Part shown: in pieces, positions 1 to 64,000 of the stretch
How the letters are laid out: each line of letters opens with the position of its first letter
Numbering within the stretch: position 1 is the stretch's first letter
Source of the DNA: Rathayibacter oskolensis
Lineage (GTDB): Bacteria > Actinomycetota > Actinomycetes > Actinomycetales > Microbacteriaceae
DNA: 64,000 nucleotides
Reading direction: 5' to 3'
Assembly (NCBI RefSeq): GCF_900177245.1
Contig: NZ_FXBM01000001.1
Coordinates: 806,001-870,000, forward strand
Translations under genes and position numbers: made by a program
The notes under the pieces: model-generated
Seen by the model: the letters and a program-made list of their open reading frames with translations, nothing else
Databases searched by the model: none
What the model was told of the DNA's origin: nothing

Positions 1-1
1 C

Positions 2-460
2 GACTGCACGACGTTCCTGCCGCTCGCCTCCGTCGCCGCCATGCAGGGGCGCACCGGGGTCTTCCACGCGATGGGTGATGCCGTGAACCCGACCGAGGTG
101 CGCAACGTCGCGGCCAACATCTTCACGCAGCCCGAGATCGCGACCGTCGGCTGGAGCCAGCGCGAGATCGAGGAGGGCATCGCGCAGGGTGAGATCTACA
201 AGCTGCCGCTCGCCGCGAACCCCCGCGCGAAGATGATGGGGATCCGCGACGGCTTCGTGAAGCTGTTCGCGCGCACCGGCTCCGGCACCGTCATCGGAGG
301 CGTCATCGTCGCCCCGAAGGCCAGCGAGCTGATCTTCCCCCTCGCGCTCGCCGTCGAGCACCGGCTCACCGTCGACCAGGTCGCCCGCGCCTTCACCGTC
401 TACCCGAGCCTCACCGGCTCCATCTCGGACGCGGCGCGCGCCATGCACATCGTCAGCTGA
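2..460 (+). CDS. lpdA: NAD(P)H-quinone dehydrogenase, C-terminal part (5' end outside window)
   Basis: The reading frame is open from base 2, and 152 residues are visible. They begin in the FAD-binding segment (DCTTFLPLASVAAMQGR) and continue through the C-terminal dimerisation domain (FTQPEIATVG) of the pyridine nucleotide-disulphide oxidoreductase family. True dihydrolipoamide dehydrogenases end with a catalytic His-Glu pair (HxHPTxxE). Here that site reads VYPSLTGSISDAAR, without the pair. This is what M. tuberculosis LpdA (Rv3303c), a flavoprotein quinone reductase, looks like. I therefore call it a quinone reductase and not an E3 subunit. It converges with the next gene across an 80-base gap. 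Confidence 0.85.
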   Translation, partial: DCTTFLPLASVAAMQGRTGVFHAMGDAVNPTEVRNVAANIFTQPEIATVGWSQREIEEGIAQGEIYKLPLAANPRAKMMGIRDGFVKLFARTGSGTVIGGVIVAPKASELIFPLALAVEHRLTVDQVARAFTVYPSLTGSISDAARAMHIVS

Positions 461-540
461 CGCTCCGGGCGCGATCGCCGCAGACGGCAGCAGCGCTGCG
501 GCATCGAGGGAGGTCGATGGTCGCCAGGGTGCGCACCCGG

Positions 541-1005
541 TCAGTCGTCGTAGGCCCCCGCGAGCCGGGACTGGAGTGCTGTGAGGGCGACCCCGAGGGT
601 GCAGCCGGTCTGCAGGACGCCGGCCGCCGCCATGGCCGCCCAGGTCTCCTCGGGCGCCCACAGCAGCGTCGACCACCCGAGGAATCCGAGCAGAGCCGAC
701 CCGCCGTACAGGAGGGCCGCGGTCCGCCGCGGGATCTCGATCGAACCGGCTCCGGCGCGGAGCGCGCCGGGGGCGAGGAGCAGCGCCAGGAGTGCTGCGG
801 CGACGAGGAGGACCGTCGCCCGCGGGGCAGCGACTCCGACGAGGGCGGCGGTGCAGATCCACGACAGGCCGGCGATGAGCGCGAGGCCGAGGATCAGGCC
901 GCTGCTGCTGCTCGGCAGCGTCGACAGCTCACCGCGCTCGTCGGGGTCCTCGTCGTCGAACCCCTCCGCGATCGGGAGAGCGGTCCACCGTCGTTCGGCG
1001 TTCAC
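541..1005 (-). CDS. Small hypothetical membrane protein, four predicted TM helices
   Basis: The protein has 154 residues. I chose GTG at 1005 because it overlaps the TGA of the upstream AraC gene in a GTGA arrangement, which points to translational coupling. The polar N-terminus (about 35 residues, acidic DDEDPDERGE) is followed by four hydrophobic stretches, at roughly 37-60, 65-85, 98-117 and 122-145. An in-frame upward extension to 1842 exists, but it runs through the AraC gene and the 130-bp repeat array and is not credible. I recognise no family. Pairing with a short regulator suggests a regulator-target or regulator-sensor unit, but this is a guess. Confidence 0.6.
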   Translation of the reverse strand: MNAERRWTALPIAEGFDDEDPDERGELSTLPSSSSGLILGLALIAGLSWICTAALVGVAAPRATVLLVAAALLALLLAPGALRAGAGSIEIPRRTAALLYGGSALLGFLGWSTLLWAPEETWAAMAAAGVLQTGCTLGVALTALQSRLAGAYDD

Positions 1006-1469
1006 GACCGGCCCTCGTCCGCCGTCGCCGCGAGGGGCCCCTCCCGGGTGACGCTCGTCCGGAACCAGGCGGCGAGCGCGGGGGTGCGCCGGTAGCGGAC
1101 GAAGTCGCGGTCGAGGTCGGCTGTGCTTCGATAGCCGGCGCTGCGGGCGATGTCCTCGAGGGCGCCCGGGCGGTGAGGTGTGCGGGCCATGAGCGTTCCG
1201 GCGCGCTCGAGGCGCCGTGACGCGAGATGCTCCTCCAGCGGCAGGGAGTAGAAGCGCCGGAATCGCAGGCGCAGCATCACGGTCGACACGCGCAGCTCCC
1301 GGGCGAGACCGGCGATCGTGAATCGGCGGTCGAGGTAGCGCTCGTTCACCAGCGCCGCGGTCGCGATCGCGAGCAGGTCGTGCCGCCGCCTCGAACGCCT
1401 GGAGCGGAGTGGGGCTCGTCGCCTCACACGGGAGTCGACGAGCAGGATCTTCTTGCGAGTGACAGCCAT
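1002..1469 (-). CDS. Short AraC-type transcriptional regulator (HTH domain only)
   Basis: The protein has 155 residues. An Arg-rich N-terminus (SRVRRRAPLRSRRSRRR) is followed by a C-terminal AraC/XylS double helix-turn-helix. The first HTH is near RRFTIAGLARELRVS, where strand pairing then gives LRFRRFYSLPLEEHLASRRL. The second is near LEDIARSAGYRSTADLDRDFVRYRRTP. There is no ligand-binding or cupin domain, so any signal must come from a partner. The ATG start is at 1469. The gene overlaps the downstream membrane-protein gene by 4 bases. The 130-bp repeat array lies immediately upstream. AraC-fold assignment is good; targets are unknown. Confidence 0.72.
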   Translation of the reverse strand: MAVTRKKILLVDSRVRRRAPLRSRRSRRRHDLLAIATAALVNERYLDRRFTIAGLARELRVSTVMLRLRFRRFYSLPLEEHLASRRLERAGTLMARTPHRPGALEDIARSAGYRSTADLDRDFVRYRRTPALAAWFRTSVTREGPLAATADEGRS

Positions 1470-1555
1470 GCTGGTGGGACGTCGCCCCGCCCCCCGTACT
1501 CACGCCCTTGCGCGAACTGACCCCCCGGCGGCGCACCCGCGCCCCTCCCACCGGA

Positions 1556-2155
1556 TCGCACAACCCGCTCCATGGTGAGCACCCCGTCGAGATGGCGACT
1601 GCCCCGAGCCTCGCAGTGACCGGCTCGGACGGAAACTCGGTCGAGCGCGCGTTCGAGAATCGCGTGTCAGCGATTCGAGGCAGTGCGACGCGCCCCGCTC
1701 TGCGGAACGCATCACCTCGACAAGCCGACTGCGCCGAGCCGCGTAGGGAGCGGCTCGGTCGACAACACGGTCGAGCGCGCGTCCGAGAATCGCGTGTCAG
1801 CGATTCTCGGCAGTGCGACGCACCCCGCTCTGCGGAACGCACCCCGTCGAGAAGCGGACCGCGCCGAACCGCGTAGGGAGCGGCTCGGACGGGGACACGT
1901 TCGAGCGCGCGTCCGAGAATCGCGTGTCAGCGATTCGAGGCAGCGCGACGCACCCCGCTCTGCGGAACGCACCCCGTCGACAAGCCGACTGCGCCGAGCC
2001 GCGCAGGGAGCGGCTCGGACGGGAACACGGTCGAGCGCGCGTCCGAGAATCGCGTGTCAGCGATTCGAGGCAGCGCGACGCACCCCGCTCTGCGGAACGC
2101 ACCGTCTTGAGAAGCCGACCGCGCTGAGCCGCGCACGGAGCGGCTCAGAAACAAA
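1556..2155. repeat. Tandem array of 130-bp repeats carrying two hairpins per unit
   Basis: The landmark GAGAATCGCGTGTCAGCGAT recurs at 1655, 1785, 1915 and 2045, an exact 130-base period. A partial unit precedes the array (from about 1556) and a partial one ends it (2101-2155). Each unit carries hairpin B (gaatcgc/gcgattc, 6-base loop: 1657-1676, 1787-1806, 1917-1936, 2047-2066) and hairpin A (ccgagccgc/gcggctcgg, 7-base loop: 1734-1758, 1864-1888, 1994-2018, plus variants at 1604-1628 and 2124-2148). In the second unit hairpin B lengthens to an 11-bp stem (1783-1810). The array fills the 687 bases between the accA stop and the AraC gene. It has no spacers and no plausible gene. 130 is not a multiple of 3, so frames passing through it are not conserved. 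Confidence 0.95.
2124..2148 (-). terminator. Hairpin just downstream of accA (last copy of repeat hairpin A)
   Basis: The stem ctgagccgc/gcggctcag (9 bp) has a 7-base loop and lies 9 bases beyond the accA stop codon. Relative to the other copies (ccgagccgc/gcggctcgg), both partners of one base pair have changed together. It has no T-run on either side, so a classical intrinsic terminator is not shown. It may be a 3'-end stabiliser or a Rho-assisted end. Confidence 0.5.
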
Positions 2156-2156
2156 C

Positions 2157-3917
2157 TCAGACGATGGAAAGCAGCACGTGCCCCGAGGACACGGTGGTTC
2201 CGGCTTCGGCGGCGAGGCCGCGGACCGTGCCGTCCTTGTGGGCGGTGAGAGGCTGCTCCATCTTCATGGCCTCGAGGACGACGACCAGGTCGCCGGCGAC
2301 GACCGTGTCGCCCTCGGCGACCGCGACCTTCACGATGGTGGCCTGCATCGGCGCGGTGACCGAGTCGCCGGTGACGGTGCTCACTGAGCCGGACCCGCGG
2401 CGCTTGGGCGCCGTGGCCGCGGTGCCCCGGCTCTGCGCGGCACCGACGAGGGAAGCGGGCAGCGACACCTCGACGCGGCGTCCGTCGACCTCGACGACGA
2501 CGTCCTGGCGGGCGGCCTGGTCGGGGATCGCGCCCGGCTCGCCGCTCCAGGCCTCGATGGTGTTCGCGAACTCGGTCTCGATCCAGCGCGTGTAGATGCT
2601 GAAGGGCTCGCCGCCCTCGGGCGCGAACGCCGGGTCCTCGACGATCGCGCGGTGGAAGGGGAGGACCGTCGGCAGTCCGGTGACCTCGAACTCGGCGAGG
2701 GCGCGCCGCGAGCGCTCGAGCGCCTCCTCGCGGGTGCGCCCGGTGACGATGAGCTTGGCGAGGAGGGAGTCGAACGAGCCCGAGATGACGTCGCCCGCGA
2801 CGACTCCGGAGTCGACGCGGACGCCGGGACCGCCGGGGACCTTGAAGACGTGGATCGGGCCGGGCGCGGGCAGGAAGCCGCGGCCGGCGTCCTCGCCGTT
2901 GATCCGGAACTCGAACGAGTGTCCGCGCGGCTCGGGGTCCTCGTAGTCGAGGACGCCGCCCTCGGCGAGCCGGAACTGCTCGCGGACGAGGTCGATCCCG
3001 GTGACCTCCTCCGAGACGGGGTGCTCGACCTGGAGGCGGGTGTTGACCTCGAGGAACGAGACGGTGCCGTCCTTGCCGATCAGGAACTCGCAGGTGCCCG
3101 CGCCGACGTAGCCGACCTCGCGGAGGATCGCCTTGGACGCGCGGTACAGCTCCGTGTTCTGCGCCTCGGTGAGGAACGGCGCGGGCGCCTCCTCGACGAG
3201 CTTCTGGTGGCGGCGCTGCAGCGAGCAGTCGCGGGTCGAGACGACCACGACGTTCCCGTGGGAGTCGGCGAGGCACTGGGTCTCGACGTGGCGGGGCTGG
3301 TCGAGGTACTTCTCGACGAAGCACTCGCCGCGGCCGAACGCCGCGATCGCCTCGCGGGTGGCGGAGGCGAAGAGCTCCTCGACCTCGTCCCGCTCGCGGG
3401 CGACCTTGAGACCGCGCCCGCCGCCTCCGAACGCCGCCTTGATGGCGACGGGCAGGCCGTACTGGTCGACGAACTCGAGCACCTCGGCGGCGCCGGACAC
3501 GGGGTTGAGCGTGCCGGGTGCGAGGGGCGCACCGACCTTCTCGGCGACGTGGCGGGCCGAGACCTTGTCGCCGAGGCGCTCGATCGCCTCCGGGCCCGGT
3601 CCGATCCAGACGAGGCCGGCATCGATCACGGCACGGGCGAACTCGGCGTTCTCGGCGAGGAACCCGTAGCCCGGGTGCACGGCGTCGGCGCCGGAGCGGC
3701 GGGCGACCGAGAGGATCTTCTCGACGACGAGGTAGGTCTCGGCACTCGTCGTGCCGCCGAGCGCGTAGGCCTCATCGGCGAGGCGGCTGTGCACGGCGTC
3801 ACGGTCCTGGTCGGCGTAGACGGCGACGGAGGCGATCCCGCTGTCACGGGCGGCACGGATGACTCGGACGGCGATCTCGCCTCGGTTGGCGATGAGCACC
3901 TTCGTAATGCGTGACAT
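2157..3917 (-). CDS. accA: Acyl-CoA carboxylase alpha subunit (biotin carboxylase plus BCCP)
   Basis: The protein has 586 residues. It carries biotin on its C-terminal domain and carboxylates it with ATP and bicarbonate; the beta subunit (13707-15311) then transfers CO2 to acetyl- or propionyl-CoA to feed fatty-acid synthesis. Domains in order: biotin carboxylase N-terminus ([13 protein letters not shown]), ATP-grasp with a glycine-rich loop ([13 protein letters not shown]) and catalytic strand [14 protein letters not shown], biotin carboxylase C-terminus, a linker of about 100 residues, and a BCCP domain with EAMKM (biotinylated Lys near residue 552). I chose ATG 3917 ([14 protein letters not shown]) over an upstream in-frame ATG at 4001, because the family begins here and a -10-like TAGGGT ends 8 bases before it. 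This matches the AccA3/AccA1 type of actinobacteria. Confidence 0.95.
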
Positions 3918-3925
3918 GTTCCCCA

Positions 3926-3931
3926 ACCCTA
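3926..3931 (-). promoter_or_regulatory. -10 element for a leaderless accA mRNA
   Basis: On the minus strand TAGGGT is followed by 8 bases and then the accA ATG, so transcription would start at or next to the A of the start codon. No clear -35 box is seen. Confidence 0.55.
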
Positions 3932-4017
3932 GGGGTCGGTCTCGCATTGCCTGTGGCGGCGCCCCACAAAGAAGCCGGAGGGCTTCGTCGGTTCCCCACA
4001 AGCCCGCGGTGGCGTGC

Positions 4018-4644
4018 TCAGAGGTTCCAGAGCGAGGTCCAGTCGACCCCGAGTCGGCGGGTCAGGGAGCGCAGAGCGGGCACCGACATCCCGATCACCG
4101 TCGAGGGGTCGCCGTCGATCCGGGTGATGAATCCGGCGGCGCGTCCGTCGATGGTGAAGGCGCCTGCGACCTCGAGGGGCTCGCCGGTGGCGATGTAGGC
4201 GTCGATCTCGGAGTCGTCGATGTCGGCCGCGAACTCGACGGTGGCCGAGGTCACCACCCCGGCCTCGGCGTTCAGTCGTCCGCCGCGGTGGTCGACGAGC
4301 CAGTGCCCGGAGTGGAGGCGCCCCGTGCGTCCGCGCTGCGCGAGCCAGCGCTCCCGGGCGCGCTCGGGTTCGTGCGGCTTCCCGTGAACCACCCCGTCGA
4401 GGACGAAGGCGGAGTCGCCTCCGAGCACGAGTCCGTCGACCTCGGGCCCCAGGACCGCGAGGGCCTTCGCGCGGGCGAGCAGCGAGACCGTGGCGTCCGC
4501 GTCGAGCGGCGACCCGGTCTCGGCCTCGGCCCGGGCGACGGCGGTCGGCTCGTCGACGTGCGACGGGACCACGACGGGTTCGATCCCCGAGGCCCGCAGC
4601 AGCGCGAGCCGTGCGGGTGAGGTGGAGGCGAGGTAGAGGCGCAC
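4018..4644 (-). CDS. maf: Maf-family nucleotide pyrophosphatase
   Basis: The protein has 208 residues and begins [20 protein letters not shown], the typical Maf N-terminus (LASxSPRR). Further on is [17 protein letters not shown], the family's catalytic Asp strand, then [25 protein letters not shown] and a C-terminal [12 protein letters not shown]. Maf proteins hydrolyse non-canonical or modified nucleoside triphosphates to monophosphates. The GTG start at 4644 is preceded by AGGGAG at a good spacing. It lies 100 bases upstream of accA on the same strand, matching the usual accD-accE-maf-accA order in actinobacteria. It is divergent from the RNA methyltransferase across 45 bases. Confidence 0.92.
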
Positions 4645-4689
4645 GATGGGCTCCCTGCGGCCGGGCCCACGCTGTGGGATGCTCGACGG

Positions 4690-5994
4690 ATGGCACAGAC
4701 TCCGGCTCTCGCATCGCCTGGCCCGGAGGGGGCCGACGACGCACTCGGGACCGAGATCGAGCTCGACATTAGCAACGTCGCCCACGGCGGCGTGTTCGTC
4801 GCCCGGCACGAGGGCCGCGTCGTGTTCGTCCCCGACGTCCTCCCCGGCGAGCGGGTGCGGGTGCGGGTCAGCGAGGTCAGGCACGCGAGCTTCTGGCGCG
4901 GTGAGGCCCTCGAGGTGCTCGACGCCTCGCCCCACAGGGTCCCGCACGTCTGGCCGGAGGCGGCGCTCGACCGCGCTCCCGAGGAGCGCGTCGGGGGAGC
5001 GGAGTTCGGCCACGCCGACCCGGCTCACCAGCGGAGCCTCAAGCGTGCGGTCCTCGAGGACTCCTTCCTCCGCTTCGCCCGGCGCGAGGTGACCGTGGAG
5101 GTGGCGCCCGTCGCCGGCGACGTCGAGAACGGCGGGCTCGGCTGGCGCACCCGCAACCGCCTCCACGTCGACGACGACGGCCGGGTCGGCCCGTACGCGG
5201 CGCGGAGCCACCATGTCGTGACGGTCGACTCCCTCCCGCTCGCGACCGCCGCCTCCTCGGTCGCGGCGCCGCTCGGCCAGCGGCTCGCTCCGGGCTCGGT
5301 CGTCGACCTCGTCGACGCCGCCGGCTCCGAGGGGGCGGCCGTCCTCGTGCACGACCCGAGCGACAAGCGCGCGCGGAGGGACCGCACGGTGGTCGCCGAG
5401 TTCGTCGCCGACCGCACGTTCCGCGTCGATCGCGCCGGCTTCTGGCAGGTCCACCGCGGCGCGGCGGCGACTCTGTTCGAGGCCGTGCAGGAGGCGGTCG
5501 ACGCACGTCTCGCGGACCCCCGCGCGGCCAACCACGACCTCTACGGAGGGGTGGGCCTGCTCGCAGCGGCGCTCGCCGACCGGCTCGGTGCGGGCGTGCG
5601 CATCACCAGCGTCGAGAGCGACGCCCGGGCGACCGAGCACGCGCTCGAGAACCTCGCCGACCAGGCGGGCGCGCGAGCGGTCACCGCGCGGGTCGACCGC
5701 TACCTCCGCGAGGCGATCGCCCAGGCCGATTCCCGCGAGCGCGAGCGCTGGCGGGCGGCGACGGTCGTGCTGGACCCACCCCGATCGGGTGCGGGCCGCG
5801 CCGTCACCGACGCGCTGATCGAGCTGGCGCCCGCGCAGCTCGTCTACGTGGCGTGCGACCCCGTCGCCCTCGCCCGCGACGTCGGATCGCTCGCGAGCGG
5901 CGGATACGAGCTCGAGCGCCTCGACGGCTTCGACCTCTTCCCGCACACCTCGCACGTGGAGGCCGTCGCTCGGCTCGTGCGCCGCTCGGCGTGA
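4690..5994 (+). CDS. Class I SAM-dependent RNA methyltransferase with TRAM domain (TrmA/RlmCD family)
   Basis: The protein has 434 residues. An N-terminal TRAM RNA-binding domain (about residues 18-75, ELDISNVAHGGVFVARHEGR) is followed by the TrmA/RumA fold: FWQVHRGAAATLFEAVQEAV, DLYGGVGLLAAALAD (SAM loop), VVLDPPRSGAGRAV, and the nucleophile Cys in LVYVACDPVALARDV. The end, FDLFPHTSHVEAVARL, is diagnostic. These enzymes make 5-methyluridine in tRNA or rRNA. I see no N-terminal Cys4 iron-sulphur cluster, as is common in the actinobacterial TRAM members, and cannot tell which uridine is modified. It sits on the plus strand inside what is otherwise the acc gene order. Confidence 0.9.
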   Translation: MAQTPALASPGPEGADDALGTEIELDISNVAHGGVFVARHEGRVVFVPDVLPGERVRVRVSEVRHASFWRGEALEVLDASPHRVPHVWPEAALDRAPEERVGGAEFGHADPAHQRSLKRAVLEDSFLRFARREVTVEVAPVAGDVENGGLGWRTRNRLHVDDDGRVGPYAARSHHVVTVDSLPLATAASSVAAPLGQRLAPGSVVDLVDAAGSEGAAVLVHDPSDKRARRDRTVVAEFVADRTFRVDRAGFWQVHRGAAATLFEAVQEAVDARLADPRAANHDLYGGVGLLAAALADRLGAGVRITSVESDARATEHALENLADQAGARAVTARVDRYLREAIAQADSRERERWRAATVVLDPPRSGAGRAVTDALIELAPAQLVYVACDPVALARDVGSLASGGYELERLDGFDLFPHTSHVEAVARLVRRSA

Positions 5995-6008
5995 GCACCC
6001 TCCTCGCT

Positions 6009-6014
6009 TAAGAT
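6009..6014 (+). promoter_or_regulatory. -10 element for the response regulator operon (leaderless)
   Basis: TAAGAT is followed by 8 bases and then the ATG at 6023, so the message probably begins at the start codon. Confidence 0.6.
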
Positions 6015-6022
6015 GGGCCCCG

Positions 6023-6721
6023 ATGGAGTCGACGATGAACGCTGAGCCCGCCGCAGAGCCCCGCGTGCGCGTGGCCATCGTCGACGACCACGAGTCGGTG
6101 CGCCTGGGCGTGGCCGCCGCGATCGAGAGCGCCGGCATGCACGTCGTCGCCGCCGCAGAGACGGTCGGCGCCCTCGAGCAGGTCCTCGGCGGCACCGAGA
6201 TCGAGGTCCTCGTGCTCGACCTCTCGCTCAACGACGGCTCGAGCATCACCGCGAACGTCAAGTGGGGGCAGGTGCGCGGCTCGGCGGTCCTGGTGCACAG
6301 CATCGCCGACCGGGTGGTCGCCGTGCGGGAGGCGCTCGCCGCGGGCGCGGCCGGAGTCATCCCGAAGTCGTCGCCGATGTCGACCGTTGTCGCGGCGATC
6401 AGGACGGTCGCCCGCGGCGAGGTCCTCAACAATCTCGAGTGGGCGTCCGCGATCGACGCCGACGACGACTTCGCCCGGGCCGTCCTCGGCCGCCGCGAGC
6501 GCGACGTGCTGCACCTCTACGCCTCCGGACTGCCGCTGAAGCTCGTCGCCGATCGGCTGCAGATCTCGGTCTCGACGGCGAAGGAGTACCTCGACCGCAT
6601 CCGCGACAAGTACGTCGAGATCGGTCGCCCCGCCCCGACGAAGGTCGACCTCCTGCGCCGCGCGGTGGAGGACGGGATCCTCCCCGGCATCGATCCGGAC
6701 GACGGCGATGCCGGGCGCTGA
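6023..6721 (+). CDS. NarL/FixJ-type response regulator
   Basis: The protein has 232 residues. The receiver domain has acidic D21-D22, phospho-acceptor D66 (LVLDLSLND), S93 (VLVHS) and K115 (GVIPKSS). The C-terminal LuxR-type HTH spans about residues 152-218 (GRRERDVLHLYASG, then VADRLQISVSTAKEYLDRIR). ATG 6023 is preferred because the -10 TAAGAT fixes the likely 5' end there; MNAEP at 6035 is the alternative. The helix has AKEYLDRIRDKY where classical members have VKTHLRNIYRKL, so it is a divergent branch. It overlaps the sensor kinase gene by 14 bases and must be its cognate regulator. The signal is unknown. Confidence 0.9.
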   Translation: MESTMNAEPAAEPRVRVAIVDDHESVRLGVAAAIESAGMHVVAAAETVGALEQVLGGTEIEVLVLDLSLNDGSSITANVKWGQVRGSAVLVHSIADRVVAVREALAAGAAGVIPKSSPMSTVVAAIRTVARGEVLNNLEWASAIDADDDFARAVLGRRERDVLHLYASGLPLKLVADRLQISVSTAKEYLDRIRDKYVEIGRPAPTKVDLLRRAVEDGILPGIDPDDGDAGR

Positions 6722-7934
6722 GTCGCAGCAGATCGTCCGCGCCCCGGCCAACCGGGAGCGCATCGACCGGATCATCGCCACCGTCGTCTCGTTCTTCGGC
6801 TTCGGCTTCGCCCTGCAGACGGTGCTGCCGATCCTCGCTCAGCTCCCCGACCTGCTCCCTGCGGTGGCGTGGCCCGTCCTGACCCTGGTCTTCGGGGCGC
6901 TCGCCGCCTCGGTCGTGACGGCGGTGCTGCGGCGTGGGATGCGGGTGACCGCGGTGCTCGTCGCCGGCAGCCTCCTCGTCGCCCTCCTCACCTGGCCGTT
7001 CTCGGTGCGCGCCGACGCGACCTCGACGGACGCGCCCTGGATCTTCTACCTGATGACCATCGGGACCGCGTTCTGCACCATCGTGGCGCCGCTCCGGGTG
7101 GCGATCGCCTACGCGCTCGTCACACCGGCGCTGTTCGGAGTGCTGCGGGTGCTGCCGTCGGGCGGAGCGGCCGAGCCCACTCGGGCCGTGCTGGACGCGG
7201 TCTACGTCGGCATCGTCGGCGTCGTGATGCTCGTGCTGATCACCGTGCTGAGGCAGTCGGCCGACGAGGTCGATCGGGCCCAGACCACCGCGATGAACCA
7301 GTACGAGGCCGCGATGCGGCAGCACGCGGGCGAGGTCGAGCGGGTCGAGGTCGACGCTCTCGTGCACGACAACGTCCTCGCGACGCTCCTCGCCGCCGCC
7401 ACGGCCGAGTCGCCCGCCGAGCGCGCCCTGGTCTCGTCGATGGCGCGGCGAACGCTCGCGGTGCTCCTCCCCGAACGCGAGACCGAGGTCGCGGACGGTG
7501 ACGTGCCCCTCGAGCTCGTCGAGCGGCAGCTCGCCCATGCCGGGTCGACCTTCGCCGCCGACTGCTCGATCGAGCTCGCCGACGGCGCCGACCCGCGGTC
7601 GAGCAGCGTGCCCCGCCCGGTCGCGGAGGCCGTCCTCGGAGCCGTCTGGCAGGCCCTCACGAACAGCGTCCAGCACGCGGGTCCCAGCGACCAGGTGCGC
7701 AGGAGCGTCCGCGGCGTCCTCGACGACCGGGCCGTGCGCGTCGTGGTCGAGGACGACGGCCGGGGGTTCCACGTCGCAGAGGTCCCGCGCGAGCGCCTCG
7801 GCATCCGACTGTCCATCCTCGAGCGGGTCCAGAACGTCGGAGGCGCGGCGCACGTCGAGTCCACCCCCGGCGAGGGCACGCGGGTCGTCATCGCCTGGCC
7901 GCCGACCGTCTCCCCCGGGGAGCGCTCGTCGTGA
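6708..7934 (+). CDS. Membrane sensor histidine kinase
   Basis: The protein has 408 residues. About six hydrophobic segments cover residues 20-182 with no large extracellular domain. A short coiled linker then leads to the phospho-acceptor motif with H220 (DALVHDNVLATLLAA), a compressed HisKA_3-like site. The HATPase domain shows the N box (AVWQALTNSVQHAG, N319), G1 (VEDDGRGF, 349-354), RLGIRLSILERVQNVGG and a final GEGTRVVIAWP. It overlaps the regulator by 14 bases and the next gene by 4, so the three are co-translated. A sensor lying in the membrane is likely (cell-envelope or membrane-state sensing), which is inference. Confidence 0.87.
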   Translation: MPGAESQQIVRAPANRERIDRIIATVVSFFGFGFALQTVLPILAQLPDLLPAVAWPVLTLVFGALAASVVTAVLRRGMRVTAVLVAGSLLVALLTWPFSVRADATSTDAPWIFYLMTIGTAFCTIVAPLRVAIAYALVTPALFGVLRVLPSGGAAEPTRAVLDAVYVGIVGVVMLVLITVLRQSADEVDRAQTTAMNQYEAAMRQHAGEVERVEVDALVHDNVLATLLAAATAESPAERALVSSMARRTLAVLLPERETEVADGDVPLELVERQLAHAGSTFAADCSIELADGADPRSSSVPRPVAEAVLGAVWQALTNSVQHAGPSDQVRRSVRGVLDDRAVRVVVEDDGRGFHVAEVPRERLGIRLSILERVQNVGGAAHVESTPGEGTRVVIAWPPTVSPGERSS

Positions 7935-8971
7935 TCACCTACCCCCGCCCGCTCCTCTACGCCCTCGGCGCCGTCTTCTCGCTCTACCACGTGGTGCTGG
8001 CCTTCTTCTCGTACCGCAGCTCGCCGCCGAACCCCGCCGACCTCGTCGCGGTCGCCCTCTACGTGGCCGCGACCGTGATCGCCCTGTGGCCGGGCCCGGC
8101 GCTCCGGATGAGCGCGCCCGTCGCCGTGGGGATGACGGCGGTGGCCATCGCCCTCCCGCTGCTGGTCGCGCCGTCGCTCGACCCCGGTGCCTCGAACGGC
8201 TACTCCACCTGGTACATCGCGGCGGTGGGCACGCTGATGACCATCGTCTGCGCCAGGAGGCGGTCCCTGGCCGCCTGGGCGGGAGTGGTGTTCCTCGTCG
8301 TCCACACCACGGTCTGGGCGGGCCCCGTCGCCCTCGCCACCCTGGGAGTCATCGGCGGAGTGGCGTGGGTCGGCATCTCGCAGCTGCTGATCATCGAGCT
8401 CGGCAGGGCGAGCTCCGAGGCGCGAGTCCTCGAGGCGGCGGAACGCGCGGCCGCCTCGTGGCGGGCGGCGGAGGAGGCGCACCTCAGCGAGCGGGAGGTG
8501 CGGCTCGAGCAGACCCGCGCCATCGCCTCCGACATGCTGCGACGGATCGCGGCGAGCGGCTCGGAGCTGAGCGACGAGGAGCGCCGCGAGTGCCGCCTCC
8601 TCGAGGCGTCCGTGCGCGACGAGATCCGCGGTCGGCGCCTCCTCGACGACGAGGTGCGCCGGCTCGTGCTCGACGCTCGGCGCCGCGGGGTGACGGTCTC
8701 GGTGCTCGACGACGGCGGGCTGGACCGCACCTCGGAGGAGGAGAGCGGCCGGGTGCTGCGCGAGCTCGCGCGGGCCCTCGGGGGGATCAGGGACGGAGTC
8801 GACCGCATCGTCGTCCGCACGGCATCGGCCGACTCGCCGTCGGCGGTCACCGTGGTCGGCCTGAGGACCGCGGGAGACGGCAGCGCCGGCGCCCTCGGCT
8901 CGGACGACGCGGCCGACGAGGTCGACGCCTGGGTCGAGATCCGGCGCGACGAGCGCACGCCCTCCGCCTGA
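7931..8971 (+). CDS. Kinase-like membrane protein, third member of the two-component operon
   Basis: The protein has 346 residues. The GTG start at 7931 overlaps the kinase stop (GTGA). The N-terminal half has five to six hydrophobic segments (about 5-165). A charged coiled coil (about 168-215) and a soluble domain with LLEASVRDEIRGRRLLDDEV and ARRRGVTVSVLDDGG follow. That layout resembles the degenerate dimerisation-ATPase region of some actinobacterial kinases. I cannot find an H box, N box or intact glycine loops. It may be a non-catalytic partner that senses for or tunes the kinase. No named family is claimed. Confidence 0.75.
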   Translation: MITYPRPLLYALGAVFSLYHVVLAFFSYRSSPPNPADLVAVALYVAATVIALWPGPALRMSAPVAVGMTAVAIALPLLVAPSLDPGASNGYSTWYIAAVGTLMTIVCARRRSLAAWAGVVFLVVHTTVWAGPVALATLGVIGGVAWVGISQLLIIELGRASSEARVLEAAERAAASWRAAEEAHLSEREVRLEQTRAIASDMLRRIAASGSELSDEERRECRLLEASVRDEIRGRRLLDDEVRRLVLDARRRGVTVSVLDDGGLDRTSEEESGRVLRELARALGGIRDGVDRIVVRTASADSPSAVTVVGLRTAGDGSAGALGSDDAADEVDAWVEIRRDERTPSA

Positions 8972-8990
8972 GCGACCCGGCCGCCTGCCT

Positions 8991-9036
8991 GCTGATCGAG
9001 GAGCCCGCGGAGCGGGCGCACCGAGACCCGCCCTCG
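8991..9036. repeat. Possible short dispersed palindromic element
   Basis: CTGATCGAGGAG, then gcccgc-gga-gcgggc, then a CCGAGACCC end. From memory this resembles short 'GATCGAG...CGAGAC' palindromes scattered between genes in Microbacteriaceae, but only one copy is in the window. It could equally be part of the 3' end of the kinase operon. Confidence 0.35.
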
Positions 9037-9077
9037 TCGGTCGTGAGGTGGCGATGACACGGTTGTTAACGGAGTGC

Positions 9078-9120
9078 GGCGGGCCGTCCACTCCTCCGAA
9101 GAGGGGGCCCGGCCCGCCGT
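9078..9120. terminator. Composite GC-rich hairpin after the two-component operon
   Basis: A 10-bp outer stem (cggcgggccg 9078-9087 with cggcccgccg 9111-9120) encloses a small inner stem (cctc-cgaa-gagg, 9094-9105). It lies about 100 bases past the stop at 8971, between convergent transcripts. No T-tract follows; function as a terminator is inferred from position and stability. Confidence 0.5.
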
Positions 9121-9127
9121 CAAACCC

Positions 9128-9164
9128 CGAGTGAGGGTGATAACCCGAATATCACCCTCACTCG
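9128..9164. terminator. Perfect 15-bp hairpin between convergent transcripts
   Basis: cgagtgagggtgata (9128-9142) pairs perfectly with tatcaccctcactcg (9150-9164) around the loop acccgaa. It is symmetrical, so it could end both the plus operon ending at 8971 and the accE message coming from the right. It has no T-run. A protein-binding operator is the main alternative. Confidence 0.55.
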
Positions 9165-9363
9165 CCCCCAAAACACCCGCCCGCTTACCCTGGTCGGCGA
9201 GTGATTGGCAGTGCCCCCTCCGAGGAGTGAACACCTAACACGCATAATCATGCTCACCCGGGAACAGTCCAGGTAGTCGGCACTTTAGGGGACTAATCGG
9301 GGTACAAATCTCACGTTAGCTCGAGCATCGAGCGAAATCGGGGGACAGACACCGTCGAATCGG
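9165..9363. other. Low-GC intergenic stretch of unknown function
   Basis: About 200 bases between the hairpins and the accE stop drop to near 55% GC by eye, well below the surroundings. I see no credible gene. Several pairings are possible: agtgcc/ggcact (about 9210/9279), cccct/agggg nested inside it, and gctcga-gca-tcgagc near 9319. A TACCCT at 9186 and a CATAAT at 9243 could act as -10 boxes. A small RNA or a long accE 3' end is possible; nothing proves it. Confidence 0.4.
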
Positions 9364-9585
9364 TCAGAGAGAGAACGAGCGCCAGGCACCGGGAGCGGGG
9401 TGGAGCGCTGCCCTGACGGCTCCGGATCGGGCGTTCCAGCCGCCCGTCACCTCCTGCGAGGGCTCCTGCCGCGCCGAGGTCCGCGACGCCAGCGCGGCCA
9501 CGACGGCCGTCACGGCCGCGATCTGGCGGGCGTCGAGACCGGGGGTCGAGATGATGACGTCGGGGGCGGAATCCTGGGCGCTCAT
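9364..9585 (-). CDS. accE: Acyl-CoA carboxylase epsilon subunit
   Basis: The protein has 73 residues. It is the small subunit that bridges alpha and beta in actinobacterial acyl-CoA carboxylases. The pattern fits the family: a short beta segment (VIISTPGLDARQIAAVTAVV), a helix with AALASRTSAR, a variable linker, then GGWNARSGAVRAALHPAPGAWRSF with the conserved W..R and PGAWR ending. The ATG at 9585 is preceded by TACCGT with a 6-base gap, so the mRNA is probably leaderless. In most relatives accE is joined to accD; here 4.1 kb of other genes separate them. Confidence 0.85.
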   Translation of the reverse strand: MSAQDSAPDVIISTPGLDARQIAAVTAVVAALASRTSARQEPSQEVTGGWNARSGAVRAALHPAPGAWRSFSL

Positions 9586-9591
9586 CCCGCG

Positions 9592-9597
9592 ACGGTA
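9592..9597 (-). promoter_or_regulatory. -10 element for leaderless accE
   Basis: TACCGT on the minus strand is followed by 6 bases (cgcggg) and the accE ATG. Having its own promoter explains how accE works apart from accD. Confidence 0.55.
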
Positions 9598-9636
9598 CCG
9601 CATGCCCCTCCCGGCCGGGAGTCGGCGGAGCGCCGT

Positions 9637-9642
9637 TATGCT
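9637..9642 (+). promoter_or_regulatory. -10 element upstream of the MprF-like gene
   Basis: TATGCT lies 57 bases before the ATG at 9700. A short leader with an AGGAG ribosome site would result. It is back-to-back with the accE promoter. Confidence 0.45.
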
Positions 9643-9699
9643 GGCGCCGGACGTCGCGGGAGCGGCGCCTCCCATGGTTCTCGAACAGGAGCGCACCGG

Positions 9700-12240
9700 A
9701 TGCCGTCGTGGTTCTCGAGGCGCGGCACGGCCGTCGTCCGCGCCCTGCGCCTCCTGCTGCGCCGCTCGCCCGCAGCCGTCTGGGTCACCGCCGTGCTCCT
9801 CGTCGCCAGCGCGACCGCGGGGACGCTCAGCGGGCCGGCGAGCGCCGAGACCAGCTCGACGTGGGCCGCCGGAGCGGGGACGACGCTCGGCGGTCGGCCG
9901 TGGACCGCGGTCACCTCGCTCCTGGTGTCCTCCGACCCGCTTCAGCTCGTGCTCGACGCCGCACTCGTGCTCGCACTGCTGGCGGCGGCGGAGAGGCGCC
10001 TCGGCCCCGCGCGGACGGTCGCGGTGTTCCTCGCGACCGGAGCGGTCGGGACGACGGTCGGCTCCCTCCTGCAGGCGGGCGGTGCCGCGGTCGGTGAGTG
10101 GTGGGCGAGCGACACCGTCGGCGACGCCACCTTCGACCCGCTGATCGGGGCGGTCGGCGCTCTGCTCGCGTCTACCGCGTTCATGGGGGCGCTCTGGCGA
10201 CGCCGCATCCGCGTGACGACCTTCTCGATCGTCCTCATGTTCGTGCTCTACGCGGGTGACTCCGCCGACGCCTACCGGATGATCGCCGGCCTGGCCGGTC
10301 TGGGGCTCGGCGCGGTGCTGGCGGGAGGAGTCGCGGCGCTGCGGCCGAGGAGACCGGTCAGGAGCTCGCACCGGGAGTCGCGGGCGCTGATCGCGTCGGT
10401 CGTCGCCGTGACCGCCATCGGCCCGCTGGTCGCCGTCCTGTCCGACTCCGGTTACGGTCCGTTCTCGTTCCTCGGGCGCCTGCTGCAGAGCGCCTTCACC
10501 GGCACGGGTGATCTGGAGGATCCCTGCGGCGCTCTCGTGCGGCACTGCACCCATCACGTGCAGCTCAGCCTCGTGGCGCCCGGGCCGATCGTCCTCACCT
10601 TCGTGCCCCTCATCCTCCTGCTCGTCGCCGCCGCCGGCCTCCGCTCGGGCAGACGGCTCGGGCTGCTGCTCGCGATCGGCGTCAATACGGCGATCGCGGT
10701 GCTCGAGGTGTTCTCGTTGCAGCGGGCGACCCACCACTCCGAGTTCGAGTACTACGCCGAGTACCTCCTCTGGGTCGCGACCACGGTGCTCGTTCCGCTC
10801 GCGGTGGTCGTCATGCTCGCCCTCGGCCGACGGCACTTCCGCATCCGGGCCCCGCGTCGGGCGACGCGGCGGTGGTCGCGGATCGTCGGCACCGCCTTCG
10901 CAGTGGGTCTCGGCGGCTACCTCGCCCTCGCCGTCGCCGCCCGCACGAGCTTCGAGCCCGCGATCGGGATCGGGCGCCTCCTGCTCGACGGCCTGCTCCG
11001 CTTCGTGCCCGTCAGCTTCCTCGGCGGCCTGGGCCTGATGGCCGTGCCGCGCGAGCCGGTCGCACGGCTCGTGTTCGAGTGGGTCGGCCCCGTCTTCTGG
11101 CTACTGGTGATCGCGGCCGTGCTGTCCCTGCTGCGCGCGACCGACGTCCAGCGCGTGCGCGGCGACGAGGCGCGCTACCGCTCGCTGCTCGCCCGCTACG
11201 GCGCCGGCAGCCTCGGCCATCAGGGCACCTGGCAGGGGAACGAGCACTGGATCGCGCCCGACGGAGAGGGAGGCGTGGCTTATCGCGTCGTCGGCGGAGT
11301 CGCGATCACGCTGTCCGACCCGGCCTGCGCGCCCGAGAGACGCGCCGAGGTGGTCGCGGGCTTCGTCCGCTTCTGCGACGAGCGCAGCTGGACCCCTGTC
11401 TTCTACAGCATCCACGACGAGCTCCTGCCCGTCTTCGACTCCCTCGGCTGGCCGCGGATCTCGGTCGGCGAGGAGACGATCATCGAGCTCTCGGGGTTCG
11501 AGCTGACCGGCAAGCAGTGGCAGAAGGTGCGCTACCCGCTCAACCGCGGCATCAAGCTGGGGATCGAGGCAGTCTGGACGAGCTGGCCCGAGCTCTCGCT
11601 CGGCATGGCGAACCAGATCATCGACCTCTCCGAGCGCTGGGTCGCCGAGAAGGCGCTGCCCGAGATGGGCTTCACCCTCGGCGGCATCGACGAGGTCCGC
11701 GATCCGGATGTCGCCCTGCTGCTCGCCGTCGGTCCCGACGGGGTGCTGCAGGGCGTGACGAGCTGGCTGCCCGTGCACCGTGACGGCAACGTCATCGGCT
11801 GGACCCTCGACTTCATGCGGCGCTCGGACGACGCCATGCCCGGCATCATGGAGTTCCTGATCGCCTCCGCGGCGCTGCACGCCCAGCAGGAGGGCGCCGA
11901 GATCCTCTCGCTGTCCGGAGCGCCGCTCGCCACCGCACCGGTCGAGGAGGGGCAGGAGCCGCCGGAGCCGACGGTGCTGTCGCGCCTGCTCGAGTTCCTC
12001 GCCCGTACTCTTGAGCCGGCCTACGGATTCACGTCGCTGTTCCGCTTCAAGGCCAAGTTCCACCCGCGCTACGCCGGGCTCTGGATGGCTTACCCGGATT
12101 CGCTGCAGCTGCCGAGGATCGGTGCGGCCCTCGGACGGGCCTACCTGCCCGACGTCTCTGCGGCGGAGGCGCTGGCCTTCGCCCGCGCCCTCGGAGCACG
12201 GCCGGAGGAGCGGGCGCCCGCCGCCGAGAAGGCGCGGTGA
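9700..12240 (+). CDS. MprF-like protein: rhomboid-type membrane region plus DUF2156 lysyltransferase domain
   Basis: The protein has 846 residues. The N-terminal region (about 15-200) has hydrophobic segments arranged like a rhomboid-fold membrane domain, without a clear GxSG serine. Further TM segments run to about residue 490. The C-terminal 320 residues match the phosphatidylglycerol lysyltransferase catalytic domain (DUF2156): YRSLLARYGAGSLGHQGTW, KQWQKVRYPLNRGIKLG, LDFMRRSDDAMPGIMEFLI, AEILSLSGAPLA, FTSLFRFKAKFHPRY. MprF-type enzymes add an amino acid from tRNA to membrane lipid and flip it, lowering surface negative charge. ATG 9700 has AGGAG 9 bases upstream. The substrate cannot be read from sequence. 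Confidence 0.85.
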   Translation: MPSWFSRRGTAVVRALRLLLRRSPAAVWVTAVLLVASATAGTLSGPASAETSSTWAAGAGTTLGGRPWTAVTSLLVSSDPLQLVLDAALVLALLAAAERRLGPARTVAVFLATGAVGTTVGSLLQAGGAAVGEWWASDTVGDATFDPLIGAVGALLASTAFMGALWRRRIRVTTFSIVLMFVLYAGDSADAYRMIAGLAGLGLGAVLAGGVAALRPRRPVRSSHRESRALIASVVAVTAIGPLVAVLSDSGYGPFSFLGRLLQSAFTGTGDLEDPCGALVRHCTHHVQLSLVAPGPIVLTFVPLILLLVAAAGLRSGRRLGLLLAIGVNTAIAVLEVFSLQRATHHSEFEYYAEYLLWVATTVLVPLAVVVMLALGRRHFRIRAPRRATRRWSRIVGTAFAVGLGGYLALAVAARTSFEPAIGIGRLLLDGLLRFVPVSFLGGLGLMAVPREPVARLVFEWVGPVFWLLVIAAVLSLLRATDVQRVRGDEARYRSLLARYGAGSLGHQGTWQGNEHWIAPDGEGGVAYRVVGGVAITLSDPACAPERRAEVVAGFVRFCDERSWTPVFYSIHDELLPVFDSLGWPRISVGEETIIELSGFELTGKQWQKVRYPLNRGIKLGIEAVWTSWPELSLGMANQIIDLSERWVAEKALPEMGFTLGGIDEVRDPDVALLLAVGPDGVLQGVTSWLPVHRDGNVIGWTLDFMRRSDDAMPGIMEFLIASAALHAQQEGAEILSLSGAPLATAPVEEGQEPPEPTVLSRLLEFLARTLEPAYGFTSLFRFKAKFHPRYAGLWMAYPDSLQLPRIGAALGRAYLPDVSAAEALAFARALGARPEERAPAAEKAR

Positions 12241-12250
12241 CCGCCGGAGC

Positions 12251-12964
12251 TCAGGGGTGGAGCTCGCCGCGGAGGACCCGGTCGGCCACGACCGTGAGCG
12301 CCGTCGACGTGGAGCGGGCGTACCGGCGCAGGACGTCGAACGCCTCCTCGGTGCTGATGTCGCGGGAGTAGGCGACGGCGCCCTTCGCCTGCTCGATCAC
12401 CACGCGGCTGTCGAGTGCGCGCTGCAGCTGGCTGCGGACGGTGTCGCTCTCCTCGAGCGCGCGCTGGTGCAGGATGCCGATGGTCGCGACGTCGGCGAAC
12501 GCCTGCACGACCGCGATGTCCTCGTCGGCGAGGAGCCCCGGAGCCGTGCGGAACAGATTGAGCGAGCCGATGCACTCGGTGCGGAGCCTCATCGGGACGC
12601 AGTGGACCGAGCGCAGTCCGAGCTCGAGCGCGCGGTCGCGGAAGCTCCACCACGCGGGAGCGACCTCCTCGACGTCGGCGACGACGACCGCCTCGCCTGA
12701 CCGCAGGCACTCCATGCACGGGCCGGCGTCGTCCCGCAGTTGCAGGAGACCGATCAGCCGGGAGTCCTCGTCGGTGGACGCGAGGACCTCGGGGACCCCG
12801 CGGTGGTCTCGGAGGACGAGGCCGGCGGAGGCGGCCTCGAACAGCGACGCACTCCGGTCGACGAGGGTCTGGACGAGCTCGACGGTGTCGTAGTCGTCGA
12901 CGAGGGTGTCGGAGAGCGTCACGAAGGTGTCGATGAGATCGTGCTCTCGGGAGCGGGCCGTCAT
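12251..12964 (-). CDS. GAF-ANTAR protein (predicted RNA-binding antiterminator)
   Basis: The protein has 237 residues. A GAF sensory domain covers about residues 10-170 (GLVLRDHRGVPEVLAST, GPCMECLRSGEAVVVADVEE, CIGSLNLFRTAPG, DEDIAVVQAFADVATIGI). An ANTAR domain follows at about 180-235 (VIEQAKGAVAYSRDISTEEAFDVLRRYA). ANTAR domains bind paired hairpins in nascent RNA and prevent termination. ATG 12964 is chosen for its AGGA ribosome site and 10-base gap to the upstream gene. An in-frame start at 13036 would run into that gene. It is co-transcribed with its paralogue at 12975-13622. Confidence 0.9.
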   Translation of the reverse strand: MTARSREHDLIDTFVTLSDTLVDDYDTVELVQTLVDRSASLFEAASAGLVLRDHRGVPEVLASTDEDSRLIGLLQLRDDAGPCMECLRSGEAVVVADVEEVAPAWWSFRDRALELGLRSVHCVPMRLRTECIGSLNLFRTAPGLLADEDIAVVQAFADVATIGILHQRALEESDTVRSQLQRALDSRVVIEQAKGAVAYSRDISTEEAFDVLRRYARSTSTALTVVADRVLRGELHP

Positions 12965-12974
12965 GGTGTCGATC

Positions 12975-13622
12975 CTAGGTTTCGGGGGGTGAGGGTGGGA
13001 ATCCGGTGCGGCGATCGGTGATCTCCTCGGCGACATCGGCGACGGTCCGGCCCAGGGCGAAGGCGTGCGCCCGCAGGAGCAGGAGCGCGTCGGCCGCCGT
13101 GGTGCCGTAGCGCGCGAGGATCATCCCCGTCGCCTGATGGATGACGCGCCGGGAGTGGGGGTTGCCGCGGCCCTCGGCGTCGTTGTCGGCCAGGACCTGC
13201 GCGACCAGCTGCAGGGCCGTGCCCGTCGTGCGCCGGCGGATGCGGTCGACGACCGTGGCGGCGAGCGGGCCGGGCCGCAGGTTGTACAGCTCCACGACTC
13301 CGACGTCGAGGCCGCCGACGCGCAGCGGGAAGGCGTAGACGGCGTCGACGGGGATCCTGCCCGCCTCGTCCGCGAACAGCGGCCAGCGGGGAGTTGCCTC
13401 CCGGACGTCGTCGACGAGGACCGGGCCTCGACTGCGCACGGCGTCCCAGCAGGGGCCCTCGCCGAGGTCGAGCTGGATCTCGTCGAGCCGCGCGGCCGCA
13501 GGATCGCTGGCGGCCAGCGTCTCGCCGGCGAAGGAGGACCCGATCGTCGAGATCGCGGCACCGCCCACCGGGAAGTCGTCGACGTAGGGCGTGCACAACC
13601 GGGTCAGTGCGTCGGCCGGCAT
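12975..13622 (-). CDS. GAF-ANTAR protein (predicted RNA-binding antiterminator), upstream paralogue
   Basis: The protein has 215 residues. The GAF domain covers about 15-145 (GGAAISTIGSSFAGETLAAS, LGEGPCWDAVRSRGPVLVDD, VYAFPLRVGGLDVGVVELYN). The ANTAR domain covers about 155-208 (RRVIHQATGMILARYGTTAA then DALLLLRAHAFALGRTV). A strong GGAGG precedes ATG 13622, and TAGCGT at 13665-13670 gives a likely promoter. The two proteins share fold but are clearly diverged, so each may read a different signal or RNA target. Their place between accE and accD is unusual. Confidence 0.9.
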   Translation of the reverse strand: MPADALTRLCTPYVDDFPVGGAAISTIGSSFAGETLAASDPAAARLDEIQLDLGEGPCWDAVRSRGPVLVDDVREATPRWPLFADEAGRIPVDAVYAFPLRVGGLDVGVVELYNLRPGPLAATVVDRIRRRTTGTALQLVAQVLADNDAEGRGNPHSRRVIHQATGMILARYGTTAADALLLLRAHAFALGRTVADVAEEITDRRTGFPPSPPET

Positions 13623-13664
13623 CGATCCTCCGCTCCCTCGGACCGGTCGCTGCCGAGTCGCATC

Positions 13665-13670
13665 ACGCTA
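13665..13670 (-). promoter_or_regulatory. -10 element of the GAF-ANTAR operon
   Basis: TAGCGT on the minus strand lies 42 bases before ATG 13622. The expected start near 13657 leaves a leader of about 35 bases containing the GGAGG. Confidence 0.45.
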
Positions 13671-13706
13671 GCAGCCGGCCGGGCGCGGGGTCGCCGCGCC
13701 CCCGGG

Positions 13707-15311
13707 TCAGAGCGGGATGTTGCCGTGCTTCTTCGCCGGGAGGTTCGCCCGCTTCGTCCGCAGCGCGCGCAGCGCCTTGACGACCGAGACCCGCGTCGCC
13801 GACGGCTCGATCACGCCGTCGAGCTCACCGCGCTCGGCCGCGAGGAACGGGCTCGCCACGTTGTAGGTGTACTCGTTCGCGAGCCGCGTGCGGACGGCGG
13901 CGACGTCCTCGCCCGCCTCCTCCGCCTTGCGGATCTCACCGCGGTAGAGGATGTTGACGGCGCCCTGACCGCCCATGACCGCGATCTCGGCGGTCGGCCA
14001 GGCGAGGTTGATGTCGGCGCCGAGCTGCTTGGACCCCATCACGATGTAGGCGCCGCCGTAGGCCTTGCGCAGGATCACGGTGACCAGCGGCACCGTCGCC
14101 TCGGCGTAGGCGTAGAGGAGCTTCGCGCCGCGGCGGATGACGCCCGTCCACTCCTGGTCGGTCCCGGGAAGGTAGCCGGGCACGTCGACCAGGGTGAGGA
14201 TCGGGAGCGAGAACGCGTCGCAGAAGCGCACGAAGCGGGACGCCTTCTCTCCCGCCTCGATGTTGAGAGTGCCGGCCATCGCGCTCGGCTGGTTGGCGAT
14301 GATGCCCACCGAGCGCCCCTCGACTCGGCCGAAGCCGATGACGATGTTCGGAGCGAACAGCGGCTGCACCTCGAGGAAGTCGCCCTCGTCGACGATGTGC
14401 TCGATCACCAGCCGCATGTCGTACGGCTGATTGGGGCTGTCCGGGATGATCGTGTCGAGGAACCGGTCGGCGTCGGTGGTCTCGAGGTCGACCTCGGTGT
14501 CGAAGACGGGGGCCTGCGAGAGGTTGTTGTCCGGGAGGAAGGAGAGCAGCGTCCGCGCGTAGTCGAGCGCGTCGTTCTCATCGCTCGCGAGGTAGTGCGA
14601 GACGCCCGAGATCTTGTTGTGGGTGAGCGCGCCGCCGAGCTCCTCCATGCCGACGTCCTCGCCGGTGACGGTCTTGATCACGTCGGGGCCGGTGACGAAC
14701 ATCTGGCTGGTCTTGTCGACCATGATCACGAAGTCGGTGAGCGCGGGGGAGTAGACGGCGCCGCCCGCCGCCGGTCCGCAGATGATCGAGATCTGAGGGA
14801 TGACGCCGCTCGCGGCCGTGTTGCGGCGGAAGATCTCGCCGTACTTGCCCAGGGCGACGACGCCCTCCTGGATCCGCGCTCCGCCGGAGTCGAGGATGCC
14901 GATGATGGGGACGCCGGTCTTCAGCGCGAGGTCCATCACCTTGATGATCTTCTCGCCGGCGACCTCGCCGAGCGAGCCTCCGAAGATCGTGAAGTCCTGC
15001 GAGTACACGGCGACCTGGCGGCCGTGGATCGTGCCGGTGCCCGTGACGACCGCGTCGCCGTAGGGACGCTTCTTCTCCATCCCGAAGGCGTGGGTGCGGT
15101 GCCGGACGAACTCGTCGAGCTCGACGAACGATCCCGGGTCGAGGAGGGTGTCGATCCGCTCGCGCGCCGTCATCTTGCCCTTGGCGTGCTGCTTCTCGAT
15201 GGCGGCCTCGCCGCTCGCGGTGACCGCCTCGTGGTAGCGGGCCTTCAGGTCCGCGATCTTCCCCGCGGTCGTGTAGAGATCGGGCGCGGGACGTTCGATG
15301 TTCGCGGTCAC
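13707..15311 (-). CDS. accD: Acyl-CoA carboxylase beta subunit (carboxyltransferase)
   Basis: The protein has 534 residues, the normal length. It transfers CO2 from carboxybiotin to the acyl-CoA. Crotonase-fold landmarks are present in both halves: [55 protein letters not shown], then [29 protein letters not shown] and [17 protein letters not shown] with the oxyanion-forming Gly-Gly pairs. It resembles AccD5/PccB, so propionyl-CoA or acetyl-CoA are both possible substrates. The GTG start at 15311 follows TAAGGT with a 6-base gap. It is divergent from birA, which biotinylates its partner; this arrangement is the same in M. tuberculosis. Confidence 0.95.
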
Positions 15312-15317
15312 TCGCTC

Positions 15318-15323
15318 ACCTTA
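15318..15323 (-). promoter_or_regulatory. -10 element for leaderless accD
   Basis: TAAGGT on the minus strand is followed by 6 bases (gagcga) and then GTG 15311. Confidence 0.55.
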
Positions 15324-15489
15324 CCGGCGGGTGCGGGGGCACCCCCCTTGTCGGGACGGCACAGGGAGGGGGCGCCTGGGCAGGAGGATCGGCACAACGA
15401 GGTCGGCCGCTCGCCGCCTCCCGACGCTGGTCCGCACCGCGGGATCGGACCGCATCGACCGGCCCCGGGCTCCTCCCGGAGGCGGCCGG

Positions 15490-15495
15490 TAGCGT
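15490..15495 (+). promoter_or_regulatory. -10 element for leaderless birA
   Basis: TAGCGT is followed by 6 bases (ggccgc) and then ATG 15502. Confidence 0.55.
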
Positions 15496-15501
15496 GGCCG
15501 C

Positions 15502-16269
15502 ATGCAGCTCCCGCTCTCGCGATCCGTCTCTCCGCAGGTCCTCTGGCTCGAGAGCGCCGGCTCGACCAACGACGAGCTCCGCGTCCGGGCGACGGCGGAC
15601 CCCTCGGACTGGCCGCACCTGTCGGTGGTCGCGACCGACGACCAGCGATCGGGTCGCGGGCGGCTCGGCCGGGTCTGGCAGGCGCCTGCGGGGCGGACCC
15701 TCGCCGCGTCCACCCTCGTCGACGGCTCGCACCTCGCGCCCGGAGCCGTCGGCTGGCTGCCCCTGATCGCCGGTGCGGCACTCGCCCGCGCGCTCGCCCC
15801 CTCCGTCGACGTGCCGGTGGCCGTCAAGTGGCCCAACGACGTGCTGCTGGCGGGCCGGAAGACGGCGGGCATCCTGGCCGAGCGACTCCCCGACGGACGG
15901 GTGATCGTGGGCACCGGCGTCAACCTCCTCCTGACCGAGGAGGAGCTGCCGGTGCCGACGGCGACGTCGCTCGCCCTCGCCGGAGCGGCGGCGAGCGACC
16001 CCGACACGGTCCTGTCGGCCTTCCTCACGGAGTTCTCCGCACTGCTCGCTTCCTTCCTCTCTCTGGGTGATGCGGAGGCGTCCGGCACGGCCGACGCGGT
16101 GCGCGCCCACTGCGGAACGCTCGGTCGCCCGGTGCGGGTGGAGCTCCCCGACGGGAGCACTGAAGAGGGGACCGCCGTGGCTCTCGACTCCGACGGCCGG
16201 CTGGTGCTCGAGCAGGGCGGGCGGCGCACCGCCTTCTCGGCGGGCGACGTCACGCACCTCCGGCAGTGA
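15502..16269 (+). CDS. birA: Biotin--[acetyl-CoA-carboxylase] ligase
   Basis: The protein has 255 residues. It makes biotinyl-AMP and attaches biotin to the BCCP lysine of the alpha subunit. Visible motifs are ESAGSTNDEL, the biotin-binding DDQRSGRGRLGRVW, VAVKWPNDVLLAGRKTAGIL and GTGVNLLL, with the small C-terminal SH3-like domain (RPVRVELPDGSTEEGTAV). There is no N-terminal helix-turn-helix, so it is a group I enzyme and does not repress transcription. It is divergent from accD and leads a plus-strand run with the PH protein, purK and purE. Confidence 0.93.
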   Translation: MQLPLSRSVSPQVLWLESAGSTNDELRVRATADPSDWPHLSVVATDDQRSGRGRLGRVWQAPAGRTLAASTLVDGSHLAPGAVGWLPLIAGAALARALAPSVDVPVAVKWPNDVLLAGRKTAGILAERLPDGRVIVGTGVNLLLTEEELPVPTATSLALAGAAASDPDTVLSAFLTEFSALLASFLSLGDAEASGTADAVRAHCGTLGRPVRVELPDGSTEEGTAVALDSDGRLVLEQGGRRTAFSAGDVTHLRQ

Positions 16270-16279
16270 GTGCCGGCCG

Positions 16280-16774
16280 ATGACCGATCCAGGCGCTCCC
16301 GAGCGCGAGCTGGCACGGCTCACGCCGCGGGCCCGCTCGGCGTTCGCTCCCGTCGTCGGCTTCCTCCTGCTGACCTGGACGGGCTTCTACTTCGCCGCCC
16401 AGTTCGAGCTCGACCTCCAGCGCTGGATCATCGCGCTCGGCACCGCGGTCCTCGTGCTGCTCCTCTGCGCTCCCGGCGTCGCCCGCTGGGCGAGCATCCG
16501 GTACCGCATCACCGACCGCGGGCTCCGGGCGCGCAGGGGCGTGCTGAGCGCGCGCCGGGCCGAGCTGGTCTTCGATCCGCGCATGGTCGTCACCGTGACG
16601 CGCAGCCTCGCCCAGCGGATCGCCCGCTGCGGGGACGTCGCGATCGAGCAGGGCGGAGAGCCGCTCTTCGTGCTGCGCGACCTGCCGGACCCGGATCTCG
16701 CCGCCGCCGTGCTGCGCGAGGCGATCGCCGCCGCGCCCGCGCACGAGTGGCCTGACGGGCCCGCCCCGGTCTGA
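16280..16774 (+). CDS. PH-domain (bPH2-like) membrane protein
   Basis: The protein has 164 residues. Two hydrophobic helices (about 22-42 and 48-66) are followed by a bacterial PH-type domain with the typical YRITDRGLRARRGVLSARRA and QRIARCGDVAIEQGG. M. tuberculosis Rv3278c is the matching neighbour of birA. ATG 16280 lies 8 bases beyond the birA stop; no strong ribosome site is seen, so coupling is likely. Function is unknown; membrane anchoring is certain enough from the helices. Confidence 0.82.
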   Translation: MTDPGAPERELARLTPRARSAFAPVVGFLLLTWTGFYFAAQFELDLQRWIIALGTAVLVLLLCAPGVARWASIRYRITDRGLRARRGVLSARRAELVFDPRMVVTVTRSLAQRIARCGDVAIEQGGEPLFVLRDLPDPDLAAAVLREAIAAAPAHEWPDGPAPV

Positions 16775-16804
16775 CACCGACCCCGGCGCCCGACGCTTCG
16801 TCGC

Positions 16805-16810
16805 TACCAT
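16805..16810 (+). promoter_or_regulatory. -10 element of purK
   Basis: TACCAT is 40 bases before purK's ATG (16851). The leader would carry the GGAGGAG ribosome site, which decides the start codon. Confidence 0.5.
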
Positions 16811-16850
16811 GGATGCGCCCCGCGACGGCGGGCGGAGACGGAGGAGCGTC

Positions 16851-17981
16851 ATGCGCGTCGGCGTGATCGGAGGCGGCCAGCTCGCCCGGATGATGATCCC
16901 CGCGGCGGTCGAGCTCGGCATCGAGATCGCGGTGCTCGCGGAGGCCGACGGGGCGTCGGCCGCACTCGCCGCGACCGTCGTCGGCGACTACCGGGACGAG
17001 GAGACCGTGCTCGCCTTCGCCGAGACGGTCGACGTGGTGACCTTCGACCACGAGCACGTCCCGCAGCCGATCCTGCGCGAGCTGGTCGCGCGCGGTGTCG
17101 CCGTGCACCCCGGCCCCGATGCCCTGCTGTACGCGCAGGACAAGCTGCTGATGCGCCGGCGGCTGAGCGACCTCGGCGTCCCGGTGCCCGACTGGGCCGC
17201 CGTGAGCACCGCGGACGAGCTCGCCGCGTTCCTCGAGGACCACGGCGGCCGCGCGGTCGTCAAGACCGCCAGGGGCGGCTACGACGGCAAGGGCGTGCGC
17301 GTGGTGCGCGGCGCCCGCGAGGCCGACGACTGGTTCCAGGCCCTGGCCGAGGACGGCCGGGGCGGCGCGCTGCTGGTCGAGGAGCTCGTCGACTTCCGGC
17401 GCGAGCTCGCCCAGCTCGTCGCCCGACGGCCGTCGGGGGAGACCCTGCTGTGGCCGGTCGTCGAGTCGGTCCAGCGCGATGGAGTCTGCGCCGAGGTCTT
17501 CGCGCCGGCGCCGGCCTCTGCGGGACGGGTGGCCGCGGTCGCCGCCGAGATCGCCGAGACGATCGCCGAGCGCCTCGACGTCACCGGAGTGCTCGCCGTC
17601 GAGCTCTTCGAGACGACGGACGACCGCATCCTGGTGAACGAGCTGGCGATGCGCCCGCACAACAGCGGGCACTGGACGATGGACGGCTCGACCACCTCCC
17701 AGTTCGAGCAGCACCTCCGGGCGGTGCTCGATCTCCCGCTGGGAGCGACAGGCTGCCGCGATCCGTGGACCGTGATGGTGAACGTGCTGGGCGGCCCGGT
17801 GGGGGAGTCGTTGACCGACCGCTACCCCCGCGTCCTCGCCGAGCATCCGGCCGTGAAGGTGCACAACTACGGCAAGCAGCCCCGCCCCGGGCGCAAGGTC
17901 GGGCACGTGAACGCGACCGGCGACGAGCTCGATCTGGTCGTCTACGAGGCGCGTGCCGCGGCGGCCATTCTCACGGACTGA
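16851..17981 (+). CDS. purK: N5-carboxyaminoimidazole ribonucleotide synthase
   Basis: The protein has 376 residues. It uses ATP and bicarbonate to convert AIR to N5-CAIR in purine synthesis. An N-terminal Rossmann-like segment (MRVGVIGGGQLARMM) is followed by ATP-grasp motifs: VVKTARGGYDGKGVRVV, LLVEELVDFRRELAQLVARR, VLAVELFETTDDRILVNELA and MRPHNSGHWTMD. ATG 16851 is fixed by GGAGGAGCGTC just before it; the in-frame ATG at 16809 is rejected. PurE follows 63 bases on, with a small leader ORF between them. Confidence 0.96.
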   Translation: MRVGVIGGGQLARMMIPAAVELGIEIAVLAEADGASAALAATVVGDYRDEETVLAFAETVDVVTFDHEHVPQPILRELVARGVAVHPGPDALLYAQDKLLMRRRLSDLGVPVPDWAAVSTADELAAFLEDHGGRAVVKTARGGYDGKGVRVVRGAREADDWFQALAEDGRGGALLVEELVDFRRELAQLVARRPSGETLLWPVVESVQRDGVCAEVFAPAPASAGRVAAVAAEIAETIAERLDVTGVLAVELFETTDDRILVNELAMRPHNSGHWTMDGSTTSQFEQHLRAVLDLPLGATGCRDPWTVMVNVLGGPVGESLTDRYPRVLAEHPAVKVHNYGKQPRPGRKVGHVNATGDELDLVVYEARAAAAILTD

Positions 17982-17985
17982 CCCG

Positions 17986-17991
17986 TACCAT
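17986..17991 (+). promoter_or_regulatory. -10 element in front of the purE leader ORF
   Basis: TACCAT ends 6 bases before GTG 17998. It lies directly after the purK stop, so purE can be expressed separately from purK. Confidence 0.5.
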
Positions 17992-17997
17992 GGCTCC

Positions 17998-18048
17998 GTG
18001 ACGAGCCAGAAGACCGCCCCCGCCCGCGCCGTCGGAGATCCCTCGTGA
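17998..18048 (+). CDS. Putative 16-codon leaderless leader peptide coupled to purE
   Basis: The frame runs GTG ... TCG TGA and encodes [16 protein letters not shown]. Its GTG is 6 bases after a TACCAT -10 element, and its TGA overlaps the purE GTG as GTGA. This is the same overlap used by coupled genes elsewhere in the window. It contains no run of one amino acid, so classical attenuation is not suggested. Its role would be to bring ribosomes to purE, which has no ribosome-binding site of its own. An alternative is that these codons are chance open frame. Confidence 0.4.
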
Positions 18049-18563
18049 GCGCGGGCGCGCTCGTGAACGGCTCGTTCCCCCTCGTCGGCGTGGTGATGGG
18101 CTCCGACTCCGACTGGTCCGTCATGCAGGCCGCGTCGACGACGCTCTCCGAGTTCGGCGTCGCCCACGAGGTCCGCGTCGTGTCGGCGCACCGCACCCCG
18201 GAGGCGATGATCGACTACGGCCGCGGGGCGCGTTCGCGTGGACTGAAGGTGGTCATCGCGGGCGCCGGCGGTGCCGCGCACCTCCCGGGCATGCTCGCCG
18301 CCGTGACCAGCCTCCCCGTCGTCGGCGTCCCGGTGCCGCTCGCGCGCCTCGACGGTCTCGACTCCCTGCTCTCGATCGTGCAGATGCCGGCGGGGGTGCC
18401 CGTCGCCACCGTCTCGATCGGCGGTGCCCGGAACGCGGGCCTGCTCGCGGTGAAGATCCTCGCCACGGCCGACGAGTCGCTCTCGGAGCGGCTGGACGCC
18501 TTCGCGGCCGACCTCGAGGTGCAGGTCGCCGCCAAGAACGACGCGCTGGTGGCGAGCCTGTGA
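18045..18563 (+). CDS. purE: N5-carboxyaminoimidazole ribonucleotide mutase
   Basis: The protein has 172 residues and converts N5-CAIR to CAIR. All class I PurE motifs are visible: [26 protein letters not shown] with the catalytic His, [16 protein letters not shown] and [23 protein letters not shown] 18045 is preceded by no Shine-Dalgarno and overlaps the small leader ORF. The stop overlaps the LCP gene start by 4 bases, linking purine genes to an envelope gene. Confidence 0.96.
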
Positions 18564-19927
18564 CGGCGATGACGCTGCCGCTGCGTCATCCCGATGTGCG
18601 CTCGAGCGCCGTCATGACGCGACGCGCCTGGTGGCTCCTCGTCGGCAACTTCCTGGTGCCCGGTTCCGCCCAGGTCCTCGCCGGCAACCGGCGCCTCGGG
18701 AGGCTCGGCCTCGGCTTCACGCTCGGACTGTGGGTCGCGCTTCTGGTGGCGGTCGTCCTCTACTTCGTCTTCCCGACCGGCCTCTACACGCTGGCCACCT
18801 TCGACCTGTCCATGCTCGTGCTGCAGGCGGCGCTCGTCGCCTACGGCGTCGTGTGGCTCGTCCTCACCCTCGACACCCTCCGGCTCATCCGCGTCGTGCG
18901 GGTCCGGCCCCGGATGCGCGCGGTGCTCGCCTTCGCGACGATCGCGCTGCTGGCCGTCTCGGTCGGCTCCACCGCCTACGGCACGTACCTGGTCGGGGTC
19001 ACCCGCGGCACGCTGTCGTCGATCTTCGGCGGCGGTGCGATGGAGGCGCCCATCGACGGGCGGTACAACATCATGCTGCTCGGCGGAGACGCCGGAGAGG
19101 ACCGCGAGGGGCTGCGCCCCGACAGCATCTCAGTGGTCAGCATCGACGCCTCCACGGGCGCGGCGACGATCATCGGCGTCACGCGCGAGTTCAGGGACTT
19201 CACCTTCGCCGAGGACAGTCCGATGCACGAGCTCTACCCGGACGGCTACAACTACGACCACTGCAACGTCAGCGTGTGCAAGCTGAACTCGGTCTACACG
19301 GAGGTCGAGCTCAAGAGTCCCGAGCTCTATCCCGATGCGGTCGCCGAGGGGAGCGAGCCGGGGATCGAGGGGATGCGCGACGCCGTCGAATCGATCCTGG
19401 GCCTGCCGATCCAGTACTTCGCGCTGATCGACATGGAGGGCTTCGCCCAGCTGATCGACGCGCTCGGCGGGGTGGACATCAGCTACGACGGCACCGAGCC
19501 GCTGCCGCTGGGCGGCCTCCTCGACTCGGACGGGGTTCCCTACGGCGTGAACCAGTGGATCGAGCCCGGCGACTGGCATTTCAACGGTGAGCAGGCGCTC
19601 GCCTACGCGCGGTCCCGCATCACCTCCGACGACTACGCCCGGATGCAGCGGCAGCGTCAGGTGCAGGAGGCGCTGGTGCGCCAGTTCGAGCCGGCGAACG
19701 TCCTCTCGAAGTTCCAGGACGTCGCCGAGGCGGGTTCGCAGGTGATCAAGACGGACGTGCCCCAGGGGATGCTCGGCTACTTCGTCCAGCTCGGACTGAA
19801 GACGAAGTCCCAGCCGATCGCGAGCCTCGAACTGACTCCGCCTGCGATCGACCCGGAGGAGCCCGACTACGACCTCGTGCACTCGATGGTGCAGGAAGCG
19901 CTGTTCCCGGACGACTCCGGCCAGTAG
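18560..19927 (+). CDS. LytR-CpsA-Psr (LCP) family cell-wall glycopolymer ligase
   Basis: The protein has 455 residues. LCP enzymes move lipid-linked glycopolymers onto peptidoglycan outside the cell. There are about four N-terminal hydrophobic segments (residues 15-145), more than the usual single anchor. The LCP core follows: [59 protein letters not shown], then [20 protein letters not shown], where the conserved Arg/Asp residues lie. A CNVSVC pair could form a disulphide outside. The GTG start overlaps purE. It probably attaches products of the neighbouring polysaccharide genes, by inference from place and family. Confidence 0.9.
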
Positions 19928-19958
19928 CAGCCGGTGCTCTCAGCAGGAGCGGCGGTGC

Positions 19959-21095
19959 TCAGAGGTCGGCGTGCAGCGCCCAGACGCGCTCGGCGGAGTC
20001 GCGCCAGCTGAACGCCCGGGACCGGTCGCGGCCGGCGACGGAGAGCCGCTCGCGCAGGCCCCGGTCGCCGAGCACGCTGCTCATGGCGAGTGCGAGTCGC
20101 TCCGGGTAGTCCTTCGCGTCACCGCGCTCGACCGCGACTCCGGCATCGGCGGCCACCTCGAGCAGCGCGGGGTCGTCGGAGTGGACCACCGGGACCCCGA
20201 AGTGCATCGCCTCGAGCACGGGCAGGCCGAACCCCTCGGCGATGCTCGGGTAGACGAAGAGGGTGGCCCGGTCCAGGACGACGGCCAGATCGGCGTCGCT
20301 GAGCACGCCGAGGGCGCGCACGCGGTGCTCGTCGAGACCCTGCTCGTCGGCGACGGAGGCGATGTCGAGCTCGCCCCAGCCGGCGGGTCCGACGATCAGC
20401 AGCGGGATGTCGGGCGCCGAGGAGCCGCCGAAGGCGGTGATCAGCGAGACCAGGCCCTTGCGCGGTTCGAGCGTCCCGACGCTGAGGACGTACTCGCCCG
20501 GGAGGCGCAGCGCCTCGGCCCGCGCGTCGGCGTCATCGGGGAGGACGAGGCCCGAGCCCACCGCGCCGCCGATGACCCGCAGCCGGTCGCCGAAGTCGAG
20601 CACCTGCGAGAGCTGCTGGGCGACCGCGTGGGTGGGCACGACGACGGCGTCGGCGTACTTGCGCGCGCGCTTGGCCATCGCCCGGTGCCACTTCGCGCCG
20701 TGCGGCGTCAGGGTCTCCGGATGCGTCCACGGCACCGTGTCGTGGATGGTCACGGCGATCTGCTCGCCCTCGCGGCCCTCGTGGCTGCGGAGGGGGGCGA
20801 AGAGGCTCGGGGCGTGCATCATGCCGCCGCCGACCGGGATGCCGATGCCGAACTGCCAGGCGCGGGAGAGCTCGCGGCGGCCGAGGTGCAGGCGGTGGAT
20901 GCGGGCGAGACCGGGCAGCCGGAGGCGGAGCTCCTCCTCCTTCTCGGGCGGGTAGGCCGACACGACGGCCTCGACCTCGCAGCCGCGGGGGGCCGTGCTG
21001 ATGAGCTCCCGCGTGAGCTCCTCGGTGTAGCGCCCGATCCCTCCCGGGACCCGGGCGAGCATCTGGTCGACGACGACCCTGAGCGTCGTGGTCAC
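19959..21095 (-). CDS. Family 4 glycosyltransferase (GT-B fold)
   Basis: The protein has 378 residues. The N-terminal half has DQMLARVPGGIGRYTEELTR, the usual acceptor-side loop. The C-terminal half has VLSVGTLEPRKGLVSLITAF, then YPSIAEGFGLPVLEAM with the E-x7-E motif of retaining GT4 enzymes that bind nucleotide sugar. It overlaps rmlD by 4 bases (GTGA). It converges with the LCP gene over 31 bases. Mannosyl or rhamnosyl transfer would fit the surroundings, but donor and acceptor cannot be read from sequence. Confidence 0.88.
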   Translation of the reverse strand: MTTTLRVVVDQMLARVPGGIGRYTEELTRELISTAPRGCEVEAVVSAYPPEKEEELRLRLPGLARIHRLHLGRRELSRAWQFGIGIPVGGGMMHAPSLFAPLRSHEGREGEQIAVTIHDTVPWTHPETLTPHGAKWHRAMAKRARKYADAVVVPTHAVAQQLSQVLDFGDRLRVIGGAVGSGLVLPDDADARAEALRLPGEYVLSVGTLEPRKGLVSLITAFGGSSAPDIPLLIVGPAGWGELDIASVADEQGLDEHRVRALGVLSDADLAVVLDRATLFVYPSIAEGFGLPVLEAMHFGVPVVHSDDPALLEVAADAGVAVERGDAKDYPERLALAMSSVLGDRGLRERLSVAGRDRSRAFSWRDSAERVWALHADL

Positions 21096-21937
21096 GGGGT
21101 GACGGCCTCGAGCGGGGCGGCGGCCAGCGCGTCCTGCCAGGAGCGCAGCGGCGCGAGGCCGGCGCGGCTCCAGCCGTCGTGTCCGAGCACGGAGTAGGCG
21201 GGGCGGGGAGCGGGACGCACGAAGCTGCCGCTGTCGGTCGGACGGATGCGCTCGGGATCCAGGCCCGCCTTCTCGAACACGGCGCGGGCGAAGCCGAACC
21301 AGGTCGTCTCTCCGGCGTTCGTGCCGTGGTACACCCCGGCGGGCGCTCCGGAGTCGACCAGCTCGACCAGTCGCGCCGCGAGGTCGCCGGTCCAGGTGGG
21401 CTGCCCGCGCTGGTCGTCCACGACGGTGAGGGTGTCGTGGGAGCCGGCGAGACGCACCATCGTCTTCGCGAAGTTGCCGCCGTGGGCGCCGTAGAGCCAG
21501 GCCGTGCGCACGACGTAGCCGCGCTCCGGGTTCGCCTCGAGGACGAGCTCCTCGCCCTCGGCCTTCGTCCGGCCGTAGGCGGAGATCGGCTCGCGCGGGT
21601 GCGACTCGGAGTACGGGCTGGTCGCCGAGCCGTCGAAGACGTAGTCGGTGGAGACCTGGACGATCGCGGCGCCGATCTCGGCGGCGGCGACGGCGAGATG
21701 GCGGGCGCCGACGGCGTTGACCCGCCGCGCCTCCTCCTCGTCGCTCTCGGCGTCGTCGACCCGCGTGTAGGCGGCGCAGTTGAGGACCGCGTCGTGGCCG
21801 GCGACGGCCGAGCGCACGGCGTCGAGGTCGGTCACGTCGAGATCGCTGCGGCCGAGAGCCGTGAAGGAGCGGTCGCCGAGGACGGCGCGGAGGTCGGTGC
21901 CGAGCATGCCCGAGGCGCCCGTGATGAGGAAGGTCAC
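21092..21937 (-). CDS. rmlD: dTDP-4-dehydrorhamnose reductase
   Basis: The protein has 281 residues and makes dTDP-L-rhamnose. It is an extended SDR: FLITGASGMLGTDLRAVL, VLNCAAYTRVDDAESDEEEA, VQVSTDYVFDGSATSPYSES and SAYGRTKAEGE with catalytic Tyr-Lys. GTG 21937 (VTFLITGASG) is the family start; a CATGAT 6 bases upstream could be the -10. It is divergent from rmlC across 97 bases. rmlB (dTDP-glucose 4,6-dehydratase) is not in this window and must be elsewhere. Confidence 0.95.
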   Translation of the reverse strand: MTFLITGASGMLGTDLRAVLGDRSFTALGRSDLDVTDLDAVRSAVAGHDAVLNCAAYTRVDDAESDEEEARRVNAVGARHLAVAAAEIGAAIVQVSTDYVFDGSATSPYSESHPREPISAYGRTKAEGEELVLEANPERGYVVRTAWLYGAHGGNFAKTMVRLAGSHDTLTVVDDQRGQPTWTGDLAARLVELVDSGAPAGVYHGTNAGETTWFGFARAVFEKAGLDPERIRPTDSGSFVRPAPRPAYSVLGHDGWSRAGLAPLRSWQDALAAAPLEAVTP

Positions 21938-22021
21938 CCGTTCATCATGCCGGAGGCGGCACCCGCGGCGGCGGAGGCTCCGCTGCCGTGGCAGTGACAT
22001 CCGGGCGCAACACGCTCTCGT

Positions 22022-22027
22022 TACACT
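22022..22027 (+). promoter_or_regulatory. -10 element for leaderless rmlC
   Basis: TACACT is followed by 7 bases and then GTG 22035, so the rmlC-rmlA message probably begins at the start codon. Confidence 0.6.
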
Positions 22028-22034
22028 GGCGTCC

Positions 22035-22646
22035 GTGCAGATCAGAGAGCTCGACATCCCCGACGTGTACGAAGTCACTCCGCGCCAGTTCCCCGACGAC
22101 CGGGGGGTGTTCTACGAGTTCTACCGCTTCGACCACCTCGCCGAGAAGGTCGGCCACCCGCTCTCGCTCCGCCAGGGCAACACCTCGGTCTCGCGCCGCG
22201 GAACGGTCCGCGGGATCCACTTCGCCCAGATCCCCCCGTCGCAGGCCAAGTACGTCTCGTGCTTCTCGGGGGCCGTCCTCGACTACGTGATCGACGTGCG
22301 GGTCGGCTCGCCCACCTTCGGGAAGTGGGAGTCGATCCTGCTGGACGACGTCGATCGCCGCTCGGTCTACATCGCCGAGGGCATCGCGCACGCGTTCGTC
22401 GCGCTGACCGAGGGCGCCGTCGTCTCCTACCTCGTGAACGCCACCTTCGACCCGGTGCGCGAGAAGGGCATCGATCCGCTCGACGAGCAGATCGGCCTGC
22501 GGTTCCCGGAGGAGGCGGGCGAGCTCCTGCTCTCGCCGAAGGACACCGAGGCGCCCACGCTCGCCGAGGCCGAGGCGCAGGGGATCCTGCCGACCTGGGA
22601 CGAGGCGCGGGCGTTCTACACCGAGCTGGACGGAGCGCAGTCGTGA
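22035..22646 (+). CDS. rmlC: dTDP-4-dehydrorhamnose 3,5-epimerase
   Basis: The protein has 203 residues. It is a cupin-fold epimerase with [35 protein letters not shown] (catalytic His), [20 protein letters not shown] and the lid and product-binding [16 protein letters not shown]. The usual Tyr/Asp positions are kept. GTG 22035 is set by the leaderless promoter and by the family's start ([14 protein letters not shown]). Its TGA overlaps the rmlA GTG. Confidence 0.95.
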
Positions 22647-23512
22647 AGGGGATCATCCTGGCGGGTGGGTCGGGGTCGCGGTTGTGGCCGATCACGAAGG
22701 GCATCTCGAAGCAGTTGATGCCGATCTACGACAAGCCGATGGTGTACTACCCGCTGTCGACGCTGATGATGGCGGGCATCGACGAGGTGCTGGTGATCAC
22801 GACTCCGGAGTACAACGATCAGTTCCGTGCTCTGCTGGGCGACGGGTCGGCGCTGGGCATGTCGATCTCGTACGCGGTGCAGGCGTCTCCCGACGGGCTC
22901 GCGCAGGCGTTCCTGATCGGGGAGGAGTTCATCGGTGACGACTCCGTCGCGCTGGTGCTGGGCGACAACATCTTCCACGGCACCGCGCTGGGGACCGCGT
23001 TGGCGGCGAACACGGACATCTCGGGAGCGGTGATCTTCGCCTACCAGGTCGCGGATCCTCGCGCGTACGGGGTGGTGGAGTTCGACGACGCGTTCCGTGC
23101 GCTGTCGATCGAGGAGAAGCCCCAGAAGCCCAAGAGCAACTACGCGGTCCCGGGTCTGTACTTCTACGACAACGACGTCGTGGGAATCGCGAAGACGATC
23201 GAGCCGTCGGCGCGGGGCGAGTTGGAGATCTCGACCGTGAACGAGCGGTATCTCGAGGCGGGGACGTTGAACGTGCAGGTCCTGGACCGGGGCACGGCGT
23301 GGCTGGACACGGGGACGTTCGACTCGATGATCGAGGCGACGGAGTTCGTGCGGGTGATCGAGCAGCGTCAGGGGTTCAAGATCGGCTGCATCGAGGAGAT
23401 CGCCTGGCGCAACGGCTGGATCGACGACGACCAGCTCGCCGCCCTCGCCGCCCCCCTCGTCAAGAGCGGCTACGGCGCCTACCTCAACCGCCTCCTCGAG
23501 CTCGGACGCTAG
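22643..23512 (+). CDS. rmlA: Glucose-1-phosphate thymidylyltransferase
   Basis: The protein has 289 residues. It activates glucose-1-phosphate with dTTP, the first step to dTDP-rhamnose. Motifs: [20 protein letters not shown] (nucleotidyl loop), [52 protein letters not shown] and [17 protein letters not shown] 22643 overlaps rmlC. Codon choice is odd: codons 2 to about 250 end mostly in G (gcg, gtg, ctg, with five ttg). The last 35 or so codons and the flanking genes end mostly in C. That suggests a mosaic gene. Confidence 0.96.
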
Positions 23513-23524
23513 AGCGCCTCGGCC

Positions 23525-24439
23525 TCAGCGGGTCGGGCGCAGGCGCATCAGCGCGACCCGGGCGCCGAGGCCGAGGCGCACCGCGGCCCGGATCGGCGCC
23601 TGGTACCAGGCGTCGTACTTCTGCGCGAGATAGAGGTAGGCGCTGCGGTGGTGCACCGCGAGCATCCTGGCCGAGGCGAGGCGCGTGGAGTGGCCGCCGA
23701 GGTGGGAGACGACCGCGTCGGCGAGGTACACGTTCGACCAGCCGCGGCGGCCGAGGGAGTCGCCGAGCTGGACGTCCTCGAAGTACATGAAGTACCGCTC
23801 GTCGAAGCCGCCGATCTGCTCGAACGCGCTCCGGCGGACCATCACGCACGCGCCGGAGAGCCAGCCGGCCGTCATGCTGCCGTGCTCGAGGGTCTCGACC
23901 GCGCGCGAGCGCCGGTACCTCCTCGACCACGGGTTGCCCGGCCAGACGTGCGCGAGGAGCGCGTGGCCGATCCCGGTGCCGAGCGACGGAAGGGCCCGCG
24001 CGGAGGGGTAGATGCTGCCGTCGGAGTCGAGGATCCGCGGTCCGATCGACCCGATGCCCTCGTCGGCGATCGCCGCCTCGTAGAGGGCGTCGATCGAGCC
24101 CGGGAGGAACACCGTGTCGGGGTTCGTCACCAGGATCCACTCGATCTCGGGCCCGAGGCGGTCGACGGCGTAGTTGACCGCCTTGCCGTAGCCGAGGTTC
24201 TGCCCCGTCTCGTGGAACAGCACGTGGGGGAGCCGCTCGACGACGCGGCGGACGGAGTCGTCGGTGGTGGCGTTGTCGACGACCACGATGCGGACGTCGT
24301 GCTCGGTCGCCTCCGGGATGGACTCGAGGCAGGCGCGGAGGACCTCACCCGAGAAGTGGGTGACGACGACGACCGCGATGGGCAACGTCGAGCGGGCGAT
24401 GAGAGCCTCCGGGAGTGCGGCGTCGACGGGCGGGGGCAC
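23525..24439 (-). CDS. WbbL-type family 2 rhamnosyltransferase (likely)
   Basis: The protein has 304 residues. It has a GT-A fold: IAVVVVTHFSGEVLRACLES, RIVVVDNATTDDSV, NLGYGKAVNYAVDRLG, LVTNPDTVF (metal-binding region), then GWLSGACVMVRRSAFEQIGG and FMYFEDVQLGDSLGRRGW (catalytic ED). These features match WbbL, which adds L-rhamnose to GlcNAc-PP-decaprenol. Standing beside rmlD/C/A supports a dTDP-rhamnose donor. The GTG start at 24439 has TAGCCT at 24458-24463 behind it. It converges with rmlA over 12 bases. Confidence 0.85.
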   Translation of the reverse strand: MPPPVDAALPEALIARSTLPIAVVVVTHFSGEVLRACLESIPEATEHDVRIVVVDNATTDDSVRRVVERLPHVLFHETGQNLGYGKAVNYAVDRLGPEIEWILVTNPDTVFLPGSIDALYEAAIADEGIGSIGPRILDSDGSIYPSARALPSLGTGIGHALLAHVWPGNPWSRRYRRSRAVETLEHGSMTAGWLSGACVMVRRSAFEQIGGFDERYFMYFEDVQLGDSLGRRGWSNVYLADAVVSHLGGHSTRLASARMLAVHHRSAYLYLAQKYDAWYQAPIRAAVRLGLGARVALMRLRPTR

Positions 24440-24457
24440 CGTCGGAAGAACTCACCG

Positions 24458-24463
24458 AGGCTA
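24458..24463 (-). promoter_or_regulatory. -10 element of the WbbL-type gene
   Basis: TAGCCT on the minus strand ends 18 bases before GTG 24439; a short leader of about 10 bases is expected. Confidence 0.35.
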
Positions 24464-24540
24464 GCAGGCCGGGACCGCGGCGACCCGCGAGGCACTCGGC
24501 GGAGTGAGCGCCGCGGGCGGCGTCTCGCGCGGTGCGGGCC

Positions 24541-25065
24541 TCAGCGGGCGGCGGGCTCGATCTCGTCGACGATCCCGCCCAGGTCGGGAGCGATGTCGCT
24601 CGTCCCGGCCGGCTGCCTGAACACCACGAACTTGTAGAGGCAGAAGTTCCAGACCAGGCCGACCAGGACCGCGACGAGCTTCGCCGCGTTGATCGCGAGG
24701 AACGCCTTCTCGCCCGCGCTCGGCAGGAAGAGCAGCGAGGTGCCGAATCGGGTGTCGAAGAAGCGCTCGAAGCCGTAGATGATCAGGGACTGCAGCACGA
24801 GCGAGCTGAAGCCGGTGACCAGGAAGAACGTCGCGAAGGTGCGCAGCGTCGGGCGCTCGGGGTGCCGGAACACGAAGAAGTGGTTGAGGAGATAGGAGAC
24901 CGAGATGCCGACGGTCACCGAGATCAGGTTGGCGACCAGGGTCGGCAGGCCGACCAGCAGGGACAGCGCGTTGAGGATGAGGAAGTCGAGCGCCGTGTTG
25001 AGCGATCCGGCGACGATGAACCGCACCTTCTGCGATTCCCACCACGTTCCCGACCGACGCGACAC
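24541..25065 (-). CDS. GtrA-family membrane protein (polyprenyl-phosphate-sugar flippase type)
   Basis: The protein has 174 residues with four hydrophobic helices at about 12-32, 38-60, 75-97 and 115-140. Family marks are VRFIVAGSLNTALDFLILNA, SYLLNHFFVFRH and VWNFCLYKFVVFRQ. GtrA proteins are thought to flip polyprenyl-phosphate sugars across the membrane. GTG 25065 is set by GGAGGAGG just upstream; longer in-frame starts up to 25308 lack sense. It is divergent from a polyprenyl-phosphate glycosyltransferase gene, its natural partner. Confidence 0.88.
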   Translation of the reverse strand: MSRRSGTWWESQKVRFIVAGSLNTALDFLILNALSLLVGLPTLVANLISVTVGISVSYLLNHFFVFRHPERPTLRTFATFFLVTGFSSLVLQSLIIYGFERFFDTRFGTSLLFLPSAGEKAFLAINAAKLVAVLVGLVWNFCLYKFVVFRQPAGTSDIAPDLGGIVDEIEPAAR

Positions 25066-25279
25066 GGGTCCTCCTCCTGCCAGCCCCCGCCCGATCGAGC
25101 GCGGCCCGGCCGAGAGTACGCGTCGGATCTGAACTGCAGCCCCTCCCCGTGCGAACTGAACCTGAGAACAGGGGCGCGGCGCACCGCTCCCTCTCATCCG
25201 GAGGGGATGGTGCACGCTGGTAATGTTCGACCGCCTCCGCCCCGCCGGACCGCCCACGCCTCGCCCGAATCGGATTCTG

Positions 25280-26026
25280 ATGCTCTCGCTCACCATCGTC
25301 ACCCCCACCTACAACGAAGCGGACAACATCGGCGAGCTGCTCCGGCGCATCGCCGCCGCGGCGGCCAGGGAGCCCGGGGTGCGCATCCGCTCCGTCATCG
25401 TCGACGACTCCTCTCCGGACGGGACCGCCGAGAAGGCCCGGGCCCTCGCCGCGGAGCTCAGCAGCGAGACGTTCTCGGTCGAGGTGCTCGTGCGCACCGA
25501 GAAGGAGGGACTCGGGGCCGCCTACCTCTGGGCGTTCGGGGTGGTCCTGGACGGCGCGGACGCCCCCGACTACGTGCTGCAGATGGACGCCGACCTCTCG
25601 CACGACCCGAAGTACATCGCCGACTTCCTGCGCGAGGTGCGCGCGGGCGCGGACTTCGTCGTCGCCTCCCGCTACATCCCCGGAGGAGGCACGCCCGACT
25701 GGACGCTCGACCGCAAGATCCTGAGCCGGGGCGGCAACATCTACACGCGGGCCCTGCTGGGGTCGCGGCTGACCGACTGGACGGGCGGCTTCAACCTCTT
25801 CAGCCACGAGCTGCTCGAGCGCGTCCACTTCGAGACGGTCGACGCCGCGGGCTACGGCTTCCAGATCGCGCTGAAGCACCGCGCTCTCGCCTCGGCGAAA
25901 CGCGTCCGCGAGATCCCCATCGTCTTCCTCGACCGCACGGAGGGGACCTCGAAGATCCCCGGCAACACGCTGCTCAAGAGCCTCCTGCTCGTCCTGCGCA
26001 TCCGCCTCGGGCGAGACGGGTCGTGA
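25280..26026 (+). CDS. Family 2 glycosyltransferase, polyprenol-phosphate-hexose synthase type
   Basis: The protein has 248 residues. It is DPM1-like: TIVTPTYNEADNIGELLRRI, VDDSSPDGT, LGAAYLWAFG, LQMDADLSHDPKYI (DxD), VASRYIPGGGTPDW, then KILSRGGNIYTRALLG and FKxxR-like core. It makes a polyprenyl-phosphate-linked sugar, most likely mannose by likeness to Ppm/DPM. ATG 25280 (MLSLTIVTPT) is chosen because the family starts there. An in-frame ATG at 25223 is inside a TAATGT that may be the -10 element, so the longer start is less likely. The stop overlaps the next gene as GTGA. Confidence 0.87.
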   Translation: MLSLTIVTPTYNEADNIGELLRRIAAAAAREPGVRIRSVIVDDSSPDGTAEKARALAAELSSETFSVEVLVRTEKEGLGAAYLWAFGVVLDGADAPDYVLQMDADLSHDPKYIADFLREVRAGADFVVASRYIPGGGTPDWTLDRKILSRGGNIYTRALLGSRLTDWTGGFNLFSHELLERVHFETVDAAGYGFQIALKHRALASAKRVREIPIVFLDRTEGTSKIPGNTLLKSLLLVLRIRLGRDGS

Positions 26027-27726
26027 TCGCGGGAGCCGCCGGGCGGCGGAGCCGGTGGACCGTGCTCGGTCTCGAGGCCGCGGGTCTGCTGCTCGTCCTC
26101 TCGGCGACTCTGCTCGTCCTGGGCCGCCTCTCGAGCACTCCGTGGTGGAGCTACCTGCTCTCCGACGGCGACTCCCTCGCCCTGCCGCTGCTCGTGCAGT
26201 CGGTCGAGCGGGGCGAGCCCTTCCAGTGGGTCATGACGAGCCAGCTCCTGGTATTCCCCGAGCTGCCGCTGTATCTGCTGAGCCTCGTGCTCGCCGGCGG
26301 CGGCGCGGTGGGCGCCCTGGTGGTCAACGCGTTCGTCAACGTCGCCGTGCTGCACCTCTCGGTGCGCTGGCTCGCGGCCCGGGTGCTCGCCGGGCGCCCG
26401 CAGCTCTGGCGGGTGGGAGCCGCGACCGTCGCCACGGGCATCGTCGTGCTGCTCTCGGCCACCGAGGGACGCGGTCTGATCAACGCGGGCGCGTTCGCGA
26501 GCGGGATCCTGCTCACGACCTACTACTCCGGCGTCGCGCTCGCGGCCGTCCTCGCGCTCGCGCTGATGGCCGAGGCGAGCGGCGGCTTCGACCCGGCTCG
26601 CCCGCCCCGGCCCCTGCGGACCGCCCTGGCCCTGCTCGGCCTCGCGATCGTCTCGGCAGCGACGACGCTCTCGAATCCGCTCTTCGCGCTCCAGTTCACC
26701 GCCCCCGCCGTCGTCTCGCTGCTGGCGGTGCTGATCCTGAGGCGGATGTCGTGGCGGCGCGTGCTGCTGATCTCGGCCGTCCTCGTGGCGAGCGCGGGGA
26801 TCGGCTACGTCGCGCGCGGGGCGCTGGCCCGGTTCGTCGCGGTCGACGCCGCCACGTACCTTCACATCGAGCGCGCGGGCACCGCCGTCGACGGCTTCAT
26901 CCTCCAGATGCGCGACGTCGGCTCGACCCGCCTCGGGAAGCTCGAGATCCTGATCGTCGTGCTGCTGCTGCTCGCGGCCTGCCTCACCCTGGTGCTCGCC
27001 GTCGCGACGCAGGTGCGGCCGGAGTCGCCGTGGTCGGTCGCCGACTCGAGCGTCGTGATCGCGACGTTCGTGCTCGTCGCCTCCGCCTCCCTGCTCGTCG
27101 GGCAGGTGATCACCGGCAGCCTCGTCAGCCGCTATCTGCTCCCGCTCGCCGTGTTCCCGGCACTGATGGTGCTCCCGGCCGCTCAGGAGTGGATCCCGCC
27201 CCGCATCGCCGCACGGTTCCGAATGCTCCGGCCCTGGCGGATCGGGTCGGCCGCGCGAGGGGGACTGGCGGTCGCGGTCGCCCTGGTCGTCGTCGGTGCG
27301 GTGGTCGTCGCCGGTCCCGCCGTGCGCACGGCGGCCGCCGAGGCGGGCAGCACTCCCGAGCGGGCCTGCCTCGAGAGCTGGATCGGGGACCGCGAGGTCT
27401 CGGGAGTCGGCTCGTTCTGGAGCACCCGCCCCCTCGAGCTCTACGGGGGCGACCGCGTCGACGTGCAGCAGGTCAACTTCGACTTCACCGCTCAGCTCTG
27501 GATGAACAACGCGGCCTCCTACCAGGGCACGACCTTCAGCTACGTGCTCGCCGACCGGGAGCCGGACTGGGCGGCGCTCGCGCTCGGCCACCTCGGCGAG
27601 CCCGCGTCGATCACCGCGTGCCCCACCTTCGACGTCTACGACTACGCGGGCACCCCCGGAGAGGCGGAGTTGAACAGGATCATCGACGGCAGCATCGAGA
27701 AGGCGAGGGACGAGCGTGGCTTCTGA
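26023..27726 (+). CDS. Large polytopic membrane protein, GT-C-like
   Basis: The protein has 567 residues and about eleven hydrophobic segments between residues 14 and 440. An extracytoplasmic C-terminal domain of about 125 residues follows (ACLESWIGDREVSGVGSFWS; Cys near both ends). The first long loop has LLSDGDSLALPLLVQS, where GT-C enzymes keep an acidic pair for a polyprenyl-phosphate-sugar donor. I recognise no named family. It overlaps the upstream polyprenyl-phosphate glycosyltransferase by 4 bases and the next gene by 11. That suggests it uses the sugar made by that enzyme. Confidence 0.8.
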   Translation: MIAGAAGRRSRWTVLGLEAAGLLLVLSATLLVLGRLSSTPWWSYLLSDGDSLALPLLVQSVERGEPFQWVMTSQLLVFPELPLYLLSLVLAGGGAVGALVVNAFVNVAVLHLSVRWLAARVLAGRPQLWRVGAATVATGIVVLLSATEGRGLINAGAFASGILLTTYYSGVALAAVLALALMAEASGGFDPARPPRPLRTALALLGLAIVSAATTLSNPLFALQFTAPAVVSLLAVLILRRMSWRRVLLISAVLVASAGIGYVARGALARFVAVDAATYLHIERAGTAVDGFILQMRDVGSTRLGKLEILIVVLLLLAACLTLVLAVATQVRPESPWSVADSSVVIATFVLVASASLLVGQVITGSLVSRYLLPLAVFPALMVLPAAQEWIPPRIAARFRMLRPWRIGSAARGGLAVAVALVVVGAVVVAGPAVRTAAAEAGSTPERACLESWIGDREVSGVGSFWSTRPLELYGGDRVDVQQVNFDFTAQLWMNNAASYQGTTFSYVLADREPDWAALALGHLGEPASITACPTFDVYDYAGTPGEAELNRIIDGSIEKARDERGF

Positions 27727-29542
27727 GCAGAACGGGCCGGCCCCCGTCCGTCGCCGCGCGCGGAGGTGGGTGCGCGAGGCCGTCTGGGCCCTCGCGGCGG
27801 CGCTCGTCTCCGTCCTCGCGGCGATGATCGCGCTGGGCGCCTCGCCCGGCACGCTCTCCGAGCGGTGGCGGGTCGGCGGCGACGACCAGATCCTGCACTA
27901 CATGCTGTTCCGCAGCGCGACGCAGTCGTTCCCGTTCGCCGAGAACGGCGCCCTCGGCTTCCCCGACGGCTTCAACGCCTTCTTCACGGCGCAGTTCGAC
28001 CTGGCGTCGGCCCTGGTCGCCGGCGTGCTCGCCCTCGTGATCCGAGACGGCTTCCTGCTCCTGAACGTCTTCTACCTCCTCACCTTCGCCTTCGTCGCCG
28101 TGACGGGCTACGCGTTCTTCCGCTGTCTGCGCGTGCCGCCGTGGACCGCCGCCCTGGTCGCGACGGTCTTCAGCCTCGCTCCCTACCACTTCCTCCGGAT
28201 CAGCGCGGGCCACGCGTTCCTCGCCAACTACTGGGCGATCCCGCTCCTCGGGATCCTCGTGCTCGTGGTCGCGGGGGAGCGGACCGACCCGTTCCGAGCC
28301 TGGCGCTCGCGGGGAGCCACTCCTCGAGCCCGCCTGCTCCGCGGCGCCGTCCCCGTCGTGCTGCTGCCGGCGATGATCGCGACGACAGGCGGCTACTACT
28401 ACGTGTTCACCGTGATCGTGCTCGGGGGCGTGTGGCTCCTCGGTGCGCTCGCCGGACTCGCCAGCAGGGTGCCGGTGCGCGCGATCCTGGCGCGGGTCCT
28501 CCCGCTCGGTGTCCTCGGCGTGCTCGTCGCGGCCGAGCTCGTGCTGCTCGGGGGCGACTGGGGCGAGCGCTACGCCCCCTACTTCGAGAGCAGGGGAGTG
28601 GGCGAGTCGGAGGACTTCGCGGGCAAGATCCTGTCGCTGTTCCTGCCCTGGCAGGGCACGGAGGTGCCGAAGATCGGCGCGCTGCCGAACATCTACGAGA
28701 ACGCGACGGCGGTCGCCGTGAACACCGAACCGCCGGGGATGTCCCTGATCGCCATCGTGGGCCTCTGCCTCCTCCTCGCCTCGCTGCCGATGCTGGGGCT
28801 GGTCGGCGGGCGGGCCCTGCGGACCACGGCCTTCGGCCGCTTCGTCTCGGACGAGCACGTGCGGGTCCTCGCCGTCGCCCTGCTGTGGACGCTCCTCTTC
28901 TACGTGGTGACCGGCTTCGGCATGGCGGTGGCCCTGATCGCGGGGACGACCATCAGAGCGTGGTCGCGCCTGTCGATCGTCATCGCGCTCCTCGCCCTCG
29001 GCGCGGTCGCCATCGGTCTCGCCCGCATCGGACGGCGCTGGGTCCGTTTCGCCGTCATCGCTCTGCTCGTGGTGGTCGGCGTGCTCGACCAGCTCGCGGG
29101 CGTGGCGCGCATGGTGCCGATCGCGCCGACCGAGGACGAGGAGATGACCTCGTTCGTCGCCGAGGCCGATGCCGCGCTCCCGGACGGCTGCGGAGTCGTG
29201 CAGCTGCCGATCAAGAGCTTCCCGGACAGCGGCGCGATCGGCGAGATGGCCGACTACGACGAGGCGCTGCCCTACCTCTACACCGAGGGCGACCATCTGT
29301 CGTGGAGCTACGGCTCGATCCGCGGGACGACCGGCTACGACGTCTTCGGCGGGGTCGGCACTCCGGAGGAGTTCGCCGCGGCCGTGGAGGAGAGCGGTGC
29401 GTGCGCGGTCTTCGTCGACACCGCGGCCTACGTCGACAGCGAGGGCGCCTGGTACGACGACGTCGTCGCGGTGAGCGGGTCGCTCACTCCGGTGGCGCAG
29501 TCCTCGTCGGGTCGGTGGCTCGTCTTCTCCGTGGTCCCGTGA
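27716..29542 (+). CDS. Large polytopic membrane protein, GT-C-like
   Basis: The protein has 608 residues and about eleven TM helices, then a soluble C-terminus of about 130 residues (VAEADAALPDGCGVVQLPIK, then IRGTTGYDVFGGVGTPEEF). The first loop reads RVGGDDQILHYMLFRSATQS, with the acidic pair expected in GT-C transferases. The C-terminal part resembles the outer domain seen in YfhO-like and related membrane glycosyltransferases, though I do not claim the family. The GTG start overlaps the previous gene by 11 bases. It converges with the gene at 29556 across 13 bases. Confidence 0.8.
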   Translation: MASEQNGPAPVRRRARRWVREAVWALAAALVSVLAAMIALGASPGTLSERWRVGGDDQILHYMLFRSATQSFPFAENGALGFPDGFNAFFTAQFDLASALVAGVLALVIRDGFLLLNVFYLLTFAFVAVTGYAFFRCLRVPPWTAALVATVFSLAPYHFLRISAGHAFLANYWAIPLLGILVLVVAGERTDPFRAWRSRGATPRARLLRGAVPVVLLPAMIATTGGYYYVFTVIVLGGVWLLGALAGLASRVPVRAILARVLPLGVLGVLVAAELVLLGGDWGERYAPYFESRGVGESEDFAGKILSLFLPWQGTEVPKIGALPNIYENATAVAVNTEPPGMSLIAIVGLCLLLASLPMLGLVGGRALRTTAFGRFVSDEHVRVLAVALLWTLLFYVVTGFGMAVALIAGTTIRAWSRLSIVIALLALGAVAIGLARIGRRWVRFAVIALLVVVGVLDQLAGVARMVPIAPTEDEEMTSFVAEADAALPDGCGVVQLPIKSFPDSGAIGEMADYDEALPYLYTEGDHLSWSYGSIRGTTGYDVFGGVGTPEEFAAAVEESGACAVFVDTAAYVDSEGAWYDDVVAVSGSLTPVAQSSSGRWLVFSVVP

Positions 29543-29555
29543 GAACGACTCCCGG

Positions 29556-31082
29556 TCAGAACAGTCCCCAGGGCTGAGCGTAGACGTCGAACGGCTCCTC
29601 GTAGAAGTAGACGGTGTAGCCGCCGAGCTCGACGCGCTCGTGCGCGGGCAGCACCGTCGAGGTCCTCAGCTCCTCGTCGTTGTACTGCCCGGTGTTCACG
29701 ACGATCACGGGCGCGCCCGCCTCGGCGGCGAGGGTCTCGTAGCCCGGGTAGCGGCGGGTGACCAGCGCCGCGACGGTGACCTCCTCGTTGGTCGAGGCCG
29801 TGAGAGCGTAGCTCAGCCAGTAGTTGCCGTAGACGTGGTCGGCACCGCGGCTCTCGAGCAGCTCGGCGACGGGGACGAAGCCGCCGTCGAAGCGGTTCGC
29901 CGTGTCGACCCGGAAGTGGTCGCTCCGGTCCCACACGCCCGAGGTGGTCACCGCCGCGGCGATGAGCACCGCGACGACGGCGACCGGCGTCCAGCGCGAG
30001 ACGAGCCAGGCGCCCGCGAGCGCGAACGCGGGCAGGAGGAACACGCCGTAGCGCACGGAATCGGGTCCGAGGTCGAGACCGGCGCCGATCACCAGGACCG
30101 CGACGACGAGGATCGTCCCCGCGCCCACGAGGAGGAAGGCCACGCGGCGCACCGCGACGCCGAGAACCAGGAGCCCGACGATCAGGACCACGGCGGTCCA
30201 GCCGATGACGGAGCTCGAGAAGTCACCCGGCTCGGTGCGGAAGGCGACAGGGAGCATGTCGTGGAAGAGGGCCGTGACGCTGTCGACGGTCGGATGCCAG
30301 TCGCCGGTGCCGAGGGGCTGCGTGGCCTTCTCGCTGCGCAGCGCCTCGACGATCCAGGGTGAGGCGGTGACGGCCGCGGCGGCGATCCCGAGCAGCCAGT
30401 GCAGAGGTCGGCGGATGTCGCGGACGACGAGGGCCAGCACCGCCGGTGCCGCCAGTGCGACGCTCATCGGCGAGGACCAGAGGGCGAGCCCGCTCAGCGC
30501 GCCCGCGAGGAGCCATGAGAGCAGCGGACGGCGCAGCGGCGCGGAGGCCACCGCGACCACGCCGAGCGCGACGGCGATGCTCGGTCCGTAGAAGCCGGGG
30601 TCGCGGGTGCTCACCTGCAGCAGGACCACGCCGGGGAACCAGAAGAGCAGCCCCGCGGCGAGCCCGGCGGCGGGGCCGGCGGCGCGCGCGGCGATGCTCC
30701 TGAGCAGCACCGCGCAGAGGAGGAACCAGAGACTCGAGACGATGGCGAGCACCTCGATGTGCGCGCCGAACACCGTCATCACGAGGCCCGCGGTGGTCTG
30801 CAGCAGCGTGCCTCCGTAGGACTGGCCCCAGAAGAAGGCGGGGAACTCGCCGTCGGCGACGTGCTTCGCCATCAGGTAGACCACGGCGTGGTCGGCATCG
30901 AGGACGTGCCCCGGGCTGACGATGAAGAGGATGCGCAGGACGAGGCCGACGGCGGCGAGGCTCCAGAAGACCAGGCCGTACGCGTGCGCGCGGGCGAAGC
31001 CGACCGCGGACCGGCGTGTCGCGCGGTCGGCGGAGCCTTCGAGGGTGCGATCCTCGCGAGTGGCCCGCTCCTGGGTCGACAT
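29556..31082 (-). CDS. Polytopic membrane glycosyltransferase, GT-39/GT-C-like
   Basis: The protein has 508 residues with about ten TM helices. After the first helix comes SPGHVLDADHAVVYLMAKHV and FFWGQSYGGTLLQTTAGLVM; the Asp pair (DAD) fits the catalytic first loop of PMT/ArnT-like enzymes. A C-terminal outer domain of roughly 100 residues ends in VYFYEEPFDVYAQPWGLF. GGAG precedes ATG 31082, and TAGGTT at 31128-31133 may be its -10. It is divergent from the UDP-xylose synthase, and may be the transferase that uses the second lipid-linked sugar. Confidence 0.8.
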   Translation of the reverse strand: MSTQERATREDRTLEGSADRATRRSAVGFARAHAYGLVFWSLAAVGLVLRILFIVSPGHVLDADHAVVYLMAKHVADGEFPAFFWGQSYGGTLLQTTAGLVMTVFGAHIEVLAIVSSLWFLLCAVLLRSIAARAAGPAAGLAAGLLFWFPGVVLLQVSTRDPGFYGPSIAVALGVVAVASAPLRRPLLSWLLAGALSGLALWSSPMSVALAAPAVLALVVRDIRRPLHWLLGIAAAAVTASPWIVEALRSEKATQPLGTGDWHPTVDSVTALFHDMLPVAFRTEPGDFSSSVIGWTAVVLIVGLLVLGVAVRRVAFLLVGAGTILVVAVLVIGAGLDLGPDSVRYGVFLLPAFALAGAWLVSRWTPVAVVAVLIAAAVTTSGVWDRSDHFRVDTANRFDGGFVPVAELLESRGADHVYGNYWLSYALTASTNEEVTVAALVTRRYPGYETLAAEAGAPVIVVNTGQYNDEELRTSTVLPAHERVELGGYTVYFYEEPFDVYAQPWGLF

Positions 31083-31127
31083 GGTCCGCTCCGTCTGCTC
31101 GTGGGCCGCCCGGTCGCAGCCGCAGAA

Positions 31128-31133
31128 AACCTA
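31128..31133 (-). promoter_or_regulatory. -10 element for the membrane glycosyltransferase at 29556-31082
   Basis: TAGGTT on the minus strand lies 45 bases before ATG 31082; the leader would contain its GGAG ribosome site. Confidence 0.4.
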
Positions 31134-31199
31134 GCCCATGGTCGCGCACGCGAGGTGGCGGCACCGGCGCGCGGCGACCGCTCCACTTCTGTGCGTCAT

Positions 31200-31205
31200 G
31201 ATAAT
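31200..31205 (+). promoter_or_regulatory. -10 element of the UDP-xylose synthase operon
   Basis: GATAAT in an AT-rich pocket gives a start near 31212 and a leader of about 50 bases with AAAGG before GTG 31262. The 179 bases between the divergent genes hold both promoters. Confidence 0.5.
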
Positions 31206-31261
31206 CTCCTCGAATTGCCCGCTTAGGCGGCCCTGACACCCCCTTTGACCGAAAGGCAGCC

Positions 31262-32221
31262 GTGCCCTCCATGCGCCGTCGCTTCCTCGTCGCGGGCGGA
31301 GCGGGATTCCTCGGTTCCAACCTCTGCGCGGAGATCCTCCGCCGAGGTGACGAGGTCGTCGTCCTCGACAACCTGATCACCGGATCGACCCGGAACCTCG
31401 CTCCACTCCTCGCGCACCCCTCCCTCACGTTCGTCGAGGCCGATGCGGCGTCCGCGATGGATCTCCCGGGTCCCTTCGACGTCGTGCTGCACTTCGCCTC
31501 GCCCGCGTCGCCTCCGCGCTATCTCGCGCACCCGATCGAGACCCTCCACGCGGGATCGACGGTCACCGAGGCTCTGCTCGAGGTCGCCAAGCGCGACGGC
31601 GCCCGCTTCGTCGTCTCCTCCACGTCGGAGGTGTACGGGGACCCGCACGTGCACCCCCAGCACGAGGAGTACTGGGGCAACGTGAACCCCAACGGGCCGC
31701 GCAGCGTCTACGACGAGGCCAAGCGCTACGCCGAGGCCATCACGTTCGCGTACCGCCGCTACTTCGAGGTGAACACCGGAGTGATCCGGATCTTCAACAC
31801 CTACGGCCCGAACATGGACATCGACGACGGTCGCGCCGTGCCGGCGTTCGTCAAGGCCGCACTGACCGGTGCGTCGATCCCGATGCACGGGGACGGCACC
31901 CAGACCCGGTCGCTGCTCTTCGTGGACGACCTCGTCGACGGGATCCTCCGGATGGCCGACTCGCAGGACTCGGGGCCGATCAACCTCGGCTCGGTCGACG
32001 AGCTCGAGCTGGGCGAGATCGCCCGCCGGATCGTCGCGATCATCGGCAGCGACTCGCAGATCCACTACGAGCCGCGCCCGGTCGACGACCCCGAGCGCCG
32101 CAAGCCCGACATCACGAAGGCCCGCGAGATCCTCGGCTGGGAGCCGACCGTCTCCGTCGAGGACGGACTGACCCGCACCATCGCCTGGTTCGAGTCGACC
32201 GTCGTCGCCGCCGCGAAGTAG
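31262..32221 (+). CDS. UDP-glucuronate decarboxylase (UDP-xylose synthase)
   Basis: The protein has 319 residues. It is an extended SDR that turns UDP-glucuronate into UDP-xylose. The NAD site is GGAGFLG (12-18). Its signature is close to UXS: LHFASPASPPRYLAHPIETL, SSTSEVYGDPHVHPQHEEYW and GNVNPNGPRSVYDEAKRYAE, with catalytic Tyr150 and Lys154. IFNTYGPNMDIDDGR and RSLLFVDDLVDGI follow. UXS differs from other SDRs in having the ESP-like SEVYGDP and GNVNPxGPR blocks. UDP-glucuronate would come from a dehydrogenase outside the window. GTG 31262 or ATG 31271 could be the start; AAAGG favours the former. Confidence 0.87.
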   Translation: MPSMRRRFLVAGGAGFLGSNLCAEILRRGDEVVVLDNLITGSTRNLAPLLAHPSLTFVEADAASAMDLPGPFDVVLHFASPASPPRYLAHPIETLHAGSTVTEALLEVAKRDGARFVVSSTSEVYGDPHVHPQHEEYWGNVNPNGPRSVYDEAKRYAEAITFAYRRYFEVNTGVIRIFNTYGPNMDIDDGRAVPAFVKAALTGASIPMHGDGTQTRSLLFVDDLVDGILRMADSQDSGPINLGSVDELELGEIARRIVAIIGSDSQIHYEPRPVDDPERRKPDITKAREILGWEPTVSVEDGLTRTIAWFESTVVAAAK

Positions 32222-32239
32222 AGAGAGAACCGACGACCC

Positions 32240-32965
32240 GTGAAGCTTTCCATCCTCATGCCCGTGTACAACGAGCAGGCGACGCTCCAGAAGGCCGTCG
32301 ACCGCGTTCTCGCGATCCGGTTCCAGGAGGGGGTCGAGATCGAGTTCGTGATCGTCAACGACGGCAGCAGGGACCGCACCCGCCAGATCCTCGATGCGCT
32401 CGAGGATCCGCGCATCCGCGTGTTCCACCAGAGCGTGAACCAGGGCAAGGGCGCGGCGATCAGCCGAGCCGTCAAGGAGGCGACGGGCGACTACGTCATC
32501 ATCTGCGACGCCGACGAGGAGTACCGCCCGAGCGAGATCCCCTCCCTCCTGCAGCCCGTTCTCGACGGCGACGCCCAGCTGGTCTACGGAAGCCGCACGT
32601 TCGGCAGCCACACGTCGTTCTCGTACTGGTACGTGATCGGGAACAAGGGCGTCAACCTCGTCACGAACATCCTGTTCAACGCCTACGTCTCGGATGTCGA
32701 GACCTGCTTCAAGCTCATGCCCCTCGCGCTCTACCGCTCCCTCGACATCAAGGAGAAGGGCTTCGGCATGGAGGCGGAGGTCACCGCGAAGCTCCTCGCC
32801 CGCGGCTACCGCCCGTACGAGGTCGGCATCAGCTACAAGGCCCGCACCCGCGAGGAGGGCAAGAAGATCACCGTGAAGGACGGCTTCGAGGCCCTCTGGA
32901 TCCTCCTCAAGATCCGCGTGCGCGAGGGTTCCCGGACCCGCCCGCCGCAGGTCCCCGCGGCCTGA
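32240..32965 (+). CDS. Family 2 glycosyltransferase, polyprenyl-phosphate type
   Basis: The protein has 241 residues. It has LSILMPVYNEQATLQKAVDR, FVIVNDGSRDRTRQIL, NQGKGAAISRAVKEATGDYV and the DxD in ICDADEEYRPSEIPSLL, then LVYGSRTFG and VSDVETCFKLMPLALY. This is the dolichyl-phosphate-sugar synthase type without C-terminal TM helices. Between the UDP-xylose synthase and a GtrA flippase, it probably makes polyprenyl-phosphate-xylose or a related hexose (inference). It starts with GTG 32240, 18 bases after the previous stop. Confidence 0.87.
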   Translation: MKLSILMPVYNEQATLQKAVDRVLAIRFQEGVEIEFVIVNDGSRDRTRQILDALEDPRIRVFHQSVNQGKGAAISRAVKEATGDYVIICDADEEYRPSEIPSLLQPVLDGDAQLVYGSRTFGSHTSFSYWYVIGNKGVNLVTNILFNAYVSDVETCFKLMPLALYRSLDIKEKGFGMEAEVTAKLLARGYRPYEVGISYKARTREEGKKITVKDGFEALWILLKIRVREGSRTRPPQVPAA

Positions 32966-32966
32966 C

Positions 32967-33563
32967 GTGGGAGACGTGAACGGGGGCGCCGCCGCCGCTC
33001 GGCCGGGCCTCCTGGGGCGCCTCAAGGCGATCTACCGCGGCCTGATCACCTACGCGCTGAAGTTCGGAGTCGTGGGGATCCTCGGTCTCGTCGTCGACGT
33101 GACCGTCTTCAACCTGCTGCGCGTCGGCGGGATCGGCGGCGAGCACCTGCTCTCGGGGCCGATCGGCGCGAAGGTGGTCGCCGTCGCGGCAGCGACCGTC
33201 GTGACCTGGTTCGGCAACCGCTACTGGACCTTCCGCGAGCACCGGCGCAAGAACTACCTGCTCGAGCTGGTCGAGTTCAGCGTGGTGGCGACGGCCGGCA
33301 TGGCCGTGAACCTGCTCCCGCTCTACATCTCGCACTACGTGCTCGGGTTCGACAACCTCGTGGCCGACAACATCTCGGCGAACGTCATCGGGCTCGCGCT
33401 GGCCACCGGCTTCCGCTTCGTCCTCTACCGGTACTGGGTCTTCGGGCACCACCGCTCCGGTGGAGTCGTCGAGGCCAGAGAGGCCGAGATCGCCGCGGCC
33501 GCGCTCTTCGAGAGCGACGAGGCCGCCGTCAACGACACGGCGTCCCTCCGGCGCCTGCTCTGA
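32967..33563 (+). CDS. GtrA-family membrane protein (flippase type)
   Basis: The protein has 198 residues with four TM helices at about 28-50, 62-80, 98-120 and 130-152. Marks are KFGVVGILGLVVDVTVFNLL, TWFGNRYWTFREHRRKNYLL and FRFVLYRYWVFGHH. It has a C-terminal tail of about 40 residues (REAEIAAAALFESDEAAV). It starts one base after the preceding glycosyltransferase stop, so the two are co-translated. GTG 32976 is an alternative start. It is the second GtrA in the window. Confidence 0.87.
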   Translation: MGDVNGGAAAARPGLLGRLKAIYRGLITYALKFGVVGILGLVVDVTVFNLLRVGGIGGEHLLSGPIGAKVVAVAAATVVTWFGNRYWTFREHRRKNYLLELVEFSVVATAGMAVNLLPLYISHYVLGFDNLVADNISANVIGLALATGFRFVLYRYWVFGHHRSGGVVEAREAEIAAAALFESDEAAVNDTASLRRLL

Positions 33564-33620
33564 CCCGAGGTCGCGAGCGGCCGGCGGGAGTCGCTGCCCT
33601 GCTCGGCCGCGCGCCCCGCC

Positions 33621-33626
33621 TAAGAT
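33621..33626 (+). promoter_or_regulatory. -10 element for the leaderless small ORF and glycosyltransferase pair
   Basis: TAAGAT is followed by 6 bases and GTG 33633. It gives the glycosyltransferase genes a promoter separate from the UDP-xylose synthase group. Confidence 0.55.
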
Positions 33627-33632
33627 GGCTGG

Positions 33633-33941
33633 GTGCCTGAAGAGACGACTGCAATCACCTCCCCCGGCGAAGGCCCGGACGCTCGAGAGGAGACCGTCGA
33701 GCAGCTCCGCGCCCGGCTCGACGAGCTGCTGAACGATCCGCTCGACGAGTGGGCCGCCAACATGCACTTCGGGGGAGCGCACTTCGTCGCCGACTTCGAG
33801 AGCACGCTCTCGTGGAAGGTCACCCGCCCCCTGCGCGCCGCACGCACCTTCCAGATCAGGGTCGGGCAGCTCGGCCTCCCGGGAGCGGTGCGCCACTCCA
33901 TCCGCTACGCGCAGCGCCGTTTCGGCGGTCGGGGCCGGTGA
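33633..33941 (+). CDS. Small protein with a glycosyltransferase-type WKVTRPLR motif
   Basis: The protein has 102 residues. An acidic amphipathic segment (EETVEQLRARLDELLNDPLD, likely helical) is followed by FESTLSWKVTRPLRAARTFQ and a basic tail (YAQRRFGGRGR). The SWxxTxPLR block is commonly seen next to helical segments in large bacterial polysaccharide glycosyltransferases. Here it stands alone. The stop overlaps the following glycosyltransferase start (GTGA), so the two are coupled and probably interact. It may be a membrane-edge adaptor or length ruler. I do not know the family. Confidence 0.65.
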   Translation: MPEETTAITSPGEGPDAREETVEQLRARLDELLNDPLDEWAANMHFGGAHFVADFESTLSWKVTRPLRAARTFQIRVGQLGLPGAVRHSIRYAQRRFGGRGR

Positions 33942-35467
33942 GCGACGTCGATCTCGCGGGCCGCGACGCCCGCCGCGCCTTCGTGGTGCAGCGACTCGAG
34001 CAGATCGCTCCGTTCGTCCTCGACGATCCGGAGGAGTCGGCCGGCCTCGCCCGCCGCGGTCCCGGCCCGTTCCTCGACGAGATTGCGCGCGCGGTGCAGC
34101 GCCGCGACGCCGACGACCTGACCTGGCTCTCGCTCACGGCGTTCCTCGGCGTCTACCCGGTTCCGCACCTCTTCAGCTGGTTCAAGCGCTCGCTCCAGCT
34201 CGCGAAGCCCCACGAGGCGATGCGCGTCTTCATGGTCGCGGGCACGCGCGCCTCCACCGGCTACCACGACCTGTCGACGACGCTGTCGGTCGTCACCGGC
34301 GCCGTGGTCGTCGACGTCGACTTCTGCGCGCGGAACTCGCACGCGACCGGCATCCAGCGCGTGGTGCGGCAGACCATGAAGCGCTGGCACCGCGACTACG
34401 ACCCCATCCTCACCGCGTGGGAGCACGGCTCGATGTCGCTGCGCCGGCTCGGCGCGGGCGAGCTCGAGCGGGTCGTCGACTTCGAGACGAGCTCCGCCCG
34501 CGACTGGGATCCGGGTCGCCCCGAGCGGGTCGACTTCATCGTCCCGTTCCGCTCGACGCTCGTGCTGCCCGAGGTTCCCGCGATGGGGATCTGCGCACCC
34601 CTGGCGGCCCTCGCCGAGTTCTCGGGCAACACCGTCAGCCTCATCGGCTACGACGCGATCCCCGTGGTGAGCGCCGACACGGTCCCGCCGCAGGAGAGCC
34701 TGCGGTTCGTCAACTACCTCACGGTCGTGAAGCACTCCGACCGCGTCGCCGGCATCAGCGCGGCGGCGACGGAGGAGTTCGCCGGCTTCAACGCCGCCCT
34801 GCCCGCCCAGGGACTCGAGGGTCCCGCGCTCTCGACCGTGTCGCTCCCGGTGGAGGCGCCGCCGCTGCAGGAGGCGAGCGTCGAGGAGGCCGACGACCTC
34901 CCGCTCGTGCTCTCGGTCGGCAGTCACGAGCCGCGCAAGAACCACCTCGCCATCCTCTTCGCGGCGGAGATCCTCTGGCGGGAGGGCAAGCGGTTCCGCG
35001 TGCGCTTCATCGGCGGCGGCAACCCGTGGGCGACGCAGGTGTTCGACGTGCGCATCCGCGAGGCCCAGCGCCGCGGCCGCACCGTCGAGGTCATCCGCGG
35101 AGCCGGGGACGCCGTGCTGCTGTCGTCGTACCGCCGCGCGCGGTTCTTCGTCTTCCCCTCCACCCACGAGGGCTACGGCCTGCCCGTCGCCGAGGCGCTC
35201 GCGCTCGGCATCCCCGCGATCACCTCCGACCGGGGCTCGCTCGCCGAGATCGCGGCCGACGGCGGCTGCCTGACCGTCGATCCCTACGACGACGACCAGC
35301 TGGTGGCCGCGATGCGCGAGCTGCTCGACTCCGACGAGCGCGTCGCCGAGCTCACCGCCGAGGCGCTCGCCCGCCCGGCGCGCACCTGGAACGACTACTC
35401 CGCCGAGCTCTGGGACGCCCTGGTGCCCTCCACCGGCGAGCACCACGAGGAGGAGCACGATGCGTGA
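33938..35467 (+). CDS. GT4-type glycosyltransferase with N-terminal extension (first of a pair)
   Basis: The protein has 509 residues. A helical N-terminal region of about 120 residues has no family I know. Then comes VVVDVDFCARNSHATGIQRV, a block seen in mannosyl- and rhamnosyltransferases of ABC-exported polysaccharides. The nucleotide-binding half has LSVGSHEPRKNHLAILFAAE and FPSTHEGYGLPVAEALALGI (E-x7-E). GTG 33938 overlaps the small protein; its end overlaps the next gene by 8 bases. Its twin follows directly. A processive D-rhamnosyl/mannosyl transferase fits the adjacent gmd genes and exporter (inference). Confidence 0.83.
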   Translation: MSDVDLAGRDARRAFVVQRLEQIAPFVLDDPEESAGLARRGPGPFLDEIARAVQRRDADDLTWLSLTAFLGVYPVPHLFSWFKRSLQLAKPHEAMRVFMVAGTRASTGYHDLSTTLSVVTGAVVVDVDFCARNSHATGIQRVVRQTMKRWHRDYDPILTAWEHGSMSLRRLGAGELERVVDFETSSARDWDPGRPERVDFIVPFRSTLVLPEVPAMGICAPLAALAEFSGNTVSLIGYDAIPVVSADTVPPQESLRFVNYLTVVKHSDRVAGISAAATEEFAGFNAALPAQGLEGPALSTVSLPVEAPPLQEASVEEADDLPLVLSVGSHEPRKNHLAILFAAEILWREGKRFRVRFIGGGNPWATQVFDVRIREAQRRGRTVEVIRGAGDAVLLSSYRRARFFVFPSTHEGYGLPVAEALALGIPAITSDRGSLAEIAADGGCLTVDPYDDDQLVAAMRELLDSDERVAELTAEALARPARTWNDYSAELWDALVPSTGEHHEEEHDA

Positions 35468-36935
35468 GCCCACCGCTCTCGAGCGCCTGACCCTGCTGCT
35501 CGAGACCCTCGAGCCGACCACCGCGCCGGCGCGCGACCTGCCGACCCTGATCGGTCAGCTCGACGCGGCCCTCGGCGAGCCCAGCTTCGAGCAGACCTGG
35601 CTGCTCCTCGCGGTCGTGACCGCGGAGCTCCCCGACCGCGAGCAGGTCGTCGAGTCGCGCCGCTCCGCACGGCTCGACGGCGTCGCCGCGCTGCTCGAGG
35701 CGCTGATCAAGCCGACTCCGGCCTCGCGCGTGCTCGACGCCGTGCGCGCGCCCAGTGCCGTCGTGATCGCCCGCCACGCGGTACTGGTCGACGTCCACCA
35801 CACCGCGCGGACGGGCCTCGCGACCGGGATCCAGCGCGTCGTGCGCAACACGATCGTCGAGTGGAACAGCCGGCACGACATCACCCTGATCGTCTGGGAC
35901 GACGCGATGACGGGCTTCCGCGAGGTCGGGAACGAGCTGCGGACCAACGCCCTCTACGGCTCGGCGCCCGAGGCGAAGCTCGACCCCCACGCTCCCGTGG
36001 TCGTGCCGTGGGAGTCGCTGTACGTGCTCCCCGAGCTCGCGATCGAGGACGCCCGCAGTGCGCGCCTCGCGGCCTTCACCGAGTTCAGCGGCAATGCGAC
36101 GACCATGATCGGTCACGACTGCGTCCCGCTCACGACGGCGGAGACGGCCCACGGCGGCATCAGCGGGCAGTTCCCGCGGACGCTCGTCGCGGTCTCGCAC
36201 ATGGACCGCGTCGCGACCGTCTCGTTCGCCTCGCAGACCGAGTTCCGCGGCTGGCGCGGGATGCTCGAGGGGGAGCGCGGCCCCGACGTCGACGCGATCC
36301 CGCTGCCCGCCTCCGCGGGGGGCGACGTCGACTTCGACGATGCGGCGACCCGCGAGGCGCTCGGTGCCGGGGAGGGACTCCCTCTGGTGGTCTGCATCGG
36401 CAGTCACGAGCCCCGCAAGAACCACCTCGCCGTCCTGCACGCGGCCGAGCTCGTCTGGCGTTCGGGCGTCGACTTCACCCTCGCGTTCATCGGCGGCAAC
36501 GCGTGGAGCAGCGAGGAGTTCCAGGGTCGGATGCGGGCCCTCCAGGACGAGGGCCGCTCCGTCGACTCCTTCTCGGCCATCACCGACGAGCTGCTCTGGA
36601 ACGCCTACCGCAGCGCGAGGTGCACGGTCTTCCCGTCGCTCAACGAGGGCTTCGGCCTGCCCGTCGCGGAGTCGCTCGCGGTCGGCACACCCGTGATCAC
36701 CTCGGGCTTCGGCAGCATGAAGGACATCGCCGCCCAGGGCGGCGCCCTGCTCGTCGACCCGCGCGACGACCACTCGATCCGCGACGCGCTCGCGACGCTG
36801 CTCACCGACGACGAGGTGCACGCCCGGCTGAGCGCCGAGGCGGACGCCCGGGTGAACCGCACCTGGGGCGAGTACGCGGACGAGCTGTGGAGCTACGTGA
36901 CGCAGGTCGCTCCGGCGGGCGTCTCGGTCGTCTGA
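35460..36935 (+). CDS. GT4-type glycosyltransferase, paralogue of the preceding gene
   Basis: The protein has 491 residues. It shares with its neighbour the blocks LVDVHHTARTGLATGIQRVV, the AAFTEFSGNATTMIGHDCVP region, CIGSHEPRKNHLAVLHAAEL and FPSLNEGFGLPVAESLAVGT. The N-terminal 110 residues differ from those of its twin. Two tandem enzymes of this kind often make two different linkages of one repeat. ATG 35460 overlaps the previous stop by 8 bases. It converges with the gene at 36978 across 42 bases. Confidence 0.83.
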   Translation: MREPTALERLTLLLETLEPTTAPARDLPTLIGQLDAALGEPSFEQTWLLLAVVTAELPDREQVVESRRSARLDGVAALLEALIKPTPASRVLDAVRAPSAVVIARHAVLVDVHHTARTGLATGIQRVVRNTIVEWNSRHDITLIVWDDAMTGFREVGNELRTNALYGSAPEAKLDPHAPVVVPWESLYVLPELAIEDARSARLAAFTEFSGNATTMIGHDCVPLTTAETAHGGISGQFPRTLVAVSHMDRVATVSFASQTEFRGWRGMLEGERGPDVDAIPLPASAGGDVDFDDAATREALGAGEGLPLVVCIGSHEPRKNHLAVLHAAELVWRSGVDFTLAFIGGNAWSSEEFQGRMRALQDEGRSVDSFSAITDELLWNAYRSARCTVFPSLNEGFGLPVAESLAVGTPVITSGFGSMKDIAAQGGALLVDPRDDHSIRDALATLLTDDEVHARLSAEADARVNRTWGEYADELWSYVTQVAPAGVSVV

Positions 36936-36977
36936 CCGGCGGGTCGGGCGCTCGCGGACGCTCGGGCTCGCGGCCGA

Positions 36978-38105
36978 TCAGGCGCGCGCGAGCCCCACGG
37001 CCGCGTCGGCGAGCGCATCGGCAGCCTCCGTCCAGGGTCGGATGACGCCGGGATCGACGCGCCGAGGCGTCGCCAGCGCTGTCCGGATCGCGTCCCGCAG
37101 CGCCTCCTCGTCGCCGACAGGGACGAAGCGCGCCGCCTCCTCGTGACCGCGCAGCGCGTCCCGGATTCCCGGGATGTCGGAGACGATGACGGGGGTGCCC
37201 GTGGCCACCGCCTCGAGTGCGGGGAGCCCGAAGCCCTCGTGCAACGAGACCAGCGCCAGGGCGTCCGCCCCGGTCATCAGAGCCGGCATCTCGTGGTCCT
37301 CGACGAACACCGGCGAGAGCCTGACGTCGGCGCCCCCGGCCGTCGCCTCGTCGACCGCGGCGCGGACGTCGTCGTCGTCCCAGGAGGCGGCGCCCACGAT
37401 GAGGAGGGTGCGGCCGGCCGGCCGATCGGCCGCCGCGAAGGCGCGCACGAGCGCGGCGACGTTCTTGCGCGGCTCGATCGCTCCGACGAACAGGAGGTAG
37501 CGGTCGACGCCGACCCTCCGGGTCACGGAGGCGACCTCCTCCGCCGACCGCGGGTGGAACGCCGTCGCGTCGACTGTGGTGGGGAGCACCCGGAGCCGGC
37601 TCTCGGGGACGCCGAGGTGCTCGGCGATCTCGGCCGCCGCCGACGGGGTCCCCGTCGCGACCAGGTCCGACCTGGCCAGCCACCCGGGCATCCGCGTGGT
37701 CAGCAGCGCACGTCGCGCCGCCGGGACCAGCTCGGGCGCGACGGCGAAGCAGGCGTCGTGGACGAAGGTGATCGAGCTCGAGCGCCGGCTCACGGCCCAG
37801 TTGCGGTAGTTGGGGAAGAAGTACACACCGCGACCGACGAGCAGGTCGAGGGGGAGGGCCGTGCGGGTCAGGAGCCCGACGACGCGGCGGGGGAGGGGGA
37901 CGCCCCGGACCGCGAACGGGAGCCCCCGGCGCCGCACGGCCGCCGTCTCGGAGGACGGCGCGAAGAGGACCACCTCGAGCCGGTCTCGGAAGCGGTCGTC
38001 TCCGAGTGCGCGCAGCGTCTCGAGAAGAACGTGCCCGACTCCGGTCAGCCGGTCGGCGGCGAGCGGAGTGGCGTCGACGAGCAGCCGGACGCGCCGGACG
38101 GTCAC
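36978..38105 (-). CDS. Family 4 glycosyltransferase
   Basis: The protein has 375 residues. It begins VRRVRLLVDATPLAADRLTG with the short acceptor loop, and has TFVHDACFAVAPELVPAARR, YLLFVGAIEPRKNVAALVRA and VSLHEGFGLPALEAVATGTP (E-x7-E). GTG 38105 overlaps the Wzt stop by 4 bases, so it belongs to the exporter operon. It is a good candidate for the first committed transferase of the exported glycan. Specificity is not visible. Confidence 0.87.
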   Translation of the reverse strand: MTVRRVRLLVDATPLAADRLTGVGHVLLETLRALGDDRFRDRLEVVLFAPSSETAAVRRRGLPFAVRGVPLPRRVVGLLTRTALPLDLLVGRGVYFFPNYRNWAVSRRSSSITFVHDACFAVAPELVPAARRALLTTRMPGWLARSDLVATGTPSAAAEIAEHLGVPESRLRVLPTTVDATAFHPRSAEEVASVTRRVGVDRYLLFVGAIEPRKNVAALVRAFAAADRPAGRTLLIVGAASWDDDDVRAAVDEATAGGADVRLSPVFVEDHEMPALMTGADALALVSLHEGFGLPALEAVATGTPVIVSDIPGIRDALRGHEEAARFVPVGDEEALRDAIRTALATPRRVDPGVIRPWTEAADALADAAVGLARA

Positions 38106-39385
38106 GCCCGGGTGACGCCGCCGACGGTCGCCGACGCGCTGACGTCGACCAGGCCGACCCGCTTGGTGGTGCGCTCGACGGTGAAGCGGGCGCCCACGGG
38201 GACGCGGGTGAACTCGCCGTTCTCGAGCGTCGACGCCGACGCGTGGACCGCGTAGGTCCCGCCGCCGAAGTGGGTGTCGGGGAGGTGGAAGATGACGGTG
38301 GTCTCCTCCGTGAGCGGCGGGTGCTCGAAGCCCAGACGCATCGTGTTGGTGCCGAACACGACCTGGCCGAGCGGGGTGTCGACGCCGATCCCGACGAACC
38401 ACCTCTCGAGGGGCGTGGAGCTGAGCGGCCGGAGGGTCACCCGGATCTCGAGGTCGTCGCCCGGCCGGAGGGTGCGGTTGCCCTCCTCGAGCGTGCCGCC
38501 CTCGAGCTCGATGCCGACGATCTCGGCGGGCTGGACCTGCTCCGGCTCCTCGCCCGACTCCTCCGCCTCGATGACCGCCTCGGCGGTCTCGCGCTCGACG
38601 CGCTCCTGACGGGACGACTCGAAGCCGTTGCGGAGCACCTCGAGCCCGCGCGCGGTCTCGCCGTCGTAGATGACGGCGCCGTGCTCGAGCACCACGGTGC
38701 GGTCGCAGAGCTCCCCGACCTGCTCGAGCGAGTGAGTCACGAGGACGATCGTCTTGCCCGCACGCTGGAAGGCGCGGATGCGATCCATGCACTTGCGCTG
38801 GAACGGCTCGTCGCCGACGGCGAGGACCTCGTCGACGAGGAGGAGATCGGGGTCGGTGTGGATGGCGATCGCGAAGGCGAGCCGCACGTACATGCCCGAG
38901 GAGTAGAACTTAACCTGCGTGTCGATGAAGTCGGCGATCTCGGAGAAGTCGACGATCGAGTCGAACTTCTCCTCGAGCTCGCGGCGCGACAGGCCGAGGA
39001 TCGCCCCGTTGAGGAAGACGTTCTCGCGGCCGGTGAGATCGGGGTGGAATCCCGCTCCGAGCTCGAGCAGCGCGGCGAGGCGCCCGCGGCGCTCGACGGT
39101 GCCGGTCGTCGGCTGGATGATGCCGCCGATGAGCTTGAGCAGCGTGCTCTTGCCCGACCCGTTGGCGCCGATCAGGCCGACCGTGGATCCCAGGGGGATC
39201 TCGAGGTCGATGTCGCGCAGCGCCCAGAAGTCGTCTCGGTGCTGCTTGCCGCGGCCGAAGTTGACGACGCGCTCCTTGAGGCTCTTGTCCTTGCGGATGA
39301 CGAAGCGCTTGGAGGCGTTCTGCACGCGGATGATGGTCGGCATCTGCGCCGCATCCGGGAGGGCGATCTCGGTCTCGAGGGTCAT
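38102..39385 (-). CDS. wzt: Polysaccharide ABC exporter ATP-binding protein with C-terminal Wzt-type domain
   Basis: The protein has 427 residues. The ATPase has Walker A GANGSGKST (73-81), the degenerate signature FYSSGMYVRLAFAIA typical of Wzt/TagH, and Walker B LLLVDEVLAVGD. After about residue 260 an acidic linker (EAEESGEEPEQVQ) leads to a C-terminal domain of about 150 residues (LRPGDDLEIRVTLRPLSSTP, FGTNTMRLGFEHPPL). It resembles the beta-sandwich of Wzt from O8/O9a, which recognises the finished chain end. It pairs with the permease 4 bases upstream. No chain-terminating methyltransferase or kinase is nearby. Confidence 0.92.
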   Translation of the reverse strand: MTLETEIALPDAAQMPTIIRVQNASKRFVIRKDKSLKERVVNFGRGKQHRDDFWALRDIDLEIPLGSTVGLIGANGSGKSTLLKLIGGIIQPTTGTVERRGRLAALLELGAGFHPDLTGRENVFLNGAILGLSRRELEEKFDSIVDFSEIADFIDTQVKFYSSGMYVRLAFAIAIHTDPDLLLVDEVLAVGDEPFQRKCMDRIRAFQRAGKTIVLVTHSLEQVGELCDRTVVLEHGAVIYDGETARGLEVLRNGFESSRQERVERETAEAVIEAEESGEEPEQVQPAEIVGIELEGGTLEEGNRTLRPGDDLEIRVTLRPLSSTPLERWFVGIGVDTPLGQVVFGTNTMRLGFEHPPLTEETTVIFHLPDTHFGGGTYAVHASASTLENGEFTRVPVGARFTVERTTKRVGLVDVSASATVGGVTRA

Positions 39386-39389
39386 GCGA

Positions 39390-40379
39390 TCAGATCTCCT
39401 GGGCGAAGTTGCCCTCGAGGCGGCGGAAGATGCGGTGCGCGACCCACACCAGCACGACGCCCACGAGGAAGACGATGAAGAGGTGCAGAGCCATGTCCGC
39501 CGGCCAGGGCTGCCCGGCGATGGTGCGGATGCTCCCGTCGCTCTGCTCGATCTGCGTCTCGCGCGAGCCCGGCCCCCAGATGGCGCGCTGGAAGGCGAGC
39601 ATCGCGTTGGTCATCGGGTTCAGGAGGTAGATCTGCTCGAGCCACGCCGGGACCGTCTCGACGACGAACGACCACGCGTAGGTGATCGGCGAGAGCCAGA
39701 AGAAGATGAGCAGCCCGACCTCGACGAGGAACTGGATGTCGCGGAGGTAGACGTTGAGCGCCGACAGCGCCAGGGCGAGCGCGAGCCCGTAGACCAGCGT
39801 CACCGCGAGTGCGGGGAAGATGAAGAGCAGCTGCCAGCTGAACTCGAACGCTCCGAGCGCTATCGCCCCGACGATCAGCACCAGGAACTGCACTGCGAAG
39901 TTGAACAGCGCGGCGCCGATGGTCGCCACCGGGAAGATCTCGCGCGGGAGGTACACCTTCTTGATGAGGCCGGCGTTCGCCAGGATCGAGGTGGTGCCGG
40001 TCGCGACGATCTCGCTGAAGAGGTTCCACAGCGTCAGGCCGCAGAAGACGAAGATCGCGAAGACGGGGATCCCGCGGGCCGCGCCGAGGAACTGCCCGAT
40101 CGCGACGTAGTAGATCATCAGCATGACGAGCGGGCGGATGAGGGTCCAGACGAAGCCGAGGCTCGAGTCCTTGTAGCGCGCCTTCAGCTCGCGGTTGACG
40201 AGGAGCTTGAGCAGCTCGCGGTGCCGGAAGATGTCGACCAGGGCCGAGACGAATCCGCTGGAGCGGCCCTCGCCGGGCTGCGTACCGCTCTGGTGGAACG
40301 GTTCCCGGGAGATCGCGTCGACGCGGTCGACCGCGCGCGTGATCGTCGATTTCCTGCTGCTCATCGGTCTCCCAGCCAT
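39390..40379 (-). CDS. wzm: Polysaccharide ABC exporter permease
   Basis: The protein has 329 residues. It has an ABC-2 type fold: a cytoplasmic N-terminus with RELLKLLVNRELKARYKDSS, six TM helices, then VYLRDIQFLVEVGLLIFFWL and NPMTNAMLAFQRAIW. It moves undecaprenyl- or decaprenyl-linked glycan outward with Wzt. ATG 40379 is taken; ATG 40364 is possible. The loop between TM5 and TM6 is long (about 50 residues) and includes SRETQIEQSDGSIRTIAG. A TACAAT at 40406-40411 and a palindrome at 40384-40398 lie in front of it. Confidence 0.92.
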   Translation of the reverse strand: MAGRPMSSRKSTITRAVDRVDAISREPFHQSGTQPGEGRSSGFVSALVDIFRHRELLKLLVNRELKARYKDSSLGFVWTLIRPLVMLMIYYVAIGQFLGAARGIPVFAIFVFCGLTLWNLFSEIVATGTTSILANAGLIKKVYLPREIFPVATIGAALFNFAVQFLVLIVGAIALGAFEFSWQLLFIFPALAVTLVYGLALALALSALNVYLRDIQFLVEVGLLIFFWLSPITYAWSFVVETVPAWLEQIYLLNPMTNAMLAFQRAIWGPGSRETQIEQSDGSIRTIAGQPWPADMALHLFIVFLVGVVLVWVAHRIFRRLEGNFAQEI

Positions 40380-40383
40380 AGCA

Positions 40384-40398
40384 CTGCCGTGACGGCAG
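40384..40398. promoter_or_regulatory. Perfect 7-1-7 palindrome in the wzm leader
   Basis: ctgccgt-g-acggcag lies between the wzm -10 box and its start codon. It may bind a regulator or form a hairpin at the mRNA 5' end. Confidence 0.45.
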
Positions 40399-40405
40399 CC
40401 AGATC

Positions 40406-40411
40406 ATTGTA
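40406..40411 (-). promoter_or_regulatory. -10 element of the wzm-wzt operon
   Basis: TACAAT on the minus strand gives a predicted start near 40399 and a leader of about 20 bases that begins with the palindrome. It separates the exporter from the gmd genes upstream. Confidence 0.55.
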
Positions 40412-40461
40412 CGTACCCGCCCGAGCGCCGAGCGGAGGCGGCGCGGGGCGGTGGCGGCGCG

Positions 40462-41421
40462 TCAGCCCGCTCGCCGTGCGAGATCGAGGTCGTTCTCGAC
40501 CATCCTCGCGACGATCTCCTCGAAACCCACGGTCGGCGCCCAGCCCAGTTCCCTCCGGGCCTTCGAAGCGTCCCCGCGCATCTCCGGGGCGTCGACGGGC
40601 CGGGCGAAGCGCGGATCGATGACGACCCGGCCCTCCCAGTCGTCGATCCCGGCGGCGGCGAACGCCGCACCGACGAACTCGCGCACCGAGTGCGAGACTC
40701 CCGTCGCGACGACGTAGTCGTCGGCCGAGTCGGCGCGGGAGGCGCGCAGGAGCGCATCGACGTAGTCGGGCGCCCACCCCCAGTCGCGCCGGGCGTCGAG
40801 GTTGCCGAGCGAGAGCTCCTCCGCCGTGCCGGCGGCGATGGCGGCGACGCCCGCCGTGATCTTGCGGGTGACGAAGCTCTCGGGCCGGCGCGGCGACTCG
40901 TGGTTGTAGAGGATCGCGGAGGAGGCGTGCAGCCCCCGCCCGCGGTACACGCCGACCAGCAGGTGCGCGAACGCCTTCGCGGCTCCGTAGGGGGAGACCG
41001 GGCGGATCGGAGTCGACTCCGTCTGCGGGTTCTCGGTGGCCGCTCCGAAGATCTCGGAGGAGGAGGCCTGCACGAACCGGACCTCGCGACCCGAGGACTC
41101 CTGCAGAGTCAGCGCCGCCTCGAGGAGTGCGGCGACCGCCGTGCCGGTGACCTCGGCGGTCAGCACCGGCTCCTGCCACGACTGCGCGACGGAGGAGATG
41201 CCGGCGAGGTGGAAGACCGCGTCGGGGGCCGCCTCCGCGACCGCCCGGCCGAGACCCTCGGGACCGCGGAGGTCGCCCTCGAGGGGACGGACGGCCGCGG
41301 GCAGCGCGGCGTCGTCGCCCCCGCGCACCAGGGCGGAGACGTCCCAGCCGTCGGCGAGCAGGCGCTCGACGAGGTAGCCCCCGTCCTGCCCGCTCGCCCC
41401 GGTGACGAAGGCGATCGGCAC
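40462..41421 (-). CDS. GDP-mannose 4,6-dehydratase-like SDR (possible reductase partner)
   Basis: The protein has 319 residues. It has AFVTGASGQDGGYLVERLLA, FHLAGISSVAQSW, VQASSSEIFGAATENPQTES, PVSPYGAAKAFAHLLVGVYR (Tyr-x3-Lys), LYNHESPRRPESFVTRKIT and LGNLDARRDWGWAPDYVDAL. It is a clear paralogue of the gene just upstream. One of the two is expected to make GDP-4-dehydro-6-deoxy-mannose. The other could be the reductase that makes GDP-D-rhamnose, since no separate rmd is nearby. GTG 41421 is the family-consistent start, 5 bases after the upstream stop. Confidence 0.8.
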   Translation of the reverse strand: MPIAFVTGASGQDGGYLVERLLADGWDVSALVRGGDDAALPAAVRPLEGDLRGPEGLGRAVAEAAPDAVFHLAGISSVAQSWQEPVLTAEVTGTAVAALLEAALTLQESSGREVRFVQASSSEIFGAATENPQTESTPIRPVSPYGAAKAFAHLLVGVYRGRGLHASSAILYNHESPRRPESFVTRKITAGVAAIAAGTAEELSLGNLDARRDWGWAPDYVDALLRASRADSADDYVVATGVSHSVREFVGAAFAAAGIDDWEGRVVIDPRFARPVDAPEMRGDASKARRELGWAPTVGFEEIVARMVENDLDLARRAG

Positions 41422-41426
41422 GACCG

Positions 41427-42410
<984 letters not shown>

Positions 42411-42450
42411 GTGGTGGTCCGTTTCGTCGGGGTCGATGACAGCGGGCTAC

Positions 42451-42456
42451 ATACTA
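42451..42456 (-). promoter_or_regulatory. -10 element of the gmd pair
   Basis: TAGTAT on the minus strand is 40 bases before GTG 42410. Confidence 0.5.
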
Positions 42457-42522
42457 CCCACCGGCCTCCCCGGCGCCGGGGAGCAGGAGCGCGCAGGGGG
42501 CCGCGGTGCAGGCGTGCGCCGG

Positions 42523-42528
42523 TATCCT
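42523..42528 (+). promoter_or_regulatory. -10 element for the glycosyltransferase at 42572
   Basis: TATCCT is 43 bases before ATG 42572. GTG 42545 lies in the same frame and could be used. Confidence 0.4.
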
Positions 42529-42571
42529 GACCCGGCTCGGACACGTGCACCCGCCGTCACGATTGGACGCC

Positions 42572-43702
42572 ATGCCGGACAAGCTCGCCGTCACGCTCGC
42601 CGTGCTCACCGTCGATCCCGGCGGCATGGGCGGAGGCGAGACCTACGCGCGGGCGCTCACCCGGCTGCTCGTCCCGCGACCCGGCGAGGAGGGGCTGCGC
42701 GTGCGTGCTCTGGTGCCCGAGAACGCCCGCGGCTTCTCGGAGGGAGTTCCCGAGATCGTCGCCGACGGGGTCGTCAGCGGCGCCGGTCACCGCCGGCGGG
42801 CGATCGGCATGCTCCAGGCTCTGGTGCGGACCGTCCGGCTGCGCCGGACGCTGGGCGCGGGGGAGATCCTCTACTTCCCGTTCACCGTCCCCCTGCCCTA
42901 CCCCTCGCGCAGGCAGGGGCACGTGCAGATGCTCTTCGACCTGCAGCACCGCGATCTGCCGCAGCTCTTCCCGCTCGTCGAGCGCGTCTTCCGACGCGTC
43001 GCCTACGAGGCCACGGCGCGGCGCGCCGACGCCGTGATCACGATCAGCGCCTTCACGAAAAGCCGCATCGTCGAGCTGCTCGGCATCCCGGAGGAGCGGA
43101 TCCACGTCTCGCACCTCGGAGTCGACACCTCGCGGTTCCGGCCGAATCTCGCCGAGCGCGAGGACTTCGTCTTCTATCCGGCGCGCGCGTGGCCGCACAA
43201 GAACCACGAGCGGCTGTTCGAGGCCCTCCGGCTCCTGCGGGCCGAGGGCCACCCGCTCCGTCTCGTGCTCACGGGAGGCGACCTCGACCGGCTCGCGCCG
43301 CTGCCCGACTTCGTCGACTGGCGCGGCCACGTCTCTCCGGAGGAGCTCGCCGATCTCTACCGCCGGGCCGCGGTCCTCGCGTTCCCGAGCCTCTACGAGG
43401 GCTTCGGCCTGCCTCCGATCGAGGCGATGGCGTCGGGCTGCCCGGTGGCGGCGGCCGATTCGGGGTCGCTCCCCGAGATCTGCGGCGACGCGGCCGTCTA
43501 CGTCGACCCGCTCGAACCGCGCTCGATCGCCGACGGGATCCTCGAGGCGATCGACCGGCGTGCCGAGCTCGCCCCCCTCGGAGTCGAGCGAGCCGCCCGC
43601 TTCAGCTGGGAGCGCTGCCGCGAGGAGCACCTCGCGGTGTTCCGCGCCGTCGCCGAGCGTCGCGGTGTCAGTCGCGCGCGTGCAGGAGGCGGCGCCAGCT
43701 GA
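42572..43702 (+). CDS. Family 4 glycosyltransferase
   Basis: The protein has 376 residues. It has VLTVDPGGMGGGETYARALT, LQMLFDLQHRDLPQLFP-like acceptor loop (VQMLFDLQHRDLPQLFPLVE), ITISAFTKSRIVELL, ARAWPHKNHERLFEALRLLR and FPSLYEGFGLPPIEAMASG (E-x7-E). The block ITISAFTK with KNHE is common among mannosyl- and rhamnosyltransferases. ATG 42572 has only a weak GGA before it. Its 3' end overlaps the convergent O-antigen-ligase-like gene by 35 bases. Confidence 0.88.
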   Translation: MPDKLAVTLAVLTVDPGGMGGGETYARALTRLLVPRPGEEGLRVRALVPENARGFSEGVPEIVADGVVSGAGHRRRAIGMLQALVRTVRLRRTLGAGEILYFPFTVPLPYPSRRQGHVQMLFDLQHRDLPQLFPLVERVFRRVAYEATARRADAVITISAFTKSRIVELLGIPEERIHVSHLGVDTSRFRPNLAEREDFVFYPARAWPHKNHERLFEALRLLRAEGHPLRLVLTGGDLDRLAPLPDFVDWRGHVSPEELADLYRRAAVLAFPSLYEGFGLPPIEAMASGCPVAAADSGSLPEICGDAAVYVDPLEPRSIADGILEAIDRRAELAPLGVERAARFSWERCREEHLAVFRAVAERRGVSRARAGGGAS

Positions 43703-44951
43703 GCCCCTGCGCGGCCCGCATCGCGCAGATCACCAGCAGCAGCCAGCCCGCGTCGAGCAGGATCGAGCTCTCGGCGAGGGCGGTGACGATCAGCACGGTC
43801 AGCACGAGCACCGGCCAGACGTGCACGACGGCCTTGCGCTCGGAGGCGATCAGCCAGGAGCGCCACAGCGCGAGGCCGACGAGCACCAGGAAGAGGACGA
43901 CTCCGACCACCCCGACCTGGAGGGCGAGGTCGAAGACCGCGTTCAGGCTCGACGAGTGCGGCCGGCGGGAGAGGTAGTCGATCGCGGTGAACGGGTACAG
44001 ATCGGTGCGCCAGTAGCCGACCCACCCCCAGCCGATGATCGGGGCGAGGTCGGTGAAGCGCCAGACCTGCTGCCAGAGGGTGAGCCGGAACTCGAACTCG
44101 CTGCCGGCGTTGAGCCGGTCGATGACCTGCGAGCGGAAGATCCAGGCCGTCAGCGCGGCCGCCGCCGCGACCCCGAGCGTCACGTACTGCCGGGTGCGCC
44201 GGCCGGCCCCGTCGCCGCGGCGGACCCAGCGCAGGGCGAGGGCCACCACCGCGGCGACGACGAGCACGCCCGCACTGACGGCGGAGCGGGTGAACAGGAG
44301 CGTCAGGGCGGCGAGCACGATCGAGGCGACGGCCGGACCGCGGGCGACGGACCGCGTCATCAGCTCGACCGAGAACGTCACGATCGCGATCAGGCAGACC
44401 AGGCCGAGCTGGTTGCGGGTGCCGACCAGTCCCTGGATCGGACCGCCGGACGCCAGCAGTCCCTCGACGCCGAGGAAGCGCAGCGGCCGGTCGATGAGGA
44501 CGCCCGCGAGCACCTCGACGGCGATCGAGCCGATGAGCACCACGCGCATCACATCGCCGACCGCGCGGATGATCTGGATGATGTCGCGGGTCAGCCCGAT
44601 CGCGATCGCCAGGAAGGCCAGCGCGAACTGGTAGGCGACGCTCGAGACCGTCGCCCACTGGTAGCCGCTCCAGAGGACGCTGAGCCCGATCCACCCGAGG
44701 AACACCAGGATGCTCGTGGGCAGCAGCCCCTCCCAGTCGAGCGTGCCGCAGCGCAGGACCAGCATCCCTCCCGCGAGGATCGTGAGCGCGGTGATCGCGG
44801 CGATGTACCCGGGCCAGCCGATGACGCCGCGGACGGCGGGAGCGCAGAGAACGGCGAAGAGGGCGGTCTGCGCGAGCGCCGCCGCGAACTGCGGCGAGGC
44901 CATCGCATCCGCGAGGGACGCCGGGAGCGCGGACGGCGTCCGGCCGCTCAT
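43668..44951 (-). CDS. O-antigen ligase/polymerase-like membrane protein (second of a tandem pair)
   Basis: The protein has 427 residues and about eleven TM helices. The large periplasmic-type loop has ASGGPIQGLVGTRNQLGL earlier and FRLTLWQQVWRFTDLAPIIG, WGWVGYWRTDLYP and RRPHSSSLNAVFDLALQVG. These are landmarks of the O-antigen ligase (PF04932) family, with the Arg and His expected in the catalytic loop. ATG 44951 overlaps the upstream paralogue by 4 bases. In Gram-positive relatives such proteins are thought to polymerise or transfer surface glycans. The exact reaction is unknown. Confidence 0.83.
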   Translation of the reverse strand: MSGRTPSALPASLADAMASPQFAAALAQTALFAVLCAPAVRGVIGWPGYIAAITALTILAGGMLVLRCGTLDWEGLLPTSILVFLGWIGLSVLWSGYQWATVSSVAYQFALAFLAIAIGLTRDIIQIIRAVGDVMRVVLIGSIAVEVLAGVLIDRPLRFLGVEGLLASGGPIQGLVGTRNQLGLVCLIAIVTFSVELMTRSVARGPAVASIVLAALTLLFTRSAVSAGVLVVAAVVALALRWVRRGDGAGRRTRQYVTLGVAAAAALTAWIFRSQVIDRLNAGSEFEFRLTLWQQVWRFTDLAPIIGWGWVGYWRTDLYPFTAIDYLSRRPHSSSLNAVFDLALQVGVVGVVLFLVLVGLALWRSWLIASERKAVVHVWPVLVLTVLIVTALAESSILLDAGWLLLVICAMRAAQGLSWRRLLHARD

Positions 44952-46294
44952 CGACCGGGGCGCTCGACGGCGAGGGGGATCGGCTCGGCGGTGAGCACGT
45001 CCTCGGACTCGTTCGCGGGCTGCTTGGTGAGGACCGCGAGGGCGACGAGGAGCAGCCAGCCCCCCTCGATCAGGATCCGGCTCTCGGCGAGGGACTGGGC
45101 GAGCAGCGCGACGACCAGCAGCAGGGGCGCGAGCGAGAGCGCCGAGTAGGGGAGGGTCGTCGTGGCACTGCGCCGGGGCCGATCGACGGCGCGGAACCAG
45201 GAGCGCCACAGGGTCGACGCGGTGAGAGCGACGAAGAGGACGAGGCCGACGAGCCCGAGCTGGAACCAGACGTCGAGCCACGCATCGTGCGCCTGCAGGT
45301 AGAGGACGCCCTTGCGCTCGGCGAGCGTGTCGAACGGAGCGGCCCACGGTGCCCAGTAGCTCACCCAGCCCCAGCCGAGGAGCGGGCGCTCCGAGGCGAG
45401 TCCCCAGACCGCCCTCCAGATGTCGAGCCTCCCGGTCGCGTCCTCGCTCTTGCCGAGGACGCCCAGCAGCGCGCTCCAGCCGACGGCCGTCCCGACGACC
45501 ACGGCGAGGGCGACTCCCGCGGCGGTCGCGTACACCGGGCGCCGCCCCGCTTCTCCGCGTCGCCTCGCCCAGAGCGCGAAGACCACGGCCAGGGCGACGG
45601 CGAGGACGCACAGGATCACCGTGGAGGAGCGGGTCAGCAGGAGGGTGGCGACGAAGAGCGCGATCCAGAGGACGCCCCAGCGCCGCCCGATGCTCCTGGC
45701 CGCCAGCTCGATCACGACCACGATCAGCCCGAGGAGCGCGGCGAAGCCCAGCAGGTTGCGGTTGCCCACGAGACCCTGGATCGGTTCTCCCGTGAAGAGA
45801 GCGGAGAGCGACCAGTAGAACGCGTCCGGGATCCGGCCCTCCGGCAGGTCGATCACGAGCGGGAGGACGGGCGCGCGCACGAACACGGCGACGACCAGCT
45901 CGAACAGGAGGGAGAGGCCGACCGTGATCCGCAGGGCGCGCCCGAGGGCGGTGACGAAGGCTCCCGCGCTCAGCGTCAGGGCGAGGACGACGCCGCCGAA
46001 GCTCGTCGCGAGCTGCGCGGCGACGCCGATCGCGCTCGCCCCGGGGTAGGCCGACCACAGCAGCGAGAGCACGACCAGCGCGAGGAACGCGACGAGCGCC
46101 TTCGGTGTGCGGCTCCAGCGCAGCCGTGGGCGCTCGCGCAGGACGACGACCACGAGGGCGATCAGGAGAGTCACGACGACGGCGCCCCAGCCCCACCAGC
46201 CGGCCAGGTTCCGCAGCGCCTGACCGCCGACCATGACCGTGAGCACGGCGACCGCGAGCGCTCGGGGAGCGGCGGGCGCGGCGCGTCGGATCAT
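44948..46294 (-). CDS. O-antigen ligase/polymerase-like membrane protein (first of a tandem pair)
   Basis: The protein has 448 residues and about eleven TM helices. It shares with its neighbour TGEPIQGLVGNRNLLGFAAL, RLDIWRAVWGLASERPLLGW, GWVSYWAPWAAP and YLQAHDAWLDVWFQLGLVG. The tail is hydrophilic (KQPANESEDVLTAE). ATG 46294 is preceded by TAGACT with a 7-base gap, indicating a leaderless mRNA. It is co-translated with the paralogue below it. Confidence 0.83.
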   Translation of the reverse strand: MIRRAAPAAPRALAVAVLTVMVGGQALRNLAGWWGWGAVVVTLLIALVVVVLRERPRLRWSRTPKALVAFLALVVLSLLWSAYPGASAIGVAAQLATSFGGVVLALTLSAGAFVTALGRALRITVGLSLLFELVVAVFVRAPVLPLVIDLPEGRIPDAFYWSLSALFTGEPIQGLVGNRNLLGFAALLGLIVVVIELAARSIGRRWGVLWIALFVATLLLTRSSTVILCVLAVALAVVFALWARRRGEAGRRPVYATAAGVALAVVVGTAVGWSALLGVLGKSEDATGRLDIWRAVWGLASERPLLGWGWVSYWAPWAAPFDTLAERKGVLYLQAHDAWLDVWFQLGLVGLVLFVALTASTLWRSWFRAVDRPRRSATTTLPYSALSLAPLLLVVALLAQSLAESRILIEGGWLLLVALAVLTKQPANESEDVLTAEPIPLAVERPGR

Positions 46295-46301
46295 GGCGAA
46301 C

Positions 46302-46307
46302 AGTCTA
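46302..46307 (-). promoter_or_regulatory. -10 element for the leaderless O-antigen-ligase-like pair
   Basis: TAGACT on the minus strand is followed by 7 bases (gttcgcc) and then ATG 46294. Confidence 0.55.
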
Positions 46308-46330
46308 GGGAGCGGGCGGGCGGCCGCGGC

Positions 46331-47524
46331 TCAGACGAAGGCCGCGCTGCCGGTGATGGCGCGTCCGACGATCAGGGTGTTCATCTCGCGCGTGCCCTCG
46401 TAGGAGTAGAGCGCCTCGGCGTCCGCGAAGAACCGCGCGACGCCGTAGTCGAGGACGATGCCGTTGCCGCCCATCACCTCGCGGCACCAGGCGACGGTCT
46501 CGCGCATCCGCGTCGTCGTGTAGGCCTTGGCGAGCGCGGAGTGCTCGTCGCGCTGCTCGTCGTCGTCGAGCATCTCGGAGACGCGCGTGGCCAGCGCGAT
46601 GCTCGCCGTGATGTTGCCGATGCTCTTCACCAGCAGGTCCTGCACGAGCTGGTGCTCGACGAGCGGCTTGCCGAACTGGACCCGTTCGCGGGCGTAGCGC
46701 AGGGCCGCGTCGTAGGCGCCGATCGCGACTCCGATCGCCTGCCAGGCGACCTCGGCGCGGGTCAGCCGGAGGACCTTCGCGGTGTCGCGGAAGGAGTTCG
46801 CGCCCTGGAGGCGGAGCGACTCGGGGACCACGACGCCCTCGAGCACGATGTCGGCGTTCTGCACGGTGCGCAGGCTCTGCTTGCGCGCGATCGCGGTCGC
46901 ACGGTAGCCGGGCGTCGAGGTGGGGACGAGGAAGCCCTTCACCTGCGAGTCCGCGACGTCCTTGGCCCAGATGACGGTGATGTCGCTGAAGGTCGCGTTG
47001 CCGATCCAGCGCTTGGCGCCGTCGAGCACCCAGCTGTCGCCCTCCCGGCGCGCGGTCGTGCGCAGGCCCTGCGCCGAGTCCGACCCCGACTGGGGCTCGG
47101 TGAGTCCGAACGCGCCGATCACCTCGCCCGAGGCGAGCTTCGGGAGCCACTCGGCCCGCTGCTCCTCGGAGCCGGCGACGCCGACGGTGCCCATGACCAG
47201 ACCGTTCTGGACCCCGACGTAGGTCGCGATGCCGGCGTCGACGCGACCGAGCTCGAGCGCGACCCAGCCGCGGAACACGGCCGAGTTCTCGATCGCCCGC
47301 GTCTCGGGCCACGAGAGGCCGATCACGCCGGTCGCGTGGATCCCGGGGATCAGGTGGCGCGGGAACTCCGCCCGCTCCCAGAAGTCGTCGGCGACGGGTC
47401 GGACCTGCTCCTCGAGGAAGGCGCGGACGCCGACGAGGAGCTGCTTCTCGTCGGGCGAGAGCCGCCCGGCGAAGCCGTAGAAGTCGGCCGCCAGGATCTC
47501 GAAGGTCGTGCTGTCCATGTCCAT
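46331..47524 (-). CDS. Acyl-CoA dehydrogenase, glutaryl-CoA-dehydrogenase-like
   Basis: The protein has 397 residues. FAD-dependent acyl-CoA dehydrogenase motifs: GEVIGAFGLTEPQSGSDSAQ, WVLDGAKRWIGNATFSD, ALRYARERVQFGKPLVEHQL, EVMGGNGIVLDYGVARFFAD and SYEGTREMNTLIVGRAITG. The last carries the catalytic Glu in the position used by glutaryl-CoA dehydrogenases. ATG 47524 is preceded by AAGGGAG; ATG 47518 is also in frame. fadE25 sits near purE in M. tuberculosis, but here the gene is next to manA. Substrate is uncertain. Confidence 0.9.
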   Translation of the reverse strand: MDMDSTTFEILAADFYGFAGRLSPDEKQLLVGVRAFLEEQVRPVADDFWERAEFPRHLIPGIHATGVIGLSWPETRAIENSAVFRGWVALELGRVDAGIATYVGVQNGLVMGTVGVAGSEEQRAEWLPKLASGEVIGAFGLTEPQSGSDSAQGLRTTARREGDSWVLDGAKRWIGNATFSDITVIWAKDVADSQVKGFLVPTSTPGYRATAIARKQSLRTVQNADIVLEGVVVPESLRLQGANSFRDTAKVLRLTRAEVAWQAIGVAIGAYDAALRYARERVQFGKPLVEHQLVQDLLVKSIGNITASIALATRVSEMLDDDEQRDEHSALAKAYTTTRMRETVAWCREVMGGNGIVLDYGVARFFADAEALYSYEGTREMNTLIVGRAITGSAAFV

Positions 47525-47678
47525 CGCTCCCTTGCTCGGTGACGCATCGCCGGGGCCGCGACAGCGGCGACGATGCGGCTCGTGCCAGCGTACGAAGGAC
47601 TCGGGGCGGCCGTCGCACCCGCTGGCGGAGTGCGCCAAGGCGCTCGCCGTCTTCGGCGGTCGCCCTTGTAGATCCTGC

Positions 47679-47684
47679 TAGCGT
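47679..47684 (+). promoter_or_regulatory. -10 element of manA
   Basis: TAGCGT is 73 bases before GTG 47758. The leader carries GGAAGG at about the right distance from the start. Confidence 0.45.
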
Positions 47685-47757
47685 CGGGGCGGAGCGGCCC
47701 GGGCCAGGGTCCGGACGTGCGGCTCCGACCCACTCCAGGACGGAAGGCGGCCGCCCC

Positions 47758-48975
47758 GTGTTCATCCCGATCGGCAACACTCCCCGCGACTACGCCTGGG
47801 GCTCGCTCACCGGCATCTCGGAAGCGCTCGGCACCACGGCGTCCGGCGCTCCGGAGGCGGAGCTGTGGCTGGGGGCGCACCCCGGCTCGCCGGCGCGGAT
47901 CCTCGACCCCGGCACCGTCGGAGCGTCGACCCTCGCGGAGTGGATCGCCCGGGATCCCGAGACGGCGCTCGCTGGGGTGGACGGCTCGGTCGACCCCGTC
48001 TCCGGCGAGCCGCGGCTCCCGTTCCTCCTCAAGATCCTCGCGGCGGGCGGCCCGCTCTCGCTGCAGGCGCACCCCTCGTCGGAGCGGGCGCAGCGCCGCT
48101 TCGTCGAGGAGGACGCCGCGGGGATCGCCCGCGACGCCGCCGAGCGCAACTACAAGGACCCGTTCCACAAGCCCGAGCTGATCTACGCGCTGAGCGAGAG
48201 CTTCGACGCGCTCTGCGGGTTCCGCGAGCCGGAGGCCACGCGCGAGCTGCTCGCGGAGCTCGCCGATCGCGCGCCGGCGGAGGACTCCGCGGCGATCGTG
48301 CGGTTCGCCTCCCTGCTCGAGGGCGAGCCCGAGGCGTCGCTCCGCACCGCCGTCACCTGGCTCCTCGCCGACGGCGACCGGGCCGAGGTCACCCGCCTGG
48401 TCGACGCCGTGATCCGCGCCTCGGAGGGCGATGACCGGCTCGAGGCGGCGACGGTCCGCGACCTCGCCGCCGCCTATCCCGGCGACCCGGGGATCGCGCT
48501 CTCGCTGCTGCTCAACCGGGTGCGGCTCGCCCGCGGCGAGGTGCTCTACCTTCCGGCGGGGAACATCCACGCCTACCTGCTGGGCACGGGGGTCGAGCTG
48601 ATGGCCGCCTCCGACAACGTGCTGCGCGGCGGTCTCACCCCCAAGCACATCGACGTGCCCGAACTGGTCGTCGTGCTCGACTTCTCGCCGTTGCCCGTGC
48701 CCTACCTGCGGCCTGAGGAGCCGGCCGCCGGCCTGCGCGTCTACCGCCCCGACGTTCCCGACTTCGAACTGGCGGTCGTCGAGCCGGTCTCGGACGAGCC
48801 CGTGCCCGTCGCCCTGACCGGTCCCGCGATCGCGATCGCGACCGCCGGCGCGTTCTCGCTGCGCGGGGCGGAGGGCGAGACGCGCGTCGAGCGGGGCGGG
48901 AGCGTCTACATCACCCCGTCGGAGCAGGCGCTCGAGGTCACCGGGCGCGGGACGCTGTTCGTCGCGACCGTCTGA
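47758..48975 (+). CDS. manA: Mannose-6-phosphate isomerase, class I
   Basis: The protein has 405 residues and interconverts fructose-6-P and mannose-6-P, the entry to GDP-mannose and so to the Gmd pathway. Zinc-site motifs: LPFLLKILAAGGPLSLQAHP, NYKDPFHKPELIYALSESF and YLPAGNIHAYLLGTGVELMA, with SDNVLRGGLTPKHIDVPEL. GTG 47758 follows a clear GGAAGG. It converges with the GlxA-type regulator across 60 bases, where a small stem (cccgt/acggg, 49009-49024) lies. Confidence 0.95.
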   Translation: MFIPIGNTPRDYAWGSLTGISEALGTTASGAPEAELWLGAHPGSPARILDPGTVGASTLAEWIARDPETALAGVDGSVDPVSGEPRLPFLLKILAAGGPLSLQAHPSSERAQRRFVEEDAAGIARDAAERNYKDPFHKPELIYALSESFDALCGFREPEATRELLAELADRAPAEDSAAIVRFASLLEGEPEASLRTAVTWLLADGDRAEVTRLVDAVIRASEGDDRLEAATVRDLAAAYPGDPGIALSLLLNRVRLARGEVLYLPAGNIHAYLLGTGVELMAASDNVLRGGLTPKHIDVPELVVVLDFSPLPVPYLRPEEPAAGLRVYRPDVPDFELAVVEPVSDEPVPVALTGPAIAIATAGAFSLRGAEGETRVERGGSVYITPSEQALEVTGRGTLFVATV

Positions 48976-49035
48976 CCGCGGCCGGGAAGTGGCGTCTCTC
49001 GACAGCCCCGTTGCTCGACGGGATCGCGCGGGACG

Positions 49036-49989
49036 TCAGGACGCCTCCGCGCACGCGAAGGTGCGGCGGTAGGCGGCCGGCGTCGTCTGGAGGACCCGCA
49101 CGAAGTGGTGCCGCATGACCGCCGCCGTGCCGAAGCCGACGCGTCCGGCGATCGTCTCGAGCGGCAGGTCGCTCTCCTCCAGGAGCTGCTGGGCGCGCAG
49201 CAGCCGCTGCCGGTTGAGCCACGCCAGGGGAGTGGTGCCGAGGTCGGCGCGGAAGCGACGCGCGAACGTGCGCGGCGACATGAGCGCGCGCCGGGCGAGG
49301 GTCTCGATCGTCAGGTCCTGGTCGAGGTTGTCGAGCATCCACTCCGTGACGTCCGCGAACGAATCGGCCCGCACCTCGGCGATCGGGGTGCGGATGTACT
49401 GCGCCTGGCCGCCGTGGCGCTGCGGCGGCACGACCATCCGCCGAGCGACGACGTTCGCTACCGCGGCGCCCAGCTCCTCCCGCACGATGTGCAGCGAGGC
49501 GTCGATCCCGGCTGCGGTGCCGGCGCTGGTGACGATGCGCCCCTCCTGCACGAACAGCACGTCGGGATCGACGCTCACGGCCGGGTGCCGGCGCGCGAGC
49601 TCCTCGGCGTGCATCCAGTGCGTGGTCGCGCGCCGCCCGTCGAGCAGGCCGGCCTGCGCGAGCGTGAAGGCGCCGCTGCAGACGCTGAGGATCCAGGCGC
49701 CCCGCGCGTGGGCGCGGCGGAGGAGCGCGAGGACGCGCTCGTCGACGTCGCCTCGGGAGTGCGCGGGAACGGCGATGAGATCGGCGCCCTCCGCCGCCTC
49801 CAGGCCGTCGGTGATGATCATGTCGAAGCCGAGGCTCGTGCGGACCGGACCGGGGTCGGCGGTGACGATCGTGAAGTCGAACGCCGGGCCGCCCTGCTCG
49901 CTCCGGTCGATGCCGAAGACCTCGCAGACGACTCCGAACTCGAACGGGGCCAGGTCAGGGAGGGCGACGAGCGCGACCGAGTGCAGCAT
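49036..49989 (-). CDS. GlxA-type AraC regulator with DJ-1/PfpI-like domain
   Basis: The protein has 317 residues. The N-terminal class I amidotransferase-like domain (1-170) has ILSVCSGAFTLAQAGLLDGR, with the Cys in the nucleophile elbow, and RRATTHWMHAEELA. The C-terminal AraC domain (about 215-315) has LTIETLARRALMSPRTFARR and LPLETIAGRVGFGTAAVMRH. Proteins of this type are transcription factors and usually not enzymes. ATG 49989 follows TATCCT with 6 bases between, so the message is likely leaderless. It is divergent from galE. Confidence 0.9.
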   Translation of the reverse strand: MLHSVALVALPDLAPFEFGVVCEVFGIDRSEQGGPAFDFTIVTADPGPVRTSLGFDMIITDGLEAAEGADLIAVPAHSRGDVDERVLALLRRAHARGAWILSVCSGAFTLAQAGLLDGRRATTHWMHAEELARRHPAVSVDPDVLFVQEGRIVTSAGTAAGIDASLHIVREELGAAVANVVARRMVVPPQRHGGQAQYIRTPIAEVRADSFADVTEWMLDNLDQDLTIETLARRALMSPRTFARRFRADLGTTPLAWLNRQRLLRAQQLLEESDLPLETIAGRVGFGTAAVMRHHFVRVLQTTPAAYRRTFACAEAS

Positions 49990-49995
49990 GTCGGC

Positions 49996-50001
49996 AGGAT
50001 A
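49996..50001 (-). promoter_or_regulatory. -10 element for the leaderless GlxA-type regulator
   Basis: TATCCT on the minus strand is followed by 6 bases and then ATG 49989. Confidence 0.55.
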
Positions 50002-50050
50002 TCGCCAGGCGACGCATTCCTGCCGGATCGGAGCGTTCTCCGGTCGCCGA

Positions 50051-50056
50051 TAGGGT
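50051..50056 (+). promoter_or_regulatory. -10 element of galE
   Basis: TAGGGT is 45 bases before ATG 50101. The leader has GAGGAGG as ribosome site. Confidence 0.5.
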
Positions 50057-50100
50057 GGCTCCGGCGCGCGGCGCGGGCGCCGGTAACGAGGAGGATTCGC

Positions 50101-51066
50101 ATGGCATGGCTGGTCACCGGAGGAGCCGGGTACATCGGGGCGCACGTCGTGCGGGCCTTCGCCGAGCAGGGGATCGACCCCGTCGTCGTCGACGACCTGT
50201 CCTCGGGGCACGACTCGTTCGTGCCGGAGGGGATTCCCTTCCACCGCGGGTCGATCCTCGACGAGCAGCTGCTCGACTCCGTGTTCGCCGAGCATTCGAT
50301 CGAGGGCGTCGTGCACGTGGCGGGCTTCAAGTACGCCGGAGTGTCGGTCCAGCGCCCCCTGCACACCTACGAGCAGAACGTCACGGGGACGATGCGCGTG
50401 CTCGGTGCGATGCAGCGCGCGGGGGTGTCGTCGATCGTCTTCTCCTCGAGTGCGGCCGTCTACGGCGCGGTCGACGTCGACCTCGTCACGGAGAGCACGC
50501 CCAAGAGCCCGGAGTCGCCCTACGGCGAGTCGAAGCTGATCGGCGAGTGGCTGCTCGCCGACGCGGGACGTGCCCACGGCGTGCGCCATGCCTCCCTCCG
50601 CTACTTCAACGTCGTCGGCTCCGGCTACCCCGACGTCTACGACACCAGCCCGCACAACCTCTTCCCGCTCGTCTTCGAGGCGCTCCTCGCCGGTCGCACC
50701 CCCCGGATCAACGGCGACGACTACCCCACTCCCGACGGCACCTGCGTGCGCGACTACATCCACGTCGCCGATCTCGCCCTCGCGCACGTCGCTGCAGCGC
50801 GACGACTCGCCGCGGGGGAGCCGATCGAGCCCGTGTACAACCTGGGCAGCGGCACCGGTGCGTCCGTCGGCGAGATCATGCGCGCCATCGCGGCCAGCAC
50901 CGGGATCGACTTCACCCCCGAGGTGGCCGCCCGTCGCCCCGGCGATCCGCCGCGCATCGTCGCGTCGGGTGAGACCGCCGCGCGCGACCTCGGCTGGGAG
51001 ATGCGGCACTCGATCGCCGAGATGGTCGAGAGCGCCTGGCAGGCGAGGAGCGCGTCGACGGCGTGA
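50101..51066 (+). CDS. galE: UDP-glucose 4-epimerase
   Basis: The protein has 321 residues and interconverts UDP-glucose and UDP-galactose. It has WLVTGGAGYIGAHVVRAFAE, VHVAGFKYAGVSVQRPLHTY, FSSSAAVYGAVD, ESPYGESKLIGEWLL (catalytic Tyr-Lys), RYFNVVGSG and DGTCVRDYIHVADLALAHV. GAGGAGG precedes ATG 50101. It may serve the nearby glycosyltransferases with UDP-galactose. Galactose salvage genes are absent, so biosynthesis is more likely than catabolism. Confidence 0.93.
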   Translation: MAWLVTGGAGYIGAHVVRAFAEQGIDPVVVDDLSSGHDSFVPEGIPFHRGSILDEQLLDSVFAEHSIEGVVHVAGFKYAGVSVQRPLHTYEQNVTGTMRVLGAMQRAGVSSIVFSSSAAVYGAVDVDLVTESTPKSPESPYGESKLIGEWLLADAGRAHGVRHASLRYFNVVGSGYPDVYDTSPHNLFPLVFEALLAGRTPRINGDDYPTPDGTCVRDYIHVADLALAHVAAARRLAAGEPIEPVYNLGSGTGASVGEIMRAIAASTGIDFTPEVAARRPGDPPRIVASGETAARDLGWEMRHSIAEMVESAWQARSASTA

Positions 51067-51093
51067 CGTCTCCCGCGAGGATCGACACAGTCG

Positions 51094-51111
51094 CGACACG
51101 CCGGTGTGTCG
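51094..51111. promoter_or_regulatory. Near-palindrome upstream of whiB (distal)
   Basis: CGACAC-gccggt-GTGTCG forms an inverted repeat about 41 bases upstream of the predicted whiB -35 box. Confidence 0.4.
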
Positions 51112-51151
51112 TGAACCCTCCAGGGCGGGTTGAGGGTTTATGGTCCGCGAC

Positions 51152-51180
51152 TTGACCTGGGCGAATGACACCGGTGTAAT
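51152..51180 (+). promoter_or_regulatory. whiB promoter with an overlapping palindrome
   Basis: TTGACC (51152-51157) and TGTAAT (51175-51180) are 17 bases apart, the best housekeeping-type promoter in the window. The palindrome ACACCGGTGT (51168-51177) overlaps the -10 box. It shares its CCGGTGT core with the distal inverted repeat. A regulator bound here would block RNA polymerase. Confidence 0.6.
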
Positions 51181-51249
51181 TACCTTGGCGAGCTACTCCG
51201 GTGAGGAGCGGCTCGCGGTTCATCGGTCGCAGGCGGGGTAGGAGACGAC

Positions 51250-51582
51250 ATGGCACTTCCCGACTCTCGCTCCGGAGTCCCCGACGACTGGTTCGTCGAT
51301 CCCGTCCGACTGGGTGTCCCCGGCGTCCGTCCCGGCATCGACACCGAGACGGAGGCTCCCGGCGGAGCCCTCTCCTGGCAGGTCGACTCGCTGTGCGCGC
51401 AGACCGACCCCGAGGCGTTCTTCCCCGAGAAGGGCGGATCCACCCGCGACGCGAAGAAGATCTGCACCTCGTGCGAGGTCCGCTCGCAGTGCCTCGAGTA
51501 CGCGCTCGAGAACGACGAGCGCTTCGGCATCTGGGGCGGGCTCTCCGAGCGCGAGCGCCGCAAGCTCCGACGCCGCGCGTAG
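51250..51582 (+). CDS. whiB: WhiB-family iron-sulphur transcription factor (WhiB2/WhcD-like)
   Basis: The protein has 110 residues. The four cluster ligands are C49, C72, C75 and C81 (KKICTSCEVRSQCLEY). The turn GIWGG is at 93-97, and a basic tail (RERRKLRRRA) contacts DNA. The acidic N-terminal part and sequence LCAQTDPEAFFPEKGGSTRD are close to WhiB2/WhmD, which controls division and septation. WhiB2 lies in the same neighbourhood (manA, rmlA) in mycobacteria. A leader of about 60 bases and AGGAG precede ATG 51250. The promoter region has two related palindromes. Confidence 0.93.
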   Translation: MALPDSRSGVPDDWFVDPVRLGVPGVRPGIDTETEAPGGALSWQVDSLCAQTDPEAFFPEKGGSTRDAKKICTSCEVRSQCLEYALENDERFGIWGGLSERERRKLRRRA

Positions 51583-51674
51583 CGATCCACCGGAGCGTTC
51601 GCCCGGACCCGGGCCCGATCGCCGCGGCTCCGAGAGGGCGGCGAGCCGCAGGCGGGCACCGAGTCGCCATCACC

Positions 51675-51680
51675 TAGGGT
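51675..51680 (+). promoter_or_regulatory. -10 element for the leaderless GT2-membrane fusion gene
   Basis: TAGGGT is followed by 8 bases (ggtccgcg) and then ATG 51689. Confidence 0.6.
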
Positions 51681-51688
51681 GGTCCGCG

Positions 51689-54550
51689 ATGTATCCACGA
51701 GTCACCGCCGTCCTCGTCGCGCGCAACGGCGCGGCGTACCTGGAGCGAACCCTCGCGGCGCTCCGGGCGCAGACCCGTCAACCCGATGCCACGGTCTTCG
51801 TCGACGGCGGCTCGAGGGACGCGACCGGAGAGCTCCTCTCGGGATGGGGCCCCACGCAGCTTGTGCAGGTCGCCGAGAACCTGCCCTTCGGCCAGGCCGT
51901 CGCCCGCGCGGTGCGCGTGATGCAGCCGCCGGCGGGGGAGGACGAGTGGCTCTGGCTCCTCGCGCAGGACTCGGCACCCGAGCCCGGTGCCCTCGCCGCG
52001 CTCCTCGGTGCCGTCGAGGTCGCTCCGTCGGTCGCCGTCGCCGGCCCGAAGGTCATGGACTGGACGCGCTCCGGCTACATCCGGAGCTACGGGGAGTCGA
52101 TCACGCGCTACGGCACGACGGTCCACCTCGTCGAGGACGAGCTCGACCAGGGCCAGCACGACGCGACGCCCGACGTCCTCGCGGTCTCGGCGGGCGGCAT
52201 GCTCGTCCGTCACAGCCTGTGGGAGGAGCTCGGCGGCTTCGATCCCGGGCTGCCCGTCGTCGACGACGCCCTCGACTTCTCGATCCGCACGCGGCTCGCC
52301 GGTCACCGGGTCAGCCGTGTGCCCGACGCCCGGGTGACCACCGCCCGCATCGGCCTGCAGCGCCCCGACGGCCGCCGCATCGACAGCGGGGAGCGCCGTC
52401 GCGCCCGTCAGCACCGCACCGCGCAGCTGCACCGGCGTCTCGCCTACGCTCCGGTCCCGCTCCTGATCCTGCACTGGCTCTCGCTCGTCCCGCTCGCGAT
52501 CGGCCGAGCGGTCGTCCGGCTCCTCCGCAAGCAGCCGGGCCTGGTGGGAGGCGAGCTGATCGCCGCGTTCGTCGTCGCGTTCGGCGGCACCAAGGTGCTC
52601 CGGGCGCGCAGGGTGCTCCGCTCGTCGAAGAACGTCGGCTGGAAGGCGGTCGCCCCCCTGCGGATCCCGCTCGACGTCGTCCGGCAGCTCCGCTCGGTGC
52701 GGCACGACGCGGTCAGAGTCCAGGCCACCCGTGAGCGCCACCCGCTGCACTTCTTCCAGGGCGGCGGCGTCTGGATCGTGCTCGTCGCCGCCCTGACCGG
52801 GCTCATCCTCTACACGCCGCTCCTCGCCGCGTCCGCGATCAGCGGAGGCGGGCTGCTCACGCTCTCGCCGACGGTGGCCGAGCTCTGGCGGAACGCGGCC
52901 TACGGATGGCGCGATCTCGGCTCCGGATTCATCGGCGCCGCCGATCCGTTCGCGGCCGTGCTCGCGGTCCTCGGCTCGCTGACGTTCTGGTCGCCGAGCT
53001 TCTCGATGGTCCTCCTCTACCTCGTCGCGCTGCCGATCGCGGCGATGGGCGCCTGGCTGATGGTGGCGCGGATCACCCCGCGGCCCATCGCCCGCGCCTC
53101 CGGTGCACTCGTCTGGATCCTCGCCCCCGCGTTCTTCGCAGCGCAGTCCGACGGACGACCCGCGGCGATCCTGGTGCACGTCCTGCTGCCCTGGCTCTTC
53201 TTCGCCGGGTTCGGCGCCTACCGGTCGTGGTCCTCCTCCGCGACCGCGTCGATCCTCGCGGCCGCGGTCGTCGCGTGCGCCCCGATCCTCGCGCTGCCGC
53301 TCCTGGCCGTCTGGCTCGTGGTGCTCGCGACGGCGGGCCGGCGCATCGGCCGGTTCGCCGGGCTGCCGATCCCCGCGCTCGTCCTGCTCTTCCCGATCGT
53401 CGTCGCGCAGGGTGCCCGCGGAGACTGGTTCGCGGTCCTCGCCGACCCCGGCGTCCCGCTCGCCTCGACCCGGGCCGACCTGTTCTCGCTCCTCGCCGGC
53501 GTCCCGAGCGGTCTGTCGAGTGGGTGGCTGCAGTTCCTCGGCACGCTGAACATCTCGGCCTCGGCCGCTCCGCTCGCCACCGCGGTGCTCGTCCTCCCGC
53601 TGATCGTCGCCGCGCTCGCCTCGCTCCTGCTCCCGAACAACCTCTCGGCGCTCGGCGGGGTGGGCGTGGCGGCGCTCGGTCTCGTGACCGCCTCCCTCGC
53701 CCAGGGCCTCCAGCTCACGACCAGCGGCTCCGAGCCGGTCGCCGTCTGGAGCGGCACCGGGCTCAGCCTCTACTGGCTCGGCCTCGTGATCGGGTTCTCG
53801 CTGTCGGTGGCCGCGCTGCCGTCCTTCCGCCTGGTCCCGGCGATCGTCGTCACCGTCGCCGTCGCGATCGCGGTCGCTCCCCTCGCCGTCGCCTTCCCGG
53901 CGGGGAGCAGCTCGGTCACGACCGCCGCCGACCGCTCGCTGCCCGCCTACGTGGCCGCCGAGGCGCAGAACGACCCGCGGGTCGGCACCATCGTGCTCGT
54001 CCCGCAGTCCGACGGAGGCGTCCTCGCCCGCCTCGAGCGCGGAGCGGGTGCGACGCTCGACCAGCAGTCGACCCTCGCCGCCACCGGCGCCGAGAGCACC
54101 GACGAGATCGACGAGCTCGCGGGCAACCTCGTCTCGCGCACCGGCTTCGACGTCGGCTCCGCCCTCGAGGATCTCGGTGTCCGCTTCGTGGTGCTCACCG
54201 ATCCCGGCGCCCAGGCCGGTGCCGCCGCCTCCGCCGTCCGCTCCCGCGCCGCCGTCTCCCTCGACGGCAACGCCGCCTTCTCGGCCGTCGGAGACACCCG
54301 CTACGGGCTGCTGTGGACGGCGGTCGACACCGACGGCGACCGCGTCGATGCCGCCCCGACCGGAGTCGTCGGCCCCTTCGGCATCGCCTACACGATCGCC
54401 GCCCTCATCGTGTTCCTCGTCGCCTTCCTCCTCGCCGTCCCCACCGGGCTCTCGCTCGAGCGCGCGCGCTCCGGCGCCCCGGTCGCGGGGATCGACGACG
54501 AGCCCGGCGAGGCGACCGGCCAGTTCGACGACGGGACCGACGATGTCTGA
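51689..54550 (+). CDS. Family 2 glycosyltransferase fused to a large membrane domain
   Basis: The protein has 953 residues. The N-terminal GT-A domain (about 1-250) has VTAVLVARNGAAYLERTLAA, ATVFVDGGSRDATGELL, WLWLLAQDSAPEPGAL (metal site region) and FDPGLPVVDDALDFSIRTRL. The rest has about twelve TM helices up to residue 725, an outside domain of about 170 residues, then a last helix and an acidic tail (GIDDEPGEATGQFDDGTDDV). ATG 51689 is set by the leaderless promoter. Similar fusions lie beside whiB and a DUF5719 gene in other actinobacteria (recalled). The two stops and starts here sit close, so they act together. Substrate is unknown. Confidence 0.85.
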   Translation: MYPRVTAVLVARNGAAYLERTLAALRAQTRQPDATVFVDGGSRDATGELLSGWGPTQLVQVAENLPFGQAVARAVRVMQPPAGEDEWLWLLAQDSAPEPGALAALLGAVEVAPSVAVAGPKVMDWTRSGYIRSYGESITRYGTTVHLVEDELDQGQHDATPDVLAVSAGGMLVRHSLWEELGGFDPGLPVVDDALDFSIRTRLAGHRVSRVPDARVTTARIGLQRPDGRRIDSGERRRARQHRTAQLHRRLAYAPVPLLILHWLSLVPLAIGRAVVRLLRKQPGLVGGELIAAFVVAFGGTKVLRARRVLRSSKNVGWKAVAPLRIPLDVVRQLRSVRHDAVRVQATRERHPLHFFQGGGVWIVLVAALTGLILYTPLLAASAISGGGLLTLSPTVAELWRNAAYGWRDLGSGFIGAADPFAAVLAVLGSLTFWSPSFSMVLLYLVALPIAAMGAWLMVARITPRPIARASGALVWILAPAFFAAQSDGRPAAILVHVLLPWLFFAGFGAYRSWSSSATASILAAAVVACAPILALPLLAVWLVVLATAGRRIGRFAGLPIPALVLLFPIVVAQGARGDWFAVLADPGVPLASTRADLFSLLAGVPSGLSSGWLQFLGTLNISASAAPLATAVLVLPLIVAALASLLLPNNLSALGGVGVAALGLVTASLAQGLQLTTSGSEPVAVWSGTGLSLYWLGLVIGFSLSVAALPSFRLVPAIVVTVAVAIAVAPLAVAFPAGSSSVTTAADRSLPAYVAAEAQNDPRVGTIVLVPQSDGGVLARLERGAGATLDQQSTLAATGAESTDEIDELAGNLVSRTGFDVGSALEDLGVRFVVLTDPGAQAGAAASAVRSRAAVSLDGNAAFSAVGDTRYGLLWTAVDTDGDRVDAAPTGVVGPFGIAYTIAALIVFLVAFLLAVPTGLSLERARSGAPVAGIDDEPGEATGQFDDGTDDV

Positions 54551-54572
54551 TCCCGCCGACCAGGAGAAGAAA

Positions 54573-56081
54573 ATGCCGACCGACACCGGATCCCCGGCTC
54601 GCGCGCCCCGCGGCGATCGGCGAGCCGAACGCCGCTCCCGCGCGGCATCGGCCGGCTCGACCGCGTCGACCCGCCGCCGGGAGGCGCCGTCGGCCGCTCG
54701 CCGGCGCCGGTCGGCCCTGCGCGCGATCGCCGGAGTGACGGGCCTCGTGATCGCAGCGGCCGCCGTCGTCCTGCCGCAGCTGATCCCGCTCCCCGCGGTG
54801 ACCCGCACGGCGGAGGGGGTCGTCGTCGCTCCGGTCGCGGCCGACAGCACCCTCGTCTGCGGCGGAGACCTCATCGACGCGAGCGAGCCCCGGGAGCTGC
54901 GCTCGTTCCCGGGCTCCGGGACCGCCGTCTGGCCTCGGGACGCCACCTCGTCGTCCGCGCCGTTGGCAGAACCGGACGTCGCGACCGGCGGGACCGGCAT
55001 CGACGCGCTCAGCGTGCCCGCCGAGTCCGACCCCACCCCCGGAGGCGCGACCACGCAGTCGATCGCGAACGAGTCGGTCTCGGGGCTCGCCGCGCAGGGC
55101 TGCGCCGAGCCGTCGGCCGACAGCTGGCTCGTCGCGGGATCGACCGACGTCGGACTCACCTCCGTCCTCGTCCTGGCCAACGCCAGCGAGGTCGCCGCGA
55201 CCGTCGACCTCGCTCTCTACGGTGAGCAGGGGCCGATCACGGCGACCGGAGCGACGGGGATCGTCGTCCCGGCGGGATCCGTGCGCGTCCTCCCGCTCGC
55301 CGGGCTCGCGCCCGATGTCGTCCAGCCCGTGATCCGGATGACCGCCCGCGGCGGCGAGGTCGCCGCGACCCTCCAGAGCAGTGCGATCGCGGGACTCGCT
55401 CCGGAGGGAGTCGAGACGTCCTCTCCCTCGGCCGGCGCCGACACGATCACCGTCATCTCGGGCTTCACCGTCGCGACGCCGCCCGCCGACACCGCGAGCG
55501 ACGACGGCAGCGGCGGCTCCGGCACCCCCGTGCTGAGGATCCTCGCCCCGGGCGGGGAGGACACCACGGTGTCGATCGAGGTCGCGAACGAGGACCCGAG
55601 CGGACTGGGCACGTCCACCCAGGTGGTCGCCGCGGCCGGGCGCGTCGGCGAGGTCCCGCTGACGGGTCTCGCGGACGGCTCGTACCGGATCACCCTCCGG
55701 TCGGATCAGCCGATCGTCGCCGCGGGACGCACGACCTCGACCGGACCGGCGGGAACCGACTTCGCCTGGTTCGCGAGCGGAACGGCGACGTCGGTGCCCT
55801 TCGGCGTCGGGAACACCGGCGAGGCGGGTTCCCGCCTGCACCTCGCGAACGCCAGCGACTCGTCGGCCTCCGTGGTGATCGAGTCGGACGCGGGATCGCG
55901 GACGCTCGAGATCGGCCCGTTCGCGGCGGCGTCGACGGAGCTCGGAGCCGACTCCGTCGTCGTGTCGAGCGACCAGCCCGTGCAGGCCTCGGTCTCGATC
56001 TCCAGCGACGGCAGGATCGCGTCGTACCCGATCGTCCCGCCCGGGCCGCTCTCGTCCCCGGTCACGGTCTACTCGCACTGA
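54573..56081 (+). CDS. DUF5719-like secreted/membrane-anchored protein
   Basis: The protein has 502 residues. A very basic cytoplasmic head (RRREAPSAARRRRSALRAIA) is followed by one TM segment (GVTGLVIAAAAVVLPQLIPL). About 430 extracytoplasmic residues follow, in beta-rich repeats (VLVLANASEVAATVDLALYG; LHLANASDSSASVVIESDAG). ATG 54573 has AGGAG at ideal spacing. ATG 54543, overlapping the previous gene by 8 bases, is possible. It is coupled to the glycosyltransferase fusion and probably assists it outside the membrane. Confidence 0.8.
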   Translation: MPTDTGSPARAPRGDRRAERRSRAASAGSTASTRRREAPSAARRRRSALRAIAGVTGLVIAAAAVVLPQLIPLPAVTRTAEGVVVAPVAADSTLVCGGDLIDASEPRELRSFPGSGTAVWPRDATSSSAPLAEPDVATGGTGIDALSVPAESDPTPGGATTQSIANESVSGLAAQGCAEPSADSWLVAGSTDVGLTSVLVLANASEVAATVDLALYGEQGPITATGATGIVVPAGSVRVLPLAGLAPDVVQPVIRMTARGGEVAATLQSSAIAGLAPEGVETSSPSAGADTITVISGFTVATPPADTASDDGSGGSGTPVLRILAPGGEDTTVSIEVANEDPSGLGTSTQVVAAAGRVGEVPLTGLADGSYRITLRSDQPIVAAGRTTSTGPAGTDFAWFASGTATSVPFGVGNTGEAGSRLHLANASDSSASVVIESDAGSRTLEIGPFAAASTELGADSVVVSSDQPVQASVSISSDGRIASYPIVPPGPLSSPVTVYSH

Positions 56082-56133
56082 GTCGACCGGCACGGTTCGG
56101 GCGGCCCGGCCGCTCAGCGCGCGGCGGAGCGCG

Positions 56134-56592
56134 TCAGAGGTGGCGGAAGCGGTCCGGCGAGATGTCCCACGGGTCGCGGCCGAGCAGCTCGGCGACCGCA
56201 CGGAAGACGTAGCTCTCGATCAGCATCCGCTGGTGCCAGTCGTCGCGGCGGTGCAGCTTCGCGAGGCGCTCGATCGGGACGCGGTACAGCGTGATGCGCC
56301 GCGCCGCGTGATCCACGCGCCAGCGGGCGATGCCCGTTCCCTGCAGCCGGGCCGGATCGACGTCGGGGGTCGCCGCGACGTCGACGTGGATGCCGGCGAG
56401 CTCCTCGGGCCAGGCGCCGCGGAGGTAGTCGATCGCGGAGCCGATGGTCATCTCGAAGAAATCGGTGCGCGTCTGCAGCGGAGGCAGGTGGGGGCCGGTG
56501 ACCTGGCCGCGGATGCCGCGCCCGTGCCGGTCCCTCGACCCGCCGCGGACCGTGGTCGCCTGACGTGCGGTGGAACGACGAGCGCGGGGCAT
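56134..56592 (-). CDS. Metallopeptidase-like (zincin_1) family protein without HExxH
   Basis: The protein has 152 residues. A basic, low-complexity head of about 30 residues is followed by the family core: AWPEELAGIHVDVAATPDVD, ITLYRVPIERLAKLHRRDDW and IESYVFRAVAELLGRDPWDI. M. tuberculosis Rv3259 is a relative in the same neighbourhood. The site where zincins have HExxH reads ESYVFRAVAE, so protease activity is doubtful. ATG 56592 is preceded by TAGTCT with a 6-base gap. It is divergent from the DUF3499 gene across 57 bases. Confidence 0.8.
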   Translation of the reverse strand: MPRARRSTARQATTVRGGSRDRHGRGIRGQVTGPHLPPLQTRTDFFEMTIGSAIDYLRGAWPEELAGIHVDVAATPDVDPARLQGTGIARWRVDHAARRITLYRVPIERLAKLHRRDDWHQRMLIESYVFRAVAELLGRDPWDISPDRFRHL

Positions 56593-56598
56593 GCGTCA

Positions 56599-56604
56599 AG
56601 ACTA
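56599..56604 (-). promoter_or_regulatory. -10 element for the leaderless zincin-like gene
   Basis: TAGTCT on the minus strand is followed by 6 bases and ATG 56592. Confidence 0.5.
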
Positions 56605-56636
56605 CGGCCGCGCGGAGCGGGTGCCGCGTGCCTTGC

Positions 56637-56642
56637 TACTGT
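56637..56642 (+). promoter_or_regulatory. -10 element for the leaderless DUF3499 gene
   Basis: TACTGT is followed by 7 bases and ATG 56650. Confidence 0.5.
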
Positions 56643-56649
56643 GTGCCTG

Positions 56650-56868
56650 ATGAACGGACGGCTGTGCTCGCGGACGGGCTGCGCCTCCGACGCCGTGGTC
56701 ACCCTCACCTACGACTACCGCGACTCGCTGGTGGCCGTCGGACCGCTCAGTCCGGCTCCCGACCCGCACGGCTACGACCTCTGCGCCGAGCACGATCGGC
56801 GCCTGCTCGTGCCCAGGGGCTGGCAGACGGTGCGCTACAGCGAGCCGTCCCCGCCCGGCGCCGGCTGA
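56650..56868 (+). CDS. DUF3499 family small protein
   Basis: The protein has 72 residues. LCSRTGC near the start and YDLCAEHDRRL in the second half supply a CxxxxC and a CxxH, a likely metal site. The block TYDYRDSLVAVGPL and the end VPRGWQTVRY are typical of the family. M. tuberculosis Rv3258c is the counterpart beside Rv3259. The start is set by the leaderless promoter. Its last 34 bases overlap the convergent RDD gene. Function is unknown. Confidence 0.85.
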   Translation: MNGRLCSRTGCASDAVVTLTYDYRDSLVAVGPLSPAPDPHGYDLCAEHDRRLLVPRGWQTVRYSEPSPPGAG

Positions 56869-57731
56869 TCGCGGAGTGCCGGCGCGGGCCGCTCCCGCTG
56901 CGGGAACCCCCGCGGGGCGCTCGCGAGGACCGGACCGAGGCGGGCGAGCCGCTGATCGGCGAGACGCAGGGCCCTCTCCTCCCGGGCGCGACGGAGGGCT
57001 GCCACGGCGAGGAGGAAGTCCTCGGCCGGTGCGTTCGGGATCGGCGAGACGAACGCCGCTGCCTCGTCGGCGAGGGAGGCCGCCAGCTGCGACCGCGACG
57101 GCTCCGTCATCCCGCCGCGCTGCCGGAGGAACTGCGCGAGCCGGCGGGCGAGCGCGTCGGGCAGCCGGGCCGCGTCGGCGGTCGCCGCCCAGCCGAGCAG
57201 GGGCGCCGGGACCTCGACCTGCAGCGGCGCGACCCGCGGAACCCGCTCGAGCTGACTGTGCGTTCCGGCGAGGATGTCGCCGAGGCGGCGCGAGCGCTGC
57301 GAGAGGAGCCCGACGACGGCGGCGAGACCGCCGGCCGTCATCACGATCTCGAGCACCCCGGTGAGGCCGCGCACGAGCGCGTGCCGGAAGCCGATGGCGC
57401 CGCCGTCGTCGCGCACGATGCGCGCACCGACAGCCAGCTTGCCGAGGGAGCGCCCGCGCGTCGCCGTCTCGACCGCGACGGGCACGAGCACGAGCGAGAC
57501 CACCAGAGCGGCGATGCCGACGGCCGCGAGCGCCGCATCGTCGAGTCCGCCCTCGCCCGCGAGCGCGGCGACCAGGTAGAGGAGGCCGAAGGCCAGCACG
57601 AACTCGGCGAGCAGGTCGATGATCGCGCCGGACGCGCGGAGGACGAACGAGGTCACGGGCACGTCGAGCGCGATCGCCTCGCCGGTGATCAGCCCGGAGT
57701 CGTCGCGCTCGTCGATCCGCTGCCCGCCCAT
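56835..57731 (-). CDS. RDD-domain membrane protein
   Basis: The protein has 298 residues. The RDD region (about 18-150) has VTSFVLRASGAIIDLLAEFV, three or four TM segments, ATRGRSLGKLAVGARIVRDD and SQRSRRLGDILAGTHS. A soluble tail of about 140 residues (AALRRAREERALRLADQRLA) is Arg-rich and helical. ATG 57731 follows GGGAGGAG. The gene is divergent from SpoIIM across 86 bases and belongs to the conserved MoxR-DUF58-SpoIIM-RDD set. Confidence 0.87.
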   Translation of the reverse strand: MGGQRIDERDDSGLITGEAIALDVPVTSFVLRASGAIIDLLAEFVLAFGLLYLVAALAGEGGLDDAALAAVGIAALVVSLVLVPVAVETATRGRSLGKLAVGARIVRDDGGAIGFRHALVRGLTGVLEIVMTAGGLAAVVGLLSQRSRRLGDILAGTHSQLERVPRVAPLQVEVPAPLLGWAATADAARLPDALARRLAQFLRQRGGMTEPSRSQLAASLADEAAAFVSPIPNAPAEDFLLAVAALRRAREERALRLADQRLARLGPVLASAPRGFPQRERPAPALRDQPAPGGDGSL

Positions 57732-57803
57732 GGTGCTCCTCCCGGCCGTTCCGGTGCCGGCCACCGCGACGAACGGCCGCGCCCGGGCGCGGAACGCCCC
57801 GGC

Positions 57804-57809
57804 TATCAT
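57804..57809 (+). promoter_or_regulatory. -10 element for leaderless spoIIM-like gene
   Basis: TATCAT is followed by 8 bases (ctcaacag) and ATG 57818. Confidence 0.6.
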
Positions 57810-57817
57810 CTCAACAG

Positions 57818-58813
57818 ATGGACATCGACGCTCTCTCGGCCGCGCGCAGCGCGCAGTGGACGCGCCTCGACGAGCTCTCCCGCCGGCGCCGTCTGAGCGG
57901 TGACGAGGCCGACGAGCTGGTGGAGCGCTACCAGTCCGCCTCCGCCGATCTCGCCGCGATCACCTCGACCGCCGGCTCCACCGCCGCGGGCACCCGGCTC
58001 GCCGTCTCGCTGTCGCGGGCACGCGGGCGCCTGACGGGGACGAGGGAGGAGCCGCTCGCCGCCGTGTCGAGGTTCGTCGTCGTGTCCCTCCCCGCTGCCC
58101 TCTACCGCCTCCGCTGGCTGACCCTCGCCGTCGCCCTGGCCACGGCGCTCGTGGCGACGCTCTACGCGGTCTGGATCCTCGGCGACGCGCGGCTGCTCGC
58201 CTCCCTCGGCGACGACGAGGAGCTGCGGCGGTTCGCGCAGAACGACTTCATCGACTACTACTCCGAGAACCCCGCCGCGTCGTTCGCCGGCCAGGTGTGG
58301 ACGAACAACGCCTGGATCGCGGCGCAGTGCGTCGCCTTCGGGATCGTCGGCGTCTACGTGCCCTACATCCTGCTGCAGAACGCGCAGAACCTCGGCACCT
58401 CGATCGCGGTCATGTTCCACGTCGGCGAGGGCGACACCTTCTTCCTCTACATCGCCCCGCACGGGCAGCTCGAGCTGACGGCGGTGTTCGTCGCGGCGGC
58501 GGCCGGCCTGCGCATCTTCTGGGCCTGGATCGCCCCGGGCGCACGGACCCGCGGCCAGGCTCTCGCCGAGGACGCGCGCAGCCTCTTCACCGTGGCGATC
58601 GGCCTGGTCTTCGTGCTCTTCGTCTCGGGGGTCATCGAGGGCTTCGTCACTCCCGCCCCCTGGCCGTGGTGGCTGAAGATCGGCATCGGCGCGCTCGCGT
58701 TGCTCGCGTTCCTCGCCTACATGATCGTGCTCGGCGGCCGCGCTGCGCGCGCGGGGGAGACGGGCGATCTCGACCGCTTCGCGGCCGGCTCGCGGAGCAT
58801 CGCCGAGGGCTGA
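57818..58813 (+). CDS. Stage II sporulation protein M-like membrane protein
   Basis: The protein has 331 residues. A helical cytoplasmic head of about 95 residues (WTRLDELSRRRRLSGDEADE) precedes the SpoIIM domain: FIDYYSENPAASFAGQVWTN, FGIVGVYVPYILLQNAQNLG, IAPHGQLELTAVFVAAAAGL. It has five or six TM helices. Despite the name, these proteins occur widely in non-sporulating actinobacteria, next to MoxR and RDD genes. Function is unknown; an envelope-integrity role is a guess. Confidence 0.9.
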   Translation: MDIDALSAARSAQWTRLDELSRRRRLSGDEADELVERYQSASADLAAITSTAGSTAAGTRLAVSLSRARGRLTGTREEPLAAVSRFVVVSLPAALYRLRWLTLAVALATALVATLYAVWILGDARLLASLGDDEELRRFAQNDFIDYYSENPAASFAGQVWTNNAWIAAQCVAFGIVGVYVPYILLQNAQNLGTSIAVMFHVGEGDTFFLYIAPHGQLELTAVFVAAAAGLRIFWAWIAPGARTRGQALAEDARSLFTVAIGLVFVLFVSGVIEGFVTPAPWPWWLKIGIGALALLAFLAYMIVLGGRAARAGETGDLDRFAAGSRSIAEG

Positions 58814-58827
58814 GCGACGGGCTCGGT

Positions 58828-60135
58828 TCAGAGCCGGCCGGCCGCCTTCAGCGCGATGTAGCGGTCGGCGAGCAGCGGAGGCAGCCGCTGCGGCTCCCCG
58901 AGCACGACGTCCCCGCCCAGCCGCCGCACCGCCGCGGCGAGGCGGTCGGAGTCGGTGAGCGAGCGCTCCGCGGCGGCGGCGGTGTAGACGGCGGCACGGT
59001 CACCGCGATCCGCCGCCATCTCGACGAGCTCCGGATCGAGCGCGCACGCGACGACCACGGTGTGCTGCCGCGTGAGCTGGGGGAGGACCGCCAGCATGCC
59101 CTCCGCGGCGCCCACGGAGTCGAGGGCGGTGAGCAGGACGACGAGGGAGCGCTGCGAGGCGAGCGCCCGCACCTGCGCCGGCACGGCCGACCAGTCGGTC
59201 TCGACGAGCTGGGGCTGGATCGGGGCGAGGGCGTCGACGACGCGCCCGAGCACCTCCGTGCCGGTCGCCCCGTGCACGCGCGCCCGGCGGGTGCGGTCGA
59301 AGGCGAGGACGTCGATCCGGTCGCCCGCCGAGGCCGCCAGGGCCGAGAGCAGCAGGGACGCCTCGATCGCGGTGTCCAGGCGCGGCTCGTCCTCGATGCG
59401 CGCTGCCGAGGTGCGGCCCGTGTCGAGCACGAGGATCACCCGGCGGTCGCGCTCGGGACGCCAGGTGCGCACGACCGGTTCGCGGCGTCGCGCCGTCGCC
59501 CGCCAGTCGAGAGAGCGGACGTCGTCGCCGCGGACGTACTCGCGCAGACTGTCGAACTCGGTGCCCTGACCGCGGATCATCACGCTCGTGCGCCCCTCGA
59601 GCTCGCGGAGGCGCGCGAGGCGGGAGGGCAGGTGGCGGCGGGAGCGGAAGGGCGGGAGGACGCGGATGGCGGCCGGAGCGGCGTGCGTCGCCTGCCGTCC
59701 GGCGAGGCCGAGCGGCCCCTCCGATCGGACGGTGACGTGCAGCGCCCGCCGCTCACCGCGCCTGACGGGCACGAGCACCGTGGTGACCGCGCGGCGCTCA
59801 CCCGGAGGGAGACGCAGCGCCGACCGCGTCGCGACGGCGCCGGCCGACGGCTCCCAGGCGTCGCGGACGATTCCGGAGATCCTCCGACGGCCGGTGCTGG
59901 TCAGCAGGAGGGTGGCCTCGGCCCGCTCGCCGAGCCGCACCCGGTCGGGCACGCGGCGCTCGAGACCGACGGACCGGGGGGAGCCGGCGACGAGCAGGTC
60001 GACGCCGACGAGGGCCGCCCAGAGCAGCAGCCAGAGCCCGAGCACCCCGAAGGCGACCTCGGCGCGCCCTCCGAAGAGGACGACGGGGACGAGGCCGACG
60101 AGGAGGACGACGACGGAGCGGCCGGTGAGGTGCAC
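58828..60135 (-). CDS. DUF58 domain protein
   Basis: The protein has 435 residues. Two N-terminal TM helices (about 8-48) are followed by a beta-rich region. The DUF58 block then reads FDSLREYVRGDDVRSLDWRA, and a von Willebrand A-like domain has VILVLDTGRTSAARIEDEPR (degenerate MIDAS DxGxT) and LVVLLTALDS. It works with MoxR ATPases in other bacteria. GTG 60135 starts 3 bases after the MoxR stop. It ends the minus-strand operon, convergent with the SpoIIM gene. Confidence 0.9.
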   Translation of the reverse strand: MHLTGRSVVVLLVGLVPVVLFGGRAEVAFGVLGLWLLLWAALVGVDLLVAGSPRSVGLERRVPDRVRLGERAEATLLLTSTGRRRISGIVRDAWEPSAGAVATRSALRLPPGERRAVTTVLVPVRRGERRALHVTVRSEGPLGLAGRQATHAAPAAIRVLPPFRSRRHLPSRLARLRELEGRTSVMIRGQGTEFDSLREYVRGDDVRSLDWRATARRREPVVRTWRPERDRRVILVLDTGRTSAARIEDEPRLDTAIEASLLLSALAASAGDRIDVLAFDRTRRARVHGATGTEVLGRVVDALAPIQPQLVETDWSAVPAQVRALASQRSLVVLLTALDSVGAAEGMLAVLPQLTRQHTVVVACALDPELVEMAADRGDRAAVYTAAAAERSLTDSDRLAAAVRRLGGDVVLGEPQRLPPLLADRYIALKAAGRL

Positions 60136-60138
60136 GGG

Positions 60139-61134
60139 TCAGACCGGGACGCGGACCTGCTGGAGGATGCCGCCGAGGACCGCCTCCGTGCGCACGCCCT
60201 CGAGCTCCGCCTCCGGCTGGAGCTGGATGCGGTGGCGGAGGACGGGCAGCACCATCGCCTGCACGTGGTCGGGGGTGATCGAGCCGTAGCCGTTGAGCCA
60301 CGCCCACGCTCGAGCGGCGGCCAGGAGCGCGGTCGATCCGCGGGGGCTCGCGCCGAGCTTCACGCTCGGGCTCTCCCGCGTCGCTCGGGCGACGTCGACG
60401 ATGTAGCCGAGGACGTCGGGCCCTGCGCCCACGCGGCGCGCCGAGGCCTGAGCCGCGCGGAGCCGCGAGGCGTCGAGCACCGGGTGCACGCCCGCCGCGG
60501 CGAGGTCGCGCGGATCGAACCCGGCCGCGTGCCGCGCGAGCACCTCGACCTCGACCTCCCGCGGCGGGACGTCGAGCACCAGCTTGAGGAGGAAGCGGTC
60601 GAGCTGCGCCTCGGGCAGCGCGTAGGTGCCCTCGTACTCGACGGGGTTCTGCGTCGCCGCGACCAGGAACGGGTCGGGCAGAGGGAGGGTCCGCCCGTCG
60701 ACGCTGACCTGGCGCTCCTCCATCGCCTCGAGCAGCGCCGCCTGGGTCTTGGGCGGGGTCCGGTTGATCTCGTCGGCGAGCAGCAGGTTGGTGAAGACCG
60801 GACCCTCGCGGAACGCGAACCCCGACGTGGAGGCGTCGTAGACCAGAGAGCCGGTGATGTCACCCGGCATCAGGTCGGGGGTGAACTGCACGCGACGGGT
60901 GTCGAGCCCGAGCGAGACCGACAGAGCGCGCACGAGCAGCGTCTTGGCCACTCCGGGGACACCCTCGAGGAGGACGTGCCCGCCGGCGAGGAGGGCGATC
61001 AGCAGACCTGATACGGCGCCGTCCTGGCCGACGACGGCGCGCCCGACCTCGGTGCGGACGCGGTCGAGCTCGAGGCGCAGCTCGTCGTCGCCGAGCGGCG
61101 GGAGGCCGGTGGGAGGGAGGGACGTGTCGCTCAT
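60139..61134 (-). CDS. MoxR-family AAA+ ATPase
   Basis: The protein has 331 residues. Walker A is in HVLLEGVPGVAKTLLVRALS and Walker B in LLLADEINRTPPKTQAALLE. VAATQNPVEYEGTYALPEAQ (sensor 1) and the C-terminal lid ASPRGSTALLAAARAWAWLN also match MoxR, which acts as a chaperone for von Willebrand-domain proteins such as DUF58. ATG 61134 overlaps the upstream DUF4350 stop by 4 bases. Confidence 0.93.
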   Translation of the reverse strand: MSDTSLPPTGLPPLGDDELRLELDRVRTEVGRAVVGQDGAVSGLLIALLAGGHVLLEGVPGVAKTLLVRALSVSLGLDTRRVQFTPDLMPGDITGSLVYDASTSGFAFREGPVFTNLLLADEINRTPPKTQAALLEAMEERQVSVDGRTLPLPDPFLVAATQNPVEYEGTYALPEAQLDRFLLKLVLDVPPREVEVEVLARHAAGFDPRDLAAAGVHPVLDASRLRAAQASARRVGAGPDVLGYIVDVARATRESPSVKLGASPRGSTALLAAARAWAWLNGYGSITPDHVQAMVLPVLRHRIQLQPEAELEGVRTEAVLGGILQQVRVPV

Positions 61135-62339
61135 CGGTGGGGGCCTTCCGGTCGTCGGGCGGGATGCGGAGTCGGAGCGAGAGCCGCGCGGACCGCGCTC
61201 TCGAAGCGGAGGAGCTCGTCGGAGGCGGCGACGAGCGCGCCGTCGTCGCCCGGCTCGTCGGAGACCAGCAGGCGGCGGACGGCGCCCGGATCGCGCCCGA
61301 GCAGGTCGGAGGACGCCGACACGATCTCGTCGACGCCGGCGGAGGGCGACAGGCCGAGCATCGCCGCGACCCGGTGCAGCGTCCCGATGCGGAGGGCGTC
61401 GAGCGCGCGCACCCTGGTCGCGCCGCGCGCGTAGAGACGGGCGCGGCCGCGGGCGGTCTCGCTCGCGTGCACGACGACCGGCAGCGGCTCCACGGCCAGC
61501 GGGCCGAAGCGGCGCCCGCGCCACACCGCGGAGGCGAGGAAGACGCAGACGAGGAGGAGGAGCGCCGGAGTCACCCAGCCGGGCGCGAGGTCGGCGGGAT
61601 CCGGGTCGACAGCGCCGGTCAGGTCGTCGACGCCCGCGCGGTACCAGACGAGGGTGTCCTCGCCGCCGAGCAGTCCGAGGGCGAGCGCGGCGCGTCCCGC
61701 CTCGTCGACGGTCCCGTTGCGGAGGAGGTCGGCGTCGCCGATCGCGGTCACGGTCCCTCCGTCGGGGGAGGGGCCCGATACGAGCGCGAAGGCGTCGTCG
61801 CCCGTGGGGAAGCAGCCGGTGCTGTCGCCCTCGACGACGCGGTAGGTGCTCCCGCCCGACGGCAGGGAGCCCGCGCGCTCGGCGGCGGGGAGCGCGCAGT
61901 CGGCGACGAGCGCGCCCTCCTCCAGCGGAGCGCCGGCGAAGGCGACTCCCGGCAGCAGCGCGTCGAGGGCGGCCCCCGTCGGCTGCACCAGCACGACGGC
62001 GTCCGCGGCGAGGCGAGCGTACTGGGACTCGTCGAGCACGCCGCTCGGATCGTCGACGAGGATCGTCGTTCCGCCGTCGACGCTCTCCACGGCCTCGTCC
62101 AGGGTGTCCGCGCGCAGCACGTCGACTCCCTGCTGCCGCAGCACCTGGGCGACCGCCCGTGCTCCGTCGGGCGCGGCGCTGTCGACGTCGAGATCGGGAG
62201 CGAGCGAGGTCGATCCGGTCGCGACGGTCAGGAGGAGGGTGCCCACCGCCACGAGGGAGAGCAGGACGACCCAGACCCGGCCCCGCCGCAGCAGCGCGCC
62301 CAGGGTCGGGGTGGTCACGGAGTCGGTGGCGGCGGTCAT
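61131..62339 (-). CDS. DUF4350 domain membrane protein
   Basis: The protein has 402 residues. TM1 is at about 25-42. The DUF4350 region follows (APDGARAVAQVLRQQGVDVL, TTILVDDPSGVLDESQYARL), then ASDVxxxN-type strand (IGDADLLRNGTVDEAGRAAL) and TM2 near 255-275 (VTPALLLLVCVFLASAVWRG). A helical cytoplasmic end (about 120 residues) completes it. It overlaps both neighbours by 4 bases. Genes of this kind sit next to MoxR/DUF58 in many actinobacteria; activity is unknown. Confidence 0.85.
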   Translation of the reverse strand: MTAATDSVTTPTLGALLRRGRVWVVLLSLVAVGTLLLTVATGSTSLAPDLDVDSAAPDGARAVAQVLRQQGVDVLRADTLDEAVESVDGGTTILVDDPSGVLDESQYARLAADAVVLVQPTGAALDALLPGVAFAGAPLEEGALVADCALPAAERAGSLPSGGSTYRVVEGDSTGCFPTGDDAFALVSGPSPDGGTVTAIGDADLLRNGTVDEAGRAALALGLLGGEDTLVWYRAGVDDLTGAVDPDPADLAPGWVTPALLLLVCVFLASAVWRGRRFGPLAVEPLPVVVHASETARGRARLYARGATRVRALDALRIGTLHRVAAMLGLSPSAGVDEIVSASSDLLGRDPGAVRRLLVSDEPGDDGALVAASDELLRFESAVRAALAPTPHPARRPEGPHR

Positions 62340-63010
62340 CGTCGGGCGCCGGGCGTCGAGAACGGATCGGCGAGGGCGCCGAGCTCGGGGGTCGCGTCGG
62401 CGAGGACGCGATCGAGGTCTCGGATCCGCTCGTAGTCGGCCGCGGTGCAGGCGAGGCCGAGGTAGCGGACCCGGTCGAAGTCATCAGCGGTCCGGCGGAG
62501 GCCGTCCGCCGACCCGGGGAAGGCGGCCGAGGCGCGGCGGGCGAAGCCGTGCGCCGTCGTCCCGGGGGAGAGGCTCACGACGGTCCTCTCCCCGAGGGAG
62601 CGCACGAGGGCGCGGAAGCGCTCGACCAGCGCCTCGTCCCAGGCGCCCCGAGCGGCCGCCGCCTCGGCGAGGGCCCTGATCTCGTCGGCCGAGCGCCCGT
62701 CGTCCTCGGCGAGCACCGCTCCGGTGACGGTGCTCCGGCGGCGGAGCCGGGGACGCCCGGCCAGGACGAGGGCCACGACGACCAGGGCGAGCAGGACGAC
62801 GACCCCGATGATCGCGGCGACCGGCACGGTCGCTCCGTCGGTCGGCAGCGAGAGGGAGGCGAACCAGTCGCGGACCGCCTGCACCACCCGGTCGAACCAG
62901 TTCGGCTCCGCGGCCCGGTACCGGGGATCCGCCAGCTCCTCGAGGAAGAGGCGACGCGCCTCCTCGGCGTCGGGGACCAGGGGCGCACCGGAGGACGACG
63001 CGAGGATCAC
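62336..63010 (-). CDS. DUF4129 domain membrane protein
   Basis: The protein has 224 residues. The outside N-terminus (DAEEARRLFLEELADPRYRA then PNWFDRVVQAVRDWFASLSL) is followed by one TM helix (VAAIIGVVVLLALVVVALVL). The cytoplasmic DUF4129 region follows (AWDEALVERFRALVRSLGER, TTAHGFARRASAAF, VRYLGLACTAADYERIRDLD). GTG 63010 overlaps the upstream stop by 4 bases; its stop overlaps the next gene too. DUF4129 also occurs at the C-terminus of transglutaminase-like proteins. Confidence 0.85.
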   Translation of the reverse strand: MILASSSGAPLVPDAEEARRLFLEELADPRYRAAEPNWFDRVVQAVRDWFASLSLPTDGATVPVAAIIGVVVLLALVVVALVLAGRPRLRRRSTVTGAVLAEDDGRSADEIRALAEAAAARGAWDEALVERFRALVRSLGERTVVSLSPGTTAHGFARRASAAFPGSADGLRRTADDFDRVRYLGLACTAADYERIRDLDRVLADATPELGALADPFSTPGARR

Positions 63011-63999
63011 CGGGGCGCCCGCTCCGGAGCGGGGAAGGGGTCGGGCGTGTCGCGGCCGGCCGCGCGGTCCTCGACATGGCGCAGCAGCACCAGGTCGAAG
63101 CCCTCGCGGCGCATGCGGCGGTCGAGGTAGACGAGACCCGTCACCGCCGACTGGAGGACGGTGCCGACGGCGCCGATCACCAGGCCGAGAGCGACGGAGA
63201 GCAGAGCGACCACCGCGGAGGCGACGATCTGCGCGTTCGGGTCGGTCGGGGCGATCAGGGCCCCCGCGATCGGGACCAGCAGGCTGAAGGGCGTGGCGAT
63301 GACCTGGCCCGCGAGCTGGACGATGACGAGCATGAGAGCGAGCGACCCGAAGGTGCGCCAGAAGCCGCCGGTGACCAGGCGCCACGAGCGCGCGATCGCG
63401 CGGCCGATGGGCTGCCGCTCGATGACGAGGATGCTCGGGACGAGCGCGAGCTTCGTGCCGATCCAGACGCCGAGCGCACTCGCAGCGAGACCGGCGAACA
63501 CGAGGACGAGGACACCGCCCACGATCACTCCCGCGCCGCCGTCCTGCGCGCCGAGGAGGAAGAGCGGCACCGACAGCGCCACCGCGACCACGACGAGCAG
63601 CACCAGTCCGACGCCCTGGAGCACCGTCCAGCCGACGAGCGCCCAGAACCTCCCGCGGAGGCGGCCCAGCAGTCGGCGGAGCGTGGGCCGCTCGCCGAGG
63701 ACACCGCGCGACACCTCGAGGACGACGACGCCCTGCACCAGAGCGCCGGTCGCGAGGGAGACCGCGAGCGGGATCAGGGCGGCGAGGATCACGACCGCGA
63801 GGGAGCCGGCTCCGACAGCGTCGCGGTCGGCCTCCTCCGCCTGCGCGATCCGCCCGACGGCCAGCACGGCGACGACGCCGTAGACGATCAGTGCCAGCAC
63901 CGAGCCGAGCCCCTGGACGAGCAGGGCGACTCCGAGGGTCGTGCGGGGGCTGCGCCGCAGCACCTGGAACGGGGCGCCGAGAAGGGTGCCGAAGCCGAG
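63007..63999 (-). CDS. Polytopic membrane protein, N-terminus outside the window
   Basis: 330 residues are visible and the frame stays open to the right edge. The first visible part (LGFGTLLGAPFQVLRRSPRT) is the conserved amphipathic lead of the family. About six TM helices and RQPIGRAIARSWRLVTGGFW follow. It resembles the glycerophosphodiester phosphodiesterase membrane-domain type found at this site in actinobacteria. The GTG at 63963 is internal and not the true start. It leads the operon down to the DUF58 gene through 4-base overlaps. Confidence 0.8.
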   Translation of the reverse strand, partial: LGFGTLLGAPFQVLRRSPRTTLGVALLVQGLGSVLALIVYGVVAVLAVGRIAQAEEADRDAVGAGSLAVVILAALIPLAVSLATGALVQGVVVLEVSRGVLGERPTLRRLLGRLRGRFWALVGWTVLQGVGLVLLVVVAVALSVPLFLLGAQDGGAGVIVGGVLVLVFAGLAASALGVWIGTKLALVPSILVIERQPIGRAIARSWRLVTGGFWRTFGSLALMLVIVQLAGQVIATPFSLLVPIAGALIAPTDPNAQIVASAVVALLSVALGLVIGAVGTVLQSAVTGLVYLDRRMRREGFDLVLLRHVEDRAAGRDTPDPFPAPERAPR

Positions 64000-64000
64000 C

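Follow-up and report, generated by a model that had tools for sequence, protein, structure and literature searches.

A tandem array downstream of an accA-type gene in Rathayibacter oskolensis belongs to a dispersed family of structured gene-end elements and was amplified locally

The stretch of the Rathayibacter oskolensis genome analysed here (64,000 nucleotides; the window) contains an accA-type gene, whose protein has its nearest relative, among the loci returned, in Rathayibacter sp. VKM Ac-2857 (93%). Directly downstream of this gene lies a tandem array (Table 1) with all of its units in the direction of accA, in agreement with the suggestion of an earlier note on this DNA that the array is the 3′ end of accA. 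Two small minus-strand genes (541-1469) separate accA from the gene of a reductase (2-460). For each of the 15 relatives, the gene called directly after accA lies on the opposite strand, and in 10 of them it clusters with the reductase.

Table 1. Positions of the array units, their parts and the adjoining genes in the window.
Feature	Position	Strand	Basis or remark
accA-type gene, acyl-CoA carboxylase (biotin carboxylase and biotin carrier domain)	2157..3917	-	Pfam PF00289, PF02786, PF02785, PF00364
accA stop codon	2157-2159	-	8 nt ahead of hairpin A of unit 1
Unit 1, adjoining accA	2037..2152	-	Covariance model, 126.4 bits
Unit 1, hairpin A	2124-2148	-	Sequence reading
Unit 1, box 1 (CGCGGTCGGC)	2114-2123	-	Sequence reading
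Unit 1, hairpin B	2047-2066	-	Sequence reading
Unit 2	1907..2022	-	123.5 bits
Unit 2, hairpin A	1994-2018	-
Unit 2, hairpin B	1917-1936	-
Unit 3	1777..1892	-	117 bits
Unit 3, hairpin A	1864-1888	-	One G-U pair (minus strand)
Unit 3, hairpin B, lengthened to 11 bp	1783-1810	-	1783-1793 with 1800-1810; sequence reading
Unit 4	1647..1762	-	120.5 bits
Unit 4, hairpin A	1734-1758	-
Unit 4, hairpin B	1657-1676	-
Degenerate fifth unit	1551..1632	-	35.5 bits
Degenerate fifth unit, hairpin A	1604-1628	-	7 outer pairs only
Small gene beyond the array	1002-1469	-	Helix-turn-helix match slightly below the Pfam cut-off

Tandem Repeats Finder detects a period-130 repeat at 1579-2146 (4.4 copies, 88% matches, no indels), and a repeat search of the array gives start-to-start spacings of 130, 130 and 130, the interval that had been read by eye in the earlier note. 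A covariance model of the unit, two of whose 28 source sequences are array units themselves, identifies four full units on the minus strand of the 64-kb window (117–126 bits) and a degenerate fifth, the next-best match there reaching 15.4 bits. Hairpin A (9 bp, 7-nt loop) had been described as kept in five copies; by eye, all pairs are intact in three of the four full units, while unit 3 carries one change and the fifth unit is reduced to its outer pairs, with no hairpin B seen by eye. The single change in the third copy is present as described, reading as A-C on the plus strand and G-U on the minus strand, and the 11-bp form of hairpin B was found in the same unit. The paired change reported for the last copy (ctgagccgc/gcggctcag) is also there, though it is not fresh: CTGAGCC occurs in five of the six relatives with an accA-side copy, so the change most likely predates the array and the T-A pair is probably the older state at accA. 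A coding repeat was ruled out because a period of 130 is not a multiple of 3. The array folds more stably than 20 shuffled sequences on both strands alike (z = −3.06 and −3.03), so fold stability does not tell the strands apart.

The repeat unit is a dispersed, inherited gene-end element, a property absent from the earlier reading. A 257-bp piece of the array occurs at 26 places in the genome of Rathayibacter sp. VKM Ac-2857 and matches all 15 Rathayibacter genomes searched, at 4 to 42 places each. Related genomes were searched with a covariance model (R1; 28 units, 20 pairs), which gave 10–74 matches per genome and 652 in total across the 15 genomes (E up to 0.01); these genome-wide counts describe the relatives rather than the window's own genome, and the E-values of this and the following model are approximate. 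Under strict filters, with 24 candidates per genome scored, R1 (E up to 0.001) matched 6 of 150 genomes of the family Microbacteriaceae, namely three Rathayibacter and G067, G071 and G139. The last three carry a variant that shares the hairpin A loop and the box CGCnGTCGGC and has a long hairpin within the GCGTTC...GAGCG stretch; no hairpin B was seen in it. A model made from 15 variant sequences (R2; nine candidates per genome scored, E up to 1e-4) matched 17 of 398 family genomes, eight of them Rathayibacter and nine others, three of these others with one or two matches only. An order-level sample of 396 genomes, searched with R2 alone and again with nine candidates per genome scored, yielded a single matching genome, G001 itself; given the strict filters and few scored candidates, weak or divergent forms may escape both the family and the order searches. 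Rfam 15 gave no match in the array (window 400-4200, E up to 5), and at the gathering score it returned only RNase P across eight loci, lying outside the elements. In G003, the RNase P RNA gene and a five-unit element array are about 100 nt apart (L132 759-1137 and 1243-1853). No paper on the repeat was recognised from the titles and abstract openings of the open-licence literature.

The anatomy of the element was derived from 243 distinct elements, retained from 339 nhmmer matches (score of 20 or higher, 60 or more model positions, more than 60 nt from the locus end, duplicates removed); they are mostly top-scoring R1 matches rather than a random sample, with G012 sampled more fully. Aligned on box 1, sequence information spans about −35 to +89, giving an element of about 125 nt, near the unit spacing of about 110–130 bp in arrays. 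A short pyrimidine-rich lead is followed by hairpin A, the nearly invariant box CGCnGTCGGC, a variable spacer, a second conserved part around GCGTTC...GAGCG and hairpin B. Hairpin A commonly has 9 bp and a YCCCYGY loop (commonly TCCCTGC or TCCCCGC); of 217 elements, 183 fit best with a 7-nt loop, 23 with another hairpin and 11 with none, and 120 of 166 elements form eight or nine of the nine pairs in this common geometry. A minority has a second geometry of 12–14 bp with a 3–4-nt loop and about the same overall length (L108 1472-1588, L109 1468-1588). The loop of hairpin B is TGGCAC in 99 of 209 elements and TGACAC in 33. Stem counts exclude 25 of the 243 elements without the box-1 pattern and 34 without the loop pattern. 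By eye, some full elements are preceded by partial units of about 50 nt that consist of hairpin A and box 1, for example in G006, G012 and G014, making these arrays modular.

Both hairpins covary. From 52 distinct units, five were removed (two of odd length, three with a short hairpin B) to leave 47 (set A1), and 19 more with another geometry or an imperfect hairpin A to leave 28 (set A2). In A2, 91.6% of 560 cells are paired, a percentage flattered by this selection, and 13 of the 20 pairs show changes on both sides. Double-change cells number 87, compared with 26.2 after shuffling and 8–17 with the partner strand slid; here and in the variant below, related sequences are among those counted, and the shuffles make no correction for kinship. 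Changed cells that still pair number 92, and 47 cells are unpaired, 28 of the latter at two outer positions of hairpin B. A mutual-information scan of 191 elements (effective number 85) placed hairpin B pairs at the top and hairpin A pairs among the high scores. In the variant captured by R2 there are 14 double-change cells vs. 3.2, all five doubly changed pairs lying in hairpin A. A further helix in the core is unsupported: several core pairs were in the top 60 of the mutual-information scan, which used fixed offsets (best z 10.2), and they vanished on re-alignment of 188 elements (best z 5.0, none clearly complementary). RNAalifold on the 47 sequences of A1 returned only 11 pairs, because hairpin A has two geometries.

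Between orthologs the stems are retained well beyond chance, yet they are often broken. In 107 closest-ortholog pairs, the changes in hairpin A comprise 37 double and 13 one-sided kept against 30 broken where the common geometry is present in both members (89 pairs), or 57 kept against 58 broken where one such copy suffices (94 pairs). The inner seven pairs of hairpin B give 48 kept and 29 broken, and its outer four pairs 31 and 82. Double changes exceed one-sided kept changes throughout, and their numbers (42, 36 and 21) are far above the expectation from drift. The earlier note had taken paired changes as a sign of selection on structure, to be doubted if relatives broke the stems as often as they kept them. 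Selection on structure is borne out by the excess over shuffled and slid controls; on breakage the answer is mixed, favourable for the inner part of hairpin B, dependent on the selection of pairs for hairpin A and unfavourable for the outer part of hairpin B. The frequent breaks indicate that some copies are probably decaying, and they take weight from a role at mRNA 3′ ends and add weight to a mobile relic, two readings weighed below.

Elements sit at gene ends and have a direction. Among 142 intergenic regions with an element, 70 are convergent, 72 tandem and none divergent; genes were called with our own codon-usage caller, which places some starts wrongly, so the direction figures rest mainly on stops and strands. 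None of the 121 gaps that carry an element is divergent, against 26 of the 58 that lack one (p = 1.6e-15, computed over gaps, which are not independent), the 26 coming from the same loci and each being at least 120 nt long. In the tandem regions, the element is in the sense direction only in 53, antisense only in 13 and both in 6, and in all 19 convergent regions with both orientations the elements point inward. Grouped into 41 clusters of orthologous regions, 19 are mainly sense, 5 antisense and 2 both (p = 0.007). Most gaps hold one to five units, and one holds 10 in mixed direction.

The distance from the stop codon to hairpin A is most often 5–9 nt (the largest 5-nt class, 34 of 191; exactly 8 nt in 22) and is below 80 nt in 118 of 191, a few of these being overlaps or artefacts. 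The 191 include later array copies, which account for many of the longer distances. In a few cases, the stop codon lies within hairpin A. At times a stop codon forms part of a hairpin's 5′ arm (TGA...TCA or TAG...CTA), including hairpins outside the family, as seen by eye, for example, in G001, G007 and G010. Distances of 30–60 nt are often filled by another hairpin that is sometimes terminator-like by eye, so the element need not be a terminator at those loci.

The element looks inherited and not recently mobile, as judged from its best matches and from the divergence of copies at different loci. The 148 gene ends with an element fall into 44 carrier gene families, 29 of which are common to 2–11 genomes. 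Of the 148 elements with a sampled ortholog (166 elements in total), 122 have their best cross-genome match at the orthologous gene, and median element identity is 0.81 in orthologous pairs vs. 0.68 in other pairs. The element is also more conserved than the 80 nt downstream of it (0.87 vs. 0.60 between orthologs; higher in 61 of 63 pairs), in a comparison that uses the best ortholog of each element and therefore favours the element; random identity is 0.54, and that of the last 150 nt of the gene 0.93. Peptide deformylase genes carry the element in five Rathayibacter genomes and in G139, a member of another genus.

At the accA locus itself, 6 of 15 relatives have an accA-side element, 10 of 15 have one where the convergent gene ends, and 5 of 15 have neither. 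The five element-free gaps are 35–145 nt long, and those of G004, G011 and G013 hold an ordinary-looking hairpin by eye. No second full sense unit was found on the accA side among the 15 relatives, where the extra matches are weak (24–27 bits) and include one overlapping opposite-strand match in L271; amplification at accA thus seems to have taken place in the window's strain. The array is a four- to five-copy local tandem amplification from an old family of structured elements at gene ends, carried by Rathayibacter and by a small number of other Microbacteriaceae. In several relatives, a second dispersed repeat (TCGAGTAGCCGCGCAGCGGCGTATCGAGACC ... GGATCTCGATACGCGCGCTCCGCGCGCTACTCGATCA) occupies the gap between facing gene-end elements (L275 2150-2560 and other accA-side gaps); its 11-base core is not above chance in the window.

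The element is probably part of the mRNA tail. The reading we tentatively prefer, with somewhat less than even confidence, is that of a structured sense-strand 3′ UTR element that determines or shields the 3′ end of the mRNA; from its sequence and placement we infer both its transcription and a job in 3′-end formation or stability. Within the transcript it would act through termination or by blocking 3′ exonucleases, and tandem repeats would add hairpins. The form of such a terminator would not be canonical, since no GC-rich hairpin followed by a U-tract is predicted in 1400-2300 on either strand, and the T-rich stretch precedes hairpin A rather than following it. Gupta and Pal (2021, PMC8355165) report, for 13 genomes, terminators that consist of hairpin clusters near stop codons and lack poly-U. 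In that work, the hairpins lie less than 80 nt from the stop, often clustered, with poly-U unneeded, and 118 of the 191 distances above fall in this range; such terminators are defined by hairpins alone, whereas the Rathayibacter element has boxes and loops common to unrelated genes.

Placement next to the stop codon also counts against termination by hairpin A. An E. coli terminator 5 bp past the stop codon is described as nearly inactive because of the ribosome (PMC4824070), and hairpin A at 8 nt would likewise lie under a ribosome that has reached the stop codon. Hairpin B lies further downstream and should be free of this interference, while hairpin A could be a ribosome-gated or protective hairpin. 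Weighing further against a 3′ UTR role are the antisense-only tandem gaps, the broken stems between orthologs, the separate terminator-like hairpins at some loci and the composition of the stems. The earlier note had argued for RNA from the one G-U pair seen on the minus strand. Across distinct stems of the family, read on the sense strand, G-U and A-C number 23 and 15 in hairpin A and 14 and 39 in hairpin B, so the wobble argument does not generalise; it is direction and position that carry the case for RNA.

A different origin is offered by a non-autonomous mobile repeat (ERIC-, BOX- or MITE-like), of which the element would be a relic tolerated at gene ends, its direction reflecting the mode of insertion. 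Some past copying is required by the boxes common to unrelated genes, and dispersal across the 15 genomes in differing copy numbers, absence from the accA gap in 5 of 15, tandem arrays with partial units and frequently broken stems all fit such a relic. We consider it possible though on the unlikely side, because copies at different loci of one genome are at most 0.88 identical (median 0.69; 1536 pairs, sample of 190 elements), with no near-identical copies at unrelated loci in that sample, whereas copies within arrays reach 0.99. Y1 transposase (PF01797) was found in 0 of 15 Rathayibacter genomes, with 5 of 14 control genomes positive, and the phage and plasmid collections searched contain no match to the element. 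Double changes made in place and conservation above the flanks oppose mere tolerance.

Among known repeat families, ERIC elements measure roughly 100–130 bp, BOX elements of pneumococci are dispersed and modular, and REP/BIME sequences are palindromic, lie at gene 3′ ends and occur in arrays. The Rathayibacter element is intergenic, dispersed and foldable like ERIC, and present in tens of copies; compared by description, it is set apart by two separate hairpins around fixed boxes, by its direction and anchoring to stop codons, and by different-locus copies lacking the near-identity of recent spread. It shares dispersal and modularity with BOX, and palindromes, gene 3′ ends and arrays with REP/BIME; unlike REP/BIME with RAYT, it has no accompanying Y1 transposase in the 15 genomes searched, is directional and comprises two hairpins in about 125 nt. 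According to Cozzuto et al. 2008 (PMC2267715), BOX is without shared structure of the type searched, while structure is the main common feature of the Rathayibacter element; Yersinia ERIC is reported there to affect neighbouring genes via RNA hairpins, and the stem-loop families described are likewise intergenic with a common structure, some of them double hairpins, a likeness drawn from description only.

The element could instead work as DNA, forming a cruciform at gene ends or a platform there to which proteins such as a topoisomerase or nucleoid protein bind; such a role has been proposed for BIMEs. Stems that are mostly Watson-Crick, with sense-strand G-U overall no commoner than A-C, would suit a DNA site, as would multi-site binding in tandem arrays and the half of regions that are convergent gaps, where supercoils should gather. 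A site of this kind need not be directional, yet tandem gaps favour the sense direction (53:13) and convergent pairs invariably point inward, and hairpin A often lies near the stop codon; we regard the DNA reading as unlikely.

An extension of the 3′ UTR reading, which we judge rather improbable as a whole, is a lineage-specific mRNA 3′-end system. The fixed boxes suggest a putative reader molecule, and a dedicated protein or RNA would recognise CGCnGUCGGC and the UGGCAC loop. Hairpin A, about 8 nt past the stop, would fold only after the last ribosome leaves, coupling 3′-end formation or decay to the end of translation, and tandem units would tune the strength for each gene. Plain tandem duplication with unselected structure would account for the exact 130 period, four copies and 88% matches, and is scarcely credible given that paired changes keep the stems among unrelated-locus copies and in other genera, and that the shuffled and slid controls contradict it.

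The original observation is thus real, and its interpretation as selected structure holds within the limit set by common breaks and is widened here, with direction and position replacing the G-U pair as the argument for RNA and a job at mRNA 3′ ends put forward as a proposal. Most dispersed bacterial repeats are viewed as mobile debris or as sites without fixed direction. The Rathayibacter family contrasts with these in being directional, tied to the stop codons of ordinary genes and inherited in place, with many paired mutations in its two hairpins and fixed boxes between the two. Should it act in the transcript, it would represent a common 3′-UTR element missing from Rfam, and the natural copy-number series across gaps makes its effect directly testable.
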